Positions 1 through 64,000 of a stretch of DNA of 64,000 bases are shown here, one piece after another. The position numbers were made by a program, and so were the translations under genes. This stretch comes from Rhodospirillales bacterium. Lineage in GTDB: Bacteria; Pseudomonadota; Alphaproteobacteria; TMED109. Within the stretch, counting starts at the first letter, position 1, and each line of letters begins with the position of its first letter. Location of the stretch: the NCBI GenBank assembly GCA_009839325.1, contig VXPW01000064.1, positions 1-64,000 of the forward strand. The letters run 5' to 3'. A model generated the notes under the pieces. The model did not search any database and was not told the origin of the DNA. It was given only the letters and a program-made list of their open reading frames with translations.

Positions 1-1054
1 CCCCCGGGCGTGAGCGGATGAAGCCGCCGGCCTCGAAGTGGTTGGTGGCGCCAAGCCCGGATCGGCATGCCGCCCACCGGATCCCGATCAGCGCCTTCCG
101 CAGCAACCCGGTAGCGGTGTAGAGCGTCACCGGCCGCGTGCACGCCTGCTGGATATAGAGCTCCAGGTGATCCTGCAGGTTTTCCCCGACACCTGGCAGA
201 TCGTGGATCACCTCGATGCCGAACTCGCGAAGTTGCTCGGCCGGGCCGATTCCCGACAGCATCAGCAGCTGCGGGGTGTTGATCGGCCCGCCGCTCAGGA
301 TGACCTCGCGCGCCGCCAGCGCCGTTCGGGTGACGCTGCCCTGCCGGTACTCGACACCGCGGACCCGCCGGCCATCCAGGAGAAGCCGGGTCGCCAGCGC
401 CCGGGTTGCGACGGCCAAATTCCCCCGACTTCGAGCCGGCTTCAGATACGCGTTGGCGGTGCTCCAGCGGCGCCCCCGATGAACCGTCATGTCCATCGGT
501 CCGAGACCCTCCTGCCGGTAGCCGTTCATATCGGCAGTGCGGGCGTAACCAGCCTGTTCACCCGCTGCGATGAACGCGTGATAAAGCGGATTGCGCATGG
601 TCCCGCGCGAGGTATGGAGCGGACCGGAGTCACCCCGGTAGTCGCCGCCGCCGCCACTGAAGGTCTCGGCCCGCCGGAAGTACGGTAGTACTTCGGCATA
701 CGACCATCCCGCGGCGCCGGACTCGGCCCAGCCCTCGTAGTCCAGGGCGTTCCCACGGACGTATGCCATCCCGTTGACCGACGAAGAGCCCCCGAGCACC
801 TTGCCGCGTGGACAGTGCAATCGCCGACCGCCCAGATGCGGCTCGGGCTCGGTCTGATAGTGCCATCCGTAGCGCGGGTGGGTCATGGCGATGGCGAGCG
901 CCGTCGGCATCTGCACGAAGATGCTGCGGTCGCTGCCGCCGGCCTCAATCAGCAGCACACGCGCGGTACCGTCTTCGGTCAGCCGATTGGCCAGAACGCA
1001 GCCTGCCGACCCGGCGCCAACGACGACATAATCGAACATCTGTCGCGTGTTCAT
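1..1054 (-). CDS. betA: Choline dehydrogenase / GMC oxidoreductase, C-terminus outside window
   Basis: FAD-dependent GMC-family oxidoreductase. BetA oxidises choline to betaine aldehyde and on to glycine betaine. About 351 codons are present; the family is about 530-560 residues, so the C-terminal third, including the catalytic histidines, lies left of the window. The N-terminus has the Rossmann motif GAGSAGCVLANRL. It is followed by the GMC signature 1 core GGSSSVNGMAYVRG (about residue 80) and signature 2 around GPINTPQLLMLSGIGP (about 255). The start at 1054 gives MNTRQMFDYVVVG; an ATG at 1039 (MFDYVVVG) is an alternative. It is transcribed away from the choline/betaine ABC importer, and that pairing of uptake with oxidation supports choline as substrate. 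Alcohol dehydrogenases of the same GMC subfamily cannot be excluded without the C-terminus. Confidence 0.85.
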   Translation of the reverse strand, partial: MNTRQMFDYVVVGAGSAGCVLANRLTEDGTARVLLIEAGGSDRSIFVQMPTALAIAMTHPRYGWHYQTEPEPHLGGRRLHCPRGKVLGGSSSVNGMAYVRGNALDYEGWAESGAAGWSYAEVLPYFRRAETFSGGGGDYRGDSGPLHTSRGTMRNPLYHAFIAAGEQAGYARTADMNGYRQEGLGPMDMTVHRGRRWSTANAYLKPARSRGNLAVATRALATRLLLDGRRVRGVEYRQGSVTRTALAAREVILSGGPINTPQLLMLSGIGPAEQLREFGIEVIHDLPGVGENLQDHLELYIQQACTRPVTLYTATGLLRKALIGIRWAACRSGLGATNHFEAGGFIRSRPG

Positions 1055-1117
1055 CTAGATGCGCAGCCGCCCCTGCTCTTGCGGCCCTATGGCCGGCATG
1101 GTAGCCCTAACGAGCGT

Positions 1118-1131
1118 CATTGCCCGCAATG
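1118..1131. promoter_or_regulatory. Palindrome between betA and choX, candidate operator
   Basis: CATTGCCCGCAATG is a perfect 6-bp inverted repeat with a 2-base centre. It sits in the 112-bp divergent spacer, 36 bases before the choX start. The position suits an operator controlling the importer and perhaps betA. No BetI or other regulator gene is in the window, so the binding protein is unknown. Confidence 0.35.
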
Positions 1132-1166
1132 GCGCGTAACGGACACCCAACCAGGAGGATATGGCG

Positions 1167-2114
1167 ATGACAGAACGCGTGCGCGTGGCAGTGCTCGGGG
1201 TGGTTGCAGCTCTGCTGTTCTCGCCCTCCGTCTGGGCGGCCGATCCAGATTCGTGCCAGACGGTTCGCTTCTCTGACGTGGGATGGACTGACATCACCTC
1301 GACGACCGCAGCAACTTCCGTGGTCCTCAAGGCACTCGGCTACGAGCCGACTGCGTCCGTGCTCTCCGTGCCGGTTACTTACACCAGTCTCAAGAATGGC
1401 GATATCGACGTCTTCCTCGGCAACTGGATGCCGACCATGGAAGCCGACATCGCGCCATACCGGGACGAGGGGTCGGTCGAGACCGTCGCCCAGAACTTGA
1501 CCGGGGCGAAATACACCCTCGCCGTCAACAAGCTGGCGGCCGACGGTGGCATCACGGGCTTCGGCGACATCTCCCAGTACAGTGCAGAACTCGAGGGCAA
1601 GATCTACGGCATCGAACCGGGCAATGACGGCAATCGGCTGATCCAGGCCATGATCGACGAGAACACGTTCGGGCTGCAGGGATTTGAGCTGGTGGAATCG
1701 AGCGAGCAAGGCATGCTCGCCCAGGTGGACCGGGCAAACCGCAGGGATCAGTGGATTGTGTTCCTGGGGTGGGAGCCGCACCCGATGAATGCGAAGTACG
1801 AGATGACCTATCTCGCGGGGGGCGATGACATTTTCGGCCCGAATTTCGGTGGCGCGGAGGTCTACACCAACACTCGGCAGGGTTACGTTGAAGAGTGCCC
1901 GAACGTCGGGAAGCTGCTGACCAACCTTACGTTCACGTTGGCAATGGAAAACGAGATCATGACCGCCATCCTCGAGGACGAGCAGGAGCCGCAGCAGGCT
2001 GCGACGGCATGGCTCCAAGCGAACCCGTCCATCCTGGAGGGCTGGCTTGACGGAGTTACGACTCTGAGCGGCGACGATGGCTTGGCTGCCGTGAACGCCA
2101 GCCTCGGGCTCTAG
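1167..2114 (+). CDS. choX: Choline/glycine-betaine ABC transporter, periplasmic binding protein
   Basis: Periplasmic substrate-binding protein of a quaternary-amine importer (OpuAC/ChoX family). It has an Ala-rich signal peptide ending near VWAAD. The aromatic-cage residues expected for ChoX appear in order: Trp in FSDVGWTDI, Trp in LGNWMPTME, Tyr in AKYTLAV and Trp in FLGWEPHPMN. I chose ATG 1167 rather than 1161: the strong ribosome site AGGAGG at 1153-1158 lies 8 bases before 1167 but only 2 before 1161. About 315 residues, normal for the family. choW and choV follow on the same strand. The cage pattern argues for choline or betaine rather than proline; choice between the two is inference. 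Confidence 0.88.
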   Translation: MTERVRVAVLGVVAALLFSPSVWAADPDSCQTVRFSDVGWTDITSTTAATSVVLKALGYEPTASVLSVPVTYTSLKNGDIDVFLGNWMPTMEADIAPYRDEGSVETVAQNLTGAKYTLAVNKLAADGGITGFGDISQYSAELEGKIYGIEPGNDGNRLIQAMIDENTFGLQGFELVESSEQGMLAQVDRANRRDQWIVFLGWEPHPMNAKYEMTYLAGGDDIFGPNFGGAEVYTNTRQGYVEECPNVGKLLTNLTFTLAMENEIMTAILEDEQEPQQAATAWLQANPSILEGWLDGVTTLSGDDGLAAVNASLGL

Positions 2115-2121
2115 AACGAGT

Positions 2122-2152
2122 TCCGCCCCGTCCTGCAGTCGGACGGGGCGGA
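2122..2152 (+). terminator. Intercistronic hairpin after choX
   Basis: A perfect 12-bp stem (2122-2133 with 2141-2152) and a 7-base loop begin 7 bases after the choX stop. No T-run follows, so it is unlikely to be a full terminator. Such hairpins behind binding-protein genes typically protect the upstream message or attenuate read-through, giving more binding protein than permease. Confidence 0.6.
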
Positions 2153-2169
2153 CAGTCCGGGAATAGGTA

Positions 2170-3018
2170 TTGCACTGGTTGACGGACCAGAAGATTCCCC
2201 TCGGCAAGTGGATCAAGTCCCTTGCGGACTTGCTGCTCGACCACGGGGCCTGGTTCTTCGACTATCTCTCTGAGTTCCTGAAGTTCCTGATCGAGGGCGT
2301 GGCCGGCCTGCTGCTGGCCGTCCCCTCGCTCGCCCTGGTGCTGGCGCTTGCCGGCCTCGCCTTCTGGCTGCACCGCTCCTGGAAACTGGTCGCCGCCGTC
2401 GTGCTGTTGCTGCTCCTGGTGATCAATCTGGGCTATTGGGAAACCACGGTCCAGACCTTCACGCTCATCCTGTTCTCCACCGTGATCTGTGTCGTCATCG
2501 GCGTGCCGGTCGGGATCGCGGCGGCACACCGGCCCTGGCTCTACAACACCATCCGGCCGGTACTCGACCTGATGCAGACGATCCCGACCTTCGTCTACCT
2601 GATTCCGACCATGATCATGTTCGGGTTGGGCGTGGTGCCGGGCCTGATCTCCACCGTGATCTTCGCCATACCCGCCCCGATCCGGCTCACGCATCTGGGT
2701 GTCTCGGGGGTGCCGCGGGCGCTCATCGAGGCCGGCGAGGCGTTCGGGGCGACTCGACGCCAACTCCTCTGGAAGGTGGAGCTGCCGCACGCCCTGCCAA
2801 CCATCATGGCGGGAGTCACCCAGTGCATCATGCTCAGCCTGTCGATGGTGGTCATCGCGGCGATGGTCGGGGCACCAGGCCTCGGCGTGCCGGTGTTGCG
2901 CGCACTCAATACCGTAAATATCGCCAAAGGCTTCGAGGCCGGGCTCGCCATCGTCATCGTCGCCTTCTTGCTCGATCGCTTGTGCAAGCCGCGCGGCGGC
3001 ACCAAGCAGCGGGGCTGA
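2170..3018 (+). CDS. choW: Choline/glycine-betaine ABC transporter, permease
   Basis: Inner-membrane permease of the ProW/OpuAB family, 282 residues with about six hydrophobic segments. The loop that contacts the ATPase is visible as EAGEAFGATRRQLLWKVELPHALPTIMAG (split here by description: EAGEAFGATRRQLLW, then KVELPHALPTIMAG). The only starts after the in-frame stop at 2164-2166 are TTG codons; TTG 2170 is the first, TTG 2179 the next. Weak initiation fits the strong hairpin placed just before it. Forms an importer with choX and choV. Confidence 0.87.
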   Translation: MHWLTDQKIPLGKWIKSLADLLLDHGAWFFDYLSEFLKFLIEGVAGLLLAVPSLALVLALAGLAFWLHRSWKLVAAVVLLLLLVINLGYWETTVQTFTLILFSTVICVVIGVPVGIAAAHRPWLYNTIRPVLDLMQTIPTFVYLIPTMIMFGLGVVPGLISTVIFAIPAPIRLTHLGVSGVPRALIEAGEAFGATRRQLLWKVELPHALPTIMAGVTQCIMLSLSMVVIAAMVGAPGLGVPVLRALNTVNIAKGFEAGLAIVIVAFLLDRLCKPRGGTKQRG

Positions 3019-3036
3019 CCCATTCACGCGATCGAG

Positions 3037-4221
3037 TTGAAGGCAGTCGACATCCTGTTTGGTGGCGACGTACCGGCTGCCCTGCAGATGCTCGATCGCG
3101 GCGCCGACCGGCAAGGCATCCAGGACGCCACCGGCTCGGTCATCGGTGTTGCCGGCGCATCGCTCGCGGTGCAGAGCGGCGAGATTTGCGTACTCATGGG
3201 TCTGTCGGGCTCCGGCAAGTCGACCCTGCTGCGCGCCGTGAACGGCCTCTGCGGGGTCACCCGCGGCCAGGTCCTGGTCCGCGACGGGGATGCCCCGCTC
3301 GACATGGCGGGCTGCGATGCCGCCACGCTGCGGCGCATGCGCACGGAGCGCATCGCCATGGTGTTCCAGCAGTTCGCCCTGCTGCCCTGGCGCACCGTCC
3401 ATGAGAACGTCAGCTTCGGCCTCGAGCTGCGGGGCGCTGCCCGGGCGGAACGCGACGCCATTGTCCGGAAACACCTCGAGCTGGTGGATCTCGACCGCTG
3501 GGGCGACCGGTACGTGCACGAGCTTTCCGGTGGCATGCAGCAGCGGGTCGGGCTTGCCCGGGCGCTTGCCACCGATTCCGACATCCTCCTGATGGACGAG
3601 CCGTTCTCGGCGTTGGATCCGCTTATCCGGGAGCACCTGCAGGACGAGCTGCTGGATCTGCAGAGCCGACTCGGCAAGACGATCCTGTTCGTGAGCCACG
3701 ATCTCAACGAAGCGCTCAAGCTCGGGCGGCATATCGCGATCATGGAAGCAGGGCGGATCGTCCAGTTCGGTGAACCCGAAGAAATCGTTCTCAATCCAGC
3801 CAACGCCTATGTCGCCGAATTCATTGCCCATATGGACGCGCTCAACGTGCTGCGCTGCCGCTCGCTCATGACGCCGGTGGCAAACGTACGGCGCGACGGC
3901 GACATGCTGCGGCTCGATTGGTCAGGCCTCAATCGGCTGAGACTGAATGCCGACGGCGGGCCCGACGAGGCCAGCATCGAACCTGCACCGGCCACGATCC
4001 GGCACTACTCGCCGGACCTGGACACGGAGACGCTTACCGGCAGAACCATCTGCGCGGCCGCGCCGGACCTGCCGATGCGCACGGCCATCGAGCTCCGGCA
4101 CTGCACCGGCCGACCGGTGCTGCTGATGGAGCAGGGCCGGATGGTGGGCGTGATCGGCGACGACGAAATCTATCGAGGCCTGTTGCGACAGGGTGCCGCC
4201 GCCGGCAACCAGCAGGATTGA
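3037..4221 (+). CDS. choV: Choline/glycine-betaine ABC transporter, ATP-binding protein
   Basis: Cytoplasmic ATPase of the ProV/ChoV type, 394 residues. Walker A is GLSGSGKST (about residue 52), the signature is LSGGMQQRVGLARAL, and Walker B is ILLMDEPFSALD followed by the switch SHDLNE. The C-terminal 130 residues resemble a degenerate CBS pair, the region that senses ionic strength in OpuA-type relatives; whether it still does so is unknown. The start is a TTG at 3037, 18 bases after choW, with no better codon before the upstream stop. The gene converges on the leucine-catabolism operon. Confidence 0.88.
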   Translation: MKAVDILFGGDVPAALQMLDRGADRQGIQDATGSVIGVAGASLAVQSGEICVLMGLSGSGKSTLLRAVNGLCGVTRGQVLVRDGDAPLDMAGCDAATLRRMRTERIAMVFQQFALLPWRTVHENVSFGLELRGAARAERDAIVRKHLELVDLDRWGDRYVHELSGGMQQRVGLARALATDSDILLMDEPFSALDPLIREHLQDELLDLQSRLGKTILFVSHDLNEALKLGRHIAIMEAGRIVQFGEPEEIVLNPANAYVAEFIAHMDALNVLRCRSLMTPVANVRRDGDMLRLDWSGLNRLRLNADGGPDEASIEPAPATIRHYSPDLDTETLTGRTICAAAPDLPMRTAIELRHCTGRPVLLMEQGRMVGVIGDDEIYRGLLRQGAAAGNQQD

Positions 4222-4298
4222 CCTCGGCGGCCGGCCCGACTTCGGTGACCGCGCTCGCGGATCGCGGCCGCCGTCGCGGAGCACCGGTCGTTGCGTCG

Positions 4299-6269
4299 TC
4301 AGCCGGAATCCGGCGCAAACTCGACCAGTGGCTCACCTTCATTGATCCACGCGCCCTGTTCGCACAGCAGCGCGGTGACCCGCCCGGCGCTCGGCGCCTC
4401 GATTCGATGCTCAATCTTCATTGCCTCGACGATCAGCAGCGTGGCCCCTGCAGCGACCGCGGACCCTGGCTCAACCTGTACGGCGGTCACGCGCCCAGGC
4501 ATCGGCGATGCGAAATCGTCGGCCTCGCCGGAGCCGACCGTGCTCCCGGACATTCGATCCGACCGCTCGACGACACGGTCCCCCCCGTCCAGGAAGAGCC
4601 AGACACGCAGTTCGTCCATGATCGCCCGGGCGCAAACGGCGATGCCGCCAATCCGGACATCCAGCGCTCCACGTTCGTCGATGCTCCCTGACACCGCGTA
4701 CCGGCGTCCGTCGATCCGCATCGTCCACGCGCCGGCGCCGGCCGGCTCCGTGCACACCTCGACACTGCGCCCGTCGCATGACAAGCGCACGGTTTGGCGG
4801 ACCGAGCCGCCACCGCGCCAGCCATCGGCCGCCCTCCACGGATCCCCGAAGGCAGGCGCCGGCGGCCGTGCCATCACCGCGACGGCTGCCAGCGCGAAGG
4901 TCTCGTCCTCCGGTGGTTCGGGCGAACCGGACAGGGCGTCGAGGCGGTCCGGAATAAAACCGGTATCGACCTGACCGGCGCAAAATGCGGGATCCTCGAG
5001 GCATCCGCTCAGCAGGCTCAGATTTGTGGCCGGACCGGCACATCGGGTTTGTCGCAGTGCCGCCACGAGCCGGGAGCGGGCCTCCTCCCGGTCCTCCCCA
5101 AACGCAATTACCTTTGCGATCAGCGAATCATAGTGGGGCGGCACGAGGTCGCCCGACGCAATCCCCGCGTCGACCCGAATTCCCTCCCCCGCCGGCCAGC
5201 GGACTTCCCGGACCGGGCCCGGCTGCGGCCGAAAATCGTGCGCGGGATCTTCGGCGCATACCCGTGCCTCGATCGCGTGCCCACGCAAGGCGATCGCGTC
5301 CTGCTCGAAATCGAGGGGCTCGCCTGCGGCGATTCGGATCTGCCATTCCACGAGGTCCAGCCCCGTCACGCATTCCGTGACCGGATGTTCGACCTGGAGG
5401 CGCGTGTTCATTTCGATGAAGTAGAACCGATCGTCGTCCGCCAGGAGGAACTCGACCGTTCCGGCGTTCACGTAGCCGATCGCCGAGGCAGCTTCGCAGG
5501 CTGCCCCGGTGAGCCCGGCGCGCACCGCGGGAGCGAGGCCGGGGGCCGGCGCCTCCTCGATCACTTTCTGGTGTCGTCGCTGCAGGGAGCAGTCGCGCTC
5601 GAACAGGTGGACCGTGCGGCCGTGGCTGTCGGCGAGGACTTGCACCTCGACGTGGCGGGCCCCCGTCACCAGCTTCTCGACCAGGAGGCGACCGTCCCCG
5701 AAGGCGGCTTCCGCCTCGCGCGCTGCCGAATTGAGCGCCTCGCCCAGTTCGGCTTCGGTATCGACGCGCCGCAGTCCCCGGCCGCCGCCGCCCGCCACGG
5801 CCTTGACCAGCACGGGGTAGCCGAGCGCACGACACCGCTCGGTAACATCCGCAGCCTCCTCTACCGGAAATCCAGGCAGCACCGGCACCCCTGTGCGCTC
5901 CATTCGGCTGCGCGCTGCGTCCTTGTCTCCCATCAGCCGAATCGCGTCGGGCGCCGGCCCGATCCAGCGAACGCCCGCCGCCTCGCAAGCCTCCGCAAAT
6001 TCCGCGTTCTCGGACAGGAAGCCGTATCCGGGATGGACGGCATCGACCCCGGCTCGCCGGGCGACCGCAAGCAGGCGTTCGGAATCGAGATAGCTCAGGT
6101 GCGACGCCGACGGCCCCAGCGGCAACACCGTGTCGACGGCGCGGGCGTGCAGCGCGTCCCGGTCCGCCCAAGAGGTCACGCCCACCGTGGCAATTCCCAG
6201 ACGCCGGCAGGTGCGCGCCACCCGGGCGGCAATTTCGCCGCGGTTGGCGATCAGGATACGTTCGAACAC
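4299..6269 (-). CDS. liuD: Methylcrotonyl-CoA carboxylase, biotin-containing alpha subunit
   Basis: Biotin carboxylase plus biotin carrier subunit (MccA/LiuD) that carboxylates 3-methylcrotonyl-CoA in leucine degradation, together with the beta subunit two genes upstream. 656 residues, normal length. It has the N-terminal biotin-carboxylase opening FERILIANRGEIAARV, the ATP-grasp glycine-rich stretch KAVAGGGGRGLRRV (about 160) and the catalytic region EMNTRLQVEHPVTE (about 285). The carrier motif with the biotinylated lysine is EAMKIEH near the C-terminus. It is the last gene of the minus-strand operon and starts 5 bases after liuC. Propionyl-CoA carboxylase alpha is similar; the neighbours decide for methylcrotonyl-CoA. 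Confidence 0.92.
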   Translation of the reverse strand: MFERILIANRGEIAARVARTCRRLGIATVGVTSWADRDALHARAVDTVLPLGPSASHLSYLDSERLLAVARRAGVDAVHPGYGFLSENAEFAEACEAAGVRWIGPAPDAIRLMGDKDAARSRMERTGVPVLPGFPVEEAADVTERCRALGYPVLVKAVAGGGGRGLRRVDTEAELGEALNSAAREAEAAFGDGRLLVEKLVTGARHVEVQVLADSHGRTVHLFERDCSLQRRHQKVIEEAPAPGLAPAVRAGLTGAACEAASAIGYVNAGTVEFLLADDDRFYFIEMNTRLQVEHPVTECVTGLDLVEWQIRIAAGEPLDFEQDAIALRGHAIEARVCAEDPAHDFRPQPGPVREVRWPAGEGIRVDAGIASGDLVPPHYDSLIAKVIAFGEDREEARSRLVAALRQTRCAGPATNLSLLSGCLEDPAFCAGQVDTGFIPDRLDALSGSPEPPEDETFALAAVAVMARPPAPAFGDPWRAADGWRGGGSVRQTVRLSCDGRSVEVCTEPAGAGAWTMRIDGRRYAVSGSIDERGALDVRIGGIAVCARAIMDELRVWLFLDGGDRVVERSDRMSGSTVGSGEADDFASPMPGRVTAVQVEPGSAVAAGATLLIVEAMKIEHRIEAPSAGRVTALLCEQGAWINEGEPLVEFAPDSG

Positions 6270-6274
6270 CGGGG

Positions 6275-7075
6275 TCAGGTGGTCCAGTCCGGAGGGCGCC
6301 TCTCCAGGAACGCGGCCGCGCCCTCCTGTCCCTCCCGGCTCGCCCGGCGCTCGGCGATCCGCGTGGCAAGCTCCGTCCGCAGCGCGCCGTCCCTGGCGCG
6401 TCCAACGACCGCCCTCGTCAGCTCCTTGATTTGACGCTGCGCCTCCGGCCCGCCACTGAGCAGCGCGGCCACCAGGTCCTCGACGACCGCGGGCAACTCG
6501 GTGTCATCCGTAACCTGGCTGACCAGACCGAGCCGAAGGGCGTCGTCGGCACCGAAGGGCCGGCCGGTCAGAGCAAGCTGGCGAAACTCGCGCGGCCCGA
6601 GCGCATCGATCACATACGGTGCGATCATGGCGGGCTCCAGTCCCAGCCGGACTTCCGACAATGCGAACCGTGCCGACGCCGCAGCGACCGCAATGTCGGC
6701 GGCCGCCACCAGACCGAGCCCACCGCCGAAGGCAGCCCCCTGAACCTGCGCTACGGTCGGGCAGGGAAAGTCGGCCAGCGCTTCGAGCATCGCGGCGAAC
6801 GTTTCCGAATCGCGAACGTTCTCCTCCGTGCTCATCCGGGCGCTCCGCCGCATCCAGCGGAGGTCGGCCCCCGCGCAGAACGCGGGGCCGCGACCCTGGA
6901 GAACAAGGATGCGAACAGCCGAATCACGGGCCAGTGTTGCAAAGGCAGTTTTCAACTCGCCGATGGTCGCCTCGTCGAGCGCGTTGCGAACCTGCTCGCG
7001 GGCGATCTCGACGCGCGCCACACCACGCGCGTCGACGACGTGATGGACTGAAGGTTCTGCTGTACCTGTCGCCAT
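6275..7075 (-). CDS. liuC: Methylglutaconyl-CoA hydratase (enoyl-CoA hydratase family)
   Basis: Crotonase-fold enzyme, 266 residues. In the leucine pathway it hydrates 3-methylglutaconyl-CoA to HMG-CoA. Visible features are the CoA-binding segment AFCAGADLRWM (about 65) and the oxyanion-hole region QGAAFGGGLGLVAAADIAVA (about 105). They are followed by the helix ARFALSEVRLGLEPAMIAPYV that carries a catalytic Glu in crotonases. It lies between the two carboxylase subunit genes, 3 bases after liuB and 5 before liuD, which is the usual liu/mcc order and fixes the substrate better than the sequence does. The start ATG 7075 follows directly on the liuB stop. Confidence 0.88.
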   Translation of the reverse strand: MATGTAEPSVHHVVDARGVARVEIAREQVRNALDEATIGELKTAFATLARDSAVRILVLQGRGPAFCAGADLRWMRRSARMSTEENVRDSETFAAMLEALADFPCPTVAQVQGAAFGGGLGLVAAADIAVAAASARFALSEVRLGLEPAMIAPYVIDALGPREFRQLALTGRPFGADDALRLGLVSQVTDDTELPAVVEDLVAALLSGGPEAQRQIKELTRAVVGRARDGALRTELATRIAERRASREGQEGAAAFLERRPPDWTT

Positions 7076-7078
7076 GGT

Positions 7079-8683
7079 CTACATCCGGAAAACACCGAAC
7101 CGCTGATGCGGGTCGGGGTCGGACGCCACGACCCGCAGTGCCAGCCCCAGCGTCCGCCGGGTCTCGCGCGGATCGATGATGCCGTCGTCCCACAACCGGG
7201 CGGTCGCGTGGTACGGGTTCCCCTGCCGCTCGTACTGGTCGCGGATACCGTCCCGGAATGCTTCCTGTTCCACTTCGGGCCAGTCCTCGCCCCGGGTGGC
7301 CATCGCGTTGCGGCGCACCACCGACAGGACATGGGCGGCCTGCTCCCCGCCCATGACGGAAATGCGGGCGTTCGGCCAGGTCCAGAGAAACCGGGGGCTG
7401 TAGGCCCTTCCGCACATCCCGTAGTTCCCGGCCCCGAAAGAGCCGCCGATGATCACGGTGAGCCGCGGCACGCTGGACGTGGCGACCGCGGTAACCAGTT
7501 TGGCGCCGTCCTTGGCAATCCCGCGGGCCTCGTAGCTCGCCCCGACCATGAAGCCCGTGATGTTCTGCAGGAACAGCAAGGGGATCCCGCGGCGTTCGCA
7601 AAGCTGAATGAAGTGGGCGCCCTTTCGGGAGGATTCGGAAAACAACACGCCGTTGTTGCCGAGGATGCCGACCGGCCGCCTCCAGATCTGCGCGAAACCG
7701 CAGACCAGCGTGGACCCGTAAAGCGGCTTGAATTCGTCGAAGTGGCTGCCGTCGACGATCCGCGCGATGACCTCGCGGACATCCCATGGTTCGCGCGGGT
7801 CGATCGGGACGAGACCGTAGAGTTCCTCCGGGTCGTACTCGGGTTCATCCGGCGGAGCGTCGTCCACCGGAGGGCGGTCGTTGCCGAGATGGCCGATCGC
7901 CTGGCGCACCAGCGACAGGGCATGGGCGTCATCACTCGCCACGTGGTCGACCAGACCAGACCGCCGGCCGTGCACGTCGGCACCGCCCAGTTCCTCCGCG
8001 GTCACGACCTCCCCGGTAGCCGCCTCCACCAGCGGCGGTCCACCCAGGAAAATGGTCCCCTGCCCGGACACGATGATCGATTCGTCGGACATGGCGGGGA
8101 CATAGGCGCCGCCAGCCGTGCACGAACCCATCACGACCGAAATCTGCGGGATACCCCGCGACGACATTCGGGCCTGGTTGTAGAAGCTTCGCCCGAAGTG
8201 ATCACGGTCCGGAAACACTTCGTCCTGCAGCGGCAGGTAGGCGCCGCCGGAATCCACCAGGTAAATGCATGGCAGTGCATTCTCGGCGGCGATGTCCTGG
8301 GCGCGGAGGTGTTTCTTGACCGTGATGGGGTAGTACGTTCCGCCTTTCACGGTTGCATCGTTCACGATCAGCATGCACGCCCGTCCGGCGACCGGACCGA
8401 TGCCCGTGATGAGCCCAGCGGCCGGCGCCTCCCCGTCGTACAGATCGCAGGCTGCCAACGGCGAGAGCTCCAGAAACGGCGCCCCCGGGTCCAGCAGGCG
8501 ATCGATCCGCTCTCGCGGCAGCAGCTTCCCGCGGGCAATGTGCCGCTCGCGGGCCCGGGCGCCGCCGCCCTCACGAACCGTCTCGATCCGGGCGTGGAGT
8601 TCCTCCACCAGTGCCCGCATGCGCGTCCAGTTGGTCCGGTAGGAGACCCCCTGGACGTCGAGCCGGCTTGCCAATGCGGGCAT
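7079..8683 (-). CDS. liuB: Methylcrotonyl-CoA carboxylase, carboxyltransferase beta subunit
   Basis: Carboxyltransferase subunit (MccB/LiuB) that transfers CO2 from carboxybiotin to 3-methylcrotonyl-CoA. 534 residues, as expected. Acyl-CoA carboxylase beta motifs are clear: the CoA site around [17 protein letters not shown] (about 185), the oxyanion region [15 protein letters not shown], and the second-domain block around [11 protein letters not shown] (about 375) and [16 protein letters not shown] (about 415). The latter block distinguishes MCC from propionyl-CoA carboxylase beta. Followed 3 bases later by liuC. Confidence 0.92.
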
Positions 8684-8702
8684 GACGGGTGGCTTCCTGC
8701 GC

Positions 8703-9890
8703 CTAGTGGATGAGCTCCAGCGCCACCGCCGTCGCCTCGCCGCCGCCGATACACAGCGAAGCGACGCCCTTGTCCAACCCGTACTTGCGCAAAGCTGCGA
8801 TCAGGGTCGCCATGATGCGGGCGCCGGACGCCCCCACTGGGTGACCGAGCGCACACGCTCCACCGTGCACGTTCACCTTGTCGGGCGACAGTCCGAACTC
8901 GCGCATTGCCACCATGGTGACGACCGCGAAGGCCTCGTTGACCTCGTACAGGTCGACGTCGTCGGCGTCCCAGCCGGCCTTGTCGAGAACCTTGCGGATG
9001 GCGGGCGGCGGCGCCGTTGTGAACCAGGCAGGTTCCTGGCTGTGCGTCGCCTGTGCGACGATCCGGGCGAGCGGAGTCAGCCCGCGGCGCTCCGCCTCGG
9101 ACTCGCGCATCAGCACCAGGGCCGCAGCACCGTCCGAGATCGAGCTCGAGTTGGCGGCGGTCACCGTCCCGTCCTTGCTGAAGGCCGGCCGCAAGGACGG
9201 GATCTTCTCAATGTTGGCCGAAAACGGCTGCTCGTCCCGCTCAACCACGGTCTCGCCCTTGCGGGTCTTGACCGTCACCGGAACCATCTCGTCCGCGAAC
9301 GTCCCGTCCTCGTTCGCCGTGCGCGCCCGCGTCAGCGAACGAATCGCGAACTCGTCCTGTTCGGCACGCGTGAACTGGTATTTCTGGGCAGTCGCCTCGG
9401 CGAAATGACCCATGAGCTTCCCGGGTTCGTAAGCGTCTTCGAGCCCGTCGACGAACATGTGGTCCTGCAGTTCCGCGTGGCCCATGCGGAGCCCGGCCCG
9501 GACCTTGGGGACCACGTAGGGCGCGTTCGACATGCTCTCGAGGCCGCCCGCGACCACCACCTCCGCGTTACCGGCGGCCAGCGTGTCGTGGCCGAACATC
9601 GCCGCCCGCATGCCCGATCCGCACATCTTGTTGATGGTCGTAGCGCCAGCGTCGACCGGAATCCCGGCCCCAATCGCCGCCTGGCGCGCCGGCGCCTGGC
9701 CTTGGCCCGCCGGAAGGACGCACCCCATGAAGACCTCGCTCACGTCCTCGCTCGGCACGGCCGCTCGCTCCAGGGCGCCCTTGATCGCGGCGCTTCCGAG
9801 TTCCGGGGCCGAGGCGCCGTGCAGCGATCCCTGGAAGCTCCCCATGGGGGTCCGCGCCATCCCGGCGACGACAATCGGGTCTTCAATCAT
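8703..9890 (-). CDS. atoB: Acetyl-CoA acetyltransferase (thiolase)
   Basis: Biosynthetic/degradative thiolase, 395 residues. The acyl-enzyme Cys is in [12 protein letters not shown] (about residue 89), the catalytic His in [18 protein letters not shown] (about 350), and the second Cys in [15 protein letters not shown] at the C-terminus. It cleaves acetoacetyl-CoA, the end product of leucine breakdown, to two acetyl-CoA. It lies inside the liu operon, 19 bases before liuB. HMG-CoA lyase, which would supply acetoacetate, is not in the window, nor is a CoA transferase to activate it. Confidence 0.88.
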
Positions 9891-9956
9891 GACGGTAAAC
9901 TCCGTTTCGGTTTCAGTGCGCGGGGTTTCCCCGCGGCAAGGTTAGCTGCCGGGCCG

Positions 9957-10508
9957 TCAGAATTCGGACAGACCGGGTGCGAGGACACAGTCCCGGGCAC
10001 AAAGGACGAAGTCGCCCTCGCATTGCCGGGCGGGTTTGCCCGCCTGTGCACAATCTGAACGCGTGGCGACGCAGTCCCGCACACACTGGCGTGCCGCACC
10101 CCCACGGGCTTCGGGATCATAGGGGAATGGAGGCACCCCGACCTCCCGTTCCGTCGGCGCCCGCGCACCCCTCGCGTCCCGGGCGGCGGCTGGCCCTGGC
10201 TGCTCCGCTCCGGTCAACTCGGACGGCGGGCGGGCAGGCATCTGCGAACGTCCCGGTGATCGGTCGACACCCGGTATCGGGAACGGGCCGACCCCCGCAG
10301 GATCGCCGGACGGACCGGTACCAGCCCCGTCTCCGGGCAGCGGGGCGATCGGGAACGGCGACACCCCTTCGGGATCTTCTGCAAGTCGAATGCCGCCGGA
10401 TGGCGCACTTACCGCGAACTCCCCGGGCATGAGCGCTGCGGCGGGCAGACCTGTGCAAACCGCGCCCGCCAGCAGCAGCGCCGCCGTTCCCGGAATACCG
10501 CCCGCCAT
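9957..10508 (-). CDS. Unknown secreted protein with PFP repeats and a symmetric Cys motif
   Basis: I do not recognise this family. 183 residues, with a signal-peptide-like start (hydrophobic TAALLLAGAVC, cleavage plausible after PAAALM). The middle is Pro/Gly-rich and low in structure, with three degenerate repeats: GVSPFPIAPLP, GVGPFPIPGVD and GVPPFPYDPEA. The C-terminal 40 residues hold six cysteines in a mirror-symmetric pattern, C-x3-C-x6-C-x9-C-x6-C-x3-C, suggesting two antiparallel helices locked by disulfides, or a metal site. Its ATG overlaps the ivd stop by one base (TGATG), so it is translationally coupled to isovaleryl-CoA dehydrogenase. The thiolase gene follows 66 bases later. 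Any role in leucine use is inference from position. Confidence 0.75.
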   Translation of the reverse strand: MAGGIPGTAALLLAGAVCTGLPAAALMPGEFAVSAPSGGIRLAEDPEGVSPFPIAPLPGDGAGTGPSGDPAGVGPFPIPGVDRSPGRSQMPARPPSELTGAEQPGPAAARDARGARAPTEREVGVPPFPYDPEARGGAARQCVRDCVATRSDCAQAGKPARQCEGDFVLCARDCVLAPGLSEF

Positions 10509-11689
10509 CAGGCAGATTCCTCGAAGATCTCGCGCCCGATCAGCATGCGCCGGATCTCGCTGGTGCCGGCACCGATTTCATAGAGCTTCGCGTCGCGCAT
10601 GAGGCGACCCGCCGGGTATTCGTTGGTGTAGCCGTTCCCGCCCAGCACCTGCACGGTCTGCGAGGCCATCCAGGTAGCCCGCTCGGCCGTGTACAGGATG
10701 ACCCCGGCTGCATCCTTGCGAGTCGCCTCGCCCCGGTCACAGGCCTGCGCCACGGCGTAGCCGTAGCTGCGGCATGCGTTCATTGTGGTGTACATGTCCG
10801 CGAGCTTGCCCTGCATCAGCTGGAACGAGCCGATCGGTTGTCCGAACTGCTTGCGGTCGTGCACGTAGGGAACCACGAGGTCCCAGCACGCTTGCATCAC
10901 GCCCAGCGGGCCGCCCGACAGCACGATTCGTTCGTAGTCGAGCCCGCTCATCAGGACCGCGACTCCCTCGTCGACGGTTCCGAGGACATTCTCGACCGGG
11001 ACCTCACAGTCCTCGAAGACCAATTCCCCGGTGTTCGAACCGCGCATGCCCAGTTTGTCGAGCTTCGAAGCCCGGCTGAAACCCTTGAATCCGCGCTCCA
11101 CGATGAACGCAGTGATCCCCCGGGCGCCGGGCCCCGGACGGGTTCGCGCGTACGCCACGACGATGTCGGCGTCCGGGCCATTCGTGATCCATGACTTCGC
11201 CCCGTTCAGGACGTACCGATCCCCGTTCCGCTCGGCCCGCGTCTGCATCCCCACAACGTCGGAGCCTGCTCCCGCCTCGCTCATGGCGAGCGCCCCGACG
11301 CTGGTGCCCGCAACCAGCCCCGGCAAATGCCGCTCCCGCTGCTCCGGAGATCCGTTGAGACGGATCTGATTCACGCAGAGGTTGGAATGGGCGCCGTAGC
11401 TGAGACCCACGGATGCGGAAGCCCGGCTGATCTCCTCCATGGCCACAACATGCTCGAGGTAGCCGAGTTCCGAGCCCCCGTACTCCTCTTCCACGGTGAC
11501 GCCGAGCAGCCCCATCGCACCCATCTTCTCCCATAGGTCGTCGGGGAAGTCATTGGATGCGTCGATCTCGCCAGCCCGGGGGGCAATCTCCCGGGCCGCA
11601 AACCCGCTCACGCTGGTCCGCAGCATGTCCGCGGTTTCCCCGAGATTGAAGTTGAAGCTGGCTGGCGCGTTCGAGAGCATCTGAACCAT
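10508..11689 (-). CDS. ivd: Isovaleryl-CoA dehydrogenase
   Basis: FAD acyl-CoA dehydrogenase, 393 residues, catalysing isovaleryl-CoA to 3-methylcrotonyl-CoA, the step before the carboxylase encoded downstream. Acyl-CoA dehydrogenase signatures are present: [18 protein letters not shown] (about 140) and [22 protein letters not shown] (about 350). The catalytic Glu is in [15 protein letters not shown] (about 255), the helix-G position that marks isovaleryl-CoA dehydrogenases and separates them from most short-chain dehydrogenases. It starts 11 bases after the mgtE stop and its own stop overlaps the start of the secreted-protein gene. Confidence 0.92.
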
Positions 11690-11700
11690 TTACCGAGTCC

Positions 11701-13068
11701 TCACAGCAGGGTTAGCTGCGCCAACCCCAGGAAGGCAAAGAATCCCACGACATCCGTGACCGTGGTCAGGATGACGGCTGCCCCATGGGCCGGATCGATC
11801 CGCGCGCGCTCCAGCATCATTGGCACGAGCGCTCCGAACAGACCGGCCACCACCATATTGAAGACCATGGCGGCCCCGATCACGAGACCGATGGGCACGC
11901 TCGAGAACCAAAGTCCGGCCCCGAGGCCGGTCAGCACGGCGAATGCCACGCCATTGCATAGGCCTACCAGCACCTCTTTCCCCAACACCCGCGCCGCATT
12001 CGCCGGCGTGAGTTCGCGGGTGGCGATGGCGCGGACCGCCACAGTCAGTGTTTGCATGCCGGCATTGCCGCCCATGGACGCGACGATCGGCATGAGTACC
12101 GCCAGCGCCACCACCTGCTCGATGGTCGAGGCGAACACTGCAATCGCGGCTGATGCGAGAAACGCCGTAAACAGGTTGATAAGCAACCAGTTGAACCGGT
12201 TGCGCGCGGTTTGGACGGCGGCCGTGTAGATGTCATGCTCCGGTCCAACGCCGGCCAGACGCATCATGTCCTCGCTGGCCTCTTCCTGGATCACGTCAAC
12301 CACATCGTCGACGGTCACCATGCCGATCAGTCGATTCTGCGCGTCGACGACCGGCGCAGAAGTCAGTTCGTACTGATCGAACACGAACGCAACGTCCTCC
12401 CGGTCGGCGTTGACCTGCACCACCTTCGGGTCCCGCGTCATGATGTCGGCGACGCACACGTCGCGGTGAGCCCGCATGGCCCGATGCAGCGGGATCGTCC
12501 CAACCGGAGTGTGACGGGCACCGACAACAAACAGCGCGTAGAACTCGTCAGGGACATCAGGCGAGTCACGCAGGTGGTCGATGACCTGTCCGATCGTCCA
12601 GTACGACGGAATCGCGACGTAGTCGCGCTGCATGATGCGCCCGGCGCTATCCGCCTGGAATTCCAGCGCCTGCCTGGCGAGTTCTGCCTCGCTGGCCGGC
12701 ATCTCCTTGAGGAGCCGGGCGCGGCGCGCCTCATCCAGGCACTCGAGAACATACGCGGCATCATCGGTCTCGAGTTCCCCGGTCAACCTGGCCAGCAGAC
12801 CGGGGTCGATTGTCGAGGCGACCTTGTCAAGAACCCGGCGCGACAACGAGGCGAGGCTGTCTGCCGGTAGATCATCGCCCAGCAGGTGTACCGCGCGCAG
12901 CCGGGGCTCCGACGGGAGCTGCTCAATGATGTCGGCAAGGTCTGCCGGGTGGCTGCCTCGAAGTTGTGCGAGGTCCGATGCCAAAGGCTCGGTGCCCGCG
13001 TCGGCCAGCCGCGAGATCAGCTCAAGTCGCTGTTCCTGTGCGGTGTCGGTGGCTTGGGATTCGGGCAT
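11701..13068 (-). CDS. mgtE: Magnesium transporter MgtE
   Basis: Mg2+ channel/transporter, about 455 residues. It has an N-terminal superhelical domain (ALEFQ-type helices), then a CBS pair (VADIMTRDPKVVQVNADREDVA and VVDAQNRLIGMVTVDDVVDVI), then about five membrane segments near the C-terminus. The transmembrane part contains the conserved pore-region elements PIVASMGGNAGMQT and AVRAIATREL. The open frame extends upstream to 13248, but ATG 13068 is preceded by GGGAGG at good distance and begins MPESQATD, so I take it as the start. The extra 60 codons overlap the divergent lipB leader. Only 11 bases separate it from ivd, so it may head the liu transcript. Confidence 0.9.
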   Translation of the reverse strand: MPESQATDTAQEQRLELISRLADAGTEPLASDLAQLRGSHPADLADIIEQLPSEPRLRAVHLLGDDLPADSLASLSRRVLDKVASTIDPGLLARLTGELETDDAAYVLECLDEARRARLLKEMPASEAELARQALEFQADSAGRIMQRDYVAIPSYWTIGQVIDHLRDSPDVPDEFYALFVVGARHTPVGTIPLHRAMRAHRDVCVADIMTRDPKVVQVNADREDVAFVFDQYELTSAPVVDAQNRLIGMVTVDDVVDVIQEEASEDMMRLAGVGPEHDIYTAAVQTARNRFNWLLINLFTAFLASAAIAVFASTIEQVVALAVLMPIVASMGGNAGMQTLTVAVRAIATRELTPANAARVLGKEVLVGLCNGVAFAVLTGLGAGLWFSSVPIGLVIGAAMVFNMVVAGLFGALVPMMLERARIDPAHGAAVILTTVTDVVGFFAFLGLAQLTLL

Positions 13069-13269
13069 CGATCCCTCCCACCATGGCATTCGCGCCGCGA
13101 CGTCTGGGTCTGAAATAGCTGCCTGTAATCTATCGTGGCTCGCCGCGCGTTCCAAGGTTTTGCGGTGCCCCCGACCCCAAGCGGGAGCCGCGCCGACGCT
13201 CGCAGGTCGCCATATCTTTCGGGCGGGATTACGCTGTTCCTTGATCAACCATTATCTGAATCGGACGAG

Positions 13270-13944
13270 ATGCTTCACACCACTGACGGTATTACCTGGC
13301 GACACAGTACGACCGCGGTCGACTACCCCGATGCAGTTGCAAGCATGGAAGAACAGGTCGCCGGAATTCTGGCGGGAACCGCCGACGAATGTGTTTGGCT
13401 GGCGGAACATCCGCCCCTGTACACGGCCGGGACCAGTTCCGACCCACGCGAAGTCCTGCCAAAGGCAAGCCTGCCGGTATTTCCGACGGGGCGAGGTGGA
13501 CGCGTGACCTATCACGGCCCGGGACAGCGACTTGCGTACGTGATGCTGGACCTGCGGGCGCGAGGTCGCGATGTCCGGGCCTTCGTCAACGGCCTCGAGA
13601 CATGGATCATCGCCGTGCTGAACGACTTCGGCGTCCGGGGCGAGACCCACGCCGGCCGTATCGGCGTCTGGGTTGAAGACGCGAACGGCCAGCACGCGAA
13701 GATCGCCGCCGTTGGCGTGCGCGTACGACGTGGCGTGACCTTCCACGGGGTGTCGCTGAACGTGGACCCGGACCTCGCCCATTACGACGGGATCGTCCCC
13801 TGCGGAATTCGGGACGCCGGCGTGACGTCGTTGCGCCAGGTCGGCGTGGAGGCCTCCATGACCGACGTTGACCGAGCCCTTGTGCGTCGGTTTGGCGAGT
13901 GGGTACCGCCGCGGGAAGCGGCGCCTCGCACCAGTTTGCACTAG
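13270..13944 (+). CDS. lipB: Octanoyl-[acyl carrier protein] transferase LipB
   Basis: Transfers octanoyl from ACP to lipoyl domains, the first step of lipoate synthesis. About 224 residues from ATG 13270 (MLHTTDGITW); the frame is open further upstream but without family-like sequence. Diagnostic motifs are GGRVTYHGPGQ (about 76), GRIGVWV with the AKIAAVGVRVRRGVTFHG block that carries the catalytic Lys, and the acyl-accepting Cys in IVPCGIRDAGVTSL. Lipoate is needed by branched-chain ketoacid dehydrogenase, which would feed the adjacent liu pathway; that link is inference. Divergent from mgtE. Confidence 0.92.
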   Translation: MLHTTDGITWRHSTTAVDYPDAVASMEEQVAGILAGTADECVWLAEHPPLYTAGTSSDPREVLPKASLPVFPTGRGGRVTYHGPGQRLAYVMLDLRARGRDVRAFVNGLETWIIAVLNDFGVRGETHAGRIGVWVEDANGQHAKIAAVGVRVRRGVTFHGVSLNVDPDLAHYDGIVPCGIRDAGVTSLRQVGVEASMTDVDRALVRRFGEWVPPREAAPRTSLH

Positions 13945-14074
13945 GCCGCGCCGCGGCAGCGGGGCAGCGGAAACGGCCGAAGGGACGCCGCACCGCCGGC
14001 AACGGACCGCAGCGAATACTGGCCTACGCCCTTCACGGCACGTATGCCCGTCCGCGATGCCGGAGCCTTGACGT

Positions 14075-14463
14075 CTAGATCAGCTCGATGGCGACCGCTG
14101 TTCCGGGCATCCCCGCCAGCCTTCGATCACACGTAACGAGTGCCGTCGACAGTGCCTCCGCCAGAGCCAGATACGAGGCGTCGTAGGCGGTGACATAGGC
14201 CCGAAGCCGCCAAATCCGACCGAGGAATGGCTGGTGCGGGTGTCGTCCAACGTCGAAGTCCATCCAGCGACCAAGCGCCATCGCCCCTAGCCGTTCATCG
14301 ACGACTCCCCGGAGAGCGTAACGACGCAACACTTGTGCGATCTCAATATCGATGAGGTGCGGTGCGTGGACAGCCTCGAGCACGTCCACCAAGCGCACGG
14401 ACAGCCTTTGCCGGCGGCCGCATTCAGGAGCAGTTCGACAGCGCCGGACGCGTCCAGGTTCAT
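14075..14463 (-). pseudogene. PIN-domain (FitB/VapC-like) toxin, frameshifted
   Basis: PIN ribonuclease toxin paired with the upstream antitoxin; its ATG at 14463 overlaps the antitoxin stop (TGATG). Frame 1 gives MNLDASGAVELLLNAAAG, the normal PIN start with the first catalytic Asp. The rest of the domain continues in another frame from about 14405 (RLSVRLVDVLEAVHAPHL, then IDIEIAQVL, YDASYLALAEA and TCDRRLA). The 389-bp span is one base short of a multiple of three, matching a single-base deletion near 14405-14415. All four acidic active-site residues survive across the two frames, so the break is probably recent, or an assembly error. With this reading the toxin is not made. Confidence 0.75.
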
Positions 14464-14693
14464 CAGGGCCGGTCCCGTCCTTCCCGGAGCAATTCCGCAG
14501 GCGACGGGTCCAGCTCAGCTTCCGGCTGCGAACGAATGGCCTTGAGCAACTCCTGCCGGCTTGGATGCGCCAAGGCGCGCTCGATCTCCCGCAGCACGAT
14601 CTGAGACATCGAAATCCCTTCAGTAGCACCACGAGCGCGAAGTCGCCGGTGCAGAGCCTCCGAGACATTTCCAATCCGGACCATCACTGTCAT
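14463..14693 (-). CDS. FitA-like ribbon-helix-helix antitoxin
   Basis: 76-residue antitoxin. The N-terminal strand MTVMVRIGNVSEALHRRL and helix pair with GISMSQIVLREIERALAHP resemble FitA/Arc-type ribbon-helix-helix DNA binding. The C-terminus (QPEAELDPSPAELLREGRDRP) is the type that wraps the PIN toxin. The frame is open up to 14807, but ATG 14693 gives the compact family start; ATG 14684 is also possible. The antitoxin is intact while its toxin partner is frameshifted. It would normally repress its own promoter in the 14694-14877 spacer. Confidence 0.72.
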   Translation of the reverse strand: MTVMVRIGNVSEALHRRLRARGATEGISMSQIVLREIERALAHPSRQELLKAIRSQPEAELDPSPAELLREGRDRP

Positions 14694-14877
14694 GTGTACT
14701 TGCCGCGAAAGCATCTGCTGTTCATGACAGCGGCCGGCGTCGACACGGATCCGGGCATTGCGGACGGTGGTGGAGTGACCAGGTGGCAGGGCCGGTACCC
14801 GCCGCACTGGACCGGGTGCCCCTGGAACCGAATCTCTTACTGGGGCAGACCCGCCACCCTGGTTTCCGTCTCGTTCT

Positions 14878-15903
14878 TTAGCTCCGCGCGCCCTCGAATC
14901 CGGGCCCGGTCAGCGGCCGCGCGGTCCGGTCATCCACCCGGATCGTGGACTCGAACGCCTTCAGCCGCTTGTAGATCGAAATGAGCTCCACGATCGTCGA
15001 CCAGGAGTTGACCAGGAACTGGAACGACCCTTCGACGCGGTCGAACGCCCGCAAGATCTGCTGCAGCACGCCGAGCGTGATGATGCCGGCGACGATGGTG
15101 GGACCCATCATGATGTAGGGAACGATGACCGCGAACTGCAGGTATGACCACTTCGCGATGTCGAAGTACAGGTAGTGCTTGTAGAGACGGAAGTAGTTCC
15201 GCCGGACATTCGAAAACAGCTGGCCGATTGTCTCGGGTTCGGCGCGTTCTTCGTAATCCTCGCCGTACACCAGCTCCTTCCGGTATGCCGCTTCGACCTT
15301 CTGGTTGTTGAATTCAAGGCCGGGAAGCTTGATTCCGACGATCGCCAGCAGCACGGTCCCGGCGGCGGCCGAGACAATCGCGAGATAAACCAGCGAATGC
15401 GGGACGACACCGATCCACGGCAGCTCGGTAACGTGTTCGCTCAGGGTCCAGAGGAGCGGCAGGAACGCGATCAGCGTCATGACCGAGCGCATGAAGGCGA
15501 CCCCCAGTCCCTCGACGATGCGCGCGAAGCGCATGGTGTCTTCCTGAACCCGCTGGGCGGCGCCCTCAATGTGGCGAACCTGGTCCCAGTACGCCATGTA
15601 GTAGTCGTTCATCGCCGTCCGCCAGCGGAACACGTAGTGACGGACGTAGAACTCCAGCAGAACCGCCACGGTGATGTAGATGGCGGCGATCTCGGCGAAG
15701 GTCAGGCATTTCGCGAGAAAGTCGGAGAACTCCACCGCACCCGGCTCAGCCAGGGCCTGCTGCAGCGTGTCGTAGAAGTCGCCGAACCATTCGTTGATCC
15801 GGACGTCCAGCTGCACCTTGTACCAAGTGACCGCCAGGATCGCGACGCTGCCCAACAATGACCAATGCATCCACCGCCGGTTGGCGAAGAAGGACTTGAA
15901 CAC
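14878..15903 (-). CDS. sbmA: SbmA/BacA-family peptide transporter
   Basis: Inner-membrane proton-driven importer of peptides and peptide antibiotics. 341 residues from GTG 15903, which has AGGAGAG 5 bases upstream and gives the family-like start VFKSFFANRRW; an ATG at 15951 in frame lacks such a site. Characteristic blocks are WYKVQLDVRINEWFGDFYDTLQ (cut here: VQLDVRINEWFGDFYDTLQ), the segment WRTAMNDYYMAYWDQVRHIEGAAQRVQED and the C-terminal helix VEGSFQFLVNSWSTIVELISIYKRL. In BacA-bearing alphaproteobacteria it affects envelope lipids and uptake of cysteine-rich peptides. It stands alone, divergent from the copper operon across 503 bases. Confidence 0.88.
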   Translation of the reverse strand: MFKSFFANRRWMHWSLLGSVAILAVTWYKVQLDVRINEWFGDFYDTLQQALAEPGAVEFSDFLAKCLTFAEIAAIYITVAVLLEFYVRHYVFRWRTAMNDYYMAYWDQVRHIEGAAQRVQEDTMRFARIVEGLGVAFMRSVMTLIAFLPLLWTLSEHVTELPWIGVVPHSLVYLAIVSAAAGTVLLAIVGIKLPGLEFNNQKVEAAYRKELVYGEDYEERAEPETIGQLFSNVRRNYFRLYKHYLYFDIAKWSYLQFAVIVPYIMMGPTIVAGIITLGVLQQILRAFDRVEGSFQFLVNSWSTIVELISIYKRLKAFESTIRVDDRTARPLTGPGFEGARS

Positions 15904-16024
15904 AAGCTCTCTCCTATCGGAACTGTGATCGACGGGGAGCCCGCGAGTCACCTGTCTTCACATAGGCCCGGGAATGCCGGCCGGACGCCGGGCCCCTAGC
16001 CATGGACCAGCCCTAGCACGGCCG

Positions 16025-16065
16025 CCGGCCGCTGCCGTTGTAACAAATTAAGCCGCAGCGGCCGG
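16025..16065. repeat. 11-bp inverted repeat with AT-rich loop upstream of sbmA
   Basis: CCGGCCGCTGC (16025-16035) pairs perfectly with 16055-16065. The 19-base AT-rich loop contains TTGTAACAA, itself an odd palindrome (TTGT-A-ACAA). It lies about 122 bases before the sbmA start. It could be a regulator site for sbmA or a structured leader; no family match is claimed. Confidence 0.45.
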
Positions 16066-16320
16066 ACCATACGCTGCCGCTGTATTTAGCTGCCTCGTGT
16101 CCGCCGGCCAAAGCCCTTGCCCCGGCGATCGTCCGGAAACGTTCCACTCTCAACCGCCGCCGGCCGTTTTGCGTTCCGGCATGACACGTACAGCGTCGCC
16201 GGCGGGGACCCGCTCACATGGCCGGTTGCCGTCCACGCGATTGCTCGTGCCGTGCCGGATCAGACGATACGTCGGCGATTCCGCCGGGGCTCCATGGGCT
16301 TTCCGAGGCAAGACCGGCCC

Positions 16321-16375
16321 TTGACTTGGATTCGCACAACGCTACATGCTGTCTTACCCCTACCCCGGTAGGGTA
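16321..16375 (+). promoter_or_regulatory. csoR promoter with CsoR-type copper operator
   Basis: A sigma-70-like promoter, TTGACT at 16321-16326 and TACATG at 16343-16348 with a 16-base spacer, is followed at once by a G/C-tract inverted repeat at 16355-16375. The repeat has TACCCC on the left, CCGG at the centre, and GGTAGGGTA on the right. This TACCC...GGGTA form is the known style of CsoR operators. Its place just downstream of the -10 and 31 bases before csoR fits repression of the copper operon when copper is absent. Confidence 0.72.
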
Positions 16376-16406
16376 TTTGCGACACCGTGTTCAACAGGAT
16401 GCATCC

Positions 16407-16682
16407 ATGCAAGCGAAAGCCAAGGAAGAAACCCGAAACCGGCTTGCCAAGATCGAAGGCCAGGTACGCGGAATCGCGCGGATGGTGGAAGGTGACCGAT
16501 ATTGCATCGACGTAGTGCGGCAAATCCAGGCGGCCAGGGCTGCCCTTGGCGCCCTGGAGGGAATCGTCATGGATGATCACCTCCAGACTTGCGTCGAGCA
16601 TGCCATGCTGTCCGACGATCTCGACGACCGCCGCGCGAAGGTCGAGGAGTTGGTCATGGTCCTCGGAGGCCGCCGGCGATGA
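16407..16682 (+). CDS. csoR: Copper-sensing repressor of the CsoR/FrmR family
   Basis: 91-residue all-helical repressor. The Cu(I) ligand triad of CsoR is visible: Cys in DRYCIDVV (about residue 37), and His and Cys in DDHLQTC (about 62 and 66). The N-terminal His typical of nickel (RcnR) or formaldehyde (FrmR) members is absent. ATG 16407 has AGGA 8 bases before it. It is first in the operon followed by efflux genes, and its probable operator lies in its own promoter. When Cu(I) binds, family members release DNA, so the operon should be copper-induced. Confidence 0.85.
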   Translation: MQAKAKEETRNRLAKIEGQVRGIARMVEGDRYCIDVVRQIQAARAALGALEGIVMDDHLQTCVEHAMLSDDLDDRRAKVEELVMVLGGRRR

Positions 16683-16779
16683 CCTGCCGGGCGCGCCGCG
16701 GGACAGATCGACAATGGCTCGGGCGCGGGTGCCCGGCAACGGTGCCTGCCCGCGCCCCTGTCGCCGAATTGCAGGCAAC

Positions 16780-18000
16780 GTGCTGACAACTGCGCATCGC
16801 TTCCTGCGGCTCACCGCCTTGCTGGGTGTCGCCCTGGCATGCCTGTCCAGCCCGCCTTCCGTGCTCGCCCAGGACTTCAGCCAGCTGGAAGCGCAGCTGG
16901 CTCAGCATCCGGCGCTCGAGGCCATGCGTCATCAGTCGGCGGGATTTCGTGAGCGGGCCGCGACCGCCGATGCCCTGCCCGACCCCGTCCTCTCGTTCGG
17001 GATTCTCAATTTCCCGCTTCTCGACCCGTCGTTTTCGCGCTACCTGCCGACCAGCAAGGCCGTGGGTGTCCGCCAGATGATCCCGAATCGCGCTCGCCGC
17101 GATGCGCGGGCGGCCCAGGCCAGCCAAAGCGCCCAGCGGAACGATGCCGCAATCGACCAGCGGTTCGCCGAGCTCCGCGCGGACCTGATCGTCGCGCTGG
17201 TCGACCAGCAACGGGTCAAGACTTTGCGGACGCTCCTTCTAGCGAGGGATTCGAAGTACGACGAACTCGCACAAATCGTCGAAACGGAGATCGACGCCGG
17301 ACGACCGGCCCTGTTCCGCCTCGCTGAAATCGATGTCGAGCGCGCCGACGTTGCCCGTGGCCTGGCCGACCTCGAAGCGGAGGCAGACCAGATTCGGGCC
17401 CAGATGGTGGAACTTGTCGGCACGGCTTCCGATACCCCACCCCCACCACTGTCGCCACAAGCCTGGTCCGGCGAGGCCTCCGCGTTGCACGCGGTTCGGG
17501 TGGCACGAGCCGGCGTGGCCGTGGCCGAAGCCGGGATCCATCAGGCTGAAGCGGCCTGGAAGCCGGACTGGGGAGTCCAACTTACGTACCAGCAGCGCGA
17601 TGGTCAGGGCGACGATTGGGTAAGCGCCACTGCGACGTTCACGATCCCCTTCTGGGCAGATCGCTCGCAGGCACCAGCCCTGCGCGAGGCTGAAGCGAAG
17701 CGGGAGGCGGCCCGCAGCCACGTCATGGCTGTAGCCCGCCAAGCATCGGCCCGACATCAGGCTTGGGAGGCAACCCGCGCGGCCGCCGAATCCGGCATCG
17801 CGATTCTCGAGCAGAAGATCGCGGCCATTCGCGATCAAATCGCGGCCCGCCTGACCGTTTACGAAAGCGGAGCGGGTGATTACTCGCCTATTCTCGACGG
17901 CGAAGTCGCCGTACTGGGACTGCAGGGCCAGATTGCGGGCGAACAGGCCCGGCGCGACCGTGCCACTGCCCGCATGAACGCCCTTCTGGCTGGACCGTGA
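16780..18000 (+). CDS. Outer-membrane efflux factor of a Cus-type copper pump (TolC/CusC-like)
   Basis: Outer-membrane channel of the tripartite copper/silver exporter. About 406 residues with long heptad-like alpha-helical barrels, for example ADVARGLADLEAEADQIRAQ and EAEAKREAARSHVMAVARQ, typical of OEP-family proteins. I take GTG 16780, which yields a clean signal peptide (LTTAHRFLRLTALLGVALACL, cleavage near VLAQD). ATG 16714 in the same frame would add 22 residues of unlikely sequence; earlier codons overlap csoR. Its stop overlaps the GTG of cusB (GTGA). CusC proper is a lipoprotein; no lipobox Cys directly precedes the mature part here. Confidence 0.82.
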   Translation: MLTTAHRFLRLTALLGVALACLSSPPSVLAQDFSQLEAQLAQHPALEAMRHQSAGFRERAATADALPDPVLSFGILNFPLLDPSFSRYLPTSKAVGVRQMIPNRARRDARAAQASQSAQRNDAAIDQRFAELRADLIVALVDQQRVKTLRTLLLARDSKYDELAQIVETEIDAGRPALFRLAEIDVERADVARGLADLEAEADQIRAQMVELVGTASDTPPPPLSPQAWSGEASALHAVRVARAGVAVAEAGIHQAEAAWKPDWGVQLTYQQRDGQGDDWVSATATFTIPFWADRSQAPALREAEAKREAARSHVMAVARQASARHQAWEATRAAAESGIAILEQKIAAIRDQIAARLTVYESGAGDYSPILDGEVAVLGLQGQIAGEQARRDRATARMNALLAGP

Positions 18001-19784
18001 AACAGGCGGTGGTCCAGGCCGGACTGGGGCTTCTTCTGGCCCTGGTCGTGCTCGGATATCTCCTCTACGACCGGGGCTACGTCCCGGAAAGCGTGCTCGC
18101 TCTTCCCCAAGCCGACCATGCCGTCGCGGCGCTCGGGGTCGCTGCCGATGACGGGCCGCAGCAGTTCACCTGCCCGATGCACCCGCATTACATCGCGACC
18201 GATCCCGACGGCACGTGCCCGATCTGCGGAATGGATCTTGTGCCCGTGCAGGGGCAAGCGGCGGCGGCTGAAGGCGACGGCGTAATTTCCGTGGCCCCGG
18301 AAATGGTCCAGACCATGGGGGTCCGGACCGCGCCGGCCGAACACGCCCCGTTCGCGCGGTTGGTGCGGGCCTTCGGCAACGTCGACACCGACGAGCGGCT
18401 GGAGACCGTGTCCGCGTCGCGGCTCGAGGGGTGGATCGAGGACCTGACCGTGCGCGCCGAAGGTGACTCGGTCCGTGTCGGAGAATTGCTCTACCGCGTC
18501 TACAGTCCGGAACTGATTGCCGCCCAGAAGGACTATCTTGCCTCGCTGCAGATCGGAAACGAGAACCGCATCGCCGCGGTTCGCCAGCGGCTTCGCTCGG
18601 TAGGCATGCAGCCGGCCGCTATCGAACGCCTGACCGAGACACGCGAGGTCATCGAGCGTGTGCCAGTGTACGCCGAGGCTACGGGGACGGTCAGCCGGCT
18701 CGATGTCCGCGAAGGCGACTACGTGAAACCGGGGACGCCGGTCCTGCGCTTGCAGTCCTACGCGGACGTCTGGGTCATTGCGTCGATCCCGGAGGCCGAA
18801 CTCTCGTCGATCGAACACGGGCTGGCAGTGTTCCTCAGTTTCCCCAGCGCGCCCCAAGCTCCGGCCGAGGGCCGGGTGGACTACATCTATCCGACCATCG
18901 ATCCCCACACCCGCACCGCCGATGTGCGCATCGTCGTGGACAACTCGGCGGGCCACCTGCGTCCCGGAGCCTACGCCGACGTCCGCTTTCTGCTCGACGC
19001 CGGTAAAGTCCGTCTGTCCGTCCCAAGTGAAGCGATCCTGCGCGACAGCCGGGGCGCCCACGTCATCGTCTCACTCGGCGGTGGCCGTTTCGCTGGCCGG
19101 GCCGTGGACACCGGCCAGTCCGCCAACGGGCGGACGGCGGTCCTTACCGGTCTCGCTACGGGGGAGGAGGTCGTCACCAGCGGCCAGTTCATGCTCGATT
19201 CCGAAGTCAGCCTCAGGGGCGGACTCGCGCGCTTGGAGGCACCGCCAGCCATGCTTGCCGGGCCGGATACGCCGCTGTCCGAGCTCCCGGTCGACGCCAC
19301 GACGCTCGCCGAAATCGATCATCTTGTCGACATGGCGCTGTATTTCCACGAGGCGTTGGTCGACGACTACCGGATCGACCCGTATTTCGTCGATCCGGCC
19401 CTCCAGATCAGCGATTCTCTCAAGGTCCGTTTCGGCAACACGCGCCTGGTACCGATCATCGAGAACGCCCAAGCCGCCCTGCATGCAGCCAAGGAATCGA
19501 TGGCCGGCCAGGCGCTTGCCAGCGATCTCGCATCGCTCATGGCCGCGCTGGAGAGCTGGCTCCTGGAGGGGGCGCCCGCGCACTACGACACGCTTGGGCT
19601 CCGTCTTTACCTTGAGGACGAAACCGGCCGCTTGTGGCTACAGCTGGGGGACCCACCCGCCAATCCGTACGGCGCCAACCCGGCGACCATCGTTGAATGG
19701 CCCGACCTGATGGCCGGCATGGAGGAAGTCGCGGTGAGCACGGAACGCGCGCCCGTCAATCCGCATGCCGGTCACGGGCGCTGA
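17997..19784 (+). CDS. cusB: Copper efflux membrane-fusion protein with N-terminal metal-binding domain
   Basis: Periplasmic adaptor linking CusA to the outer-membrane factor, 595 residues, longer than E. coli CusB (about 400). Order: a single membrane anchor (residues 7-25), a heavy-metal-binding motif FTCPMHPHYI...CPICGMDLVPV (about 57-84), then barrel-sandwich and hairpin regions (APFARLVRAFGNVDTDERL, VYAEATGTVSRLDVREGDYV). The beta-barrel part follows (YIYPTIDPHTRTADVRI), and then about 160 extra residues. The extra C-terminus ends WLQLGDPPANPYG, resembling the W-Q...NPYG end of DUF3347 domains found with such pumps. GTG 17997 overlaps the upstream stop. Confidence 0.88.
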   Translation: MKQAVVQAGLGLLLALVVLGYLLYDRGYVPESVLALPQADHAVAALGVAADDGPQQFTCPMHPHYIATDPDGTCPICGMDLVPVQGQAAAAEGDGVISVAPEMVQTMGVRTAPAEHAPFARLVRAFGNVDTDERLETVSASRLEGWIEDLTVRAEGDSVRVGELLYRVYSPELIAAQKDYLASLQIGNENRIAAVRQRLRSVGMQPAAIERLTETREVIERVPVYAEATGTVSRLDVREGDYVKPGTPVLRLQSYADVWVIASIPEAELSSIEHGLAVFLSFPSAPQAPAEGRVDYIYPTIDPHTRTADVRIVVDNSAGHLRPGAYADVRFLLDAGKVRLSVPSEAILRDSRGAHVIVSLGGGRFAGRAVDTGQSANGRTAVLTGLATGEEVVTSGQFMLDSEVSLRGGLARLEAPPAMLAGPDTPLSELPVDATTLAEIDHLVDMALYFHEALVDDYRIDPYFVDPALQISDSLKVRFGNTRLVPIIENAQAALHAAKESMAGQALASDLASLMAALESWLLEGAPAHYDTLGLRLYLEDETGRLWLQLGDPPANPYGANPATIVEWPDLMAGMEEVAVSTERAPVNPHAGHGR

Positions 19785-19795
19785 CAGAGACGACC

Positions 19796-22700
19796 GTGGA
19801 AGGTCACGACCGCCTGACCGGCCGTGATCCGTCCCGTTCGGCCGTGGCCCGGCTGATCGCCTGGTCGATCGAAAACCCCGTCATCGTGCTGATGTTGGCC
19901 AGCGCGCTCGGGGCCGCCGGGTGGCTGGCCATGCAGCGGACGCCGCTCGACGCGATTCCGGACCTCACCGACACCCAAGTCATCATCCGCACAGATTTTC
20001 CTGGCCAGTCGCCGCAGATCGTCGAGGACCTGGTGACGTATCCACTGTCCACCAATCTCCTCGGCCTGCCGCGGACCAAGGACGTGCGCGGTTCTTCCAT
20101 GTTCGGCACCAGCTTCGTCTACGTGATCTTCGAGGACGACGTCGATCTCTACTGGGGCCGGGCCCGGGTGGTCGAGGCCCTCTCGCGGCTGGGGTCCGAG
20201 CTGCCCCCCGGGGCCACGCCGCAGATCGGCCCCGATGCAACCGGCGTCGGGTGGATCTTCCAGTACGCGCTGGTCGACCGAAGCGGCCGAACCGACCTCG
20301 CCGAATTGCGGTCATTGCAGGATTGGTTCCTGAAGCTGGAGCTCGCCGGCGTTGAAGGTGTGGCAGAGGTCGCGTCGGTCGGCGGGTTCGTGCGCGAGTA
20401 TCAGGTTCTGATCGACCCTAACCAGCTCCGCGCCCACGACATCTCCATCCGCCGCATCGTGGCGGCCGTTCGGGCAGCTTCCAGCGAAGTCGGCGGCCGG
20501 GTGCTCGAGCAAGGTGAAAGCGAGTTCGTCATTCGATCCTCGGGTTACGTGAAGGACCGTTTCGATCTCGAACAGGTGGTCATCCACGCGGAAGACGGCA
20601 CGCCCGTGACGCTTGCCGACATTGCCCGCATCGTGGAGGGACCGGCGCTTCGCCGCGGCATCGTCGAACTGGACGGCGAAGGTGAGACGGTGGCCGGGAT
20701 CGTGATCATGCGGGACGGCGAGAACGCCCTCGACGTGATCAATCGTGTCAAGGCGAAGCTCGCCGAACTCGAGCGCGGCCTTCCCGACGGCGTGGACATC
20801 GTCACCGTCTATGACCGGGCGCCGCTGATTTCCGGCGCAGTGGAGTACCTGGAACGCAAACTACTGGAGGAAGGCCTTGCGGTCGCCATCGTGATCGTCG
20901 TCTTCCTCCTGCACTTGCGTGCCGCCTTCGTCGTCATCATCACGCTCCCGCTGGGCGTGCTGGGCGCGTTTCTAATCATGTCCGCGCAGGGTGTGACGGC
21001 AAACATCATGTCGCTCGGCGGTATCGCGATCGCCATCGGCGCCATGGTGGACGCTTCCATCGTGATGGTGGAGAACTTCAGCCGAAGGCTCGGGGAGCTG
21101 GGTCCCCGGCCGGCTCCTGAACAACGCCGCCGGGTACTGATTCACGCAGCGCAGGAAGTCGGGCCGGCGCTGTTCTTCTCGTTGCTCATCATCACGGTGT
21201 CGTTCCTGCCGGTATTTGCGCTCACCGGCGAGAGCTACCGCCTGTTCTCTCCGCTCGCCTACACCAAGACGTATGCAATGGCGTTCGCCGCCATCCTGTC
21301 GGTCACGCTCGTGCCGGTACTGATGCACTGGCTGCTCCGCGGCCGGATGGTCCCGGCGCAGTGGAACCCCCTCAACCGGATCCTGGTGTGGCTCTACCGG
21401 CCCCTGCTCTACGTGGCGCTCAAGTTGCGGTGGCTCACCGTGCTGGTCGCCCTGGCGCTCACGGCGAGCGTGATCGTGCCGCTGAGCAAGCTGGGATCGG
21501 AATTCATGCCCGCCCTCTACGAGGGGGAGCTCCTCTACATGCCGACCACCCTGCCCGGCGTGTCGTCGACCAAGATGCGGGAGATCCTGGGCCAGACCAA
21601 CCGCGTCATCGCCACGGTGCCCGAGGTTGAGAGCGTCTTTGGCAAAGCCGGTCGCGCCGACACTGCCACCGACCCGGCACCCCTCACCATGATCGAGACC
21701 TGGATTCGCCTCAGACCGGAAGCGTCCTGGCGGCCCGGGATGACGGCGGACGGGATCATTGAGGATCTGAATTCGCGCCTGCAGATGCCAGGTCTCGTCA
21801 ACTCCTGGGGCTACCCGATCAAGATTCGCATGGACATGGTCTCGACGGGGGTACGCACCCCCATCGGGATCAAGATCACGGGCGACGATCTCGAGACCAT
21901 CGAGCGCATTGCGCGCGAGGTCGAAGCCGTCGTCGCGACCATCCCGGGGACGCGCTCGGCCTTCGCCGACCGAGTGCTCGGCGGCAAGTACCTGGAGATC
22001 ACGCCCGATCGATCGGAGCTTGCCCGGCGCAACATCGACATCGGCACGTTCCAGTCGGTGATCCAGACGGCGCTCGGCGGCATGAAGCTCGCGGAAAGCG
22101 TCGAGGGGCGCGAGCGTTACGACATCATGCTGCGGTACGATCGGGCGTTCCGCGAGACCCCCGAAGACCTCGAGGACATTCTGGTCCCCACACCGTCCGG
22201 CGCGCACATCCCGCTCGGGGAACTCGCGTCGGTCACCTTCACCGAGGGACCGCCGATGATTCGTTCGGAAAACGCCCGGCTCACCGGCTGGGTGTTCGTC
22301 GATATCGCCGGCCGTGACCTCGGCGGCTACGTCGCAGAGGCGCGTCAGGCCGTCGCACAGTCGGTCGACCTTCCCCCGGGGTACGCCGTCGGTTGGTCGG
22401 GGCAGTACGAGCAGCTCGAAGCGGCGAACGAGCGGCTGAACATCGCGATTCCGTCTGCCGTTGCCCTCATCTTCCTGCTCCTGATGCTGCACTTCGGCCG
22501 GCTCGACCGAATCCTCATGATCATGCTGTCGCTGCCCTTCGCCCTGATCGGCGGGTTATGGGCCGTGTGGCTGGCCGGTTACAACCTGTCGGTGGCCGTC
22601 GCGGTGGGTTTCATCGCGCTGGGCGGCATTGCCGTGGAAACCGCGGTCGTCATGCTGCTCTACATTGATCAATGGGTGCGGGCGGACAAACCAAGCACGA

Positions 22701-23005
22701 AGGAAGAGCTGTTCCTCGCCATCCGCCTGGGTGCCGCCCTGCGGGTGCGCCCGCTCCTCATGACGGTCATCACCGTGCTGGCGGGGCTGGCGCCAATTTT
22801 TCTCACGGACGGCCTGGGGTCGGACGTGATGCGGCGAATCGCGCTGCCGATGGTCGGCGGCACCATTTCCACCATCGTACTGACCCTGTTCGTCATTCCC
22901 GCGATCTACTACCTGTGGGTTGAGCGATCGCTGCCGGCGCACCCGCAGGCCGCCGCCGGGGACTTCGATGCACTCCCCGCCAAACCGCAAGGAGACACCG
23001 CATGA
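19796..23005 (+). CDS. cusA: Copper/silver RND efflux transporter CusA
   Basis: Inner-membrane heavy-metal RND pump, about 1069 residues. Family marks: the N-terminal helix IAWSIENPVIVLML, porter-domain PLDAIPDLTDTQVII, the transmembrane proton-relay helix GAMVDASIVMVENFSRR (about residue 420), and SEFMPALYEGELLYMPTTLPG. Later come IRMDMVSTGVRTPIGIK, with Met positions corresponding to the copper relay of CusA, and the second permease half LIFLLLMLHFGRLDRILMIM. The frame opens at 19697 inside cusB; GTG 19796, 11 bases after cusB, is the likely start, with a weak ribosome site. Overlaps cusF by 4 bases (ATGA). Confidence 0.93.
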   Translation: MEGHDRLTGRDPSRSAVARLIAWSIENPVIVLMLASALGAAGWLAMQRTPLDAIPDLTDTQVIIRTDFPGQSPQIVEDLVTYPLSTNLLGLPRTKDVRGSSMFGTSFVYVIFEDDVDLYWGRARVVEALSRLGSELPPGATPQIGPDATGVGWIFQYALVDRSGRTDLAELRSLQDWFLKLELAGVEGVAEVASVGGFVREYQVLIDPNQLRAHDISIRRIVAAVRAASSEVGGRVLEQGESEFVIRSSGYVKDRFDLEQVVIHAEDGTPVTLADIARIVEGPALRRGIVELDGEGETVAGIVIMRDGENALDVINRVKAKLAELERGLPDGVDIVTVYDRAPLISGAVEYLERKLLEEGLAVAIVIVVFLLHLRAAFVVIITLPLGVLGAFLIMSAQGVTANIMSLGGIAIAIGAMVDASIVMVENFSRRLGELGPRPAPEQRRRVLIHAAQEVGPALFFSLLIITVSFLPVFALTGESYRLFSPLAYTKTYAMAFAAILSVTLVPVLMHWLLRGRMVPAQWNPLNRILVWLYRPLLYVALKLRWLTVLVALALTASVIVPLSKLGSEFMPALYEGELLYMPTTLPGVSSTKMREILGQTNRVIATVPEVESVFGKAGRADTATDPAPLTMIETWIRLRPEASWRPGMTADGIIEDLNSRLQMPGLVNSWGYPIKIRMDMVSTGVRTPIGIKITGDDLETIERIAREVEAVVATIPGTRSAFADRVLGGKYLEITPDRSELARRNIDIGTFQSVIQTALGGMKLAESVEGRERYDIMLRYDRAFRETPEDLEDILVPTPSGAHIPLGELASVTFTEGPPMIRSENARLTGWVFVDIAGRDLGGYVAEARQAVAQSVDLPPGYAVGWSGQYEQLEAANERLNIAIPSAVALIFLLLMLHFGRLDRILMIMLSLPFALIGGLWAVWLAGYNLSVAVAVGFIALGGIAVETAVVMLLYIDQWVRADKPSTKEELFLAIRLGAALRVRPLLMTVITVLAGLAPIFLTDGLGSDVMRRIALPMVGGTISTIVLTLFVIPAIYYLWVERSLPAHPQAAAGDFDALPAKPQGDTA

Positions 23006-23457
23006 CCCGACTACTGACGATCCTTTCCGTGCTCGCCTTCGTAGCAGGGACCACTTCCCCCCATCAGTTGGCTCGCGCCCAGGAAGGGTCTGCCCAGAGC
23101 GGGGCCGCCGGCCCGGAGACGCTCTACCTCCTCGCGGACAGCCATGAAGCCGGGCATGCTGACCACGGGAGCGGTGCCGCGGACAGCCGTATCGCGCACG
23201 GCACGGGCGTCATACAGGCGATCGATTCGGAGAACCGATCGTTGACGATTGATCACGAGCCCATCGACGAGATCGGCATGGGCGCCATGACCATGGGCTT
23301 CGGTGTGGTGGGGGCCGTCGACCTGTCCGGGCTCTCCGAGGGCGACTCCGTCGCTTTCCGGCTCAAGCGTGGTCGGGACAATTCCTACCGCGTCACCGCG
23401 ATCTGCAACCGCGACACCCACGGCCCTGACTGCCTGGCAGGGGGCTCCGATGACTAG
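23002..23457 (+). CDS. cusF: Periplasmic copper chaperone, CusF-like, with Met at the Trp position
   Basis: 151-residue exported protein (signal peptide to about residue 25, QLARAQ). The C-terminal 75 residues form the small CusF barrel: HGTGVIQAIDSENRSLTIDHEPI, then IGMGAMTMGFGV. In E. coli CusF, Cu(I) is held by His36, Met47 and Met49 and capped by Trp44. Here the His (DHEPI) and both Met (AMTM) are kept, but the Trp position reads Met (GMGAM). A His-containing linker (SHEAGHADHGSG) precedes the domain. Two Cys near the C-terminus (ICNRD, PDCLAG) are unusual for CusF. ATG 23002 overlaps the cusA stop. Confidence 0.82.
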   Translation: MTRLLTILSVLAFVAGTTSPHQLARAQEGSAQSGAAGPETLYLLADSHEAGHADHGSGAADSRIAHGTGVIQAIDSENRSLTIDHEPIDEIGMGAMTMGFGVVGAVDLSGLSEGDSVAFRLKRGRDNSYRVTAICNRDTHGPDCLAGGSDD

Positions 23458-23941
23458 TGCCCCAGCCGCCGCCCGCGCCCAGACGCGACGGGGCGTTACG
23501 TGGTTCATGTCGCCTCTCGAAACGACATCATGCCGGAGGGCCGGGCGCGCCTTGACGTCCGTCCGTTCGCTCGTGGCGGCCGTTGCTCTGGCGGCGGTAC
23601 CGGCCACCGCCGAGTCGCTGGTCGAGCACAGCAACATCGTGGCCGGGGATGTGCTGGACACGGCTCCCGCCGCCTTTGAAATCCGCTTCACCCAAGGCGT
23701 GATTCTCGATGAGGCGAGCCTTCAAACGGATTCCGGTGGCATCTTGGAACTCACGGTTCCCACACCCGCGACAGCGCGGCCGGCGTTCGCGATCCCCCTG
23801 CCAGAATTACGCGACGGGGACTACGTGATCAGCTGGCGGATTACGATACCCGGAGATCGCGTCAGGAATGGTCAAGTCGATTTCATCGTGGTGGGGTATC
23901 ACGATCATTCCGAGCATGACCATTCCGACCATTTCCACTGA
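23450..23941 (+). CDS. CopC-like periplasmic protein with His-rich tail, Cu(II) motif lost
   Basis: Exported CopC-fold protein. ATG 23450 overlaps the cusF stop; ATG 23507 (MSPLETTS) gives a more typical signal peptide, VRSLVAAVALAAVPATA. The CopC barrel is seen in APAAFEIRFTQGVILDEASL and LRDGDYVISWRITIPGDRV. In classical CopC the loop reads S-x-DGH-x-V-x-G, supplying Asp and His to Cu(II); here it is TIPGDRVRNG, so both ligands are absent. A terminal tail, YHDHSEHDHSDHFH, adds six histidines. It is the last gene of the copper operon and probably buffers periplasmic copper; the function is inferred from fold and place. Confidence 0.72.
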   Translation: MTSAPAAARAQTRRGVTWFMSPLETTSCRRAGRALTSVRSLVAAVALAAVPATAESLVEHSNIVAGDVLDTAPAAFEIRFTQGVILDEASLQTDSGGILELTVPTPATARPAFAIPLPELRDGDYVISWRITIPGDRVRNGQVDFIVVGYHDHSEHDHSDHFH

Positions 23942-24084
23942 CCGTCCAGCGGGGCCTTCGTGATCAGCCGCGCCGCGCCCGCGTTGAGACCGGTGGGCCG
24001 CATGCAGGCGGCTCACGCCCGATCCGGGATGTCGGCTTCCTGCCAACCGCGCGCACCTGATCCCCGTTCCCGGCCGATACCCAC

Positions 24085-24873
24085 CTAATAGGCGTACCGC
24101 AGGGATACCCGAATACCGTGGCCCTGTAGCCTGGCTCTTGTCGGCGCCAGATCCAGCACCAGCGGCTCCCTGCTTCCGTCCCGCCAGATCACTCTGCCTT
24201 CCCCACTTCCAGTGTCGAGATCCCCCGCCTCCGTGTACCGCCAGGCCACGTCCAGGCTCACCGCGTCGCCCAACGGAACGGCCATTCCCGCCGTTAACAT
24301 CCACACCCTGCCGGCCCAGGCATCGCCCGGCACCACGGTCGTCGTTTTCGGGAATGTCTGCAGCATTTGCCGCAACTCGTTCCGACCGACGCCGAAGCCG
24401 GCCCCGATAAACGGCCGGGCGGACGGAGAATTCCCCACCGCAACGGGCGGCAAGTCCAGATAGGCGGACACCAAGCCTGTCCACGACGAGATCTCCGCCT
24501 CTACCGACTGCATGCGGCCGGGTGCAAGGAAATTGGCGGTTCCCCGGAACGTGTGGCGCGGTCGATAGTCGACTGAGAGTTCCAGCCGTGCCATGGAGGT
24601 CACGGGCCGACCCCATCCCACTTCGAATGCCGCGGTTCTGCCGAAGCCGCCCACCGTGCTGAGCACGTCTCCGTTCTTGCCGAGGCCACATCCGTAGAGC
24701 GCGGCGGGGGACTCACTCCGGCAATCGGTATCCAAGAACCTCGTGTCGGAAAGCCGGTCCAGACCGGCCCCAATCCGGAAATACGCACCGTTGTCCGCCG
24801 CCGCCGCCGGCATGCCTGCCACCAGGAACACGATGGCGACTGCGGCAACGCCAGCTTCCGCGTGCTTCGTCAT
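24085..24873 (-). CDS. Outer-membrane beta-barrel protein, unknown function
   Basis: 262 residues with a signal peptide (VAAVAIVFLVAGMPAAAA). Alternating strands suit an 8-stranded barrel: ARLELSVDYRPRHTF, SWTGLVSAYLDLP, PFIGAGFGVGRNEL, VSLDVAWRYTEAG, and a final strand GIRVSLRYAY ending in an aromatic, as outer-membrane proteins do. Two Cys (TDCRSES, YGCGLG) near the N-terminus could form a disulfide in an extracellular loop. It belongs with opacity/OmpW-like porins in general shape; I cannot assign a subfamily. Convergent with the copper operon, 143 bases away. Confidence 0.7.
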   Translation of the reverse strand: MTKHAEAGVAAVAIVFLVAGMPAAAADNGAYFRIGAGLDRLSDTRFLDTDCRSESPAALYGCGLGKNGDVLSTVGGFGRTAAFEVGWGRPVTSMARLELSVDYRPRHTFRGTANFLAPGRMQSVEAEISSWTGLVSAYLDLPPVAVGNSPSARPFIGAGFGVGRNELRQMLQTFPKTTTVVPGDAWAGRVWMLTAGMAVPLGDAVSLDVAWRYTEAGDLDTGSGEGRVIWRDGSREPLVLDLAPTRARLQGHGIRVSLRYAY

Positions 24874-25079
24874 GGCGAGATGCAGGCTGGAGCCATCGAC
24901 ACCCGATGCTCAGCCCGGACGGCCGCCGATCGAACCGGGGAAGGATCCCCGGGGACGGTTCTTGCCGAACTGCGGCGCACGGTGGCCGACCGCGGCCACC
25001 GCCAAGCTCCCGTCGGACCGTGCCGCGGTCTGCGCGAAGCAAGGGATCCGGGACGGGCAGCCAAGGCTCAGGACGGCTG

Positions 25080-26054
25080 TCAAAACCAGTTCGCTTTGTC
25101 GACGACGTTGCGCAGTTCGCGGCCCTCGCTGAAGCGCCGACAGTTGTCGAAGAACACTTCGGTTCTCCGTTGGTTCAGGTATGGGCCCGCTGCCGCGACA
25201 TGCGGCGTGATGACCATACCGGGAGCATTCCACAGCGGATGGCCCATGGGCAGCGGCTCGATCTGGAACACATCCAGGGCGGCGCCGGCCAGCGCACCGG
25301 AACGCAGGGCCGCGTTCAGGTCGTCGAGCTCGGCCGTGGCCCCGCGGCCGATGTTGATGAAGAACGCGGTGGACTTCATCCGCGCGAACCTGGCGGCGTT
25401 GAACAGCCCCTGCGTATCCGGGGTCTCGGGCACCGTCACGATGACGAAGTCGGCAGTGGGAAGCACCTCGTCGAGCGCTTCCGGTCCGACGAGCCGGCCA
25501 ACGCCTTCGGGGGCGACGGTCGCCCTCGGGTCGACCCCAGTGACCGCCATCCCGAACGCGGTGCACAATCGCGCCACCTCGGCGCCAATCGCGCCGACGC
25601 CGACAACCAGGGCTGTCGCTTCCGGGAGGTGGACGGTAGGCACGTCCGGCCGCCAGCGCCGGTCGCGCTGCATGGTCGCGTACGAGGGAAGCCCGCGCGC
25701 AAACGCCAGGACGAACGCGAGGACGTGCGCTCCGATGTGGTCGCTGAAAATCCCGCGCATGTTGGTCACGACCACGTCGCTCTCCACCAGCGCCCGGTGG
25801 TAGAAGCTTGGCCGCGGTCCGGCCAACGGCGACTGGACCCATCGAAGCTTCCGCGCCTTGGCGAAAGCGTCCGGATCGACCTTCCCGTAGATTGCGTCCA
25901 CCTGCCCGATCACGTCGGAGGCTTCCTCGGTGCTGTCCGACAGATGGGTCTTCAGGCCAGGGATCTCCGCCTGCAACTGTTCCGGCCACCCGCGCACCAT
26001 ATCGACCGATGCGGGCGTTTCGAGATTCGTCAGTACGAGCAGTCGGAATCCCAT
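25080..26054 (-). CDS. D-2-hydroxyacid dehydrogenase (NAD-dependent)
   Basis: D-isomer-specific 2-hydroxyacid dehydrogenase, 324 residues. The NAD-binding motif is [14 protein letters not shown] (about 148-161). Catalytic residues lie in [14 protein letters not shown] (Arg), [11 protein letters not shown] (Glu) and VITPHVAA (His, about 290). The frame runs to 26171, but ATG 26054 follows GGGGGAG by 4 bases and begins at the substrate-binding domain ([12 protein letters not shown]); ATG 26066 is less likely. Substrate is not clear; glyoxylate/hydroxypyruvate reductase-like and phosphoglycerate dehydrogenase-like members share these motifs. Divergent from glnS. Confidence 0.85.
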
Positions 26055-26224
26055 TGTCTCCCCCATCTGCCCGCGCACGCGACCAGCCCCGCCGTTCGTG
26101 GCGTAATCCTGGTTGCGGCGAATTCGTTGCCCAGTATCGAAGCGAGCACCCACGCTTGGCCATTCGGGCAAAATCTGGCAGACAGGCCGACTGCGCAGGT
26201 TGGCCGAGCCCGGAGAGTACCGCC

Positions 26225-27946
26225 ATGAACGACGCCGGCAGCGTTGCCGAAGGGAATCAGCATAACTTCGTCCGGGACATCGTGCGCCAGGACATCGAGG
26301 CCGGCCGAACGGAGAGCGTGATCACACGCTTTCCACCTGAACCCAACGGGTACCTGCACATCGGGCATGCCAAGTCGATCTGTCTGAACTTCGGTATTGC
26401 TCAGGAGTTCGGAGGGCGCTGTCACCTCCGCTTTGATGACACCAATCCGACCCGGGAAGCGCAGGAGTTCATCGACGCGATCGAAGCGGATGTGCGCTGG
26501 CTCGGCTTCGACTGGGGAGAGCACCGGTACTTCGCGTCCGACCACTTCGAGCGGTTGTACGAGTGGGCCGAACATCTGATCACGACCGACAAGGCATACG
26601 TGGACGACCAGTCGGCCGAAACCATCCGGGAGCACCGCGGAACCCTGACCTCGCCAGGAATCGACAGCCCGTTCCGCACGCGTTCCGTAAACGAAAACCT
26701 GGACCTGTTCCGGCGGATGCGGGCGGGCGATTTTGCCGACGGTCAGCGGGTGCTTCGTGCCAAGATCGACATGGCCTCAGGAAACATCAACCTCCGTGAC
26801 CCGGTGTTGTACCGCATCCTGCACGCTCCCCATCCCCGGACCGGCACGAAGTGGTGCATCTACCCCACCTACGATTTCGCGCACGGGCAGTCCGACTCCA
26901 TCGAGGGAGTCACCCATTCGATCTGCACCCTGGAGTTTGAAGATCACCGACCACTCTACGACTGGTTGATCGACAACCTTCCAGTCCCCACCCGTTCACG
27001 CCAGTACGAGTTTGCGCGACTCAACCTGTCCCATACGGTGCTCTCGAAGCGGCGTCTCAGCAGGCTCGTGGACGAACAACACGTGGAAGACTGGGACGAT
27101 CCGCGTCTCCCCACGCTGCGCGGTCTCCGGCGGCGTGGCTATCCGCCCGAGGCCATCCGGGACTTTGCCCGCAGGATCGGCGTGACCAAACGTGACAACA
27201 CTGTCGAGTTTGCGCTGCTGGAACACTGCGCACGCGAAGTCCTGAACCGGACGGCTGAGCGCCGGATGGCGGTGCTGCGCCCGCTGAAACTGGTTGTCGA
27301 GAATTATCCGGCGGACGCGGTCGACCATCTCGCAGCCGTCAACAATCCCGAAGATACCGCTGCCGGGACGAGGCAGGTTCCGTTCACGCGGGAGCTGTTC
27401 ATCGAACGTGATGACTTCATGGAAGATCCCCCCCGGAAATTCTTTCGCCTCGCTCCCGGCCGGGAGGTCCGTCTGCGCTACGCGTACCTCGTGACGTGCC
27501 GCGAAGTCGTGAAGGACGCTGCGGGGGAAATCGTGGAACTTCGCTGCACCTACGACCCGGACAGCCGTGGCGGCACCGCACCGGATGGCCGCCGGGTCAA
27601 GGGCACGCTGCACTGGGTCTCGGCCCAACATGCGCTCCCGGCCGAGGTCCGGCAGTACGGCCCGCTCTTCCTGCACGCAGATCCCGGAGCGAACGCCGAC
27701 CCGTTCGAACACCTGAACCCGTCGTCACGCGAGAGGCTGGATGGCTGCAGAGTGGAACCCGCGCTGACCGACCTCGCTCCCGGCACGACGGTACAGTTCG
27801 AGCGCCAAGGCTACTTCTGTCTTGACCGCACCAGCAGGTCCGACCGTCTGGTGCTGAATCGAACCGTGGCGCTGCGCGACAGCTGGGCCCGGACCCTGCA
27901 GCGCCGCCCGCAGCAGGCAGGCCAACACGCCCGCCGTTCGACCTGA
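26225..27946 (+). CDS. glnS: Glutaminyl-tRNA synthetase
   Basis: Class I aminoacyl-tRNA synthetase charging tRNA-Gln directly, 573 residues. It has the HIGH motif in [17 protein letters not shown] (about 44), the Gln-binding/active region [20 protein letters not shown], and the second signature as [12 protein letters not shown] (KMSKS equivalent). Two C-terminal anticodon-binding beta-barrels follow, including [28 protein letters not shown] 26225 starts [20 protein letters not shown]; the open frame upstream overlaps the divergent dehydrogenase. Many alphaproteobacteria lack this enzyme and use GluRS plus GatCAB, so its presence is informative. It is monocistronic here. Confidence 0.92.
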
Positions 27947-28135
27947 CGACATTCTGCCATCGCTGCGCAGGTCCGCACCGCCCCATCCCGCCCGCAGGCG
28001 CAAACTGGCCCCCTCCTGTCCTCCACGAGACAGAAGATTATTCGGTTAATACTCTGACTCTAAGTTGTTAATGGAGATACCCGATACCGGATGTCAGCTG
28101 TGGCAGCCGGCGGGCTCTACGACGAACATCGTTGC

Positions 28136-28167
28136 GGCCGGGCCCGCTGACGAAACGGGCTGCGGCC
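28136..28167 (-). terminator. Hairpin between convergent glnS and the hydrolase gene
   Basis: Left arm GGCCG-G-GCCCG (28136-28146) pairs with CGGGC-TG-CGGCC (28156-28167) as two 5-bp stems separated by a small bulge, with a 9-base loop. It lies 11 bases beyond the stop of the minus-strand hydrolase gene. There is no T-run, so strength as a terminator is uncertain. Confidence 0.35.
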
Positions 28168-28177
28168 GGCAAACACG

Positions 28178-29221
28178 TCAGTCAAACCTGAGGTCGCCAA
28201 CCGGGGGCTCCGTGAAATGGCGGGCCACCAATTGATCCGTCACGTCGTGGAGACGGTCCGGCGACCATCGAGGTTTGCGGTCGCGGTCCACGAGCGCTGC
28301 CCGGATTCCTTCCATGAAATCGTGGCCGGCTATGCACGCCTGGCTCATGCGGTACTCGGTTACGAGCTCGTCCTCGAAGGTAGCGGTTCTGGCCTCCCCC
28401 AGTTGCCGGAGGGTGATCCGAATGCTCGTTGGCGACTTGCGCGCCAATCCGGCCGCGGTGCGTTCCGCCCACTCCGACCGCTCGACCTCCAGCGCCTGGA
28501 CAATCGCCTGTGCGTCGTGCCGGCCAAAACACCGGGCAATCACTTCCCGTGCTTCCAGAGCCGTGCCGGCCGGCGGCTCGCCGAGAAACGGCGCCAGCGC
28601 GGCCTCCACGTCGTCGTCGGCCATGGCCGCGATGGCCTGCACCGCGTCGTGCACCCTTGCCGCCGCATCCAGTCCGTGCGTTCCGACGCCGATGTCCAGG
28701 CAGTCGCCCGCACCGAGCCGATTCCCGGTCAGGGCGATCCAGGTCCCGACGCCGCTGCCCAGTCGGCTCAAGAAGTGTCCGGTGCCCACATCCGGAAACA
28801 GACCGATTCCCGTTTCGGGCATCGCGAAGACGGTACGCTCCGTCACCACGCGGTGCGAGGCGTGCAGCGATACCCCGACCCCGCCGCCCATCGTGATCCC
28901 GTCCATGAATGCCACGACAGGCTTCGAGTAGCGCTTGATCCGCCGATTGAGCGTGTATTCCTCTCGAAAGAAATCGGCGCCGACCGTGCTGTCGGTGCCT
29001 CGGGCATCGTAGAACGCCAGCACATCGCCGCCAGCGCAAAAGGCACGCTCGCCCTTGCCCTCGACGGTGACGGCGCGCACGCTGGCATCGCTCTCGAAAG
29101 CGTCAAGCGCCTGCGCAAACGCCCGTACCATGGCCAGGTCGAGGGCGTTCAGTGCCTCCGGTCGATCAAGGATGACACGTCCGGCCGCGCCTTCTCGATA
29201 CCAGTGAAGACCGGCCGCCAA
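28178..29221 (-). CDS. 3-Hydroxyisobutyryl-CoA hydrolase
   Basis: Crotonase-fold thioesterase (HIBCH type), 347 residues, releasing 3-hydroxyisobutyrate in valine catabolism. Family marks are FCAGGDVLAFYD (about 64), the glycine-rich TMGGGVGVSLHASHRVVTE (about 112) and FAMPETGIGLFPDVGTGHFL with the catalytic Glu (about 135). The long C-terminus contains SPTSIRITLRQL and the end region FMEGIRAALVDRDRKPRW, which separate it from simple enoyl-CoA hydratases. It lies 26 bases after the acyl-CoA dehydrogenase gene, so the two look like a valine operon. The start ATG 29221 is first in frame. Confidence 0.88.
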   Translation of the reverse strand: MAAGLHWYREGAAGRVILDRPEALNALDLAMVRAFAQALDAFESDASVRAVTVEGKGERAFCAGGDVLAFYDARGTDSTVGADFFREEYTLNRRIKRYSKPVVAFMDGITMGGGVGVSLHASHRVVTERTVFAMPETGIGLFPDVGTGHFLSRLGSGVGTWIALTGNRLGAGDCLDIGVGTHGLDAAARVHDAVQAIAAMADDDVEAALAPFLGEPPAGTALEAREVIARCFGRHDAQAIVQALEVERSEWAERTAAGLARKSPTSIRITLRQLGEARTATFEDELVTEYRMSQACIAGHDFMEGIRAALVDRDRKPRWSPDRLHDVTDQLVARHFTEPPVGDLRFD

Positions 29222-29247
29222 CCCCCTGTCTCCCTGGCGGTCAGGCG

Positions 29248-30387
29248 TCAGTCGTCAAGGAGGCCGCGTGACACGATGACCCGCATGATCTCGTTGGTTC
29301 CCTCGAGAATGCGGTGAACGCGGGTGTCACGCTGCAGGCGCTCCAGCGGATAGTCGTTGAGGTAGCCGTAACCGCCGTGCAGCTGGATCGCCTCGTCGCA
29401 CACGTGGAACCCGACGTCCGTGGCATAGCGTTTCGCCATCGCGCAACGGACCGTGGCGTCGGCGTGGCCCTCGTCGACGGCACGGGCGGCAGCGTGCACC
29501 ATCAAGCGCGCCGCCTCCAGGTCGGTGGCCATGTCCGCATACCGGAAACGCAGGCCCTGGAACGACGCCAATGTCTCGCCGAACTGCTTGCGGGTCCGCA
29601 GGTGCTCCCTGGTCTCAGCCAATGCCCGACGCGCCGCGCCGAGCGAGCACGAGGCGATGTTGATGCGCCCGCCATCGAGGCCGCGCATCGCGATCCGAAA
29701 GCCCTCCCCCTCGGCACCGATCCGGTTGGCCACCGGAACCCGACAGTTCTCGAAGATCACGGCCGCCGTAGGCTGGCTGTGCCAGCCCAGCTTCGCCTCC
29801 TGCCGGCCAAATGACAGGCCGGGCGAGCCTTTCTCCACCACCACGCATGAGATACCGCGCGGGCCTTCTCCGCCGGTACGGACCATGCAGGCGTAGAGGT
29901 CGGACGTCGAACCGCCGGAGATGAAGGCCTTCGAGCCGTTCAGCACGTAGTGGTCGCCGTCTCGCTCCGCTCGGGTCGCCAGGGACGCCGCGTCCGAGCC
30001 AGAACCTGGCTCGCTCAGGCAATAGCTGGAGAGGAGGTCCATCGCCATCATCCCCGGGAGGAACCACCGTCGCTGCTCGTCGCTCCCGAACGTCGCGATC
30101 ATCCACGCCACCATGTTGTGAATGGAGATGTACGCTGCCGTGGACGGGCAGGCCGCGGACAGTTCCTCGAACACGATGGCGGCATTAAGACGCGAGAGCC
30201 CGCTGCCGCCGTATTCCGCGGGCACGTAGAGGCCCGCCAGCCCGAGGCGGGCCGCCTCGCGCAGGACATCGACCGGAAACGTCCGATCACGATCCCAGTC
30301 AGCAGCTGACGGCGCCATCCGTTCTTCCGCAAACCGGCGGACGGACTCCTGGAAGAGTTGTTGCTCCTGATCGAGAAATGCGTCCAC
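29248..30387 (-). CDS. Acyl-CoA dehydrogenase, probably isobutyryl-CoA dehydrogenase
   Basis: FAD acyl-CoA dehydrogenase, about 379 residues from GTG 30387 ([20 protein letters not shown]). GTG 30396 is an alternative, and the long open extension upstream is not family-like. Signatures are [19 protein letters not shown] (about 130) and [20 protein letters not shown] (about 335). The catalytic Glu lies in [16 protein letters not shown] at the C-terminus, the short-chain/isobutyryl type, unlike the helix-G Glu of the ivd product in this window. With the downstream 3-hydroxyisobutyryl-CoA hydrolase it supports valine degradation; short/branched-chain specificity is inferred from that partner. 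Confidence 0.82.
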
Positions 30388-30554
30388 TGCGGGCACCCTG
30401 TCGCTGTATTGAGAAGCGATCGTACGGTGCCCCCCATGCCTGTCAACGAGCGCACACTCCGCCTGGCGGGCGCGGTGCTCCCCGGGCGCCCCGGCACCAA
30501 AGCTAGAACGAACGCGCGATGTGTGCCGAGGCCGCGCCCGCCAACGAAGTCTCC

Positions 30555-30595
30555 AAAAGTTGCTAACTTGGCACCATGCATTCATTGCAACTTTT
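30555..30595. promoter_or_regulatory. Paired inverted repeat in divergent spacer, candidate operator
   Basis: AAAAGTTGC (30555-30563) is matched by its exact reverse complement at 30587-30595. The left copy is also part of a tight palindrome, AAGTT-GCT-AACTT (30557-30569). The right half-site is TTGCAACTTTT. The AT content contrasts with the GC-rich surroundings. It lies about 90-130 bases before the binding-protein gene and about 170-210 before the acyl-CoA dehydrogenase, so it could control either or both. No regulator gene is adjacent. Confidence 0.45.
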
Positions 30596-30682
30596 CCGCC
30601 GAGCTTCCGCGCACCGTCCCCGGCATCCGGCGACCGAGCGCTAAGCGGTGCAAAGCCGACACCTCTGGGAGAATTCTTCACG

Positions 30683-31906
30683 TTGCTGACACGACGTACG
30701 TTTATCGAAGGAGCGATGGCCGCCTCCGCGGTCCCCTTGGTTGGCCTCCGTTCCGCAAGGGCCAGCGAGCCGATTGCGGTTGGGGCCATCTATGACCTGT
30801 CGGGACCGCTTCAGGGTTTCGGCGACAACCAGTGGCGTTGCGCGAAGCTGGCAATCGACCAGATCAACGAAGCAGGCGGCCTTCTCGGCAGCCAGCTCGA
30901 GGTCAAGCTCTACGACGCCCAGTCCGAGATGCAGTTCTACAACCAGTTCGCCAACCAGCTGGCCCTGCGGGACCGGGTGGCTGTGGTGCAGGGCGGACTG
31001 ACGAGTTCGTCGCGCGAGGTCATCAGGCCCATTCTCCATCGCCTTCACACTCTCTACGTCTACAACACGAACTACGAGGGCGGGGTCTGCGACCGCAACT
31101 TTTTCGCGACGGGCGCAACCCCGGGCATCTACGTCGATCTATTGCTGCAGGCGGCGGCGGATCGCTGGGGCAAGCGGGTCTACGTCCTGGCGGCGGACTA
31201 CAACTACGGCCAGATCTCGGCGCAGTGGATTCGGAAGGCCGCGCAAGGCCTGGGTGGTGAAGTCGTCGGAGAAGAGTTCTTTCCGCTGGACGTGAATCAG
31301 TTCGGCGCGACCATCAGCCGCATTCAGGCCGTGGAACCGGATGTCGTGCTCAATGTCTTCGTCGGCCCGGCGCACGAGGCATTCTACGGACAGTGGGCGT
31401 CAGCCGGCATGAACCAGCGCATTCCAATGATGTCCACCACGTTTGGCGGCACCAGCGAAATCGTCCGCATGCCTCCGGAGGTCGTCAACGGCATCATGGT
31501 GATCGGGTCGTATTACGAGAGCCTGGACAACGCGTTCAACCAGGCGTGGCTGCCCGACTTCCGTCGTCGCTACGGTACCGATTACGGCTATCTGACCGAC
31601 GTGCCGATCAAGGACTGGTACGGCTGGACGCTGTGGGCGGAAGCCGTCCGGCAGGCCGGAACGGTTGAACGGGAGGCCGTGATCGAGGCCCTGGAGACGG
31701 GGATCGGCGTGGACGGCCCCGGCGGCCCGGTCAGCATCGACCCCACCACGCATCATTGCTTCATGGACACCCACCTGGCGGAAGCCCGCGACGGCGAGTT
31801 CAGAATCCTGCAGCGGTATCAGGGCGTGGCCCCCACCAACCCGGCGGCGCAGTGCGACCTCCAGGCACGGCCCGACACCAACACCATGTTCACTCCGGAC
31901 ATCTGA
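30683..31906 (+). CDS. ABC transporter binding protein (amide/urea/branched-chain type), Tat-like signal
   Basis: Periplasmic type I binding protein (Peripla_BP_6), 407 residues. The TTG 30683 start gives [21 protein letters not shown], a twin-arginine-style signal with cleavage near ARASEP; GGGAGA lies upstream. Core features are [17 protein letters not shown], the substrate-site region [17 protein letters not shown] and [18 protein letters not shown]. The YNYG element and the C-terminal [16 protein letters not shown] block resemble short-chain amide and urea binders (FmdD, UrtA) more than LivJ/K leucine binders. First of five importer genes with 1-23 base spacing or overlaps. Substrate is therefore an inference. 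Confidence 0.82.
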
Positions 31907-31929
31907 CACCCGCCGGGGCGTCGGCAGAC

Positions 31930-32796
31930 ATGGATCACGCCCTCGTCGTCGGCCTTCACCTCCTGCACGCAATGGCCAGTCTGGCACTGGTCTGCATCGG
32001 ACTGGCCGTCATCTTCGGAATGCTCCGGGTGATCAACTTCGCCCACGGAGAGTTCCTGATGGTCGGGGGCTACGCCTTCGTGCTGGCCGCCGGTGCCGGC
32101 CTGAATCTCTGGGTCGCCATGCTGGTCGTCGCACCTGCGGTGGTCGGCGCGCTCGGCTTCCTCGTCGAACGCTTCATCATCCGTCACCTCCGCGGAGACA
32201 TCATCGCCACGATTCTCGCCACCTGGGGCCTCAGTCTCTTCCTGATCGGCTTGGCGGCCACGGTACTCGGGTACCACCAACAAGGCGTGGCACCACCTTT
32301 CGGAACCATCCAAATCGGATCGTACTCCATTGGAAACTATACGTTTTTCGTAATCGCTGTGGCGGTCCTGACGATTGTGGCCCTATTTGCGTGGCTGCGC
32401 TGGAGCCGGGCGGGCCTTCTGGTGCGAGGCGCCATGCAAAACCCGGAACTCGCGGCCGCGCTCGGCGCGGACACCCGACGCCTTCGTAGCTCCACCTTCG
32501 TCCTCGGCTCAGCACTGAGCGGCCTGGCCGGCGCGGTGCTGGCCCCGCTTGCCGGCGTGCTGCCGGAAATCGGGGCGACGTACGTCGTCAAGGCGTTCAT
32601 CACCGTGATCAGCGGCGGGGCAACGGCGCTCACCGGCACGACCCTGGCGGCGGCATTGTTCGGCTTCACAAGCCAGGCAGCCGCCTTCCTCAGCCGCCCC
32701 GTGGTCGGTGAGGTGGCCTTGCTGATCGTCGCCATCGTGCTGCTGCGCCTCCTGCCCACCGGCATTACCGGGCGATACTTCCGCAAGGCCCTGTGA
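31930..32796 (+). CDS. ABC importer permease (LivH/UrtB-type)
   Basis: First membrane subunit of the branched-chain/amide-type importer, 288 residues and about eight hydrophobic helices. LivH-family marks are FGMLRVINFAHGEFLMVGGY (about 30) and the cytoplasmic coupling helix RAGLLVRGAMQNPELAAALG (about 160), followed by SALSGLAGAVLAPLAGV. ATG 31930 (MDHALVVGLHLL) begins 23 bases after the binding protein; the frame is open into the upstream gene but without membrane sequence. Its stop overlaps the next start (GTGA). Confidence 0.88.
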   Translation: MDHALVVGLHLLHAMASLALVCIGLAVIFGMLRVINFAHGEFLMVGGYAFVLAAGAGLNLWVAMLVVAPAVVGALGFLVERFIIRHLRGDIIATILATWGLSLFLIGLAATVLGYHQQGVAPPFGTIQIGSYSIGNYTFFVIAVAVLTIVALFAWLRWSRAGLLVRGAMQNPELAAALGADTRRLRSSTFVLGSALSGLAGAVLAPLAGVLPEIGATYVVKAFITVISGGATALTGTTLAAALFGFTSQAAAFLSRPVVGEVALLIVAIVLLRLLPTGITGRYFRKAL

Positions 32797-33797
32797 ACTG
32801 GATCCGCGAACGGGCGAACCTCCTGGCTGCCGTCGCGGTGGGCAGTGCACTTATCGTCGTTATCCCGGCCGTCGCCGAAATCTATGTCCTGTTTCAACTT
32901 ACGCTGTTCCTAGTGTTCGCGATCCTCGCGCTCAGTCTCGCCTGGGTATGGGGGTTTGGCGGCATCCTGTGCTTCGGCCAATCCGTGTTCTTTGGACTGG
33001 GCGGCTACACCTACGCCATCGCCGTCATCAACTTGGGCGAGAGCACCGTGCCCCTCGTGTTGGGCATTCTCCTGCCCGCCGGACTGGCCGGAATTCTTGG
33101 TTATTTCCTGTTCTGGCAGCGAATCAGCGATGTCTATCTTGCCGTCATCACGCTTGCGGTGTCGCTGATCTTCTACTACCTGACCGGGGCTTCGGCGGGT
33201 AGCGACTACCGGATCGGCACGGCGCTGCTCGGCGGGTACAACGGCATCCCTTCGGTACCCCCGATCAACGTTCCCGGATTCCCGGAACGGGTGGTGGTGT
33301 ACGGCGACCTTTACGTGCTCACCGCGATCATGCTTGCCGCGGTCTACGGTGGCCTGCGCGGGCTGCTGGCAACCGATTTCGGCCGGGTTGTCGTCGCCAT
33401 ACGGGAAAACGAGGAAAGGGCCCAGCTGCTCGGCTACGACGTCCGCATCACAAAGCTTGCGGTCTTCGCGATCGGCGGCGCCGTCGCGGGGCTCTCCGGC
33501 GTCCTGTTCGCCGCATGGGGGTCATACGTGAGCCCGAACGTGTTCTCCATGACGTTCACGGCGCAGATCATCGTCTGGGTGCTGGTCGGAGGCCTCGGTA
33601 CCCTGAGCGGCGCCGTGATCGGCTGCGTCCTGGTCCAGGCGGCCATGACCTGGCTCGGCGAGACCAAGGTTGCCGACACGAACCTGGTGCTCGGCGCGGC
33701 ATTCGTGGTGCTCGTCCTGTTTGCCCGACGCGGATTGATCCCTGGCACCAGGAGTCTGCTGGCTGGATTGCGAAGCCGCGTCAGGAGCGCACTGTGA
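32793..33797 (+). CDS. ABC importer permease (LivM/UrtC-type)
   Basis: Second membrane subunit, 334 residues, with about nine to ten helices. LivM-like elements are ALSLAWVWGFGGILCFGQSVFFGLGGYTYA (core: GFGGILCFGQSVFFGLGGY) and the coupling helix GRVVVAIRENEERAQLLGYD (about 195). The conserved IVWVLVGGLGTLSGAVIG lies near residue 255. GTG 32793 overlaps the stop of the first permease by 4 bases. Its own stop overlaps the ATPase gene likewise. Confidence 0.88.
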   Translation: MNWIRERANLLAAVAVGSALIVVIPAVAEIYVLFQLTLFLVFAILALSLAWVWGFGGILCFGQSVFFGLGGYTYAIAVINLGESTVPLVLGILLPAGLAGILGYFLFWQRISDVYLAVITLAVSLIFYYLTGASAGSDYRIGTALLGGYNGIPSVPPINVPGFPERVVVYGDLYVLTAIMLAAVYGGLRGLLATDFGRVVVAIRENEERAQLLGYDVRITKLAVFAIGGAVAGLSGVLFAAWGSYVSPNVFSMTFTAQIIVWVLVGGLGTLSGAVIGCVLVQAAMTWLGETKVADTNLVLGAAFVVLVLFARRGLIPGTRSLLAGLRSRVRSAL

Positions 33798-34528
33798 CGC
33801 AGGCTCCGCTCCTCGAAACGATTGCGCTGACCAAGCGCTTTGGCGGTGTGACCGCGATCGATCGGGTGGACTTCCGGGTCGACGCGGGCGAGCTGCGCTG
33901 CCTGATCGGACCCAATGGAGCCGGCAAGAGCACGTTCTTCCGCTGCCTCACCGGACAGTTCCGGCCCACGGGCGGGCAGGTGCGTTTGAGCGGCAGGGAC
34001 ATCACCGGTGCCGCCACGCACGCGATCGCGCGGAAGGGAGTGTCCATCAAGACCCAGATCCCCGCGCTGTTTGACGGGCTGAGCGTGGCCGAGAACGTGC
34101 GACTGGCTACCCGGAAGGCCGGAAATCGGATGGCCCGAACCCGCAAGACCGAAGAAATCCTCACGATCACCGGCCTTTCCTCCCATGCATCCCAGATGGC
34201 AGGAACGCTCCCGCACGGCCAACGGCAGTGGCTTGAGCTCGGCCTCGTCATGGCAGGGAGCCCCGCGCTGATGCTGCTGGACGAACCCACGGCCGGGATG
34301 ACGCGTCAGGAAGTCGCCCGAACGGCAGAACTCGTCCGATCCCTGGCAGAAGACCACACCATCATCGCCGTCGAACACGATCTGCAGTTTGTTCAGATGG
34401 TCGCGGACGCCGTAACGGTCTTCCACCAGGGGCAAATCCTTGCGGAAGGTCCGGCCGATGCCGTCCTGGCGGACCGGCGGGTACGGGAGGTCTATCTCGG
34501 CCAGCCTCCAGCTTCCGACCGGTGCTGA
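33794..34528 (+). CDS. ABC importer ATP-binding protein (LivG/UrtD-type)
   Basis: Cytoplasmic ATPase, 244 residues from GTG 33794. Walker A is GPNGAGKSTFF (about 40), the signature is degenerate, LPHGQRQWLELGLVMAGSP in place of LSGGQ, and Walker B is LMLLDEPTAGMT with the switch VEHDLQFVQM. LPHGQRQWLE-type signatures are the rule in urea/amide LivG relatives (UrtD) and support that substrate class. The QIPALFDGLSVAENV segment after Walker A is likewise family-typical. Overlaps both neighbours. Confidence 0.88.
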   Translation: MTQAPLLETIALTKRFGGVTAIDRVDFRVDAGELRCLIGPNGAGKSTFFRCLTGQFRPTGGQVRLSGRDITGAATHAIARKGVSIKTQIPALFDGLSVAENVRLATRKAGNRMARTRKTEEILTITGLSSHASQMAGTLPHGQRQWLELGLVMAGSPALMLLDEPTAGMTRQEVARTAELVRSLAEDHTIIAVEHDLQFVQMVADAVTVFHQGQILAEGPADAVLADRRVREVYLGQPPASDRC

Positions 34529-35226
34529 AGGTCACCGGCCTCTGCGCGGGCTACGGCCCCGTCCCGGTGCTGGACGGAGTCAGCATCGATGTCGGCACCG
34601 GGACCGCCATGGCCGTGCTGGGCGCCAACGGCATGGGCAAGACCACGTTGATGCGCGCCCTGATGGGGTTTCTTGCCGTAACCTCCGGGAAAATCGTGCT
34701 CGACGGGCTCGACGTGACGGACCAGCCGCCGCAGGAGCGCGCGCGCGCGGGGTTCGGCTACATGCCGCAGGGACAGGGCGTCTTCCTGCGCATGACCGTC
34801 CGGGACCAGCTGCGGTACGCGATGGTCGCGAAAGGTCGTGCCGCCGGAAACCTGTCGGACATCCTGGACCGGTTTCCAGTCCTGCCGCCACTGCTCGACC
34901 GGACCGGAGATGCGTTGAGCGGTGGCGAGCGGCAATTGGTTGCGTTGGCCTGCTGCCTCAGCACGCGGCCCGGGACGCTGCTCCTTGACGAGCCCACCGA
35001 GGGGTTGCAGCCATCGTATGTCGACCAGATTCTCGAACTGCTGACCATGCTGAAGCGGCACGACAGTCTGACCATCCTGCTGGCCGAGCAAAATCTGGAA
35101 TTCGCAACCGCCCTGTGCGATCAGGTATCCATCATGCGGAAGGGTGCTATCGCGGCGACGGCTCCGGTCGCTGCCATCCGGGACGCTTCGACGGACGTCG
35201 ATCTGTTGCTTGCCGGGGAACTCTGA
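34522..35226 (+). CDS. ABC importer ATP-binding protein (LivF/UrtE-type)
   Basis: Second ATPase of the importer, 234 residues. Walker A is GANGMGKTTLMRAL (about 35), the Q-loop region GFGYMPQGQGVFLRMTV, the signature LSGGERQLVALACCL and Walker B LLLDEPTEGLQPSY. The PQGQGVF and DEPTEGLQPSxV style is seen in UrtE/FmdF-like proteins. GTG 34522 overlaps the previous stop by 7 bases. It ends the five-gene operon; no terminator hairpin is obvious in the 271 bases before the next gene. Confidence 0.87.
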   Translation: MLKVTGLCAGYGPVPVLDGVSIDVGTGTAMAVLGANGMGKTTLMRALMGFLAVTSGKIVLDGLDVTDQPPQERARAGFGYMPQGQGVFLRMTVRDQLRYAMVAKGRAAGNLSDILDRFPVLPPLLDRTGDALSGGERQLVALACCLSTRPGTLLLDEPTEGLQPSYVDQILELLTMLKRHDSLTILLAEQNLEFATALCDQVSIMRKGAIAATAPVAAIRDASTDVDLLLAGEL

Positions 35227-35497
35227 ACGACCTGGACCGGTCGCCAATCCCCGCAGGGGCGCACGTGCAGAGGGATCGGGAAGGCCGGCAGCCGAGGACT
35301 CGCAAGCCCGCGCGCACAACGACATACCAGCAAATTGCACTCCCGATTTCCGCGGCGCTTCCCACTTTCCGGGCAGGAAGCGAGAAAACCGCGCGAGGCG
35401 TCCGCGGGTCGGGCAAGGCGGTCCGAGTATGCCCCGCCATCGCCCAGCCCTGTGCATGCGGACTCGATGGTTTCCGGGCGTCTGTTCCCGAACGGGG

Positions 35498-36526
35498 CTA
35501 CTCGACGCCCTCCAGCAGGTACTCGACGAGCGCGGGCACGATGATGTCCGGCCGCTCCAGGTGCGGCACATGACCCAGCCCGGGAAACAGCAGCAGGCGA
35601 CCGTTTTCGTTCGGCACGGTGTCGGCCAACACCTGCATTCGCTCCTGAAAGACCTCCGCCGTGCCGAGCAGCAGATCCTCCGCACCCCCGAATGCGAGCG
35701 TCGGCACCTGGATATGCGGCCAGTCGTAGACGACCGGGTCTTGGTAGAGCATCTGGAAGATGATCGCCTGCACCATGGCGAGGCGCGGAAAGTCGGAACT
35801 GAGAGTCCACGACGAGCGGATGCGCGTGTAGAGCTCGAACTTGTCGTTCCAGGCCGACGGGTCGTGCCGGACGTACCGGCTGAGGCTCCGACGGGTGCTC
35901 TGGTAGTCGGTCTGAAGGACCCGCGCGTAGATTTGGTCCACCGGCGTCATCGGGCGATCGAACCGGTTGTCGGAGAGGCCGATGGGGTTGTAGATGACCA
36001 GCCGCTCGACTGAGTCGGGATACTGCGTGGTAAACCGCGTCGCGAGCATGCCGCCCATCGAGTGGCCAACCGCCATGACCTTGTCGATCCCCTCGTGCTC
36101 GAGGATGAGCTGCGTGTTTCGCGCCTGCGTATTGAAGTTGTACGGCGCGATCGGCTTTGACGATCTGCCGTACCCGATCTGGTCCGGAGCGATGACGCGA
36201 AATCCGGCGTCGGTCAGCCCGTCGATGATGTCACCGAAGTAGAAACCGCCGAAGTTGTTGCCGTGCATCAGCAGGACCACGTGGCCGTTGGCCGGGACAG
36301 CCGGCGCGATGTCCATATAGGAGATGCGCACGTCCTGGCTGTACACGTCGATGTCGAGATACTTGCTCGGGGCCGGATACGGGCACTCGTCGCAGGTGAT
36401 GCTGCCCGGCTTGAGGTCAGTCGGTGTGGATACCGGCGGCAGAATGTCGCGAGCTTGGGCGCCCGTGGTGGCAGCCACACCGACAATCAAGAGTACCGAG
36501 GCGAGTGTTCTGACATATCCGTGCAC
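35498..36526 (-). CDS. Exported alpha/beta hydrolase
   Basis: Alpha/beta-hydrolase, 342 residues from GTG 36526, which has GGAG 8 bases upstream and yields a signal peptide (VRTLASVLLIVGVAATTGAQA). Longer in-frame starts lack this. The oxyanion loop is LMHGNNFGGFYFG, the nucleophile elbow AVGHSMGGMLATRF (Ser, about residue 168), the acid near AFGGAEDLLLG, and the His in PGLGHVPHLERPD. A Cys pair (ITCDECPYP) follows the signal and may form a disulfide. Haloperoxidase/epoxide-hydrolase-like members share the fold; no substrate can be assigned. It stands before the molybdenum-subunit gene in reverse order, 158 bases apart. Confidence 0.78.
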   Translation of the reverse strand: MHGYVRTLASVLLIVGVAATTGAQARDILPPVSTPTDLKPGSITCDECPYPAPSKYLDIDVYSQDVRISYMDIAPAVPANGHVVLLMHGNNFGGFYFGDIIDGLTDAGFRVIAPDQIGYGRSSKPIAPYNFNTQARNTQLILEHEGIDKVMAVGHSMGGMLATRFTTQYPDSVERLVIYNPIGLSDNRFDRPMTPVDQIYARVLQTDYQSTRRSLSRYVRHDPSAWNDKFELYTRIRSSWTLSSDFPRLAMVQAIIFQMLYQDPVVYDWPHIQVPTLAFGGAEDLLLGTAEVFQERMQVLADTVPNENGRLLLFPGLGHVPHLERPDIIVPALVEYLLEGVE

Positions 36527-36684
36527 GAGTCTTACTCCGTGGTCCAGTGTTATCGGCAAATGGCCCATCCAGGGGCACGGGGACGGAAGTCCGCGGCAAG
36601 CAGATCCCTCGATCACCCAAGACAATTTGTTCCGTGCGGTGTGCCATGAAGGCGGTGAGGTTCCTCGGCAGCGAAACGCGACGA

Positions 36685-38943
36685 CTAGCGACAGCCGGAT
36701 CCGGCGGCTTTTGCTCGCCGCATCGCTTCCCAGACCTTCGCGCCCGTCGCTGGCATCGGCAAGTCGTCGATGCCGAAGGGGGTCAAGGCGTCGATGACGG
36801 CATTCATGATGGTCGCCGGGGCCGCGATCGCTCCGGCCTGCCCTGCGCCTTTGACCCCTAGGGGATTGCGCCCGGTGGGAGTCTCCCGAAAACCGATCGC
36901 GAACTCCGGCAGGTCAGCTGCGCGCGGCAACCGGTAGTCCATGAGGCTACCGCTCAGGATCTGGCCCGTGTCCGGGTCGTAGACGATGGCCTCCTGCAGG
37001 GCCTGACCCGCACCTTGTGCAAGCCCGCCCACCACTTGTCCAAGGGTCAACTGCGTGTCCAAACGCCGACCGTAATCGTCGACCCCTGCGTAGCGAAGAA
37101 GCGTCACATCGCCGGTCTCGCAATCGATCTCCACTTCGGCCACATGACATCCGGACGGAAAGGTGATGTCAGCGTCCTCGACCAGTTCGAAGGCATCGAT
37201 CTCCGCATCGCCGGCAATCGTCGCGATGTCAATCCTCCGCTCCGTTCCGCGTACCACGAATCCGCCCTCCGCGTACCCGAGTTCTTCGATGTCCGCCTGC
37301 AGGAGGCGGGCCGCCTCGACCTGGGCCCGCCCGATCATCGCGTCGATGGCGCGACAGAGCGCAGTACCTCCCATGTGCAAGGTCCGGGCGCCACCGTGTC
37401 CCTCGCCCATCCGCGTGACCCGTGTATCCGCCTCCCGAAAGCGGATGTTCTCCAGCGGCACACCGATGCGCTCGGCTGCCAGCCTGGAGAGAACGGTTTC
37501 ATGCCCCTGGCCGGTCGAATCCGTGCCCATGCGAATCTCGATCACGCCGTTCGGCTTGACGCATACTTCCGCGCCTTCTCGGTCCGATCCCCGCGAGGTC
37601 TCCAGAAAACAGGCGATGCCGAGCCCCCGGAGCTTGCCGGCCTGTTTCGAGCGATCCCGGCGACGGGCGAATCCTTCCCGGTCGGCCAAGCGGACAGCCT
37701 CGTCGAGGTTTGCCGCGAAGTCACCGGTGTCGACAGTCTCGCCGAGGGCCTTCCGGTAGGGATAGTCCCGAATGACGTTCCGTCGACGCAGGTCAACCGG
37801 GTCGGCGCCAAGCTCACGGGCGGCCTTGTCGACGAGCCGCTCGACAAGGTAATTCGCCTCCGGCTTGCCGGCTCCACGGTAGGCGTCGATCGGGGCGCAA
37901 TTGGTGAATGCACCGCGCGTTTCCAGGTAGATGGCGGGAATCGCATAGACGCCGCCCAAAACGGTCGCTGGTGCGAGCGTCGAGCTGTGGGGCCCGGAAG
38001 TGGAGAGACCAGCGCCAAGATTGGCCACGGCACGCACGTCCAGGGCGCAGAAGTTACCGCCGCCATCCAGCGCCAGCCGTGCGTTGGCCCGGAAATCCCG
38101 TCCGTGTGCCCCGGCGGCGGTCTCTTCTGATCGTTGCGCCGACCAGTGAATCACCCGCCGCAGGCGACGGGCCGCCCAGACGAGCAGGACCCACTCCGGG
38201 TACAGGTAATTCTTGCTGCCGAACCCTCCGCCGACATCGGGTGCAGCTAGGTGAAAATTGTCGACCGGCTCGTCGAACACGTCGGCAAGCTGGCTTCGAA
38301 TGGGGTGGAGCCCCTGGGCGGTCACGGTCAGTAGCGACCGGCCCGTCTCGGCATCGTATTCCGCGACTCCCGCGCGGGTCTCCAGCGGCGAAGCCATCAC
38401 CCGCTGATTCATCAGATCGAGTGTCGTGACGTGGGCAGCCTGAGCGATCGCGGCCTCCACTGCCGCACGATCGCCTCTCTCAAACCGAAACGCGAGATTC
38501 CCGGGTACCCGGTCCCACAGCTGGGGAGCTCCCGGCGCAAGCGCCTCGGCCCCGTCCGTGACAATCGGGAGCGGCTCGTAGTCGATCTCGACCGCCTCGG
38601 CTGCGTCGAACGCTTCCCAATACGACTCCGCCACGACAAACGCCACAGGTTCACCGACGTAGCGCACCCGTTTGCGGGCCAGCGCCGGGCGTTCCGGAAC
38701 CAGCAGCGGCTCCACGGCGTCAAGCGGCGTGATACAGGGAATCGGCCGCAGATCGAGATCGCTCTCCACCAGCACGGCCAGCACCCCGGGCTTGGACCGG
38801 GCAGCCTGCGTGTCGATCGAGCGGATCTCGGCATGAGCATGGGGCGAACGCAGCACCACGGCTTCGGCTGCCGACGACCGGGGCAGGTCATCGACGAAAC
38901 AACCCTGACCCGTCAGGAACCGAAAATCTTCCAGCCGTCCCAT
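36685..38943 (-). CDS. Xanthine-dehydrogenase-family molybdopterin subunit, stand-alone, Glu-to-Gln at active site
   Basis: Large molybdenum subunit of the xanthine dehydrogenase / aldehyde oxidase / CO dehydrogenase family, 752 residues. N-terminal MGRLEDFRFLTGQGCFVDD; cofactor regions PDVGGGFGSKNYLYPE and AYRGAGKPEANYLVERL; GTDSTGQGHETVLSRLAAE; and the C-terminal block GVKGAGQAGAIAAPATIMNAV. The form-I CO dehydrogenase loop AYRCSFR is absent, so it is not a CoxL proper. In this family the C-terminal block normally reads G-x-G-E-x-G, with Glu as catalytic base; here the codon is CAG, Gln. No FAD or iron-sulfur subunit lies beside it. ATG 38943 has AGGAGG 10 bases before it; ATG 38973 is an alternative. 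Confidence 0.82.
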   Translation of the reverse strand: MGRLEDFRFLTGQGCFVDDLPRSSAAEAVVLRSPHAHAEIRSIDTQAARSKPGVLAVLVESDLDLRPIPCITPLDAVEPLLVPERPALARKRVRYVGEPVAFVVAESYWEAFDAAEAVEIDYEPLPIVTDGAEALAPGAPQLWDRVPGNLAFRFERGDRAAVEAAIAQAAHVTTLDLMNQRVMASPLETRAGVAEYDAETGRSLLTVTAQGLHPIRSQLADVFDEPVDNFHLAAPDVGGGFGSKNYLYPEWVLLVWAARRLRRVIHWSAQRSEETAAGAHGRDFRANARLALDGGGNFCALDVRAVANLGAGLSTSGPHSSTLAPATVLGGVYAIPAIYLETRGAFTNCAPIDAYRGAGKPEANYLVERLVDKAARELGADPVDLRRRNVIRDYPYRKALGETVDTGDFAANLDEAVRLADREGFARRRDRSKQAGKLRGLGIACFLETSRGSDREGAEVCVKPNGVIEIRMGTDSTGQGHETVLSRLAAERIGVPLENIRFREADTRVTRMGEGHGGARTLHMGGTALCRAIDAMIGRAQVEAARLLQADIEELGYAEGGFVVRGTERRIDIATIAGDAEIDAFELVEDADITFPSGCHVAEVEIDCETGDVTLLRYAGVDDYGRRLDTQLTLGQVVGGLAQGAGQALQEAIVYDPDTGQILSGSLMDYRLPRAADLPEFAIGFRETPTGRNPLGVKGAGQAGAIAAPATIMNAVIDALTPFGIDDLPMPATGAKVWEAMRRAKAAGSGCR

Positions 38944-39271
38944 GCCCGTTCTGCCTCCTGGCGCGAGCGCCATCGTCGGTCCATTGGCGGAGACCCGCAA
39001 ATGGGCCCGTCGCCCATCATCTAGCACACACGCTATGGGTCGGCGCGCAATCGCGGGTTACCGACTGGTTGGCGCTCTTCCATGGACCTGCCGCCCGGCT
39101 GCCGCGAAACGATCCGCCGTGTGCTAGCCACACTGCCCGAACCCTCGCTGCCGGCCGGCCGATCACGGCCAGAAATGCAGCACCGGCGCTTCCGCTGGGC
39201 GCCGGCGCCGACCTTCGCGCCTTTCCCACCATTTTGCCGGCAAGCTACTATGCTCCGCCGTCGAGAAACCC

Positions 39272-39922
39272 ATGCACATCACCGTTGACATCCTGTCCGA
39301 CACCATTTGCCCGTGGTGCTACATCGGCAAGCGCCGCCTCGAGGCAGCGCTCGCGTCGGTGGACGCGGCCGTGACTGCAGAACTGCGCTGGCATCCGTTT
39401 CAGCTCAATCCCGACATGCCGGCGGGCGGGATGAGCCGCAAGCGCTACGTCGCGCTCAAATTCGGAGGTCCCGAGCGGGGCCGAAGCATTTACCGGAACA
39501 TCGCAGACGTCGCCCGTACTTCCGGCCTCGAGATCGAATTCGATCGCATCACGCGGACTCCGAATACCCTGGACTCGCACCGGCTGCTCGTTCATGCGCA
39601 GCGCGCCGACCTGCAGAACGAGGTCGTGGAGGCGCTGTTCGCCGCCTACTTCCTCGAAGGACGTGACATCGGCGCGGTCGACGTCCTGACCGACATCGGC
39701 GAGGCGGCCGGGCTGGGGCGCGCCGAGACCGAGCGCTACCTCCTGAGCGATACCGACCGGGCGCAAGTGATCGAGAGTGACAGCCGGGCACGTGGGGCCG
39801 GGGCGAGCGGCGTCCCTCACTTCGTCATCAACGGGAAGCTGGCGGTCGCGGGCGCGCAGGAGCCCCAGGTGTTTCGAAACGTATTTGCGGTCGTCCTCGC
39901 GCGCTCGGAACACCGCGCCTGA
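39272..39922 (+). CDS. DsbA-family oxidoreductase, FrnE-like
   Basis: Cytoplasmic thioredoxin-fold protein of the DsbA/FrnE (2-hydroxychromene-2-carboxylate isomerase-like) group, 216 residues. The active site is TICPWCYIGKRRLE, a CPWC pair at about residues 13-16. The helical insert and ...PNTLDSHRLLVHAQ region follow, and the cis-Pro loop is ASGVPHFVINGKLAVAGAQ. No signal peptide is present, so it acts in the cytosol. FrnE relatives link to oxidative-stress tolerance in some bacteria and to polyketide chemistry in others. It is not clearly in an operon. Confidence 0.87.
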   Translation: MHITVDILSDTICPWCYIGKRRLEAALASVDAAVTAELRWHPFQLNPDMPAGGMSRKRYVALKFGGPERGRSIYRNIADVARTSGLEIEFDRITRTPNTLDSHRLLVHAQRADLQNEVVEALFAAYFLEGRDIGAVDVLTDIGEAAGLGRAETERYLLSDTDRAQVIESDSRARGAGASGVPHFVINGKLAVAGAQEPQVFRNVFAVVLARSEHRA

Positions 39923-40139
39923 TCCAATGGGGCGCGCCGCCAAGGGGGCGGCATTCCTGAACCGGCATCTGCACCCTGTCCATGCAGATTTCCTATTGAC
40001 TGGCCGCGGGCTGTATCATCGGTGCAGGGAGAGGAACTTCCTCTGCGGCGGCGCGAGCGCCACGCCCGAATCGCCCGGAGGAAGATATCGCCGAAGTGCG
40101 GTCCCGAGACCGCGCCACAGGGCATTGGAGGAAACACAC

Positions 40140-41300
40140 ATGCCAAGTCCACAGCTTCATAGGTTCATCGATCTCGCGGCGTCCAAGCAGCCGGACGATG
40201 ACGCGTCGACGGAACGAAAATCCCGCGCCACCGAAACCACCCGCCGCAGCGTGTTGTCCGCTGCCGCCGGAGTCGCCGCCGTCACCGCGATGGCACCGGA
40301 GGCCTTTGCCCGCAACTTCGGCCCGGATGCCGAGCCGGTCCGGTACCCGGAACCGGATGTGGTGCCGCTTGATGGTCGGTTCCGCTACAAGCTGGGCAAC
40401 ACCCCGATCCTGAGGCTCCACCGCGGCACCTTCTGGGCCGAGGGGCCGGCCTGGAACGGAGTGGGTCGCTACCTCCTCTGGAGCGACATCCCCAGCAACG
40501 AACAGCTCCGGTGGATCGAAGAGGACGGCCACGTCTCGCGTCAGTTCCGCTACCCCTCGGGCAACTCCAACGGGAACACGTTCGACTACAGCGGCCGGCA
40601 GATCGCCTGCGAACACGGTAACCGCCGGGTCGTCCGGTACGAGTACGACGGCTCCATCACCGTGCTCGCCAACGAGGCCAACGGCAAGGAGTTCAACGCG
40701 CCGAACGACGCGGTCGTGCACCCGGACGACGGCTCGATCTGGTTCACGGACCCCGGTTACGGTTCACTGATGAACTACGAGGGCCACCGCCTCAACACCG
40801 GCAGCCCGCAGCCGATCCAGAAAGAAGCCATCTACCGGATCGACGCGCAGACCGGTGAGGTGGCGAAGGTCGCGGACGAACCCTTCAAGCCGAACGGGCT
40901 CTGCTTCAGCAACGACTACACCAAGCTGTATGCGGCTGACACCGGCGCCAGCCATTATCCGGAGGCCACGCCGAACATCATGGCCTGGGACATCGACGGC
41001 GCCAAACTGAAGAACCCGCGCCAGTTCGCCAGCATGGAACTCGACGGCAAGACCGGCTTCGCCGACGGCATCCGTTGCGACGAAGACGGGAACGTCTGGG
41101 CCAGCGCCGGCTGGGTTGGCGACGGCTACGACGGGGTGCACATCTTTGCCCCGAACGGCGACCGGATCGGTCAGATCCGTCTGCCCGAGATCTGCTCCAA
41201 CGTTTGCTTCGGCGGCACCAAGCGCAATCGCCTCTTCATGACCGGCAGCCAGTCGCTGTACGCGGTCTACGTCGAAACGATCGGCGCCCACATCACCTGA
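40140..41300 (+). CDS. Tat-exported SMP-30/gluconolactonase-like lactonase
   Basis: Six-bladed propeller of the SMP-30/gluconolactonase/LRE family, 386 residues. ATG 40140 follows GGAGG by 8 bases. The leader has ATETTRRSVLSAAAGVAAVTAMAPEAFA, a twin-arginine signal with a long n-region. Metal ligands of the family are recognisable: Glu in FWAEGPAWNG, Asn in EFNAPNDAVVHPD, Asn in PNGLCFSND and Asp in GFADGIRCDEDGNVW. It should hydrolyse a sugar- or hydroxyacid-lactone in the periplasm. It converges on mfd with only 8 bases between the stops. Confidence 0.87.
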   Translation: MPSPQLHRFIDLAASKQPDDDASTERKSRATETTRRSVLSAAAGVAAVTAMAPEAFARNFGPDAEPVRYPEPDVVPLDGRFRYKLGNTPILRLHRGTFWAEGPAWNGVGRYLLWSDIPSNEQLRWIEEDGHVSRQFRYPSGNSNGNTFDYSGRQIACEHGNRRVVRYEYDGSITVLANEANGKEFNAPNDAVVHPDDGSIWFTDPGYGSLMNYEGHRLNTGSPQPIQKEAIYRIDAQTGEVAKVADEPFKPNGLCFSNDYTKLYAADTGASHYPEATPNIMAWDIDGAKLKNPRQFASMELDGKTGFADGIRCDEDGNVWASAGWVGDGYDGVHIFAPNGDRIGQIRLPEICSNVCFGGTKRNRLFMTGSQSLYAVYVETIGAHIT

Positions 41301-41308
41301 CGCGATCG

Positions 41309-44300
41309 CTAGTCGACGCGTTCTCCGCCCGCCTCGCCCTCGTCGGTGAGGCGGGCGATTTCGTCAGCGACCCGGAACGTCCCACCGAGGATTTTCCTAG
41401 CCCCGATCCACTCGGCCCTGACCCTGATCGACGCCGGGTCCAGAACTGCAGCTTCGGGTGTGCGGGCGACCCAGTCGAGAAGCGCTTCGGGAGCGGCGGC
41501 CCGCCCGCGCCGGAACGTCGCGGTGAGCCCCCCACCTCCCGCCGTCAGCCGCTCAATTCCTGACCGTCGGCAACGCAGCCGGATGGCCATAACGCGGAGC
41601 AGGTTGCGGGTTTCCTCGGGAAGGTCTCCGAAGCGATCCTCGAGTTCGTCGCCAAATGCGGTCAGCTCTTCATCGTCCCGCAGCGCGGCCAGCCGGCGGT
41701 ACAGTGTCAGACGGACTCCGAGATCGGCGACATAGTCATCGGGTATGAGGCTCGGCACGCGAATCCGGACCTGGGGGGCCCAGCTGTCGGTGTCCGTGAG
41801 CTCGGGGGCCCCCGACCGGAGCGCCTCCACGGCCTCCCGGAGAAGTTGCTGGTAGAGCTCCGCCCCGACCTCGCGAATGTGCCCTGACTGGTCCGCCCCC
41901 AACAGGTTTCCGGCGCCGCGGATGTCGAGGTCGTGGCTCGCGAGCGTAAACCCCGCCCCCAGACCGTCCAGGTTCTGCAGGACCTGCAGCCGCTTCGTGG
42001 CGTTTTCCGTCATGGCGCGCGCGGAAGCGAGCGTGAAGTAGGCGTACCCCCGGGTGTGGCGCCGGCCGATACGGCCCCGCAGCTGGTAGAGCTGGGACAG
42101 CCCGAATCGGTCAGCGTGCATCACGATCAGCGTATTCGCGCCGGCGATGTCGAGCCCGGATTCGATGATTGACGTCGACACCAGGATGTCGATTCGCTGG
42201 TCGTAGAACCGCGTCATCACATCCTCGAGAGCGGCAGTGCCCATGCGTCCGTGGGCGGTCGCGATGACGGCATCTGGGGCAAGCTGCTGGAGTTCTCGCT
42301 CAGCCGCATCCAGCATGCGGATTCGCGGTACCACGCAGAAGACCTGCCCGCCACGGGCGCGCTCGCGGCGGATCGCCTCGGCAATGACTACCGGGTCGAA
42401 GGGTGTGACGTACGTCCGTATCGCCAACCGGTCGACGGGGGGCGTGGAAATCAGGCTGAGGTCGCGCACGCCCGTCAGCGCCATGTGGAGCGTGCGCGGA
42501 ATCGGGGTTGCGGTGAGCGTGAGTACATGGACCTGGGCGCGGAGGGTCTTGAGACGTTCCTTCTGCGCCACCCCGAAATGCTGCTCCTCGTCGACCACCA
42601 GGAGCCCGAGGTTGGCGAAGCGAATCCGGTCAGCGAGCAGCGCATGGGTTCCCACCACGATGCCAAGCGATCCGTCCGCCAGGCGCCGGCGGAGGTCGCT
42701 CCGCTGCGAACCCGGGGTCAGCCGGGATAGCTGAGCGACCGAGATGCCGGTACCGTCAAAGCGGGAACTGAAGGTTTCGTAGTGCTGTCGCGCGAGCAAG
42801 GTGGTCGGCACGACCACTGCAACCTGCTGGCCGGCGCCGGCGACCGCATGGGCGGCGCGGAGCGCCACCTCGGTCTTGCCGAAGCCCACATCACCGCACA
42901 CCAGCCGGTCCATCGGTCGCTCGCTCGCCAGGTCGCCTTCGATCTCGCGGATCGTTTCGAGCTGATCGTCGGTCTCGTCATGCGGAAATGCCGCGCAAAA
43001 GGCGGCGTAGCTGTCGTCATCCGCTCGAATGGCCGAGACCCGGCGTTCGCTGCGCTCCGCCGCCAGCCGGATGAGATCGTGCGCCATCTCCGCCACCCGC
43101 TTGCGGACGCGGTCACGCCGCAGGGCCCACCCGGAGCCGCCGAGCTTGTCGAGCGTCGGCGCCCGATCGCTCTCCGTGTTCCCGTACCGCGAGACGAGAT
43201 CGATGACCTCCACCGGAACGAACAGCCGGTCTCCACTCCGGTAGACGATGCGCAGGCAATCGTGTGGCGCCCCGTCGGCATCCACGGTCTCGAGGCCTTC
43301 GTAGCGACCGATTCCATGGTCGACATGGACGACGAAATCGCCGGATGTGAGCGCCGTGGCCAGGCGAAGCGCCTCGTCGGCCCGCCGTCTTGGTGCCGCA
43401 GGCCGATGCGCCCGCGGGCCGAACACGTCGTCCTCCGTGATGACGACCGTTTCGGCCGAGTGGAACCCGGTCCGGAAGGGCCCCACCATCACCGGAACCT
43501 CGGCCGGTGCCGCGGCGGTGACGTCGCCCCAGGTCCTGGCCGTGCTCGCTCCCGGCAGTCCGTGGCGTCGCAGCAGCGGAACCAGCCGAGCCCGCGAAGC
43601 CGTGCTCTGGCAGTTGATCGCCACGACCCGTCCGGCCGACCGTTGGTCCAGGGCGAAGGCCGCGACCGCCTCGAACACGGCGTCCGGCCCACGGTGCCCC
43701 TCGCCCGCGAAGTTCCTGCCTGCCCTGCCACCAGCGTCCACCGTTTCGGGCGGACCACCGAAGGGGATCAGCACTCCGCCGGGGCAAGTTCCGATGCGCG
43801 CCCGCAGTTCCTCGGGTGGGAGGTACAACCGTTCCGGATCCAGGGGCTTGTACGTCGGCACGCCGGCCGACGGGCGGGTTCCCGCCCGCCGCGCGGCGGC
43901 GTACTCGCCGATCAACTCCCATCGCTCGTCCACTTGATCCGAGAAATCGTGCTCGACGAGCACCGCTGCCGGCTGCACGTGGTCCAGCAGCGTCTCCATG
44001 GAATCGTGGAACAGGGGCAGCCAGTGTTCCATCCCCGGGTAGGGAACACCCCCGGACACCGCCTCGAAGAGCGGGTCGTGGTCGCGGACCGCCCCGAAGG
44101 TTCGGCGGTACCCGTCGCAGAACCGGTCGCGGCCCGACTCGTCGAACGGCACTTCCGAAAACGGCAGGATCTCCAGGGCCTCCAGGGTCCCTGAAGTCCG
44201 TTGCGACATGGGATCGAACACCCGGATGCTGTCGACGTCGTCGCCGAAGAAATCCAATCTCGCGGGATGTGCCGCGCCGGCGGGAAACACATCGAGGAGC

Positions 44301-44806
44301 GATCCCCGGGCGGCAAACTCGCCAGCCTCCATGACCGTGCCGGTCCGGCGGTACCCCCAACCCATCAGGCGGTCGATCAGGACGTCGTGGCGCGCGACCG
44401 ATCCGACGGCGAGCCCCATCCGTGCACCAGCAAACGTCCTCCGGGGCGGCACCCGCTGGATGACGGCGTTGACCGTCGTGAGCACGATGTCCGGAGACGT
44501 GTCGGCCAGGCGCACGAGCGCTGTCAGCCGCCGGCCCGACACAGCGGGATTTGGCGATACCCGGTCGAACGGCAGGCAGTCCCAGGCAGGAAACGTGGCC
44601 AAGCCGATGTCAGGCCGCAGTGTCCTGAGCACCGCTTCGGTTGCAGCCAAATGCCGGTCGTCGCGGAGCACCCAGAGAATCGGCCCTGCCGTGCGGCGGG
44701 TCATCGCGGCCTCGGCCACCTTCAGGGCCGAATAACCCTCCGGCATGCCGTGCAGCGGGAGCGGCTCGCCGGCGGGCGGCAGCCGGTCCAGGAAGGTTTC
44801 GGTCAC
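41309..44806 (-). CDS. mfd: Transcription-repair coupling factor Mfd
   Basis: Releases RNA polymerase stalled at DNA damage and recruits UvrA, about 1165 residues. Order: UvrB-like N-terminus (FPAWDCLPFDRVSPNP), the RNA-polymerase interaction region (HVDHGIGRYEGLETVD), then the translocase with Walker A LVCGDVGFGKTEVALRAA and the DEEQHFGVAQKE box. Motifs TATPIPRTLHMALTGVRDLS and QLRGRIGRRHTRGYAYF follow, and a C-terminal autoinhibitory domain ends the protein. GTG 44806 overlaps the sdhE stop by 4 bases (GTGA), so I prefer it to the frame's first codon at 44866. Confidence 0.94.
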   Translation of the reverse strand: MTETFLDRLPPAGEPLPLHGMPEGYSALKVAEAAMTRRTAGPILWVLRDDRHLAATEAVLRTLRPDIGLATFPAWDCLPFDRVSPNPAVSGRRLTALVRLADTSPDIVLTTVNAVIQRVPPRRTFAGARMGLAVGSVARHDVLIDRLMGWGYRRTGTVMEAGEFAARGSLLDVFPAGAAHPARLDFFGDDVDSIRVFDPMSQRTSGTLEALEILPFSEVPFDESGRDRFCDGYRRTFGAVRDHDPLFEAVSGGVPYPGMEHWLPLFHDSMETLLDHVQPAAVLVEHDFSDQVDERWELIGEYAAARRAGTRPSAGVPTYKPLDPERLYLPPEELRARIGTCPGGVLIPFGGPPETVDAGGRAGRNFAGEGHRGPDAVFEAVAAFALDQRSAGRVVAINCQSTASRARLVPLLRRHGLPGASTARTWGDVTAAAPAEVPVMVGPFRTGFHSAETVVITEDDVFGPRAHRPAAPRRRADEALRLATALTSGDFVVHVDHGIGRYEGLETVDADGAPHDCLRIVYRSGDRLFVPVEVIDLVSRYGNTESDRAPTLDKLGGSGWALRRDRVRKRVAEMAHDLIRLAAERSERRVSAIRADDDSYAAFCAAFPHDETDDQLETIREIEGDLASERPMDRLVCGDVGFGKTEVALRAAHAVAGAGQQVAVVVPTTLLARQHYETFSSRFDGTGISVAQLSRLTPGSQRSDLRRRLADGSLGIVVGTHALLADRIRFANLGLLVVDEEQHFGVAQKERLKTLRAQVHVLTLTATPIPRTLHMALTGVRDLSLISTPPVDRLAIRTYVTPFDPVVIAEAIRRERARGGQVFCVVPRIRMLDAAERELQQLAPDAVIATAHGRMGTAALEDVMTRFYDQRIDILVSTSIIESGLDIAGANTLIVMHADRFGLSQLYQLRGRIGRRHTRGYAYFTLASARAMTENATKRLQVLQNLDGLGAGFTLASHDLDIRGAGNLLGADQSGHIREVGAELYQQLLREAVEALRSGAPELTDTDSWAPQVRIRVPSLIPDDYVADLGVRLTLYRRLAALRDDEELTAFGDELEDRFGDLPEETRNLLRVMAIRLRCRRSGIERLTAGGGGLTATFRRGRAAAPEALLDWVARTPEAAVLDPASIRVRAEWIGARKILGGTFRVADEIARLTDEGEAGGERVD

Positions 44807-45102
44807 GATCCGGGTCGTCGTCCCCGGACGTGTGATTCGATGCGCGCGGACACCGTCGCTGCCCAACCGGGCCAGGCCTTCGTGCCCAGCAGGAAATCCA
44901 TCAGGTCAGGGTCGGCATAGGTGTCGAGAAGTCGGGCCAGCACCCGAAGTTCCGTGACTGCCATCGATTCGCCTTCGGCATCAAAGAATCCGGACATGAT
45001 TACGGCCAGTTCCCGAATGCCGAGGGCCCGGCACCGAAATCGAAGCTTGCGGACCAGAACGCCGACTTCAGGCTCGCGACGATCCCGTTCCGGCGCACTC
45101 AC
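44803..45102 (-). CDS. sdhE: Succinate dehydrogenase assembly factor 2 (SdhE-like)
   Basis: Small FAD-assembly factor, 99 residues. The core is KLRFRCRALGIRELAVIMSGFFD, in place of the usual RRGxxE, followed by the helices TELRVLARLLDTYADPDLMDFLLG. The Gly and Glu of the RGxxE motif remain (LGIRE), but the Arg before Gly is Leu. SdhE promotes flavinylation of SdhA. It sits directly before mfd, as is common in alphaproteobacteria, with 4-base overlaps on both sides (GTG 45102 and GTG 44806). Confidence 0.8.
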   Translation of the reverse strand: MSAPERDRREPEVGVLVRKLRFRCRALGIRELAVIMSGFFDAEGESMAVTELRVLARLLDTYADPDLMDFLLGTKAWPGWAATVSARIESHVRGRRPGS

Positions 45103-45749
45103 GACCCGGCAGTGGGCGACACCTCGTCGGCATCACGGGTGGCTGCTCGCGGCGGCGTGACGATTCCTGCCGATATCACCATCTTGATGCCTTCCTCGAC
45201 CGACATGTCCAGGTGCACCAAGTCGTCTCGCGGCACGAACAGGAGAAACCCCGAGGTGGGATTGGGAGTCGTGGGCAAGAACACATTGACCAGGTCGCGG
45301 TCGATCCGCTCGCGGACCTCACCCCTGGTACGGCCAGTGATGAAGCCCACCGCCCAAAGGCCGCGACGCGGGTACTCGACGAGCACCACCTCGCGGAACG
45401 ACGACGACGAGTCGGCGAACACGGTCTCGAAGATCTGCTTGAGGGCGCCGTAGACGCTCCGTACCACCGGTACCCTGTCGATGAGACTCTCGCCGAGACG
45501 AAACACCATGCGGCCGATGAGCCCGGCCGCGAAGAAGCCGACGACCAGCAGCATGAGGAGAAGCGCCAGCACCCCGAGCCCCGGGATGTCGAACGGGAGA
45601 TACCGGATAGGGTCGTACTCGGCCGGCACGAGACCGCGCATCTGACCGTCGACAAATTCGACAAACAGTACGGCCAGGTAGATCGTGATCCCGATCGGCG
45701 CCGTCACCACGATGCCGGCGAGCAGGTAGGTGCGCAGTCGCGCCGTCAA
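45099..45749 (-). CDS. DUF502 membrane protein
   Basis: Conserved inner-membrane protein of unknown function, 216 residues. Two N-terminal membrane segments (TYLLAGIVVTAPIGITIYLAVLFV and LGVLALLLMLLVVGFFAAGLIG, each shortened in sense here) are followed by the DUF502 block ESLIDRVPVVRSVYGALKQI and FLPTTPNPTSGFLLFVPRDD. The first start after the in-frame stop is TTG 45749. An ATT 66 bases further upstream (45815) would yield a polar leader, ISEHTDQDAPSQPTE, of the kind the family often has. The gene lies 58 bases after the dehalogenase-like gene and overlaps sdhE. Confidence 0.85.
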   Translation of the reverse strand: MTARLRTYLLAGIVVTAPIGITIYLAVLFVEFVDGQMRGLVPAEYDPIRYLPFDIPGLGVLALLLMLLVVGFFAAGLIGRMVFRLGESLIDRVPVVRSVYGALKQIFETVFADSSSSFREVVLVEYPRRGLWAVGFITGRTRGEVRERIDRDLVNVFLPTTPNPTSGFLLFVPRDDLVHLDMSVEEGIKMVISAGIVTPPRAATRDADEVSPTAGS

Positions 45750-45807
45750 GCCGGGCCGGCGGCGGGTCTCCGTCGGCTGCGAAGGGGCGTCCTGGTCGGT
45801 GTGCTCG

Positions 45808-46698
45808 CTAATCGGACGACTCGCTCAGGAAGCCCGACAGCGCTCTCAGCGTCTCGTCGGGAGCTTCTTCAGGCAGGTAATGGCCACAGTCGATGGGTTC
45901 CCCGGCGACATCGTCCGCCCATTCCCGCCAGACCGACAGCGCGTCGTAGAGCTCGTGCACGACCGCACGCGCCCCCCACAGGACGAGCAGCGGGCAGCGG
46001 ATCCGCAGTTCGCGGTCCGTGGCATGGTCGGTCAGGTCGATCGTCGCGCCGGCGCGGTAGTCCTCGCAGGTCGCGCGAATCGTCTCGGGGTCGGAAAAGC
46101 AGCGGAGATACTCGCTTCGCACCTCGGCCGGCAGCCAGGCGGTGCCCTGTCCCCAGCTCTTGAGCTTGGCGTCGAGATAGAACTCCGGCTCATTGCTGAT
46201 CAGGCGTTCCGGCAGGGGCGCCGGCTGGCTGAGGAAAAACCAGTGGTAATAGCGGCGGGCGATGCGCTGGTCGGCGGTCTCGAATACGTGGGAAGTCGGC
46301 ACGATATCGAGCACCGCGGCCCGCCGGACCCGGTCCGGCCAGTCCAGGCACATCCGGTGTGTCACCCGGGCCCCGCGGTCATGCCCGACGACCTGAAAGC
46401 GCTCGTGTCCAAGCTGCTCCATCACCGCAACCTGATCGGCAGCCATCAGGCGCTTCGAGTAGGCGCGATGGTCGGCATCCGACGCCGGCTTGCCGCTGTC
46501 GCCATAGCCGCGCAAGTCCGTTGCCACGACGGTGAAACGTTCGGCCAGGCGGGGTGCGACCTTGTGCCACATCACGTGCGATTCCGGGTACCCGTGCAAC
46601 AGCAGCAACGGGGGACCACTCCCGCCGATGCGGGCTGCGATCGGACATTGGTCCGTGTCGATCACGCGCTGTTCGAAACCGGGAAACAACTGCGGCAT
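45808..46698 (-). CDS. Haloacetate (fluoroacetate) dehalogenase-like alpha/beta hydrolase
   Basis: Alpha/beta hydrolase, 296 residues, with the residues used by fluoroacetate dehalogenases. The nucleophile Asp and carboxylate-binding Arg pair lie in VVGHDRGARVTH, the halide pocket His-Trp in RRYYHWFFLSQ, the Tyr in CEDYRAGATIDL and the general base His in IDCGHYLPEEAP. The oxyanion region is LLLHGYPESHVMW. ATG 46698 follows GGAGG and begins MPQLFPGFEQRVIDT; the frame opens earlier at 46746. Epoxide hydrolases share the fold but lack the HW/Y set. Substrate activity on C-F bonds is inference. Confidence 0.8.
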   Translation of the reverse strand: MPQLFPGFEQRVIDTDQCPIAARIGGSGPPLLLLHGYPESHVMWHKVAPRLAERFTVVATDLRGYGDSGKPASDADHRAYSKRLMAADQVAVMEQLGHERFQVVGHDRGARVTHRMCLDWPDRVRRAAVLDIVPTSHVFETADQRIARRYYHWFFLSQPAPLPERLISNEPEFYLDAKLKSWGQGTAWLPAEVRSEYLRCFSDPETIRATCEDYRAGATIDLTDHATDRELRIRCPLLVLWGARAVVHELYDALSVWREWADDVAGEPIDCGHYLPEEAPDETLRALSGFLSESSD

Positions 46699-47228
46699 GC
46701 GACCCTCCGTCGGACGCACACTACCGTGTGCGTCGCGATCGGTCATGGTTCAAAAGACGCAGGCGGTCACCATGTCCCCGCCTTGAGACAGATTGCAGTT
46801 CTTCTATCAGATGCCGATGGCTGCGCCAGAGATACGGCGACCAGATTCGCCTCGTGCAGACAACGGCGCCTCGCTTCGGCGGTGCACCGCCCTCGAAGCA
46901 CGGCCCCCCACGACGTTCTCGGGGGCCGGCAATGCAGGCGGATCCAGGGAACCGAGCCTTCGACGCCCCCGGATCGAGCGTTACTCGAGGTGCCCATAAA
47001 CCCACACTTCGATAGACCCATTGCCGTGGTCGCTGTTCTTCACGTGTCGGCGGGTACCTTCCGGCGCTGTTGCCACGATCGACTGTTACCGCCCGTCCCG
47101 GTCATCCGGCACCCGCGAACTCGCCGCGGACGAACTCCTGGAATCCGGAAGCGCGCGGCTGAACACCGGACTGTGGTTCGGCCATCACGAACCCCCGCGA
47201 ACTCGCTGACTTCCGGGAGGCGCTGACC
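46699..47228. other. 530-base spacer without a recognisable gene
   Basis: Small frames on both strands have no start context, no family-like sequence and typical shadow composition. One 8-bp stem (46901-46908 with 46921-46928, 12-base loop) is the only clear structure. It has no T-run and lies 300 bases from any stop codon. I see no RNA gene. Confidence 0.5.
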
Positions 47229-47984
47229 TCAGCCGCGCTCGGTGCCATCTTCCAGGAGCACGTCGCGCGCCTCATTGACCATCGCCGCGAGGTGATCGGT
47301 TCCTCCCGCATCCGGGTGGAGACGCGCCTGAAGGCGGCGGTGGGCTGCCTGCACGGCGTCCGCATCCGCGTCATCGTCCAGCCCCAGCACCCGCAACGCC
47401 TCCGCCCGCGTCATGGGGCCAGCCGCGGCCGCGGTCCCGCCCGTTGCTTGGCCCAAGTGATCCCGCCAGTCACCGCCATACCGGTCGAGCCAACTCTCCA
47501 GCAGCCGCAGCGAACGCTCACACCGGGCCGAGCATTCCGCGTACAGGGCGCGCATCTCGTCCGTCGACAGCGAACGGAGCGCCCGGCCCGCCAAGGGTCC
47601 CGAAAGCACCTCCCCTTCCAGATCGCCGCTAGCGTGGTCCAGCGTCATCCTGAGAACAAGGCCCTGCACCTGCGAGGTTCCAGCCCGCGGGCCGCCGCCT
47701 GCGGCCGCCGTCGCGGCGCGGCCGAGCAGACCGGACAGCAGCCGGCCAAGTACGAACCCGCCCCCATGACGCATCAGCCAGACGATCGCCACGCCGACAA
47801 ATGCGGGGATGGCGGCCAGGGCCCCGGTGCCCCGCAACGCAAGAAATCCGACCAATGCCAGCAGGGCCAGCATCAGGGCGATCCAGAACATCCGCGGTCC
47901 GGAACCCGGTGCCGTCCGCAGAAGGACTTCGCGCCCGATTCCGACGAGGGCTATGACAGTGAGCCCGATCAGCAGGTACGTCAC
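47229..47984 (-). CDS. Membrane-anchored protein with C-terminal J domain
   Basis: 251 residues. Two hydrophobic segments (TYLLIGLTVIALVGIG and FWIALMLALLALVGFLAL) and a third (LAAIPAFVGVAIVWLM) form an N-terminal anchor. A middle region (LDHASGDLEGEVLSGPLAGRALRSL, then CERSLRLLESWLDRY) is conserved-looking but unassigned. The C-terminal 60 residues are a J domain, MTRAEALRVLGLDDDADADAVQAAHRRLQA with the HPD tripeptide in LHPDAGGTDHL. Anchors plus a C-terminal J domain recall Pam18/Tim14 and the bacterial proteins related to it; it should stimulate DnaK at the inner membrane. GTG 47984. Confidence 0.75.
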   Translation of the reverse strand: MTYLLIGLTVIALVGIGREVLLRTAPGSGPRMFWIALMLALLALVGFLALRGTGALAAIPAFVGVAIVWLMRHGGGFVLGRLLSGLLGRAATAAAGGGPRAGTSQVQGLVLRMTLDHASGDLEGEVLSGPLAGRALRSLSTDEMRALYAECSARCERSLRLLESWLDRYGGDWRDHLGQATGGTAAAAGPMTRAEALRVLGLDDDADADAVQAAHRRLQARLHPDAGGTDHLAAMVNEARDVLLEDGTERG

Positions 47985-48005
47985 GATGCTTCGGAGTGAC
48001 GGAAC

Positions 48006-48707
48006 TCAGCGGGGCGCGCTAAGCCGGAAAACCTTCTCGCCCGTCCGCCGCTCGTGCGCTTGCAGGGCCCTGAGGCCGCCGGCGGCGTAGACGGCAGTGG
48101 CCTGCAGCAGAGCCCGAAGCGTCGCCGCGCTACCCGGCCCGAACCGGGCGTAGGCCCCACCCGATACCTTGGCGACCGCCTGAAACACGTCCGCGGCAAC
48201 CGGGTCGTGTCCCTCCTGGAACATGAAGAGGCGCAGGCCCTGCATGCCGAGCACGCCAGCCTGGGCAACCAGCGGATCTGCGGGTTCCTCGCACGCATCA
48301 CCGGCGTAGACCATGGCCGCTACCGGAACCCGCTCGTGCTCGACGGCAGCGTGCGACAATGCCCGGCTGATTTGCGTCAGGCCCGCACGGCATCGGACGG
48401 CCGTCATCTCGCGGACCAGATTGGCAGGCTCCGCCGTCCAGGGACACACCTGAAACTCCCCGACCCCGCGAAACCACATGAGCTGCACGGAAAGGCCGCC
48501 AACCCGGCCGGCCTCGCGAAACAGGTCGGCCTGCACCGCGGCGGCCTGATCCCACGTACCCTCCCGGCTCATCGTGGCGTCGAGTGCGAACAGGAGGCGG
48601 CCGCGCCCACGCGTCGCCGGCGGCGCCGTCCGAACGGCTTCAAGAAAAGCGTCAATATCCCCGTCGTTCGACACGACGGCCGGAGACCTCTGGCTCCCTT
48701 CGTTCAT
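48006..48707 (-). CDS. VWA-like domain protein, function unknown
   Basis: 233 residues. A von Willebrand-A-like fold is suggested by GRLLFALDATMSREGTWDQA near residue 38, a MIDAS-like D-x-T-x-S variant, and by alternating strands and helices (LSVQLMWFRGV, RVPVAAMVYAGDACEE, LRLFMFQEGHD). ATG 48707 follows GGGAGAA and begins MNEGSQRS; the frame opens earlier at 48767 but overlaps the divergent gene. No signal peptide. It lies 21 bases before the J-protein gene, so the pair may be co-transcribed and could work together at the membrane; that is inference. Confidence 0.6.
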   Translation of the reverse strand: MNEGSQRSPAVVSNDGDIDAFLEAVRTAPPATRGRGRLLFALDATMSREGTWDQAAAVQADLFREAGRVGGLSVQLMWFRGVGEFQVCPWTAEPANLVREMTAVRCRAGLTQISRALSHAAVEHERVPVAAMVYAGDACEEPADPLVAQAGVLGMQGLRLFMFQEGHDPVAADVFQAVAKVSGGAYARFGPGSAATLRALLQATAVYAAGGLRALQAHERRTGEKVFRLSAPR

Positions 48708-48754
48708 GTCTCTATTCTCCCGCTTCCCGTCAACATGTCGAGTGTGCCCCTGCC

Positions 48755-49888
48755 ATGTCCCAGCCACTGCTGTTCACGCCGCTGACCGTCCGCGACGTCA
48801 CCATCAGAAACCGCATCGTGATCTCACCGATGTGCCAGTACTCCGCCAACGACGGCGTCGCCGGCGACTGGCACATGGTGCACCTGGGCCGTTACGCGAC
48901 GGGCGGGGCCGGTCTCGTGTTTACCGAGGCGGCTGCGGTCGAGCGGATCGGCAGGATCACCCACGGCGACCTCGGAATCTGGTCGGACACGCACCGTGAC
49001 GCCCTGGCGCGCATCGTGGGCTTCCTCAAGACCGAAGGTGCGACGCCCGCAATCCAGCTGGCTCATGCCGGCCGCAAGGCGAGCATGCAACGCCCCTGGG
49101 AAGGGAACGGTCCGCTGGGCGCGGAGGAATTTGCGCGGGGTGAGACCGCCTGGCCAATCCAGGCTCCGTCCGCCGACCCGGTCATGGATGGTTGGTTGGA
49201 GCCCACGGCCATGAGTACCGGCGACATTGCCCGGGTGGTCCAGGCATTTGCCGACAGCGCCCGCCGTGCGGACGAGGCCGGATTTGAGGTTGTCGAGATC
49301 CACAGTGCGCACGGATACCTGTGCGCCAGCTACCTGTCGCCGGTCTCGAATCGCCGCAATGACCGCTACGGCGGCGACCGCGTGGGCCGGTCGCGGTTCC
49401 TCTTGGAGACCGTCGAGGCGGTGCGGCCCGTCTGGCCGGACGGAAAGCCGCTGTTCGTCCGCGTCTCTGCGGTCGACGGATCGCCGGACGGCTGGTCCCT
49501 CGAGGACACCGTAGCGCTGGCCCAGGATCTCAAGGCGGCCGGGGTCGATGTCGTGGACTGCTCGTCAGGCGGGATTTCCGGACCCGTCACCGCCGCCCGC
49601 GGCCCGCTTCCGGGGCCGGGATTCCAGGTGCCATACGCCGAAGCCGTGAAGCAACGCGGCGGTATCGCCAGCCAGGCCGTCGGCATGATCCTGGAGCCGG
49701 AACATGCCGAAGCCATCCTGCAGGAAGGCAGGGCCGATCTGATCGCAATTGGTCGCGAGGCGCTGCTGGACCCGTACTGGGCACACCATGCCGCACGCGT
49801 CCTACAGGCCGATCCGGAGTTCCAGGCCTGGCCGACGCAGTACGGCTGGTGGCTCCATCGCCGTGAACAGGCCATGTCTCGGGCATGA
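48755..49888 (+). CDS. NADH:flavin oxidoreductase, YqjM-like old yellow enzyme
   Basis: FMN-dependent ene-reductase, 377 residues. The barrel start is SQPLLFTPLTVRDVTIRNRIVISPMCQYSA, with the YqjM-type Cys in SPMCQYS that tunes FMN. Other marks are AIQLAHAGRKAS (about 100), EIHSAHGYLCASYLSPVSNRR with the catalytic HxxH-like pair (about 180) and GMILEPEHAEAILQEGRADLIAIGREALLDP at the phosphate site. ATG 48755 is selected because upstream frame overlaps the divergent VWA-like gene. It is followed 1 base later by a flavoprotein gene. Confidence 0.88.
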   Translation: MSQPLLFTPLTVRDVTIRNRIVISPMCQYSANDGVAGDWHMVHLGRYATGGAGLVFTEAAAVERIGRITHGDLGIWSDTHRDALARIVGFLKTEGATPAIQLAHAGRKASMQRPWEGNGPLGAEEFARGETAWPIQAPSADPVMDGWLEPTAMSTGDIARVVQAFADSARRADEAGFEVVEIHSAHGYLCASYLSPVSNRRNDRYGGDRVGRSRFLLETVEAVRPVWPDGKPLFVRVSAVDGSPDGWSLEDTVALAQDLKAAGVDVVDCSSGGISGPVTAARGPLPGPGFQVPYAEAVKQRGGIASQAVGMILEPEHAEAILQEGRADLIAIGREALLDPYWAHHAARVLQADPEFQAWPTQYGWWLHRREQAMSRA

Positions 49889-49889
49889 C

Positions 49890-51017
49890 GTGACGGAACG
49901 GATCGACGCGGCCGTCATCGGCGCTGGCGTAGTCGGGCTCGCGATCGCGCGGGCGCTGGCGCTCGCCGGACGCGAGGTCGTGGTCATCGAGGCGTCCGAG
50001 ACCATCGGCACCGAGGTGAGTTCGCGCAACAGCGAAGTCATCCACGCGGGCATCTACTACCCGTCGGAGAGCCGGAAGGCCGTGCACTGCGTGCGCGGCC
50101 GTGAACGGCTCTACGCCTATTGCCGCCAGCATGGCGTGGGGCACGACCGGCTCGGCAAGCTGATCGTCGCCACCTCCGAGGTCCAGCGGGATACGCTCGG
50201 GGCGATTGCCCGTCAGGCTGCGGCCAACGGCGTGGAGAATCTCCGCGTGCTGGAGCGTGCCGAGATCCGGCGCCTCGAACCCGCACTGCACGCCGTAGCG
50301 GCGCTCCATTCACCGTCGACCGGCATCGTAGACAGCCACGGCCTCATGCTGGCCTTCCAGGGCGACGCGGAGGACCACGGCACCCTCATCGCCTTCCGGT
50401 CACGGGTGACCGGCGGGGCCGTGCGCGCGGACGGGGTCGAACTGCGCGTGGAGGATGCCTCCGGCACCGCGACCACGTTCCAGGCCGGCATCGTCGTCAA
50501 CAGTGCCGGGCTCGATGCCCAGGGACTTGCCCACACCATCGGCGGGGTTCCCAATCACGCCATCCCGCCCCTGTACTACGCACGCGGGTGCTATTTCACG
50601 ATGTCCGAACGGTCCCCGTTTTCGCACCTGATCTATCCGGTTCCGGAAGACGGCGGCCTCGGCGTACACGTCACACTGGACCTTGCCGGCCAGTGCCGAT
50701 TCGGCCCGGACGTTGAGTGGATCGACACCCTCGACTACACGATCGACCCAGCCCGCGCCGAACGCTTCTATCCCGTGATCCGGACCTACTGGCCCGATCT
50801 GCGGGACGGTGCCCTCATGCCCGGTTACGCCGGCGTTCGACCCAAGGTGGCGGGACCGGGAGAGCCCGCCGGCGATTTCATGGTGGTGGGGCCGCGGCAG
50901 CACGGTGTTTCCGGCCTGGTGCATCTCTTCGGCATCGAATCCCCCGGATTGACCTCGGCGTTGAGCCTCGCCGACGAGGTCTGCGAGGAATTGGGACTCG
51001 CGCCGAGGGAACCGTAA
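49890..51017 (+). CDS. FAD-dependent oxidoreductase, L-2-hydroxyglutarate oxidase-like
   Basis: DAO-family flavoprotein, 375 residues from GTG 49890. The FAD Rossmann motif is AAVIGAGVVGLAIARALALAG and the family signature SSRNSEVIHAGIYYPSES is characteristic of L-2-hydroxyglutarate dehydrogenases. Later blocks are VVNSAGLDAQGLA, PLYYARGCYFTMS, HLIYPVPEDGGLGVHVTLDL and GLVHLFGIESPGLTSALSLAD. It would oxidise L-2-hydroxyglutarate or a similar 2-hydroxyacid. It starts one base after the old-yellow-enzyme stop, so the two are co-translated. Confidence 0.85.
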   Translation: MTERIDAAVIGAGVVGLAIARALALAGREVVVIEASETIGTEVSSRNSEVIHAGIYYPSESRKAVHCVRGRERLYAYCRQHGVGHDRLGKLIVATSEVQRDTLGAIARQAAANGVENLRVLERAEIRRLEPALHAVAALHSPSTGIVDSHGLMLAFQGDAEDHGTLIAFRSRVTGGAVRADGVELRVEDASGTATTFQAGIVVNSAGLDAQGLAHTIGGVPNHAIPPLYYARGCYFTMSERSPFSHLIYPVPEDGGLGVHVTLDLAGQCRFGPDVEWIDTLDYTIDPARAERFYPVIRTYWPDLRDGALMPGYAGVRPKVAGPGEPAGDFMVVGPRQHGVSGLVHLFGIESPGLTSALSLADEVCEELGLAPREP

Positions 51018-51029
51018 TCGGGACTGTCG

Positions 51030-51193
51030 CCGCCACGGTTAGCGCGAAGAAGCGCAAAGCACTGAAAATACTGGACCACGTGAGTACCGCAGTTCGGGAT
51101 TGGGCCAAGCTCGCCGAAGCAGCCGGGGTCACGCCCCGCGATGTAGTACGGATCGAGAAGACCTTCAGATCGAATCTGATGTCGGGCCGTTAG
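51030..51193 (+). pseudogene. Probable C-terminal remnant of a HipA-type toxin
   Basis: A short in-frame stretch ending at TAG 51193 reads KILDHVSTAVRDWAKLAEA then AGVTPRDVVRIEKTFRSNL. The spacing of the helix, DW, AGV and final Arg resembles the last 50 residues of HipA-family kinases (pattern ILDEV..AV..W...A..AGV...). There is no start, no kinase body and no HipB; the frame upstream is the antisense-like shadow of the flavoprotein gene. I read it as the tail of a deleted hipBA locus. Similarity is by eye only. Confidence 0.4.
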
Positions 51194-51316
51194 CGTAACC
51201 GCCATTCGCATGCCGGGTACTCTGAGTAAGTCGGCTTCACCGCCCCGCCATTGTGGATTCTGGACTTGGGCTCACTGGCATGTTCCGGTCGGACCGCATG
51301 GGAGCCGTTGGCCGGA

Positions 51317-52051
51317 TCAGCGTCCCCCTGACACGTCGAGAGATGCCCCGGTGGAATAGGAAGCCTCATCGGACAGGAGATAGAGAACGGCCGCTGCCAC
51401 TTCCTCCGGGCTGCCGGCACGTTTCAACGGCAGCGAAGGCGCGATCTCTTCCAGCCGCCCCTCCGGATGGATGTCGGTGTCGATGATACCGGGCCGAACG
51501 CCGTTCACCCGGATCCCGAGATCCGCGCACTCCATGGCCAGCCCCGTGGTCAGGGTGTCCACCGCACCCTTCGACGCTCCGTAGTGGACCCAGAGGAACG
51601 GGTTCGCGAGGCGCGCCGCGACGGACGAGATGTTGACAATGGCGCCCCCCGCCCCTCCCCGGCGGGTGGACATCCGGTGAATCGCCTCCCGGGCGCACAG
51701 GAAGTAGCCCGAGATGTTCACCGCGAAACAGCGTTCGAGAATATCTCCCGTGACCTCCTCGATCAGGCACTGCCCGCCGACCACGCCGGCATTGTTGACC
51801 AGGCCGGTGACGGTCCCCAGCTCACGGTCGCATGTCTCGAACAACCGCTCAATCTCGGCTTCGGATCCCGTGTCGGCCTGTACAGCGATCGCCCGCTGGC
51901 CTGCTTTCTCGATGTCGGCAACGACCGCGCGGGCCAGGGCCTCGTTGCTGTGGTAGTTCACGCAAACGTCGTAGCCGGCTGCACCGGCGGCCCGCGCCAC
52001 GGCGGCGCCGATCCCTCGGCTCGCCCCTGTCACCATCAGAATGCTCGGCAT
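51317..52051 (-). CDS. SDR-family NAD(P)-dependent oxidoreductase
   Basis: Classical short-chain dehydrogenase, 244 residues. The cofactor motif is VTGASRGIGAAVA (about residue 7), NNAG is in TGLVNNAGVVGG (about 88), catalytic Ser in VNISSVAARL and Tyr/Lys in VHYGASKGAVD (YxxxK, about 159). The C-terminal GIRVNGVRPGIIDTDI is typical. ATG 52051 has GGGAGG 11-16 bases upstream; the frame is open to 52138. Glucose-1-dehydrogenase or FabG-like roles are possible; the context gives no substrate. Confidence 0.85.
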   Translation of the reverse strand: MPSILMVTGASRGIGAAVARAAGAAGYDVCVNYHSNEALARAVVADIEKAGQRAIAVQADTGSEAEIERLFETCDRELGTVTGLVNNAGVVGGQCLIEEVTGDILERCFAVNISGYFLCAREAIHRMSTRRGGAGGAIVNISSVAARLANPFLWVHYGASKGAVDTLTTGLAMECADLGIRVNGVRPGIIDTDIHPEGRLEEIAPSLPLKRAGSPEEVAAAVLYLLSDEASYSTGASLDVSGGR

Positions 52052-52435
52052 GGTTGTCGATCCTCCCACCGTATGGCGGCCCGGACCATACAGGCATCGT
52101 CGGCCCATGTGTTGACCGCCAAGCAGCCATGGCTGCAAGGAGTCAGGCTGGGTCTTTCCTGCAGGAGCCGGTTCTTGTGGAGCGGCCTATCCGGGCCCCG
52201 GTTGAACCTCGTGCACGACCCACGCGCCCACAGCGGCGTCAGACTTCTGAGGAAGGGCCACCGACGTCGCGAAGCCCCGGGGCCGGGATGGACTGGCGCG
52301 CCTTTGAGTCGGTGGCTGGCACACCCTCACGCGCAATGCAGCACGGGGACCGCTCCTGCGCCTCCGGAGCAATTTCTCGCGAACCTGGTTTTTGTGTAAC
52401 AGGATGTTCGTGTCCTTTCCGACGGAACTCCTTCC
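52052..52435. other. 384-base spacer before the second toxin-antitoxin locus
   Basis: No family-like protein in any frame. The last 60 bases should hold the promoter of the antitoxin gene; a short AT-rich patch (GGTTTTTGTGTAACAGG) lies near 52390-52406. No -35/-10 pair can be picked with confidence. Confidence 0.45.
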
Positions 52436-52657
52436 ATGAAAAACGTGACGATCACGCTGCCGGAAGACGTGGCCCGCAGGCTGCGCGTCAAGGCAGCCGA
52501 GGACGACCGCAGCGTCTCACGCTGGATCGCCGAGTTGCTGGAACGGATGCGGTGCCGGGAAGACGAATACGAGTTGGTCATGCGACGGGCCTTGTCCATC
52601 GAGCCCCGCCGGATCAAATGGCCCGATGGCCGCAAACCGACGCGCGAGCAGCTGTAA
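52436..52657 (+). CDS. CopG/RHH-type antitoxin
   Basis: 73-residue ribbon-helix-helix protein. The N-terminal strand and helices MKNVTITLPEDVARRLRVKA then EDDRSVSRWIAELLERM match CopG/MetJ-Arc antitoxins of VapBC-type loci. The C-terminal ALSIEPRRIKWPDGRKPTREQL is the toxin-contacting tail. Its stop overlaps the toxin reading frame, whose first ATG is at 52626. The antitoxin is intact; the toxin is not. Confidence 0.75.
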   Translation: MKNVTITLPEDVARRLRVKAAEDDRSVSRWIAELLERMRCREDEYELVMRRALSIEPRRIKWPDGRKPTREQL

Positions 52658-53114
52658 GACCGGCCCGGCCTTCGTTGACACGAATGTTCTCGTCTACCGG
52701 CACGACACTTCGGACGTCGCCAAGCAAACGCTGGCCGATGCTTGGCACAGGTTTCTCTGGCGCCGACGCCAAGGCCGCCTGAGCGTTCAGGTCTTGCAGG
52801 AACTCTACGCGACCTTGAAGCAAGGCAGTGGGCCCTCGCTGGATCCCGCGGCCGCCCGCGACATCGTTGCGAACTACCTGTAGTGGGAGCCGGTCCGAAT
52901 CGACGCAAGTGTCCTGCGAAAGGCCTGGGAGGCCGAGGAATGGTTTCGCCTGTCCTCGTGGAATGCGCTCATCGTGGCCGCTGCGCAGGCTTCCGAATGT
53001 CCGATTCTGCTGACCGAAGACTTACAACACGGGCTGGACCTCGACGGCGTGCGTGTGGTTGATCCCTTCGTGGCGCCTCAGCTGAGTCCCCGGGAAGTGC
53101 TGGAGCAACCATAA
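52626..53114 (+). pseudogene. PIN-domain (VapC-like) toxin with in-frame stop and active-site Asp-to-Asn
   Basis: PIN ribonuclease read in one frame over about 162 codons but interrupted by TAG at 52881-52883. Before it: PAFVDTNVLVYRHDTSD (first Asp) and VQVLQELYATLK (Glu). After it: WEPVRIDASVLRKAWEAEE, SSWNALIVAAAQASE, and LLTEDLQHGLDLDGVRVVD up to TAA 53112-53114. The third catalytic Asp of PIN domains (normally W-D-A-L-I) is Asn (AAT) here. A TGG-to-TAG change would explain the stop and GAT-to-AAT the Asn, both G-to-A. The toxin is therefore doubly disabled. Confidence 0.8.
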
Positions 53115-53659
53115 CCCGTCGGAAATCGCCCTTGTCGGGCAAATGTGAACGCCCTGGGAACGCAGTTGCCCATCGTCAGGAATGCGCCGGTGGCCCAATC
53201 CGAAACGGACAGCCGGGCCCGGCGTCCCGCGCAGCACGGGCGTCGAGACCGAAACAGTCGGCAAGCTGGATCCGCGCGCCGTGACGGCATCCTCCGTCGA
53301 AGCGCGGAAATAGCTCCGGCCGGACAAGATCATCAGAATCTGGCGCCCGAGAAAAGCCCCCGCTCCGGCACGCCCGCCGATCGCGTTGACATCACGAACA
53401 CGATTTCCCGAGAGCTGCACGGTCGGCCACGTCGCCCCTCGTGCCCGACGAAGACGTTCGTGCCCGCCCGCCGATCGCGATCCATTACGCCGCGATTTGT
53501 CAACGGAATGTGGTGCCCAGCGTCCTCATCCGTTCGGTGCACGACACGAGGCCGCATGTGCGCCCACCGGCTCGATCGGTTCCAGAACAGGAACCGGAGA
53601 AAGTGCTGCCTTATCTCAGCAGGTGAGACGACGGGCTCTGCATGACAGAGGATAGGACC
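53115..53659. other. 545-base spacer between toxin remnant and msrA
   Basis: Several small open frames exist on both strands, but none has a ribosome site or family-like sequence. Composition is like the rest of the window. The region probably carries the msrA promoter at its right end and debris of the toxin locus at its left end. Confidence 0.45.
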
Positions 53660-54289
53660 ATGAGCCGATTCGCATCGTTCCTGACTGCATCGATCCTCGC
53701 GTTGGTCGCGCCGCCCGCCGTCTTCGCCGCAACCGACGATGGAAGCGCGGTCGCCACGTTCGCAGGCGGGTGCTTCTGGTGCGTGGAGTCGGACTTCGAC
53801 AAGGTACCCGGGGTGCTGGAAACCATATCCGGGTACACCGGCGGGACTGTGGAGAATCCAACCTACAGGCAGGTCACCAAGGGGGGCACCGGACATCGGG
53901 AGGCGGTGCAGATCCGCTACGACCCCGAGCAAGTCTCCTACGAACGGCTTCTGCACATCTTCTGGCGCAGCGTCGACCCCACCGACGGCGGCGGGCAATT
54001 CTGCGACCGCGGGGAGAGCTACCAGACCGCGATCTTCGTCGGGAACGACGAGGAACGGCGCCTTGCCGAGACCTCGAGGGAGATGCTGAAGGAGTCGATG
54101 GTGCTGGACGCACCGGTAGTCACGCCGATCGAGCCAGCCGGCGTGTTCTACCCGGCCGAGAACTACCACCAGGACTACTACACGAAGAACCCGATCCGCT
54201 ATCGGTTCTACCGGTTTTCGTGCGGGCGCGACTCACGCGTGAAGCAGGTCTGGGGCGGGCAGGCGCACGAAGGCATCGGGCAGCACTGA
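53660..54289 (+). CDS. msrA: Exported peptide-methionine (S)-S-oxide reductase MsrA
   Basis: Repairs oxidised methionine, 209 residues. The catalytic Cys is in [19 protein letters not shown] (GCFWC), and substrate-site residues follow in [21 protein letters not shown] and [15 protein letters not shown] signal peptide ([21 protein letters not shown]) places it in the periplasm, unlike cytosolic MsrA. ATG 53660 has AGGA 7 bases upstream; ATG 53642 in frame lacks a site. A third Cys (RFSCGRD) near the C-terminus could serve as resolving Cys. Monocistronic. Confidence 0.9.
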
Positions 54290-54763
54290 GACAGGGTTCA
54301 TGCAGGAAGCGTTGCCATCGCGCCTTCGCGCGAGGAGCAACGAGGTCCCCCGATAGCGAGACTGCGTACCGCAGTCACACGGAGGCACCCGCCGACAAGA
54401 AGGCCACGTTCAGCACTCCGTTGCCTCATGGGCATTCGCGCGGGAGGGACTCCGCGAACGACTTCGCAGCGGGCGCGTCACAACAGGCCGACTCAGGGAG
54501 TTCGCGCGCACGGCACGTGTCTGGTCGGTGACGCAGCCTTTGATCGCGGCGATGGTGGCCGATCGCAAGTGAGCTTCGCAGGCCCCAACCAGACGATTGG
54601 GGCACGGTTCCGGCCTTCAGAGCTACCGGTAACCCTGCATCACGTTTCCAGGCCCAAGCGAAACCCCAGGAATTCTCTCAGCGCGCAATGATCAATCTGC
54701 TCCGGTCTCCTCGTCGGGCGAACGATCGCAGGTCGGTGGCGGGATCGGAGATACCAAACAAAG
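54290..54763. other. 474-base spacer with two hairpins, convergent genes
   Basis: No gene. A compound hairpin at 54310-54342 (CGTTGC/GCAACG outer stem, TCGCGC/GCGCGA inner stem, CTTC loop) lies 20 bases beyond msrA and may end its transcript. A second stem at 54582-54603 (GCCCCAA with TTGGGGC, 8-base loop) lies about 160 bases beyond the minus-strand permease. Neither has a T-run. Confidence 0.45.
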
Positions 54764-56818
54764 TCAGGTCAGGCCGAGCTGGGCCTTGCGGCGACTGGCC
54801 CAGGCCGAAATCAGTCGATCCGCCGTCAAGCCGAGGAATGCCACGCAGAGCGCCAGGAGCAGCCCGAGACCGGCGTCGTTCTGGGCCTTGGCCTTGAAGA
54901 TCTCCCGGGCGAGATCGAAATTGCCGCCGATGAATCCGGCGATCATCACCATGAAGAGACCAAACATGATGGTCTGGTTCACTCCCAGCATGATCTCGGG
55001 AAACGCCAGCGGCATTCGCACCTTCCAGAGTATCTGGGACGGGGTGCAGCCAGATGAGATGGCGGCCTCCACCATGCTGTGCGGCACTGCCCGCAATCCC
55101 ACATAGGTGTACCGAATCACGGGAATGCTCGCGTAGACCACAATCGCCATGATCTGGGAGATGGTGCCCACCTGGAACAGCATGATGACCGGAATCAAGT
55201 AGATGAACGATGGGAAGGTCTGGAAGGTGTCGCAGAGAAACGCTACCACGCGGGTTCTCCGGTCCCGGCGCGACGCCCAGACGCCAACGGGAAATCCGAA
55301 GATCACGCAAATGACGACAGCCACGAAAACGAGGTAGGTGGTCACCATGGCCTCGGTCCACCAGCCAGAGAGCACGATGAAGCCGACATACGCTCCCACC
55401 AGCGCCGCGAGGCGCCAACCGCCCAGCACCCATCCGCACAAGCCGGCTGCGCCAAGGAACACTGTCCAGGGAAGTTGTTCGAAGAAAGTCCGGATGGGAA
55501 TGAGGACGTAGGGCGGCAGGTACTCCCTGATGAAGCTCAGAGGTTCGAACAGTGCGGACACGACGCCCCTGATGAGCAGGTCCCACTGCGGCGCAAGGGT
55601 GACGGTCATCTCGCGCGGCAGCTGCCCGGCCTCGGGCACGAGATAGGCCAGCAGGATTCCTGCTGCCGCGGCAAGGCCGGCCGCGGTCAGGTACGGATGG
55701 ACACTCCAGAAGGGGCCATCCTGCCGGTGCACCGGCTCCTTCTCCGACAGTGCCTGGCTGAGCCGATCAAGCGCGATCGCCATCAGAACGATCGCGATGC
55801 CGCTCTCCAGGGCGCGACCCAACTGGAGCGTCTGGAGGCGGAAGAGGAGATCGATGCCGAGGCCCCTGGCGCCGATGAACGCCGAGATCACGACCATCGC
55901 CAAGCACTGCATGATGACCTGGTTCACGCCGACCATAAGGGTTGGCCGAGCCGCCGGGATACGTACGCGCCAGAGCATCTGCCGCCTCGTGCACCCTGCC
56001 ATGACACCCGCTTCCAACACTTCCGCAGCGACGCCGCGCAGCCCCAAGATCGTGATCTTCGCCATCGGCGGCAGCGCAAAGAGGATCGTGGCGATCGCAC
56101 CGGCCTTGTGGCCCAGCCCGACGAAGACCACGATCGGGATCAGGTAGCCGAAGTGTGGCAGCGACTGCATGAGATTGAGGATGGGCCAAAGCGCCCTCTC
56201 GAAACGCCTCCATTTCAGCGCCAGGATCCCCAGCACCAGCCCGATGAGGATCGCGATCGGCGCCGTCACCAGCACCAGCGACAGCGTGGTCATAGCCAGT
56301 TCCCACTTGCCGAACACGGCGCAGTAGGCGATGCACGAGGAAGCGAGGAGTCCAAGCCCCCACCCCCGGAGATACCAGCCCAGGATTCCCGCCAGCGCGC
56401 TCGTGACCACCCAAGGAATGGGCGGAATTTCCCAATCCGAGAATCCGGAGATCAAAAGATCCTCGGAAAAGTTCAGAGGCCACACGATCAGTCCCGCGAT
56501 CCCGCGCGTGACGTCCCGGAAGGTAAGGAGACCGAATATCTCGTGCTCTCGCAGAACGATGACGATGCCGTTGAACCAGTCGGCGACGCTGCTGCCCTTG
56601 ATCGTGAGCGCGGGGAAGAACGCGTCACCAAAGATGAGGAAAGGCAGCGGTAGGTTGGTAGTCCACAACTCGGGAGGAGTGATGGCCCAATCAGGCAGCG
56701 TTCCCCGGAACAGGATGAGAAAGACGACTCCGAGTGCCGCCACGAGCGGCCAGCGCAGCCGGAACCACGCAGACCGGGGCCCGGCGGTCGGAAGTGCAGG
56801 CCCGGCAGTCCCTGTCAC
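54764..56818 (-). CDS. Fused double permease of a quaternary-amine ABC importer
   Basis: 684-residue membrane protein containing two ProW-like permease domains in one chain. Each has its own ATPase-contact loop: EAGVMAGCTRRQMLWRVRIP (about residue 270) and EAAISSGCTPSQILWKVRMP (about 595). Each half also has the preceding PIVVFVGLG / PVIMLFQVG and following VNQVIMQ / VNQTIMF helices. Ordinary ProW is about 280-350 residues with one domain. Fused permeases of this size occur in marine alphaproteobacterial betaine and TMAO importers (TmoW-like). GTG 56818 begins 2 bases after the ATPase stop. Confidence 0.85.
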   Translation of the reverse strand: MTGTAGPALPTAGPRSAWFRLRWPLVAALGVVFLILFRGTLPDWAITPPELWTTNLPLPFLIFGDAFFPALTIKGSSVADWFNGIVIVLREHEIFGLLTFRDVTRGIAGLIVWPLNFSEDLLISGFSDWEIPPIPWVVTSALAGILGWYLRGWGLGLLASSCIAYCAVFGKWELAMTTLSLVLVTAPIAILIGLVLGILALKWRRFERALWPILNLMQSLPHFGYLIPIVVFVGLGHKAGAIATILFALPPMAKITILGLRGVAAEVLEAGVMAGCTRRQMLWRVRIPAARPTLMVGVNQVIMQCLAMVVISAFIGARGLGIDLLFRLQTLQLGRALESGIAIVLMAIALDRLSQALSEKEPVHRQDGPFWSVHPYLTAAGLAAAAGILLAYLVPEAGQLPREMTVTLAPQWDLLIRGVVSALFEPLSFIREYLPPYVLIPIRTFFEQLPWTVFLGAAGLCGWVLGGWRLAALVGAYVGFIVLSGWWTEAMVTTYLVFVAVVICVIFGFPVGVWASRRDRRTRVVAFLCDTFQTFPSFIYLIPVIMLFQVGTISQIMAIVVYASIPVIRYTYVGLRAVPHSMVEAAISSGCTPSQILWKVRMPLAFPEIMLGVNQTIMFGLFMVMIAGFIGGNFDLAREIFKAKAQNDAGLGLLLALCVAFLGLTADRLISAWASRRKAQLGLT

Positions 56819-56820
56819 GA

Positions 56821-57843
56821 TCAGCTTCCGTCGGCAAACAGCGCGTCAACCACCTGCTGTCGCGTCAGGGATCCCACGACGTTCCCGGACCCGTTCACAA
56901 CGGACACGGGCTTGTCCCGGCCGATCACTAGACCCGCAACATCTCCAATGCGCTGGTCATCGATGACTGCCGGACCATCGGTACGTTCCCCGTCCGCCGG
57001 CCCCATGACGCTGGCGACCGTCAGCAGCTTGGCCTTCGGGATGTCACGCGTGAATGCTCGTACGTAGTCAGTGGCCGGCTTCGTAACCAACTCTTCAGCC
57101 GTGCCAAGCTGCACAATCCGGCCCTCGTACATGATGGCAATACGATCTGCGAGCCGGACGGTCTCGTCGAAGTCGTGGGTGATAAAGATGATCGTCTTGT
57201 GCAGCAGATTCTGGAGCCGGAGGAATTCGTCCTGCATCTCTCGCCGGATCAGCGGATCGAGCGCCGAAAACGGCTCATCCAGAAACCAGACGTCTGGCTC
57301 CACCGCGAGTGACCTCGCGATCCCCACGCGTTGTTGCTGGCCACCAGACAGTTCGCGCGGGTAATATTTTTCGCGACCTTTCAACCCGACCAGTTCGATG
57401 ATCTCGAGAGCTCTCTCGTGCCGCTTCGCGCGATCCACGCCCTGAACCTCAAGCGGAAATGCGACGTTGTCGATCACCGTGCGGTGGGGAAGCAACGCAA
57501 AGTTTTGAAACACCATGCCCATCTTGTGACGGCGAATCTCGATCATCTCCTTCTCGGTGGCCTTGAGAAGGTCGGTTCCCTGAAATATCACCTGGCCGTG
57601 TGTGGGTTCGATTAATCGCGAAAGGCACCGAACGATGGTCGATTTGCCCGACCCGGACAGCCCCATGATGACCAGGATCTCGCCCGGCTGAACATCGAGA
57701 TTGACGTCCTGGACCGCACCGATGTGTCCTGACTGCTCGAACTGCTCGGGCGAGGGTTTGGAGTCATGCCGGGCAAGGAATTTGGCCGGCTCAGGCCCGT
57801 AGATCTTCCAAAGTCCGCGGCAGAGAATTACAGGCTCAGCCAT
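56821..57843 (-). CDS. Quaternary-amine ABC importer ATP-binding protein (ProV-like)
   Basis: ProV/OpuAA-type ATPase, 340 residues from ATG 57843 (MAEPVILCRGLWKIYG), which has GGAG 10 bases upstream; the frame is open to 57894. Walker A is GLSGSGKSTIVRCL (about 60), the signature LSGGQQQRVGIARSL and Walker B WFLDEPFSALDPL. The insert KFLARHDSKPSPEQFEQSGH between the first strands is typical of TMAO/betaine ATPases with long N-termini. A single C-terminal CBS-like stretch (VVNGSGNVVGSLTRQQVVDALF) remains. Downstream is the fused permease. Confidence 0.87.
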   Translation of the reverse strand: MAEPVILCRGLWKIYGPEPAKFLARHDSKPSPEQFEQSGHIGAVQDVNLDVQPGEILVIMGLSGSGKSTIVRCLSRLIEPTHGQVIFQGTDLLKATEKEMIEIRRHKMGMVFQNFALLPHRTVIDNVAFPLEVQGVDRAKRHERALEIIELVGLKGREKYYPRELSGGQQQRVGIARSLAVEPDVWFLDEPFSALDPLIRREMQDEFLRLQNLLHKTIIFITHDFDETVRLADRIAIMYEGRIVQLGTAEELVTKPATDYVRAFTRDIPKAKLLTVASVMGPADGERTDGPAVIDDQRIGDVAGLVIGRDKPVSVVNGSGNVVGSLTRQQVVDALFADGS

Positions 57844-58206
57844 CGCGCAATCGCTCCACCGGACTGCCAGGTCCACTTGGGCGCATTGTGTCACGGCTTG
57901 ATGCGGTTAGCAGCGTATCTCCACCACCCAAGAAGCGCGGCCGCTCGGCATGGTCAAAGGCGAGCACCGGGAACCGCGGGCCCTCCGTTCACCGTGAACG
58001 GCATCGACGCCCCGTGGCTGCCGACAGGACGGCCGTGAATCCTCGCCGGCGACCCGAGGCGCCGGCTTGCGGCAGAGCCGAACATGGCTCCGGGCCTGCG
58101 CCCATCGCCGGCAGATTCCAGGTGCCCAACCCGTCCAATGAACGTCCGATGTGCCGGCCGTGGCGATGTACGTGGCGCCGAACATTCCTGGAAACGCTGG
58201 AACCAA

Positions 58207-58242
58207 AATGCCGGTCAGCGGACGGCTCCGCTGACCGGCATT
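58207..58242 (-). terminator. Rho-independent terminator of the binding-protein gene
   Basis: A perfect 16-bp stem (58207-58222 with 58227-58242) closes a 4-base CGGC loop. On the minus strand it is followed by TTTTGG. It lies 64 bases beyond the binding-protein stop, so it ends that transcript before the ATPase and permease genes. The rest of the spacer 57844-58206 shows no gene and must contain the separate promoter of the ATPase gene. Confidence 0.85.
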
Positions 58243-58306
58243 CGACCAACCTTCAATGTCAACGATGGTGCAATCGGGCGCTGGTTCGCCGACCTTGGTT
58301 CACCGA

Positions 58307-59254
58307 CTATCCATCGGAGGAGAGCCAAGCCTTCCACTTGGCCTCGTTCTCCGCGAGCCACTTGGCCGCCGCGTCCGTGACCTCCATCTTGTCGATGTCC
58401 ACCAGCTTGGCCATCACGGCGATGTCCAGATTGGTGAAGTTGATCTTCTGGACCACCGCGTAGGCGGCCGGATGCCTCTCGGGGAACTCCTCCCAGACAC
58501 CAATCTTCAGGTAGCCGTCCTTCGGATTCCCGCAGTCATGCGTGGTCTCGGGATTGATTCCCAACGCCGCATCTTCACGGCAGCCCTCGAAGTACTCCGG
58601 AAACTCCACGAACTTCCCGTCATAGAGAGCTTCAATGAAATTCGGGGTCCAGTTGAAGAGGACGATCGGCCTGGACTTTTCGGATGCAATCGCGAGTTCC
58701 GCCCAAAGTGCGTCCGCGGAGCCCGCGTTGATCACGGCAAAGTTCATGCCCAGTCCGGCAACGCGCTCGTCGTCTCCCTTGAGCCACTCGGCAGGACCGC
58801 CTAGGAAGCGTCCCTTCGGTGAAGTCTCGGACGTAACGAAGAGTTCCGCACAGTTGTTCAGGGCCTCCCAGTCGGGCAGACCCGGGCAGGCCTCTTCGAC
58901 GTAAGCGGGATACCACCATTCCTCGCGCGTCAGTGCATCGTGCGTTGCCGCGTCGATCACGCATCCCTTGGCAACCTGCTTTTCGAAAGCGACGCCGAAG
59001 GCGCCCTGCCAAACCTCGTGCACAAGATCAACGTCGCCCTCGCACATGGCTTCGTAGACTGCGCCGCTGTCCGCCGGCACGTACTCGACCTCACTTCCGG
59101 CCGCCTCCAAGATGCGACCGACGACCTCCGCTCCGACCAGTTGGCTGGTCCAGTTGTGGAGTGGGATTCGAATTGGATCGTCGGCGTTCGCGGAACCCAC
59201 GATCGCGAAGGACCAAACCAGGACGACACCGACTATTAGCTTACGGACAACCAT
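58307..59254 (-). CDS. Betaine/TMAO-type ABC importer, periplasmic binding protein
   Basis: OpuAC-family binding protein, 315 residues. ATG 59254 has GGGAGG 6-7 bases upstream and gives a signal peptide (LIVGVVLVWSFAIVGSANA). Substrate-site candidates are LHNWTSQLVGAEVV, HEVWQGAFG, REEWWYPAYVEEACPGLPDW and VLFNWTPNFIEALY. Four to six Cys (MCEGD, KGCVID, EACPG, NNCAEL, EGCRED, HDCGNP) likely form disulfides, unlike the ChoX at the left end. The REEWWYP...CPGLPDWEAL block recalls TmoX and related marine betaine binders; choice between TMAO, betaine and others cannot be made by eye. Confidence 0.83.
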   Translation of the reverse strand: MVVRKLIVGVVLVWSFAIVGSANADDPIRIPLHNWTSQLVGAEVVGRILEAAGSEVEYVPADSGAVYEAMCEGDVDLVHEVWQGAFGVAFEKQVAKGCVIDAATHDALTREEWWYPAYVEEACPGLPDWEALNNCAELFVTSETSPKGRFLGGPAEWLKGDDERVAGLGMNFAVINAGSADALWAELAIASEKSRPIVLFNWTPNFIEALYDGKFVEFPEYFEGCREDAALGINPETTHDCGNPKDGYLKIGVWEEFPERHPAAYAVVQKINFTNLDIAVMAKLVDIDKMEVTDAAAKWLAENEAKWKAWLSSDG

Positions 59255-59788
59255 GCCCATCCTCCCTTGCTGCCAGCGCATGCTTCATCCATCGCGTCCG
59301 GGCGATCCGTGATCCGGAGGCCCTGAAAAGCCGGAATCCCCTGTTCCATCGAGCCGACTGTCGCCAGCGAGCGTTGGCCATTCGCACGACCCGGATCTCG
59401 TTGACGGTCAATCATGCGGAAGGACGAAGAAATCGGCCTTAAACTAGATTCGTCTGGACTCCAGTTTTCGATCGGATTGCCAGTGGACGCGTGGCCCGTG
59501 CGGCGCGCACGGGCGCGCAGGGTACCAAAAGCGCCCCTAGGTGGGTATCCCGCAATTGGATGACAATCCGTGCCTCGTGACCAGAATTGTACGCAATTTC
59601 CGATGTTTAGACTCCGAATGCCCGACGCGATCCGGTTGAACCGGTCCGCCTCCTGGCCCGTCAGACCCGACGGCTTCCGCTCATCCGGGCGCAAACCGGC
59701 TAGGCCGGTCTCCGCATGAGCCTTGCCCCCCTGCCCCAGTACGCGGAGCGGGTTTGACAAGTGGCCGCAACAACCCAACATTGCAGGC
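59255..59788. other. Divergent spacer with one perfect inverted repeat
   Basis: 534 bases without a credible gene. GCCCGTGC (59494-59501) and GCACGGGC (59507-59514) form a perfect 8-bp inverted repeat with a 5-base centre, about 240 bases before the binding-protein start. It may be an operator. An AT-richer patch at 59435-59475 could hold promoter elements; none is assigned. Confidence 0.45.
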
Positions 59789-60151
59789 ATGGATACTTCC
59801 GTCGAAGCGCCGATCCGGCTCACCGAGCGGGCCCGACAGCGGCTTTCCTTCATTCTGAGCCAGCCTGAACTGGCTGCGAAGTTCGTCAGGATCGCAATTC
59901 AGGGCGGTGGCTGCTCCGGGTTCTCGTACGACTTTTCGCTCGATGACGCGCTGGACGGCCAGGACGATATTGTCATCTCGCAACGGCCGGACGGGACGGG
60001 TGCCGGCCTGGTCATCGACTCGATGTCCATGATCTACGTGGCAGGGAGCGAGATCGACTGGATCGAAAGCCCCGGCGGCGCGATGTTCAACATCGAAAAT
60101 CCCAACGCGACAGCGAGTTGTGGCTGCGGCACGTCTTTCGCGATCGACTGA
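59789..60151 (+). CDS. erpA: A-type iron-sulfur carrier (IscA/ErpA/HesB family)
   Basis: Fe-S cluster carrier, 120 residues. The three ligand Cys are in GGGCSGFSYDF (about 43) and SCGCGTSFAID (C-G-C at about 112-114). Helix RLTERARQRLSFIL and the strand VIDSMSMIYVAGSEIDWI are family-typical. ATG 59789 gives MDTSVEAPIRL, the usual start; the frame opens earlier. Delivers clusters to target enzymes. The symbol is given for the group; IscA, ErpA and SufA are hard to tell apart by sequence. Followed 9 bases later by xthA, a pairing frequent in alphaproteobacteria. Confidence 0.88.
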   Translation: MDTSVEAPIRLTERARQRLSFILSQPELAAKFVRIAIQGGGCSGFSYDFSLDDALDGQDDIVISQRPDGTGAGLVIDSMSMIYVAGSEIDWIESPGGAMFNIENPNATASCGCGTSFAID

Positions 60152-60160
60152 TCCCTCCGC

Positions 60161-60943
60161 ATGAAAATCGCCAGTTGGAATGTGAATTCGATCCGGATTC
60201 GGATCGAACACGTAGTTGACTGGCTGCGCGACGCAGAGCCCGACGTACTCGCATTGCAGGAACTGAAGGCCACCAGCGAACAGGTACCGGTCGACATGCT
60301 GGAGGCCTGCGGCTACACCGTGGCAGTGGCGGGCCAGAAAGGCTTCAACGGTGTCGCGCTGGCGTCCCGCTACCCCCTGGAGGGCGTGGTTACCGGGCTC
60401 CCCGGCAACGAGGACGACGACGCGGCCCGGTACATTGAGGCGTGGGTTGACGCGCCCGCGGGCCGCGGCGTCCGGGTGGGATGCATCTACCTTCCGAACG
60501 GCAACCCGGTCGAAAGCCCAAAGTTCCCGTACAAGCTGGACTGGATGTCGCAGCTGCAGGTCCAGGCCGAGCGACTGTTGGAGCTCGAGGAGGCAGCGGT
60601 GCTCGCGGGCGACTTCAACGTCTGCCCGACCGACCGCGATCTGGCGGACCCGGCATCCATGCGGGATGATGCGTTATGTCGCCCCGAATCACGGGCGCGG
60701 TTCCGGCGCTTGCTGCACCTCGGCTACACCGACGCCTACCGGGACCTGCACCCGGACTCCGAGGAGGTGTACACGTACTGGGACTACGGGCGGGCGTTTG
60801 ATGACAACCGAGGTCTCAGGATTGATCACCTGCTGCTCTCGCCGCAGGCGGCCGACCGGCTCGAGGCGTGCGATGTCGATATCCGCCCGCGCACACGAAA
60901 ACGCCCGTCGGATCATGCACCGATCTGGTGCGTTCTTGCGTGA
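60161..60943 (+). CDS. xthA: Exodeoxyribonuclease III
   Basis: AP endonuclease and 3'-5' exonuclease of base-excision repair, 260 residues. Family motifs are KIASWNVNSIRIR at the N-terminus, LALQELKATSEQVP (metal Glu, about 35), YLPNGNPVESPKFPYKLDWM (about 108), LAGDFNVCPTDRDL (catalytic Asp-Asn) and the final LRIDHLLLSPQ ... KRPSDHAPIWCVL with the active His. ATG 60161 begins 9 bases after the Fe-S carrier gene. Confidence 0.93.
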   Translation: MKIASWNVNSIRIRIEHVVDWLRDAEPDVLALQELKATSEQVPVDMLEACGYTVAVAGQKGFNGVALASRYPLEGVVTGLPGNEDDDAARYIEAWVDAPAGRGVRVGCIYLPNGNPVESPKFPYKLDWMSQLQVQAERLLELEEAAVLAGDFNVCPTDRDLADPASMRDDALCRPESRARFRRLLHLGYTDAYRDLHPDSEEVYTYWDYGRAFDDNRGLRIDHLLLSPQAADRLEACDVDIRPRTRKRPSDHAPIWCVLA

Positions 60944-61059
60944 GGGAGCCGCCGCCGTCAAGACAAACGGTCGGGCCGAACGGTCGAAGACGGGGAATGC
61001 GCTGTATTCTCGGGGCAGGCACACGCTAACCGGTGCCCGTTCCCAACTCCGGTAATTCC

Positions 61060-62460
61060 ATGACCACCCAGCCTCCCTCTTCGCCCGGAACCATGTGGGG
61101 CGGCCGGTTCGATTCGGGACCGGTCGAGCTGATGCAGCGCATCAACGCCTCACACCCGTTCGACCGCAAGCTCTGGGAGCAGGACATCCGGCAGTCGCGA
61201 GCGCATGCCGAGATGCTGAAGGGCCGGGGACTGCTCAGTGCATCCGACCATCAGGCCATCCTCGATGGGCTGGCCCAGGTGGAGGCCGAAATCGCTTCCG
61301 GGGCCTTCTCTTGGAGCGACGAACTCGAAGACATCCACATGCACGTGGAACACCGTCTAACGGAAATCGCCGGACCGGCCGGAAAGCGGCTGCACACGGC
61401 GCGTTCGCGGAACGACCAGGTGGCGACCTCGATGCGTTTGTGGGCCCGCGACACGCTCGACCAGCTTGATGCTGGACTGCGCGCCCTGCAGTCGGCGCTG
61501 CTCGATCAAGCCGACGGGCACGCCGGCGCGATCATGCCGGGATTTACGCATCTGCAGCCGGCCCAACCGGTCACGCTCGGCCACCACCTGCTGGCCTACG
61601 TCGAGATGCTGGATCGGGACCGGGGACGGATCCGCGATGCCCGCGACAGGCTGAACGAATGCCCCCTCGGCGCGGCAGCATTGGCCGGCACGCCGTTTCC
61701 CATCGACCGAGAGGAAACGGCGCAAGCGCTCGGCTTCCGACAGCCCATGCGGAACTCGATCGACGCGGTCTCCGACCGTGACTTCGTGCTGGAAGTCCTG
61801 TCGACGGCCGTTATCGCTGCCGTGCACCTTTCGCGCCTGGCCGAGGAGCTGGTGCTGTGGTCCACGCCGGCGTTCGGTTTCGTCACTCTGCCGGACGCGT
61901 TCTCCACCGGATCGTCGATCATGCCCCAGAAGCGGAATCCGGACGCAGCGGAGCTCGTGCGCGGCAAATCGGGACGGATCCTCGGCGCGTTCGTGGCTAT
62001 CGCCACGGTTCTCAAGGCCCTGCCGCTTGCCTACGCAAAGGACCTCCAAGAGGACAAGGAACCCCTGTTCGACGCGACCGATGCGCTGGCCGTGTCGGCG
62101 GCCGCGCTGACCGGGATGATGGAAGCCCTGTCGTTCAACACCGCGGCCATGCGGGCGATGGCCGAGGTCGGGCATCCGACTGCCACCGACCTGGCAGATT
62201 GGTTGGTCAGCAAGGCCGGGATGCCGTTCCGGGACGCCCACGCGGCCGCCGGCCGTGCCGTCCGGCTGGCGGAGGAGCGGAGCTGTCGCCTCGATGAGCT
62301 ATCCTTGGCCAATCTTCAGTCGGTGATTCCCGAAGCGAACGCCGAAGTCTTCGACGTGCTTGGCATCGAAGCGTCGCTGGCCCGCCGCACCAGCGCAGGG
62401 GGGACAGCTCCGGCCTCGGTTCGCTCCGCCGTGGCGGCAGCGCGGGCGAGGCTCCGGTGA
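61060..62460 (+). CDS. argH: Argininosuccinate lyase
   Basis: Last enzyme of arginine synthesis, splitting argininosuccinate to arginine and fumarate, 466 residues. Motifs are [25 protein letters not shown] (about 110), [20 protein letters not shown] with the catalytic His (about 160), and the signature [20 protein letters not shown] with the catalytic Ser (about 285). ATG 61060 is chosen over GTG 61033, which adds nine residues; neither has a strong ribosome site. GTG of the lipoprotein gene overlaps the stop. Confidence 0.93.
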
Positions 62461-62600
62461 CTCGGCTGTGCGCCGTGTTCGGCATTGCCTTGCTGTTGGT
62501 GGTTGGATGCGGCAGAGCCGGCGACCTGGTCCGACCGCAAGGCAGTGAACACGATCCTGCCCCGCCGGGGCTGGAAACCGATCCACCGTACCAGTTCTGA
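62457..62600 (+). CDS. lptM: Small LptM-like lipoprotein
   Basis: 47-residue lipoprotein. GTG 62457 overlaps the argH stop (GTGA). The leader [17 protein letters not shown] ends in a lipobox Cys, followed by [11 protein letters not shown], the short G-x-G-x-L-x-x-P segment of LptM/YifL proteins. LptM assists maturation of the LPS translocon LptDE in E. coli. A short polar Pro-rich tail follows. Position between argH and lysA is the usual one in proteobacteria. Confidence 0.75.
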
Positions 62601-62605
62601 TTCCC

Positions 62606-63889
62606 GTGCATCATTTTCACTACGACCAAGCAGGCATCCTGTGCGCGGAAGGCGTGCCATTGCCGGACATTGCCCGCGAAGTCGGCACCCCGGTCTATGT
62701 CTATGCCGCGGCAACGCTGCGCCGTCATTACCGCGTCTTTCAGGATGCGCTCGATGGTCTGGACTCGCTCATCGCGTATTCCCTCAAGGCGAACCCCAAC
62801 CTGTCGGTATTGCGGTTGCTGGCCGATCTCGGCGCAGGCGCAGACGTGGTATCCGGCGGCGAGCTGGACCGAGCCCTGCGGGCGGGGATTCCAGGCGAGC
62901 GCATCGTGTTTTCCGGCGTCGGCAAGACAGAGGGCGAAATCGGCGAGGCGGTGGCCGCAGACATCCTCCAGTTCAATGTCGAATCCGTCGCTGAACTCGA
63001 GGTCATCAATCGCGTTGCCTGCGAGGCCAACCGGAGCGCCCCGATCGCCTTCCGGGTCAACCCGGACGTTACGGCGGGCGGCCACGAGAAAATCGCCACC
63101 GGCCATCGGCACACCAAGTTCGGCGTGCCCATCGCGCGGTCGCGCGAACTGTACGCCAGGGCCCGAGAGATGCCGGGCATCGTCGTGACGGGAATCGATG
63201 TGCATATCGGGTCGCAGATCCTGGACGTGGCACCGTTTCGTACGGCGTTTCGCGCGGTGGCCGAGCTCGCCGGTGACCTGCGGGCCGACGGGCACGACAT
63301 CCGGATCATCGACGTCGGCGGCGGTATCGGCGTTCCCTACGGAGATCAGCCGGGCCTCCCGCTCGGGACGTACGCCGACGCCGTGCGGGACACGCTGGGA
63401 ATGGAAACCCGGCTCGTCTTCGAACCCGGCCGACTCATTGTCGGCAACGCCGGAATGCTGGTGTCCTCGGTGCTCTATATGAAGGAGGACTCCGAGCGCC
63501 GGTTCGTCATCCTCGATGCCGCCATGAACGATCTCTTGCGCCCCACCCTGTACGGTGCCCATCACCAGCCGTTCGCGGTGACGAAGCCCGGGGCACGGGC
63601 CAGCCAGCATCCGTGTGACCTGGTGGGGCCGGTCTGCGAATCCGGGGACGTCTTCGCGGAAGACGCACTCATGCCGTTGCTCGCCCCCGGTGACCTCGTG
63701 GCTTTCAGCACCGCCGGTGCCTACGGGGCCGTCATGGCGTCCGAGTACAATTCCCGTCCGCTCGTACCCGAGGTCATGGTTTCCGGTGACCGTTTTGGGA
63801 TCATCCGCAGGCGTCCCACCCGTGAGGAATCACTGTCGCTCGAGGTGCCCTTCGACGCCGAGCCCGACACAGCCGACTGCAGTCCATGA
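62606..63889 (+). CDS. lysA: Diaminopimelate decarboxylase
   Basis: PLP enzyme making lysine from meso-diaminopimelate, 427 residues. The PLP-lysine is in IAYSLKANPNLSVLRLL (about 55), the phosphate-binding glycines in IDVGGGIGVPYGDQPG (about 235), and the active-site Cys in GPVCESGDVFAED (about 345). The dimer-contributed region EPGRLIVGNAGMLVSSVLY and the end block FSTAGAYGAVMASEYNSRPLVPEV complete the family. GTG 62606 begins 5 bases after the lipoprotein gene. Confidence 0.93.
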   Translation: MHHFHYDQAGILCAEGVPLPDIAREVGTPVYVYAAATLRRHYRVFQDALDGLDSLIAYSLKANPNLSVLRLLADLGAGADVVSGGELDRALRAGIPGERIVFSGVGKTEGEIGEAVAADILQFNVESVAELEVINRVACEANRSAPIAFRVNPDVTAGGHEKIATGHRHTKFGVPIARSRELYARAREMPGIVVTGIDVHIGSQILDVAPFRTAFRAVAELAGDLRADGHDIRIIDVGGGIGVPYGDQPGLPLGTYADAVRDTLGMETRLVFEPGRLIVGNAGMLVSSVLYMKEDSERRFVILDAAMNDLLRPTLYGAHHQPFAVTKPGARASQHPCDLVGPVCESGDVFAEDALMPLLAPGDLVAFSTAGAYGAVMASEYNSRPLVPEVMVSGDRFGIIRRRPTREESLSLEVPFDAEPDTADCSP

Positions 63890-64000
63890 ACCAGCTCTCC
63901 ACCCTGCCCGGCGGGATTGCCATTCGCGTTGCCGTGTCGCGTGCCCTGCTCTGGATCGAACGCGCCGTACCGGCCTTCCTACCGGCAGCGCTGACCGTCG
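63886..64000 (+). CDS. DUF4175 (TIGR02302-type) protein, N-terminus only
   Basis: ATG 63886 overlaps the lysA stop (ATGA) and the frame is open to the window edge, 38 codons. The start MNQLSTLPGGIAIRVAVSRA then LLWIERAVPAFLPAALTV resembles the beginning of the large alphaproteobacterial DUF4175 membrane protein that usually follows lysA: an amphipathic helix, a W-E-R motif and the first membrane segment. Assignment rests on this and on gene order. Confidence 0.6.
   Translation, partial: MNQLSTLPGGIAIRVAVSRALLWIERAVPAFLPAALTV

Follow-up and report, generated by a model that had tools for sequence, protein, structure and literature searches.

The large subunit of a putative molybdenum hydroxylase encoded in an alphaproteobacterial genome carries glutamine in place of the catalytic glutamate of the xanthine oxidase family, and this residue is fixed throughout a well-supported natural clade of orthologues. 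The gene lies in the window, i.e. the 64,000-nucleotide stretch of Rhodospirillales contig VXPW01000064.1 (contig C56 of the assembly) analysed here. We give a probability of about one half to the reading that it encodes a functional molybdenum-cofactor subunit, sharing a [2Fe-2S]/FAD subunit pair encoded on contig C8 and acting on a substrate for which no glutamate base is required. The fold, the family and the shared-subunit layout are already known; in the accessible part of the open-access literature we found no natural glutamine clade or variant, nor a characterised active glutamine subgroup.

Glutamine at the catalytic position

The window belongs to a draft genome of 2.73 Mb in 111 contigs, 92.4% complete. 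The gene and its two active-site elements are located as follows:

36685–38943, minus strand: gene of the glutamine-bearing large (Mo-cofactor) subunit, xanthine oxidase family, assigned by domain profiles and alignment to solved chains
36832–36858, minus strand: GVKGAGQAG motif with a CAG codon giving Gln730 instead of Glu (pattern match at 36833–36858, the last motif base falling outside the match)
37861–37884, minus strand: AYRGAGKP active-site loop, residues 382–389 of the 780-residue frame (coordinates by arithmetic)

A GTG-initiated open reading frame reaches 39027 (36685–39027, minus strand, 780 amino acids), and residues are numbered accordingly. As AGGAGG is placed ten bases upstream of the ATG at 38943, the start chosen in the first-pass annotation is likely; judged from sequence, the protein probably comprises the 752 residues that begin there. 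In the window, promoter and terminator scans gave no more signals than shuffled sequences, and no tRNA genes were found.

The protein possesses all three Pfam domains of a family large subunit: Ald_Xan_dh_C (82 bits, cut-off 31.3), MoCoBD_1 (206 bits, cut-off 27) and MoCoBD_2 (211 bits, cut-off 27). It stays outside narrower classes: the best NCBIfam profile, NF041018 (glyceraldDH_alpha, glyceraldehyde dehydrogenase alpha), reaches 497 bits against a cut-off of 790, and CO_dehy_Mo_lg 428 against 991. With phmmer, 41 solved chains matched, CoxL (8uem) being at the top (E = 4.5e-127) and followed by QorL, CutL and 4zoh; the alignments of these four (8uem, 1t3q, 1ffu and 4zoh) were inspected.

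The GVKGAGQAG motif spans residues 724–732, and Gln730 stands opposite a glutamate in all four inspected chains, so that the GxKGxGE position of Glu-base molybdenum hydroxylases is occupied by glutamine. By residue mapping, Gln730 falls onto Glu672 of Sulfolobus tokodaii GAOR2 (4zoh), which is named as the conserved catalytic glutamate (PMC4726530). The motif aligns without gaps in the four chains; a catalytic glutamate at another position is thereby rejected.

That the gene is a pseudogene, or the glutamine an error of sequencing or assembly, has a negligible probability and is rejected as well. Although the draft assembly consists of 111 contigs, all seven copies in the genus (G000–G006) carry the glutamine, and six of them, the window's and five at 76–89% identity, keep an open frame. 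The frame of the G004 copy is broken by an assembly N run, beyond which the glutamine is found, and the more distant orthologues described below agree.

A glutamine clade in five families

Glutamine is present in all 49 core-clade orthologues read (7 from family f1, 34 from f67, 3 from f68, 2 from f80 and 3 from f171), which come from five alphaproteobacterial families, and its occurrence is therefore more than chance. Within f67, 75 genomes were searched and 59 contain a 53–59% match; 34 of these were read, all of them with glutamine. Five named records matching at 75–89% identity are labelled as Alphaproteobacteria MAGs. In an alignment of 70 relatives, the catalytic column holds 46 glutamines and 24 glutamates, with no third residue. 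The core clade is recovered with an SH-aLRT value of 100 when the glutamine column is dropped (45 rows), and again when it is masked in a thinned set (23 rows). The first-pass annotation, which had read a glutamine for the catalytic glutamate and called for an alignment and a tree to find a glutamine clade, is thus borne out on both points, by the solved-chain alignments and by the orthologues.

At the DNA level, the pattern GVKGxGQAG occurs in 14 of 385 genomes of the class (families f1, f67, f68, f80 and f109), versus 2 of 385 for a backward control pattern. In a sample of the phylum it occurs in 6 of 398 genomes, all from the window's class: G000, G093, three f171 genomes (52–54% identity) and G537. 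We discarded the G537 match as chance, since it lies in a stretch without any match to the glutamine protein. A search of plasmids returned 149 records matched by overall identity, all below 60%, which carry no information on the clade.

Pocket changes and the cofactor site

Fourteen columns, that of the glutamine among them, set the 45-row core clade apart: their states reach at least 95% within it, and the glutamate rows rarely show them or have others. Single diagnostic states are shared by few glutamate rows, Lys388 and His544 by 1 of 24 each. Four columns were placed relative to the substrate pocket of GAOR2, whose residue list is taken from PMC4726530: Asn273 corresponds to Ile219 and Lys388 to Arg336, while His544 and Ala547 flank Gly483. 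In most aligned glutamate relatives the active-site loop that contains Lys388 reads AYRGAGR. His544 is found in some glutamate relatives as well (L044, L238 and L249). The glutamate sister L044 already carries both Asn273 and His544, and these two states are therefore probably older than the glutamine.

The cofactor-site residues of a family large subunit are preserved. Gln238, Phe269, Gly270, Arg384, Gly385, Gly387, Glu476 and the stretch Gly506-Gln507-Gly508-His509 are invariant in all 46 glutamine rows, and Gly268 is kept in 45 of them, with serine in one. We take Gln238 to be the glutamine of the apical oxo ligand, and GGFG, YRG and GQGH to be cofactor-site motifs.

One large subunit outside the core clade, from genome G311 of family f109 (L180:7206–9473), displays GVKGAGQAG together with an AYRGAGR loop, is encoded by a lone gene and has 38% identity. 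It matches the core clade at just two of the 14 diagnostic columns, the glutamine and Ala547, and mostly shows glutamate-type states otherwise. Its glutamine may represent a second, independent origin; a single origin including G311 is not rejected (AU p = 0.571). In the same genome, a second small and medium subunit pair lies some 9 kb away from a complete set.

Candidate partner subunits

Profile searches of the window's genome detected five Fer2_2 and two FAD_binding_5 matches, all of them on other contigs; no [2Fe-2S] or FAD subunit gene was found on C56, in agreement with the earlier remark that none adjoins the gene. Of these, four Fer2_2 and one FAD_binding_5 gene adjoin large subunits on C52, C70, C81 and C99:147k. 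The genome search for orphan small (S) and medium (M) subunits that the first-pass annotation had suggested yields a single pair, beside maturation genes:

C8 (L017), 7506–7988: orphan [2Fe-2S] (S) subunit, the only unpaired S found in the genome
C8 (L017), 8003–8791: orphan FAD (M) subunit, the only unpaired M found in the genome

The pair is followed by genes for a MoxR-type ATPase, CoxE, XdhC and a MoeA/MobA-like fusion (L017:7506–13556), and the 20 kb that were read contain no match to the large subunit. Conversely, only two large subunits in this genome have no S or M neighbour, the glutamine protein and a paralogue at C99:113k with the motif GMKGAGEAG. By elimination, the C8 pair probably serves both the glutamine subunit and the lone glutamate paralogue, as far as can be deduced from the gene content of a draft that could miss a pair. 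The arrangement of a large subunit gene on C56 and an adjacent M/S pair without a large subunit on C8 reproduces the GAOR2/GAOR3-type gene layout, in an assembly of the completeness given above.

A C8-like pair exists in six of the seven genomes of the genus (85–98% identity), and no large subunit matched beside these pairs in 17-kb stretches. It was not detected in G006, though this genome has the glutamine gene. The glutamate paralogue is lone and carries its glutamate in all seven. Neither S nor M genes were detected beside the glutamine gene in the genus stretches or in 21 of 22 stretches outside the genus (14 from f67, 5 from f80/f68 and 3 from f171). The remaining stretch, L196 of G654, contains a separate S-M-L set (10189–13966) convergent to the glutamine gene; by eye, the small subunit of this set has a twin-arginine-like leader at its N-terminus.

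Three f67 genomes assembled as single contigs (G093, G108 and G145) have 8 of 16, 8 of 16 and 9 of 18 lone large subunits, respectively, with no S or M gene within 6 kb. Every S and M gene found there has a large subunit within 6 kb and no orphan pair was seen, so the lone subunits would need to share the pairs of complete operons. Besides the glutamine proteins these genomes hold 22 other lone large subunits, of which 20 were read (those of G093 and G108, and all but two of those in G145); each of the 20 has glutamate. Together with the glutamate of the C99 paralogue in seven of seven genomes, this makes us reject the tie between a lone gene and glutamine that the initial description implied.

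Some of these lone proteins are divergent in other ways. L238 and L249 (G093 and G108) are glutamate large subunits with the loop VTRGPGF rather than AYRGAGR, and with Asn and His at positions 273 and 544. L242, L245 and L253 (G093, G108 and G145) combine AIRGAGK with a motif ending in GVGELP(A/T)NG, and constitute another divergent lone type.

Gene neighbourhood

Two neighbouring elements of the window are listed here:

35498–36625, minus strand: alpha/beta hydrolase gene, directly downstream of the glutamine gene with a 59-bp gap
30521–35226, plus strand: ABC transporter of the branched-chain-amino-acid type, convergent to the glutamine gene, with a binding protein, two permeases and two ATPases

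Three of the five genus regions examined (L053, L054 and the window) contain the hydrolase, which is a possible operon partner, albeit not a fixed one; four of the five contain the transporter's binding protein. Divergent neighbours in the window are DsbA-like and SMP-30 genes.

Outside the genus, homologues of amidase, M20, M81 (MlrC), HyuA or HyuB lie near 15 of 22 glutamine genes, compared with 3 of 31 controls, which were taken in 19 of these 22 genomes; the query families were picked post hoc from the glutamine loci, which are non-independent, come mostly from one family and share synteny. Such homologues were found in none of the five genus regions and none of eight lone-glutamate regions. 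In different lineages, an M20 hydrolase (L178:7013–8272), an MlrC-type M81 peptidase (L177:5892–7388) and HyuA/HyuB (L110:3107–6885) adjoin glutamine genes. As a lead rather than a result, these neighbours may point to amide or cyclic-amide substrates for the glutamine lineage.

Selection

Within the genus, dN/dS ranges from 0.07 to 0.19 for the glutamine gene (15 pairs) and from 0.04 to 0.08 for the lone glutamate paralogue (21 pairs). The glutamine gene has the higher value in 14 of 15 like-for-like species pairs, by a factor of 1.6 to 3.9, and the same value as its paralogue in the fifteenth. The glutamine gene is therefore under purifying selection, mostly weaker than that acting on its paralogue.

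Proposed function and alternatives

In this family the glutamate takes the Mo-OH proton (PMC3624778), and it is described as strictly conserved and essential (PMC8305194, PMC2671166). Mouse AOX1 E1265Q is reported to keep 60% of its Moco with no detectable activity in assays (PMC2671166), and alanine at the same position is reported to inactivate Kdh (KdhL E748A; PMC8305194) and Desulfovibrio gigas AOR (PMC3624778). Hence the glutamine enzyme must either be dead or use chemistry that can dispense with a carboxylate at this position. According to a calculation for Kdh, the Mo-OH proton goes to a ring nitrogen of the substrate and the glutamate takes a proton from the substrate (PMC8305194), which makes a substrate-assisted path conceivable for the glutamine enzyme.

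We now propose that the large subunit would bind the Mo cofactor and assemble with the C8 [2Fe-2S]/FAD pair, common to the lone glutamate paralogue. The glutamate deprotonating Mo-OH would have been lost for good in this lineage, in exchange for glutamine and the pocket changes Asn273, Lys388 and His544/Ala547. The substrate would be one that can dispense with a glutamate base, perhaps an N-containing cyclic amide or similar. The Mo-OH proton could be taken by the substrate itself or by another residue such as His544; alternatively, the glutamine might merely orient the substrate through hydrogen bonds. Directly observed here are the glutamine clade with its preserved cofactor-site residues, purifying selection in the genus, the isolation of the gene and the existence of an orphan S+M pair. 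We favour an active, altered enzyme because the diagnostic changes are the same throughout and have persisted in all five families.

Several observations count against this proposal: the inactive AOX1, Kdh and AOR variants; the raised dN/dS, which would be expected of a partly relaxed protein; the incompleteness of the draft, from which another S/M pair could be absent, along with G006 and its undetected C8-like pair; the three single-contig f67 genomes, in which no orphan pair was seen; and the amide and cyclic-amide hydrolase neighbours, absent from all five regions examined in the window's own genus and drawn from post hoc queries on non-independent loci. Instead, the protein could be a paralogue that has lost catalysis and is retained for structural reasons: it would fold, might bind the cofactor and the S/M pair, and would regulate or compete with the glutamate paralogue. 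AOX1 E1265Q, inactive while retaining its Moco (PMC2671166), agrees with such a fate, as does the dN/dS difference in 14 of 15 pairs. Nevertheless, key cofactor-site residues are kept in all 46 glutamine rows (save for the one serine at Gly268), the diagnostic columns are uniform in their new states and hence non-random, and a regulator of one partner explains poorly a gene retained in five families with different neighbours; we regard a dead paralogue as rather unlikely. The first-pass annotation had left a choice between a divergent enzyme, an inactive paralogue and a subunit borrowing its partners from elsewhere. Partner borrowing is the best supported of these, and purifying selection with the pocket changes makes a divergent enzyme more probable than an inactive paralogue.

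An ordinary hydroxylase, with the glutamine putatively converted to glutamate after translation or with His544 doing the glutamate's job, is a distinctly unlikely reading. His544 is indeed found in all 45 core-clade rows, two residues from the position of the GAOR2 pocket Gly483, but its presence in glutamate enzymes rules against a simple Glu/His swap. We consider it very improbable that the protein works alone without S and M, in a non-redox reaction (e.g. as a hydratase or isomerase) and with or without the Mo cofactor. The missing S and M genes in 21 of 22 stretches outside the genus and in the genus stretches, as well as the missing orphan pair in three f67 genomes, would be expected of a stand-alone protein; however, lone glutamate large subunits are common there, lone large subunits are known to share M/S pairs (PMC4726530), and the claim that one family member is a Mo-dependent hydratase has since been called into question (PMC4052635).

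Going beyond the altered enzyme with shared subunits that we prefer, one may speculate that a natural lineage has abandoned the glutamate base for a different Mo-dependent reaction, with glutamine as hydrogen-bond donor and with shared electron-transfer subunits. Examples would perhaps be a reaction in which a cyclic amide or an anionic substrate provides the base itself, or one that involves no hydroxylation; this bolder proposal is decidedly doubtful. A fixed natural glutamine clade offers a direct test of whether the glutamate base is indispensable or needed for certain substrates only. Moreover, roughly one in two large subunits found in the three single-contig genomes is lone and presumably relies on shared electron-transfer subunits. 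If this is true, gene neighbourhood badly underestimates the molybdenum enzymes that a genome can assemble.

Comparison with known systems

The archaeal glyceraldehyde oxidoreductases GAOR2 and GAOR3 of S. tokodaii were purified with different large subunits and one common M/S pair encoded far away (PMC4726530). The glutamine protein is of the same family, its lone gene is likewise far from an adjacent M/S pair, and its alignment with GAOR2 (4zoh) spans the whole Mo-binding part. It differs by glutamine for Glu672, asparagine for Ile219 and lysine for Arg336, and at most other listed pocket residues.

The large subunits of form I and form II CO dehydrogenases have the same domains, CoxL (8uem) being the best solved match. 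The AYRGAG loop resembles what we take to be the form II (CoxL-like) loop. In the CO dehydrogenase of O. carboxidovorans the loop is AYRCSF (PMC8305194). Unlike CO dehydrogenase, the glutamine protein has no AYRCSF, substitutes lysine for the loop's second arginine and glutamine for the glutamate, lacks adjacent M and S genes and scores far below the CO_dehy_Mo_lg cut-off. Form I CO dehydrogenase is rejected on the loop, which reads AYRGAGK and not AYRCSF.

QorL (of quinoline 2-oxidoreductase) and KdhL (of 6-hydroxypseudooxynicotine dehydrogenase), both from N-heterocycle hydroxylases, belong to the same family by sequence; in contrast to the glutamine protein, QorL has glutamate at this position and KdhL has E748. 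Their genes presumably adjoin their own S and M genes.

Finally, mouse AOX1 E1265Q presents the same glutamate-to-glutamine change at the same residue, laboratory-made and inactive (PMC2671166), whereas in the glutamine lineage the change is natural, fixed and accompanied by others.
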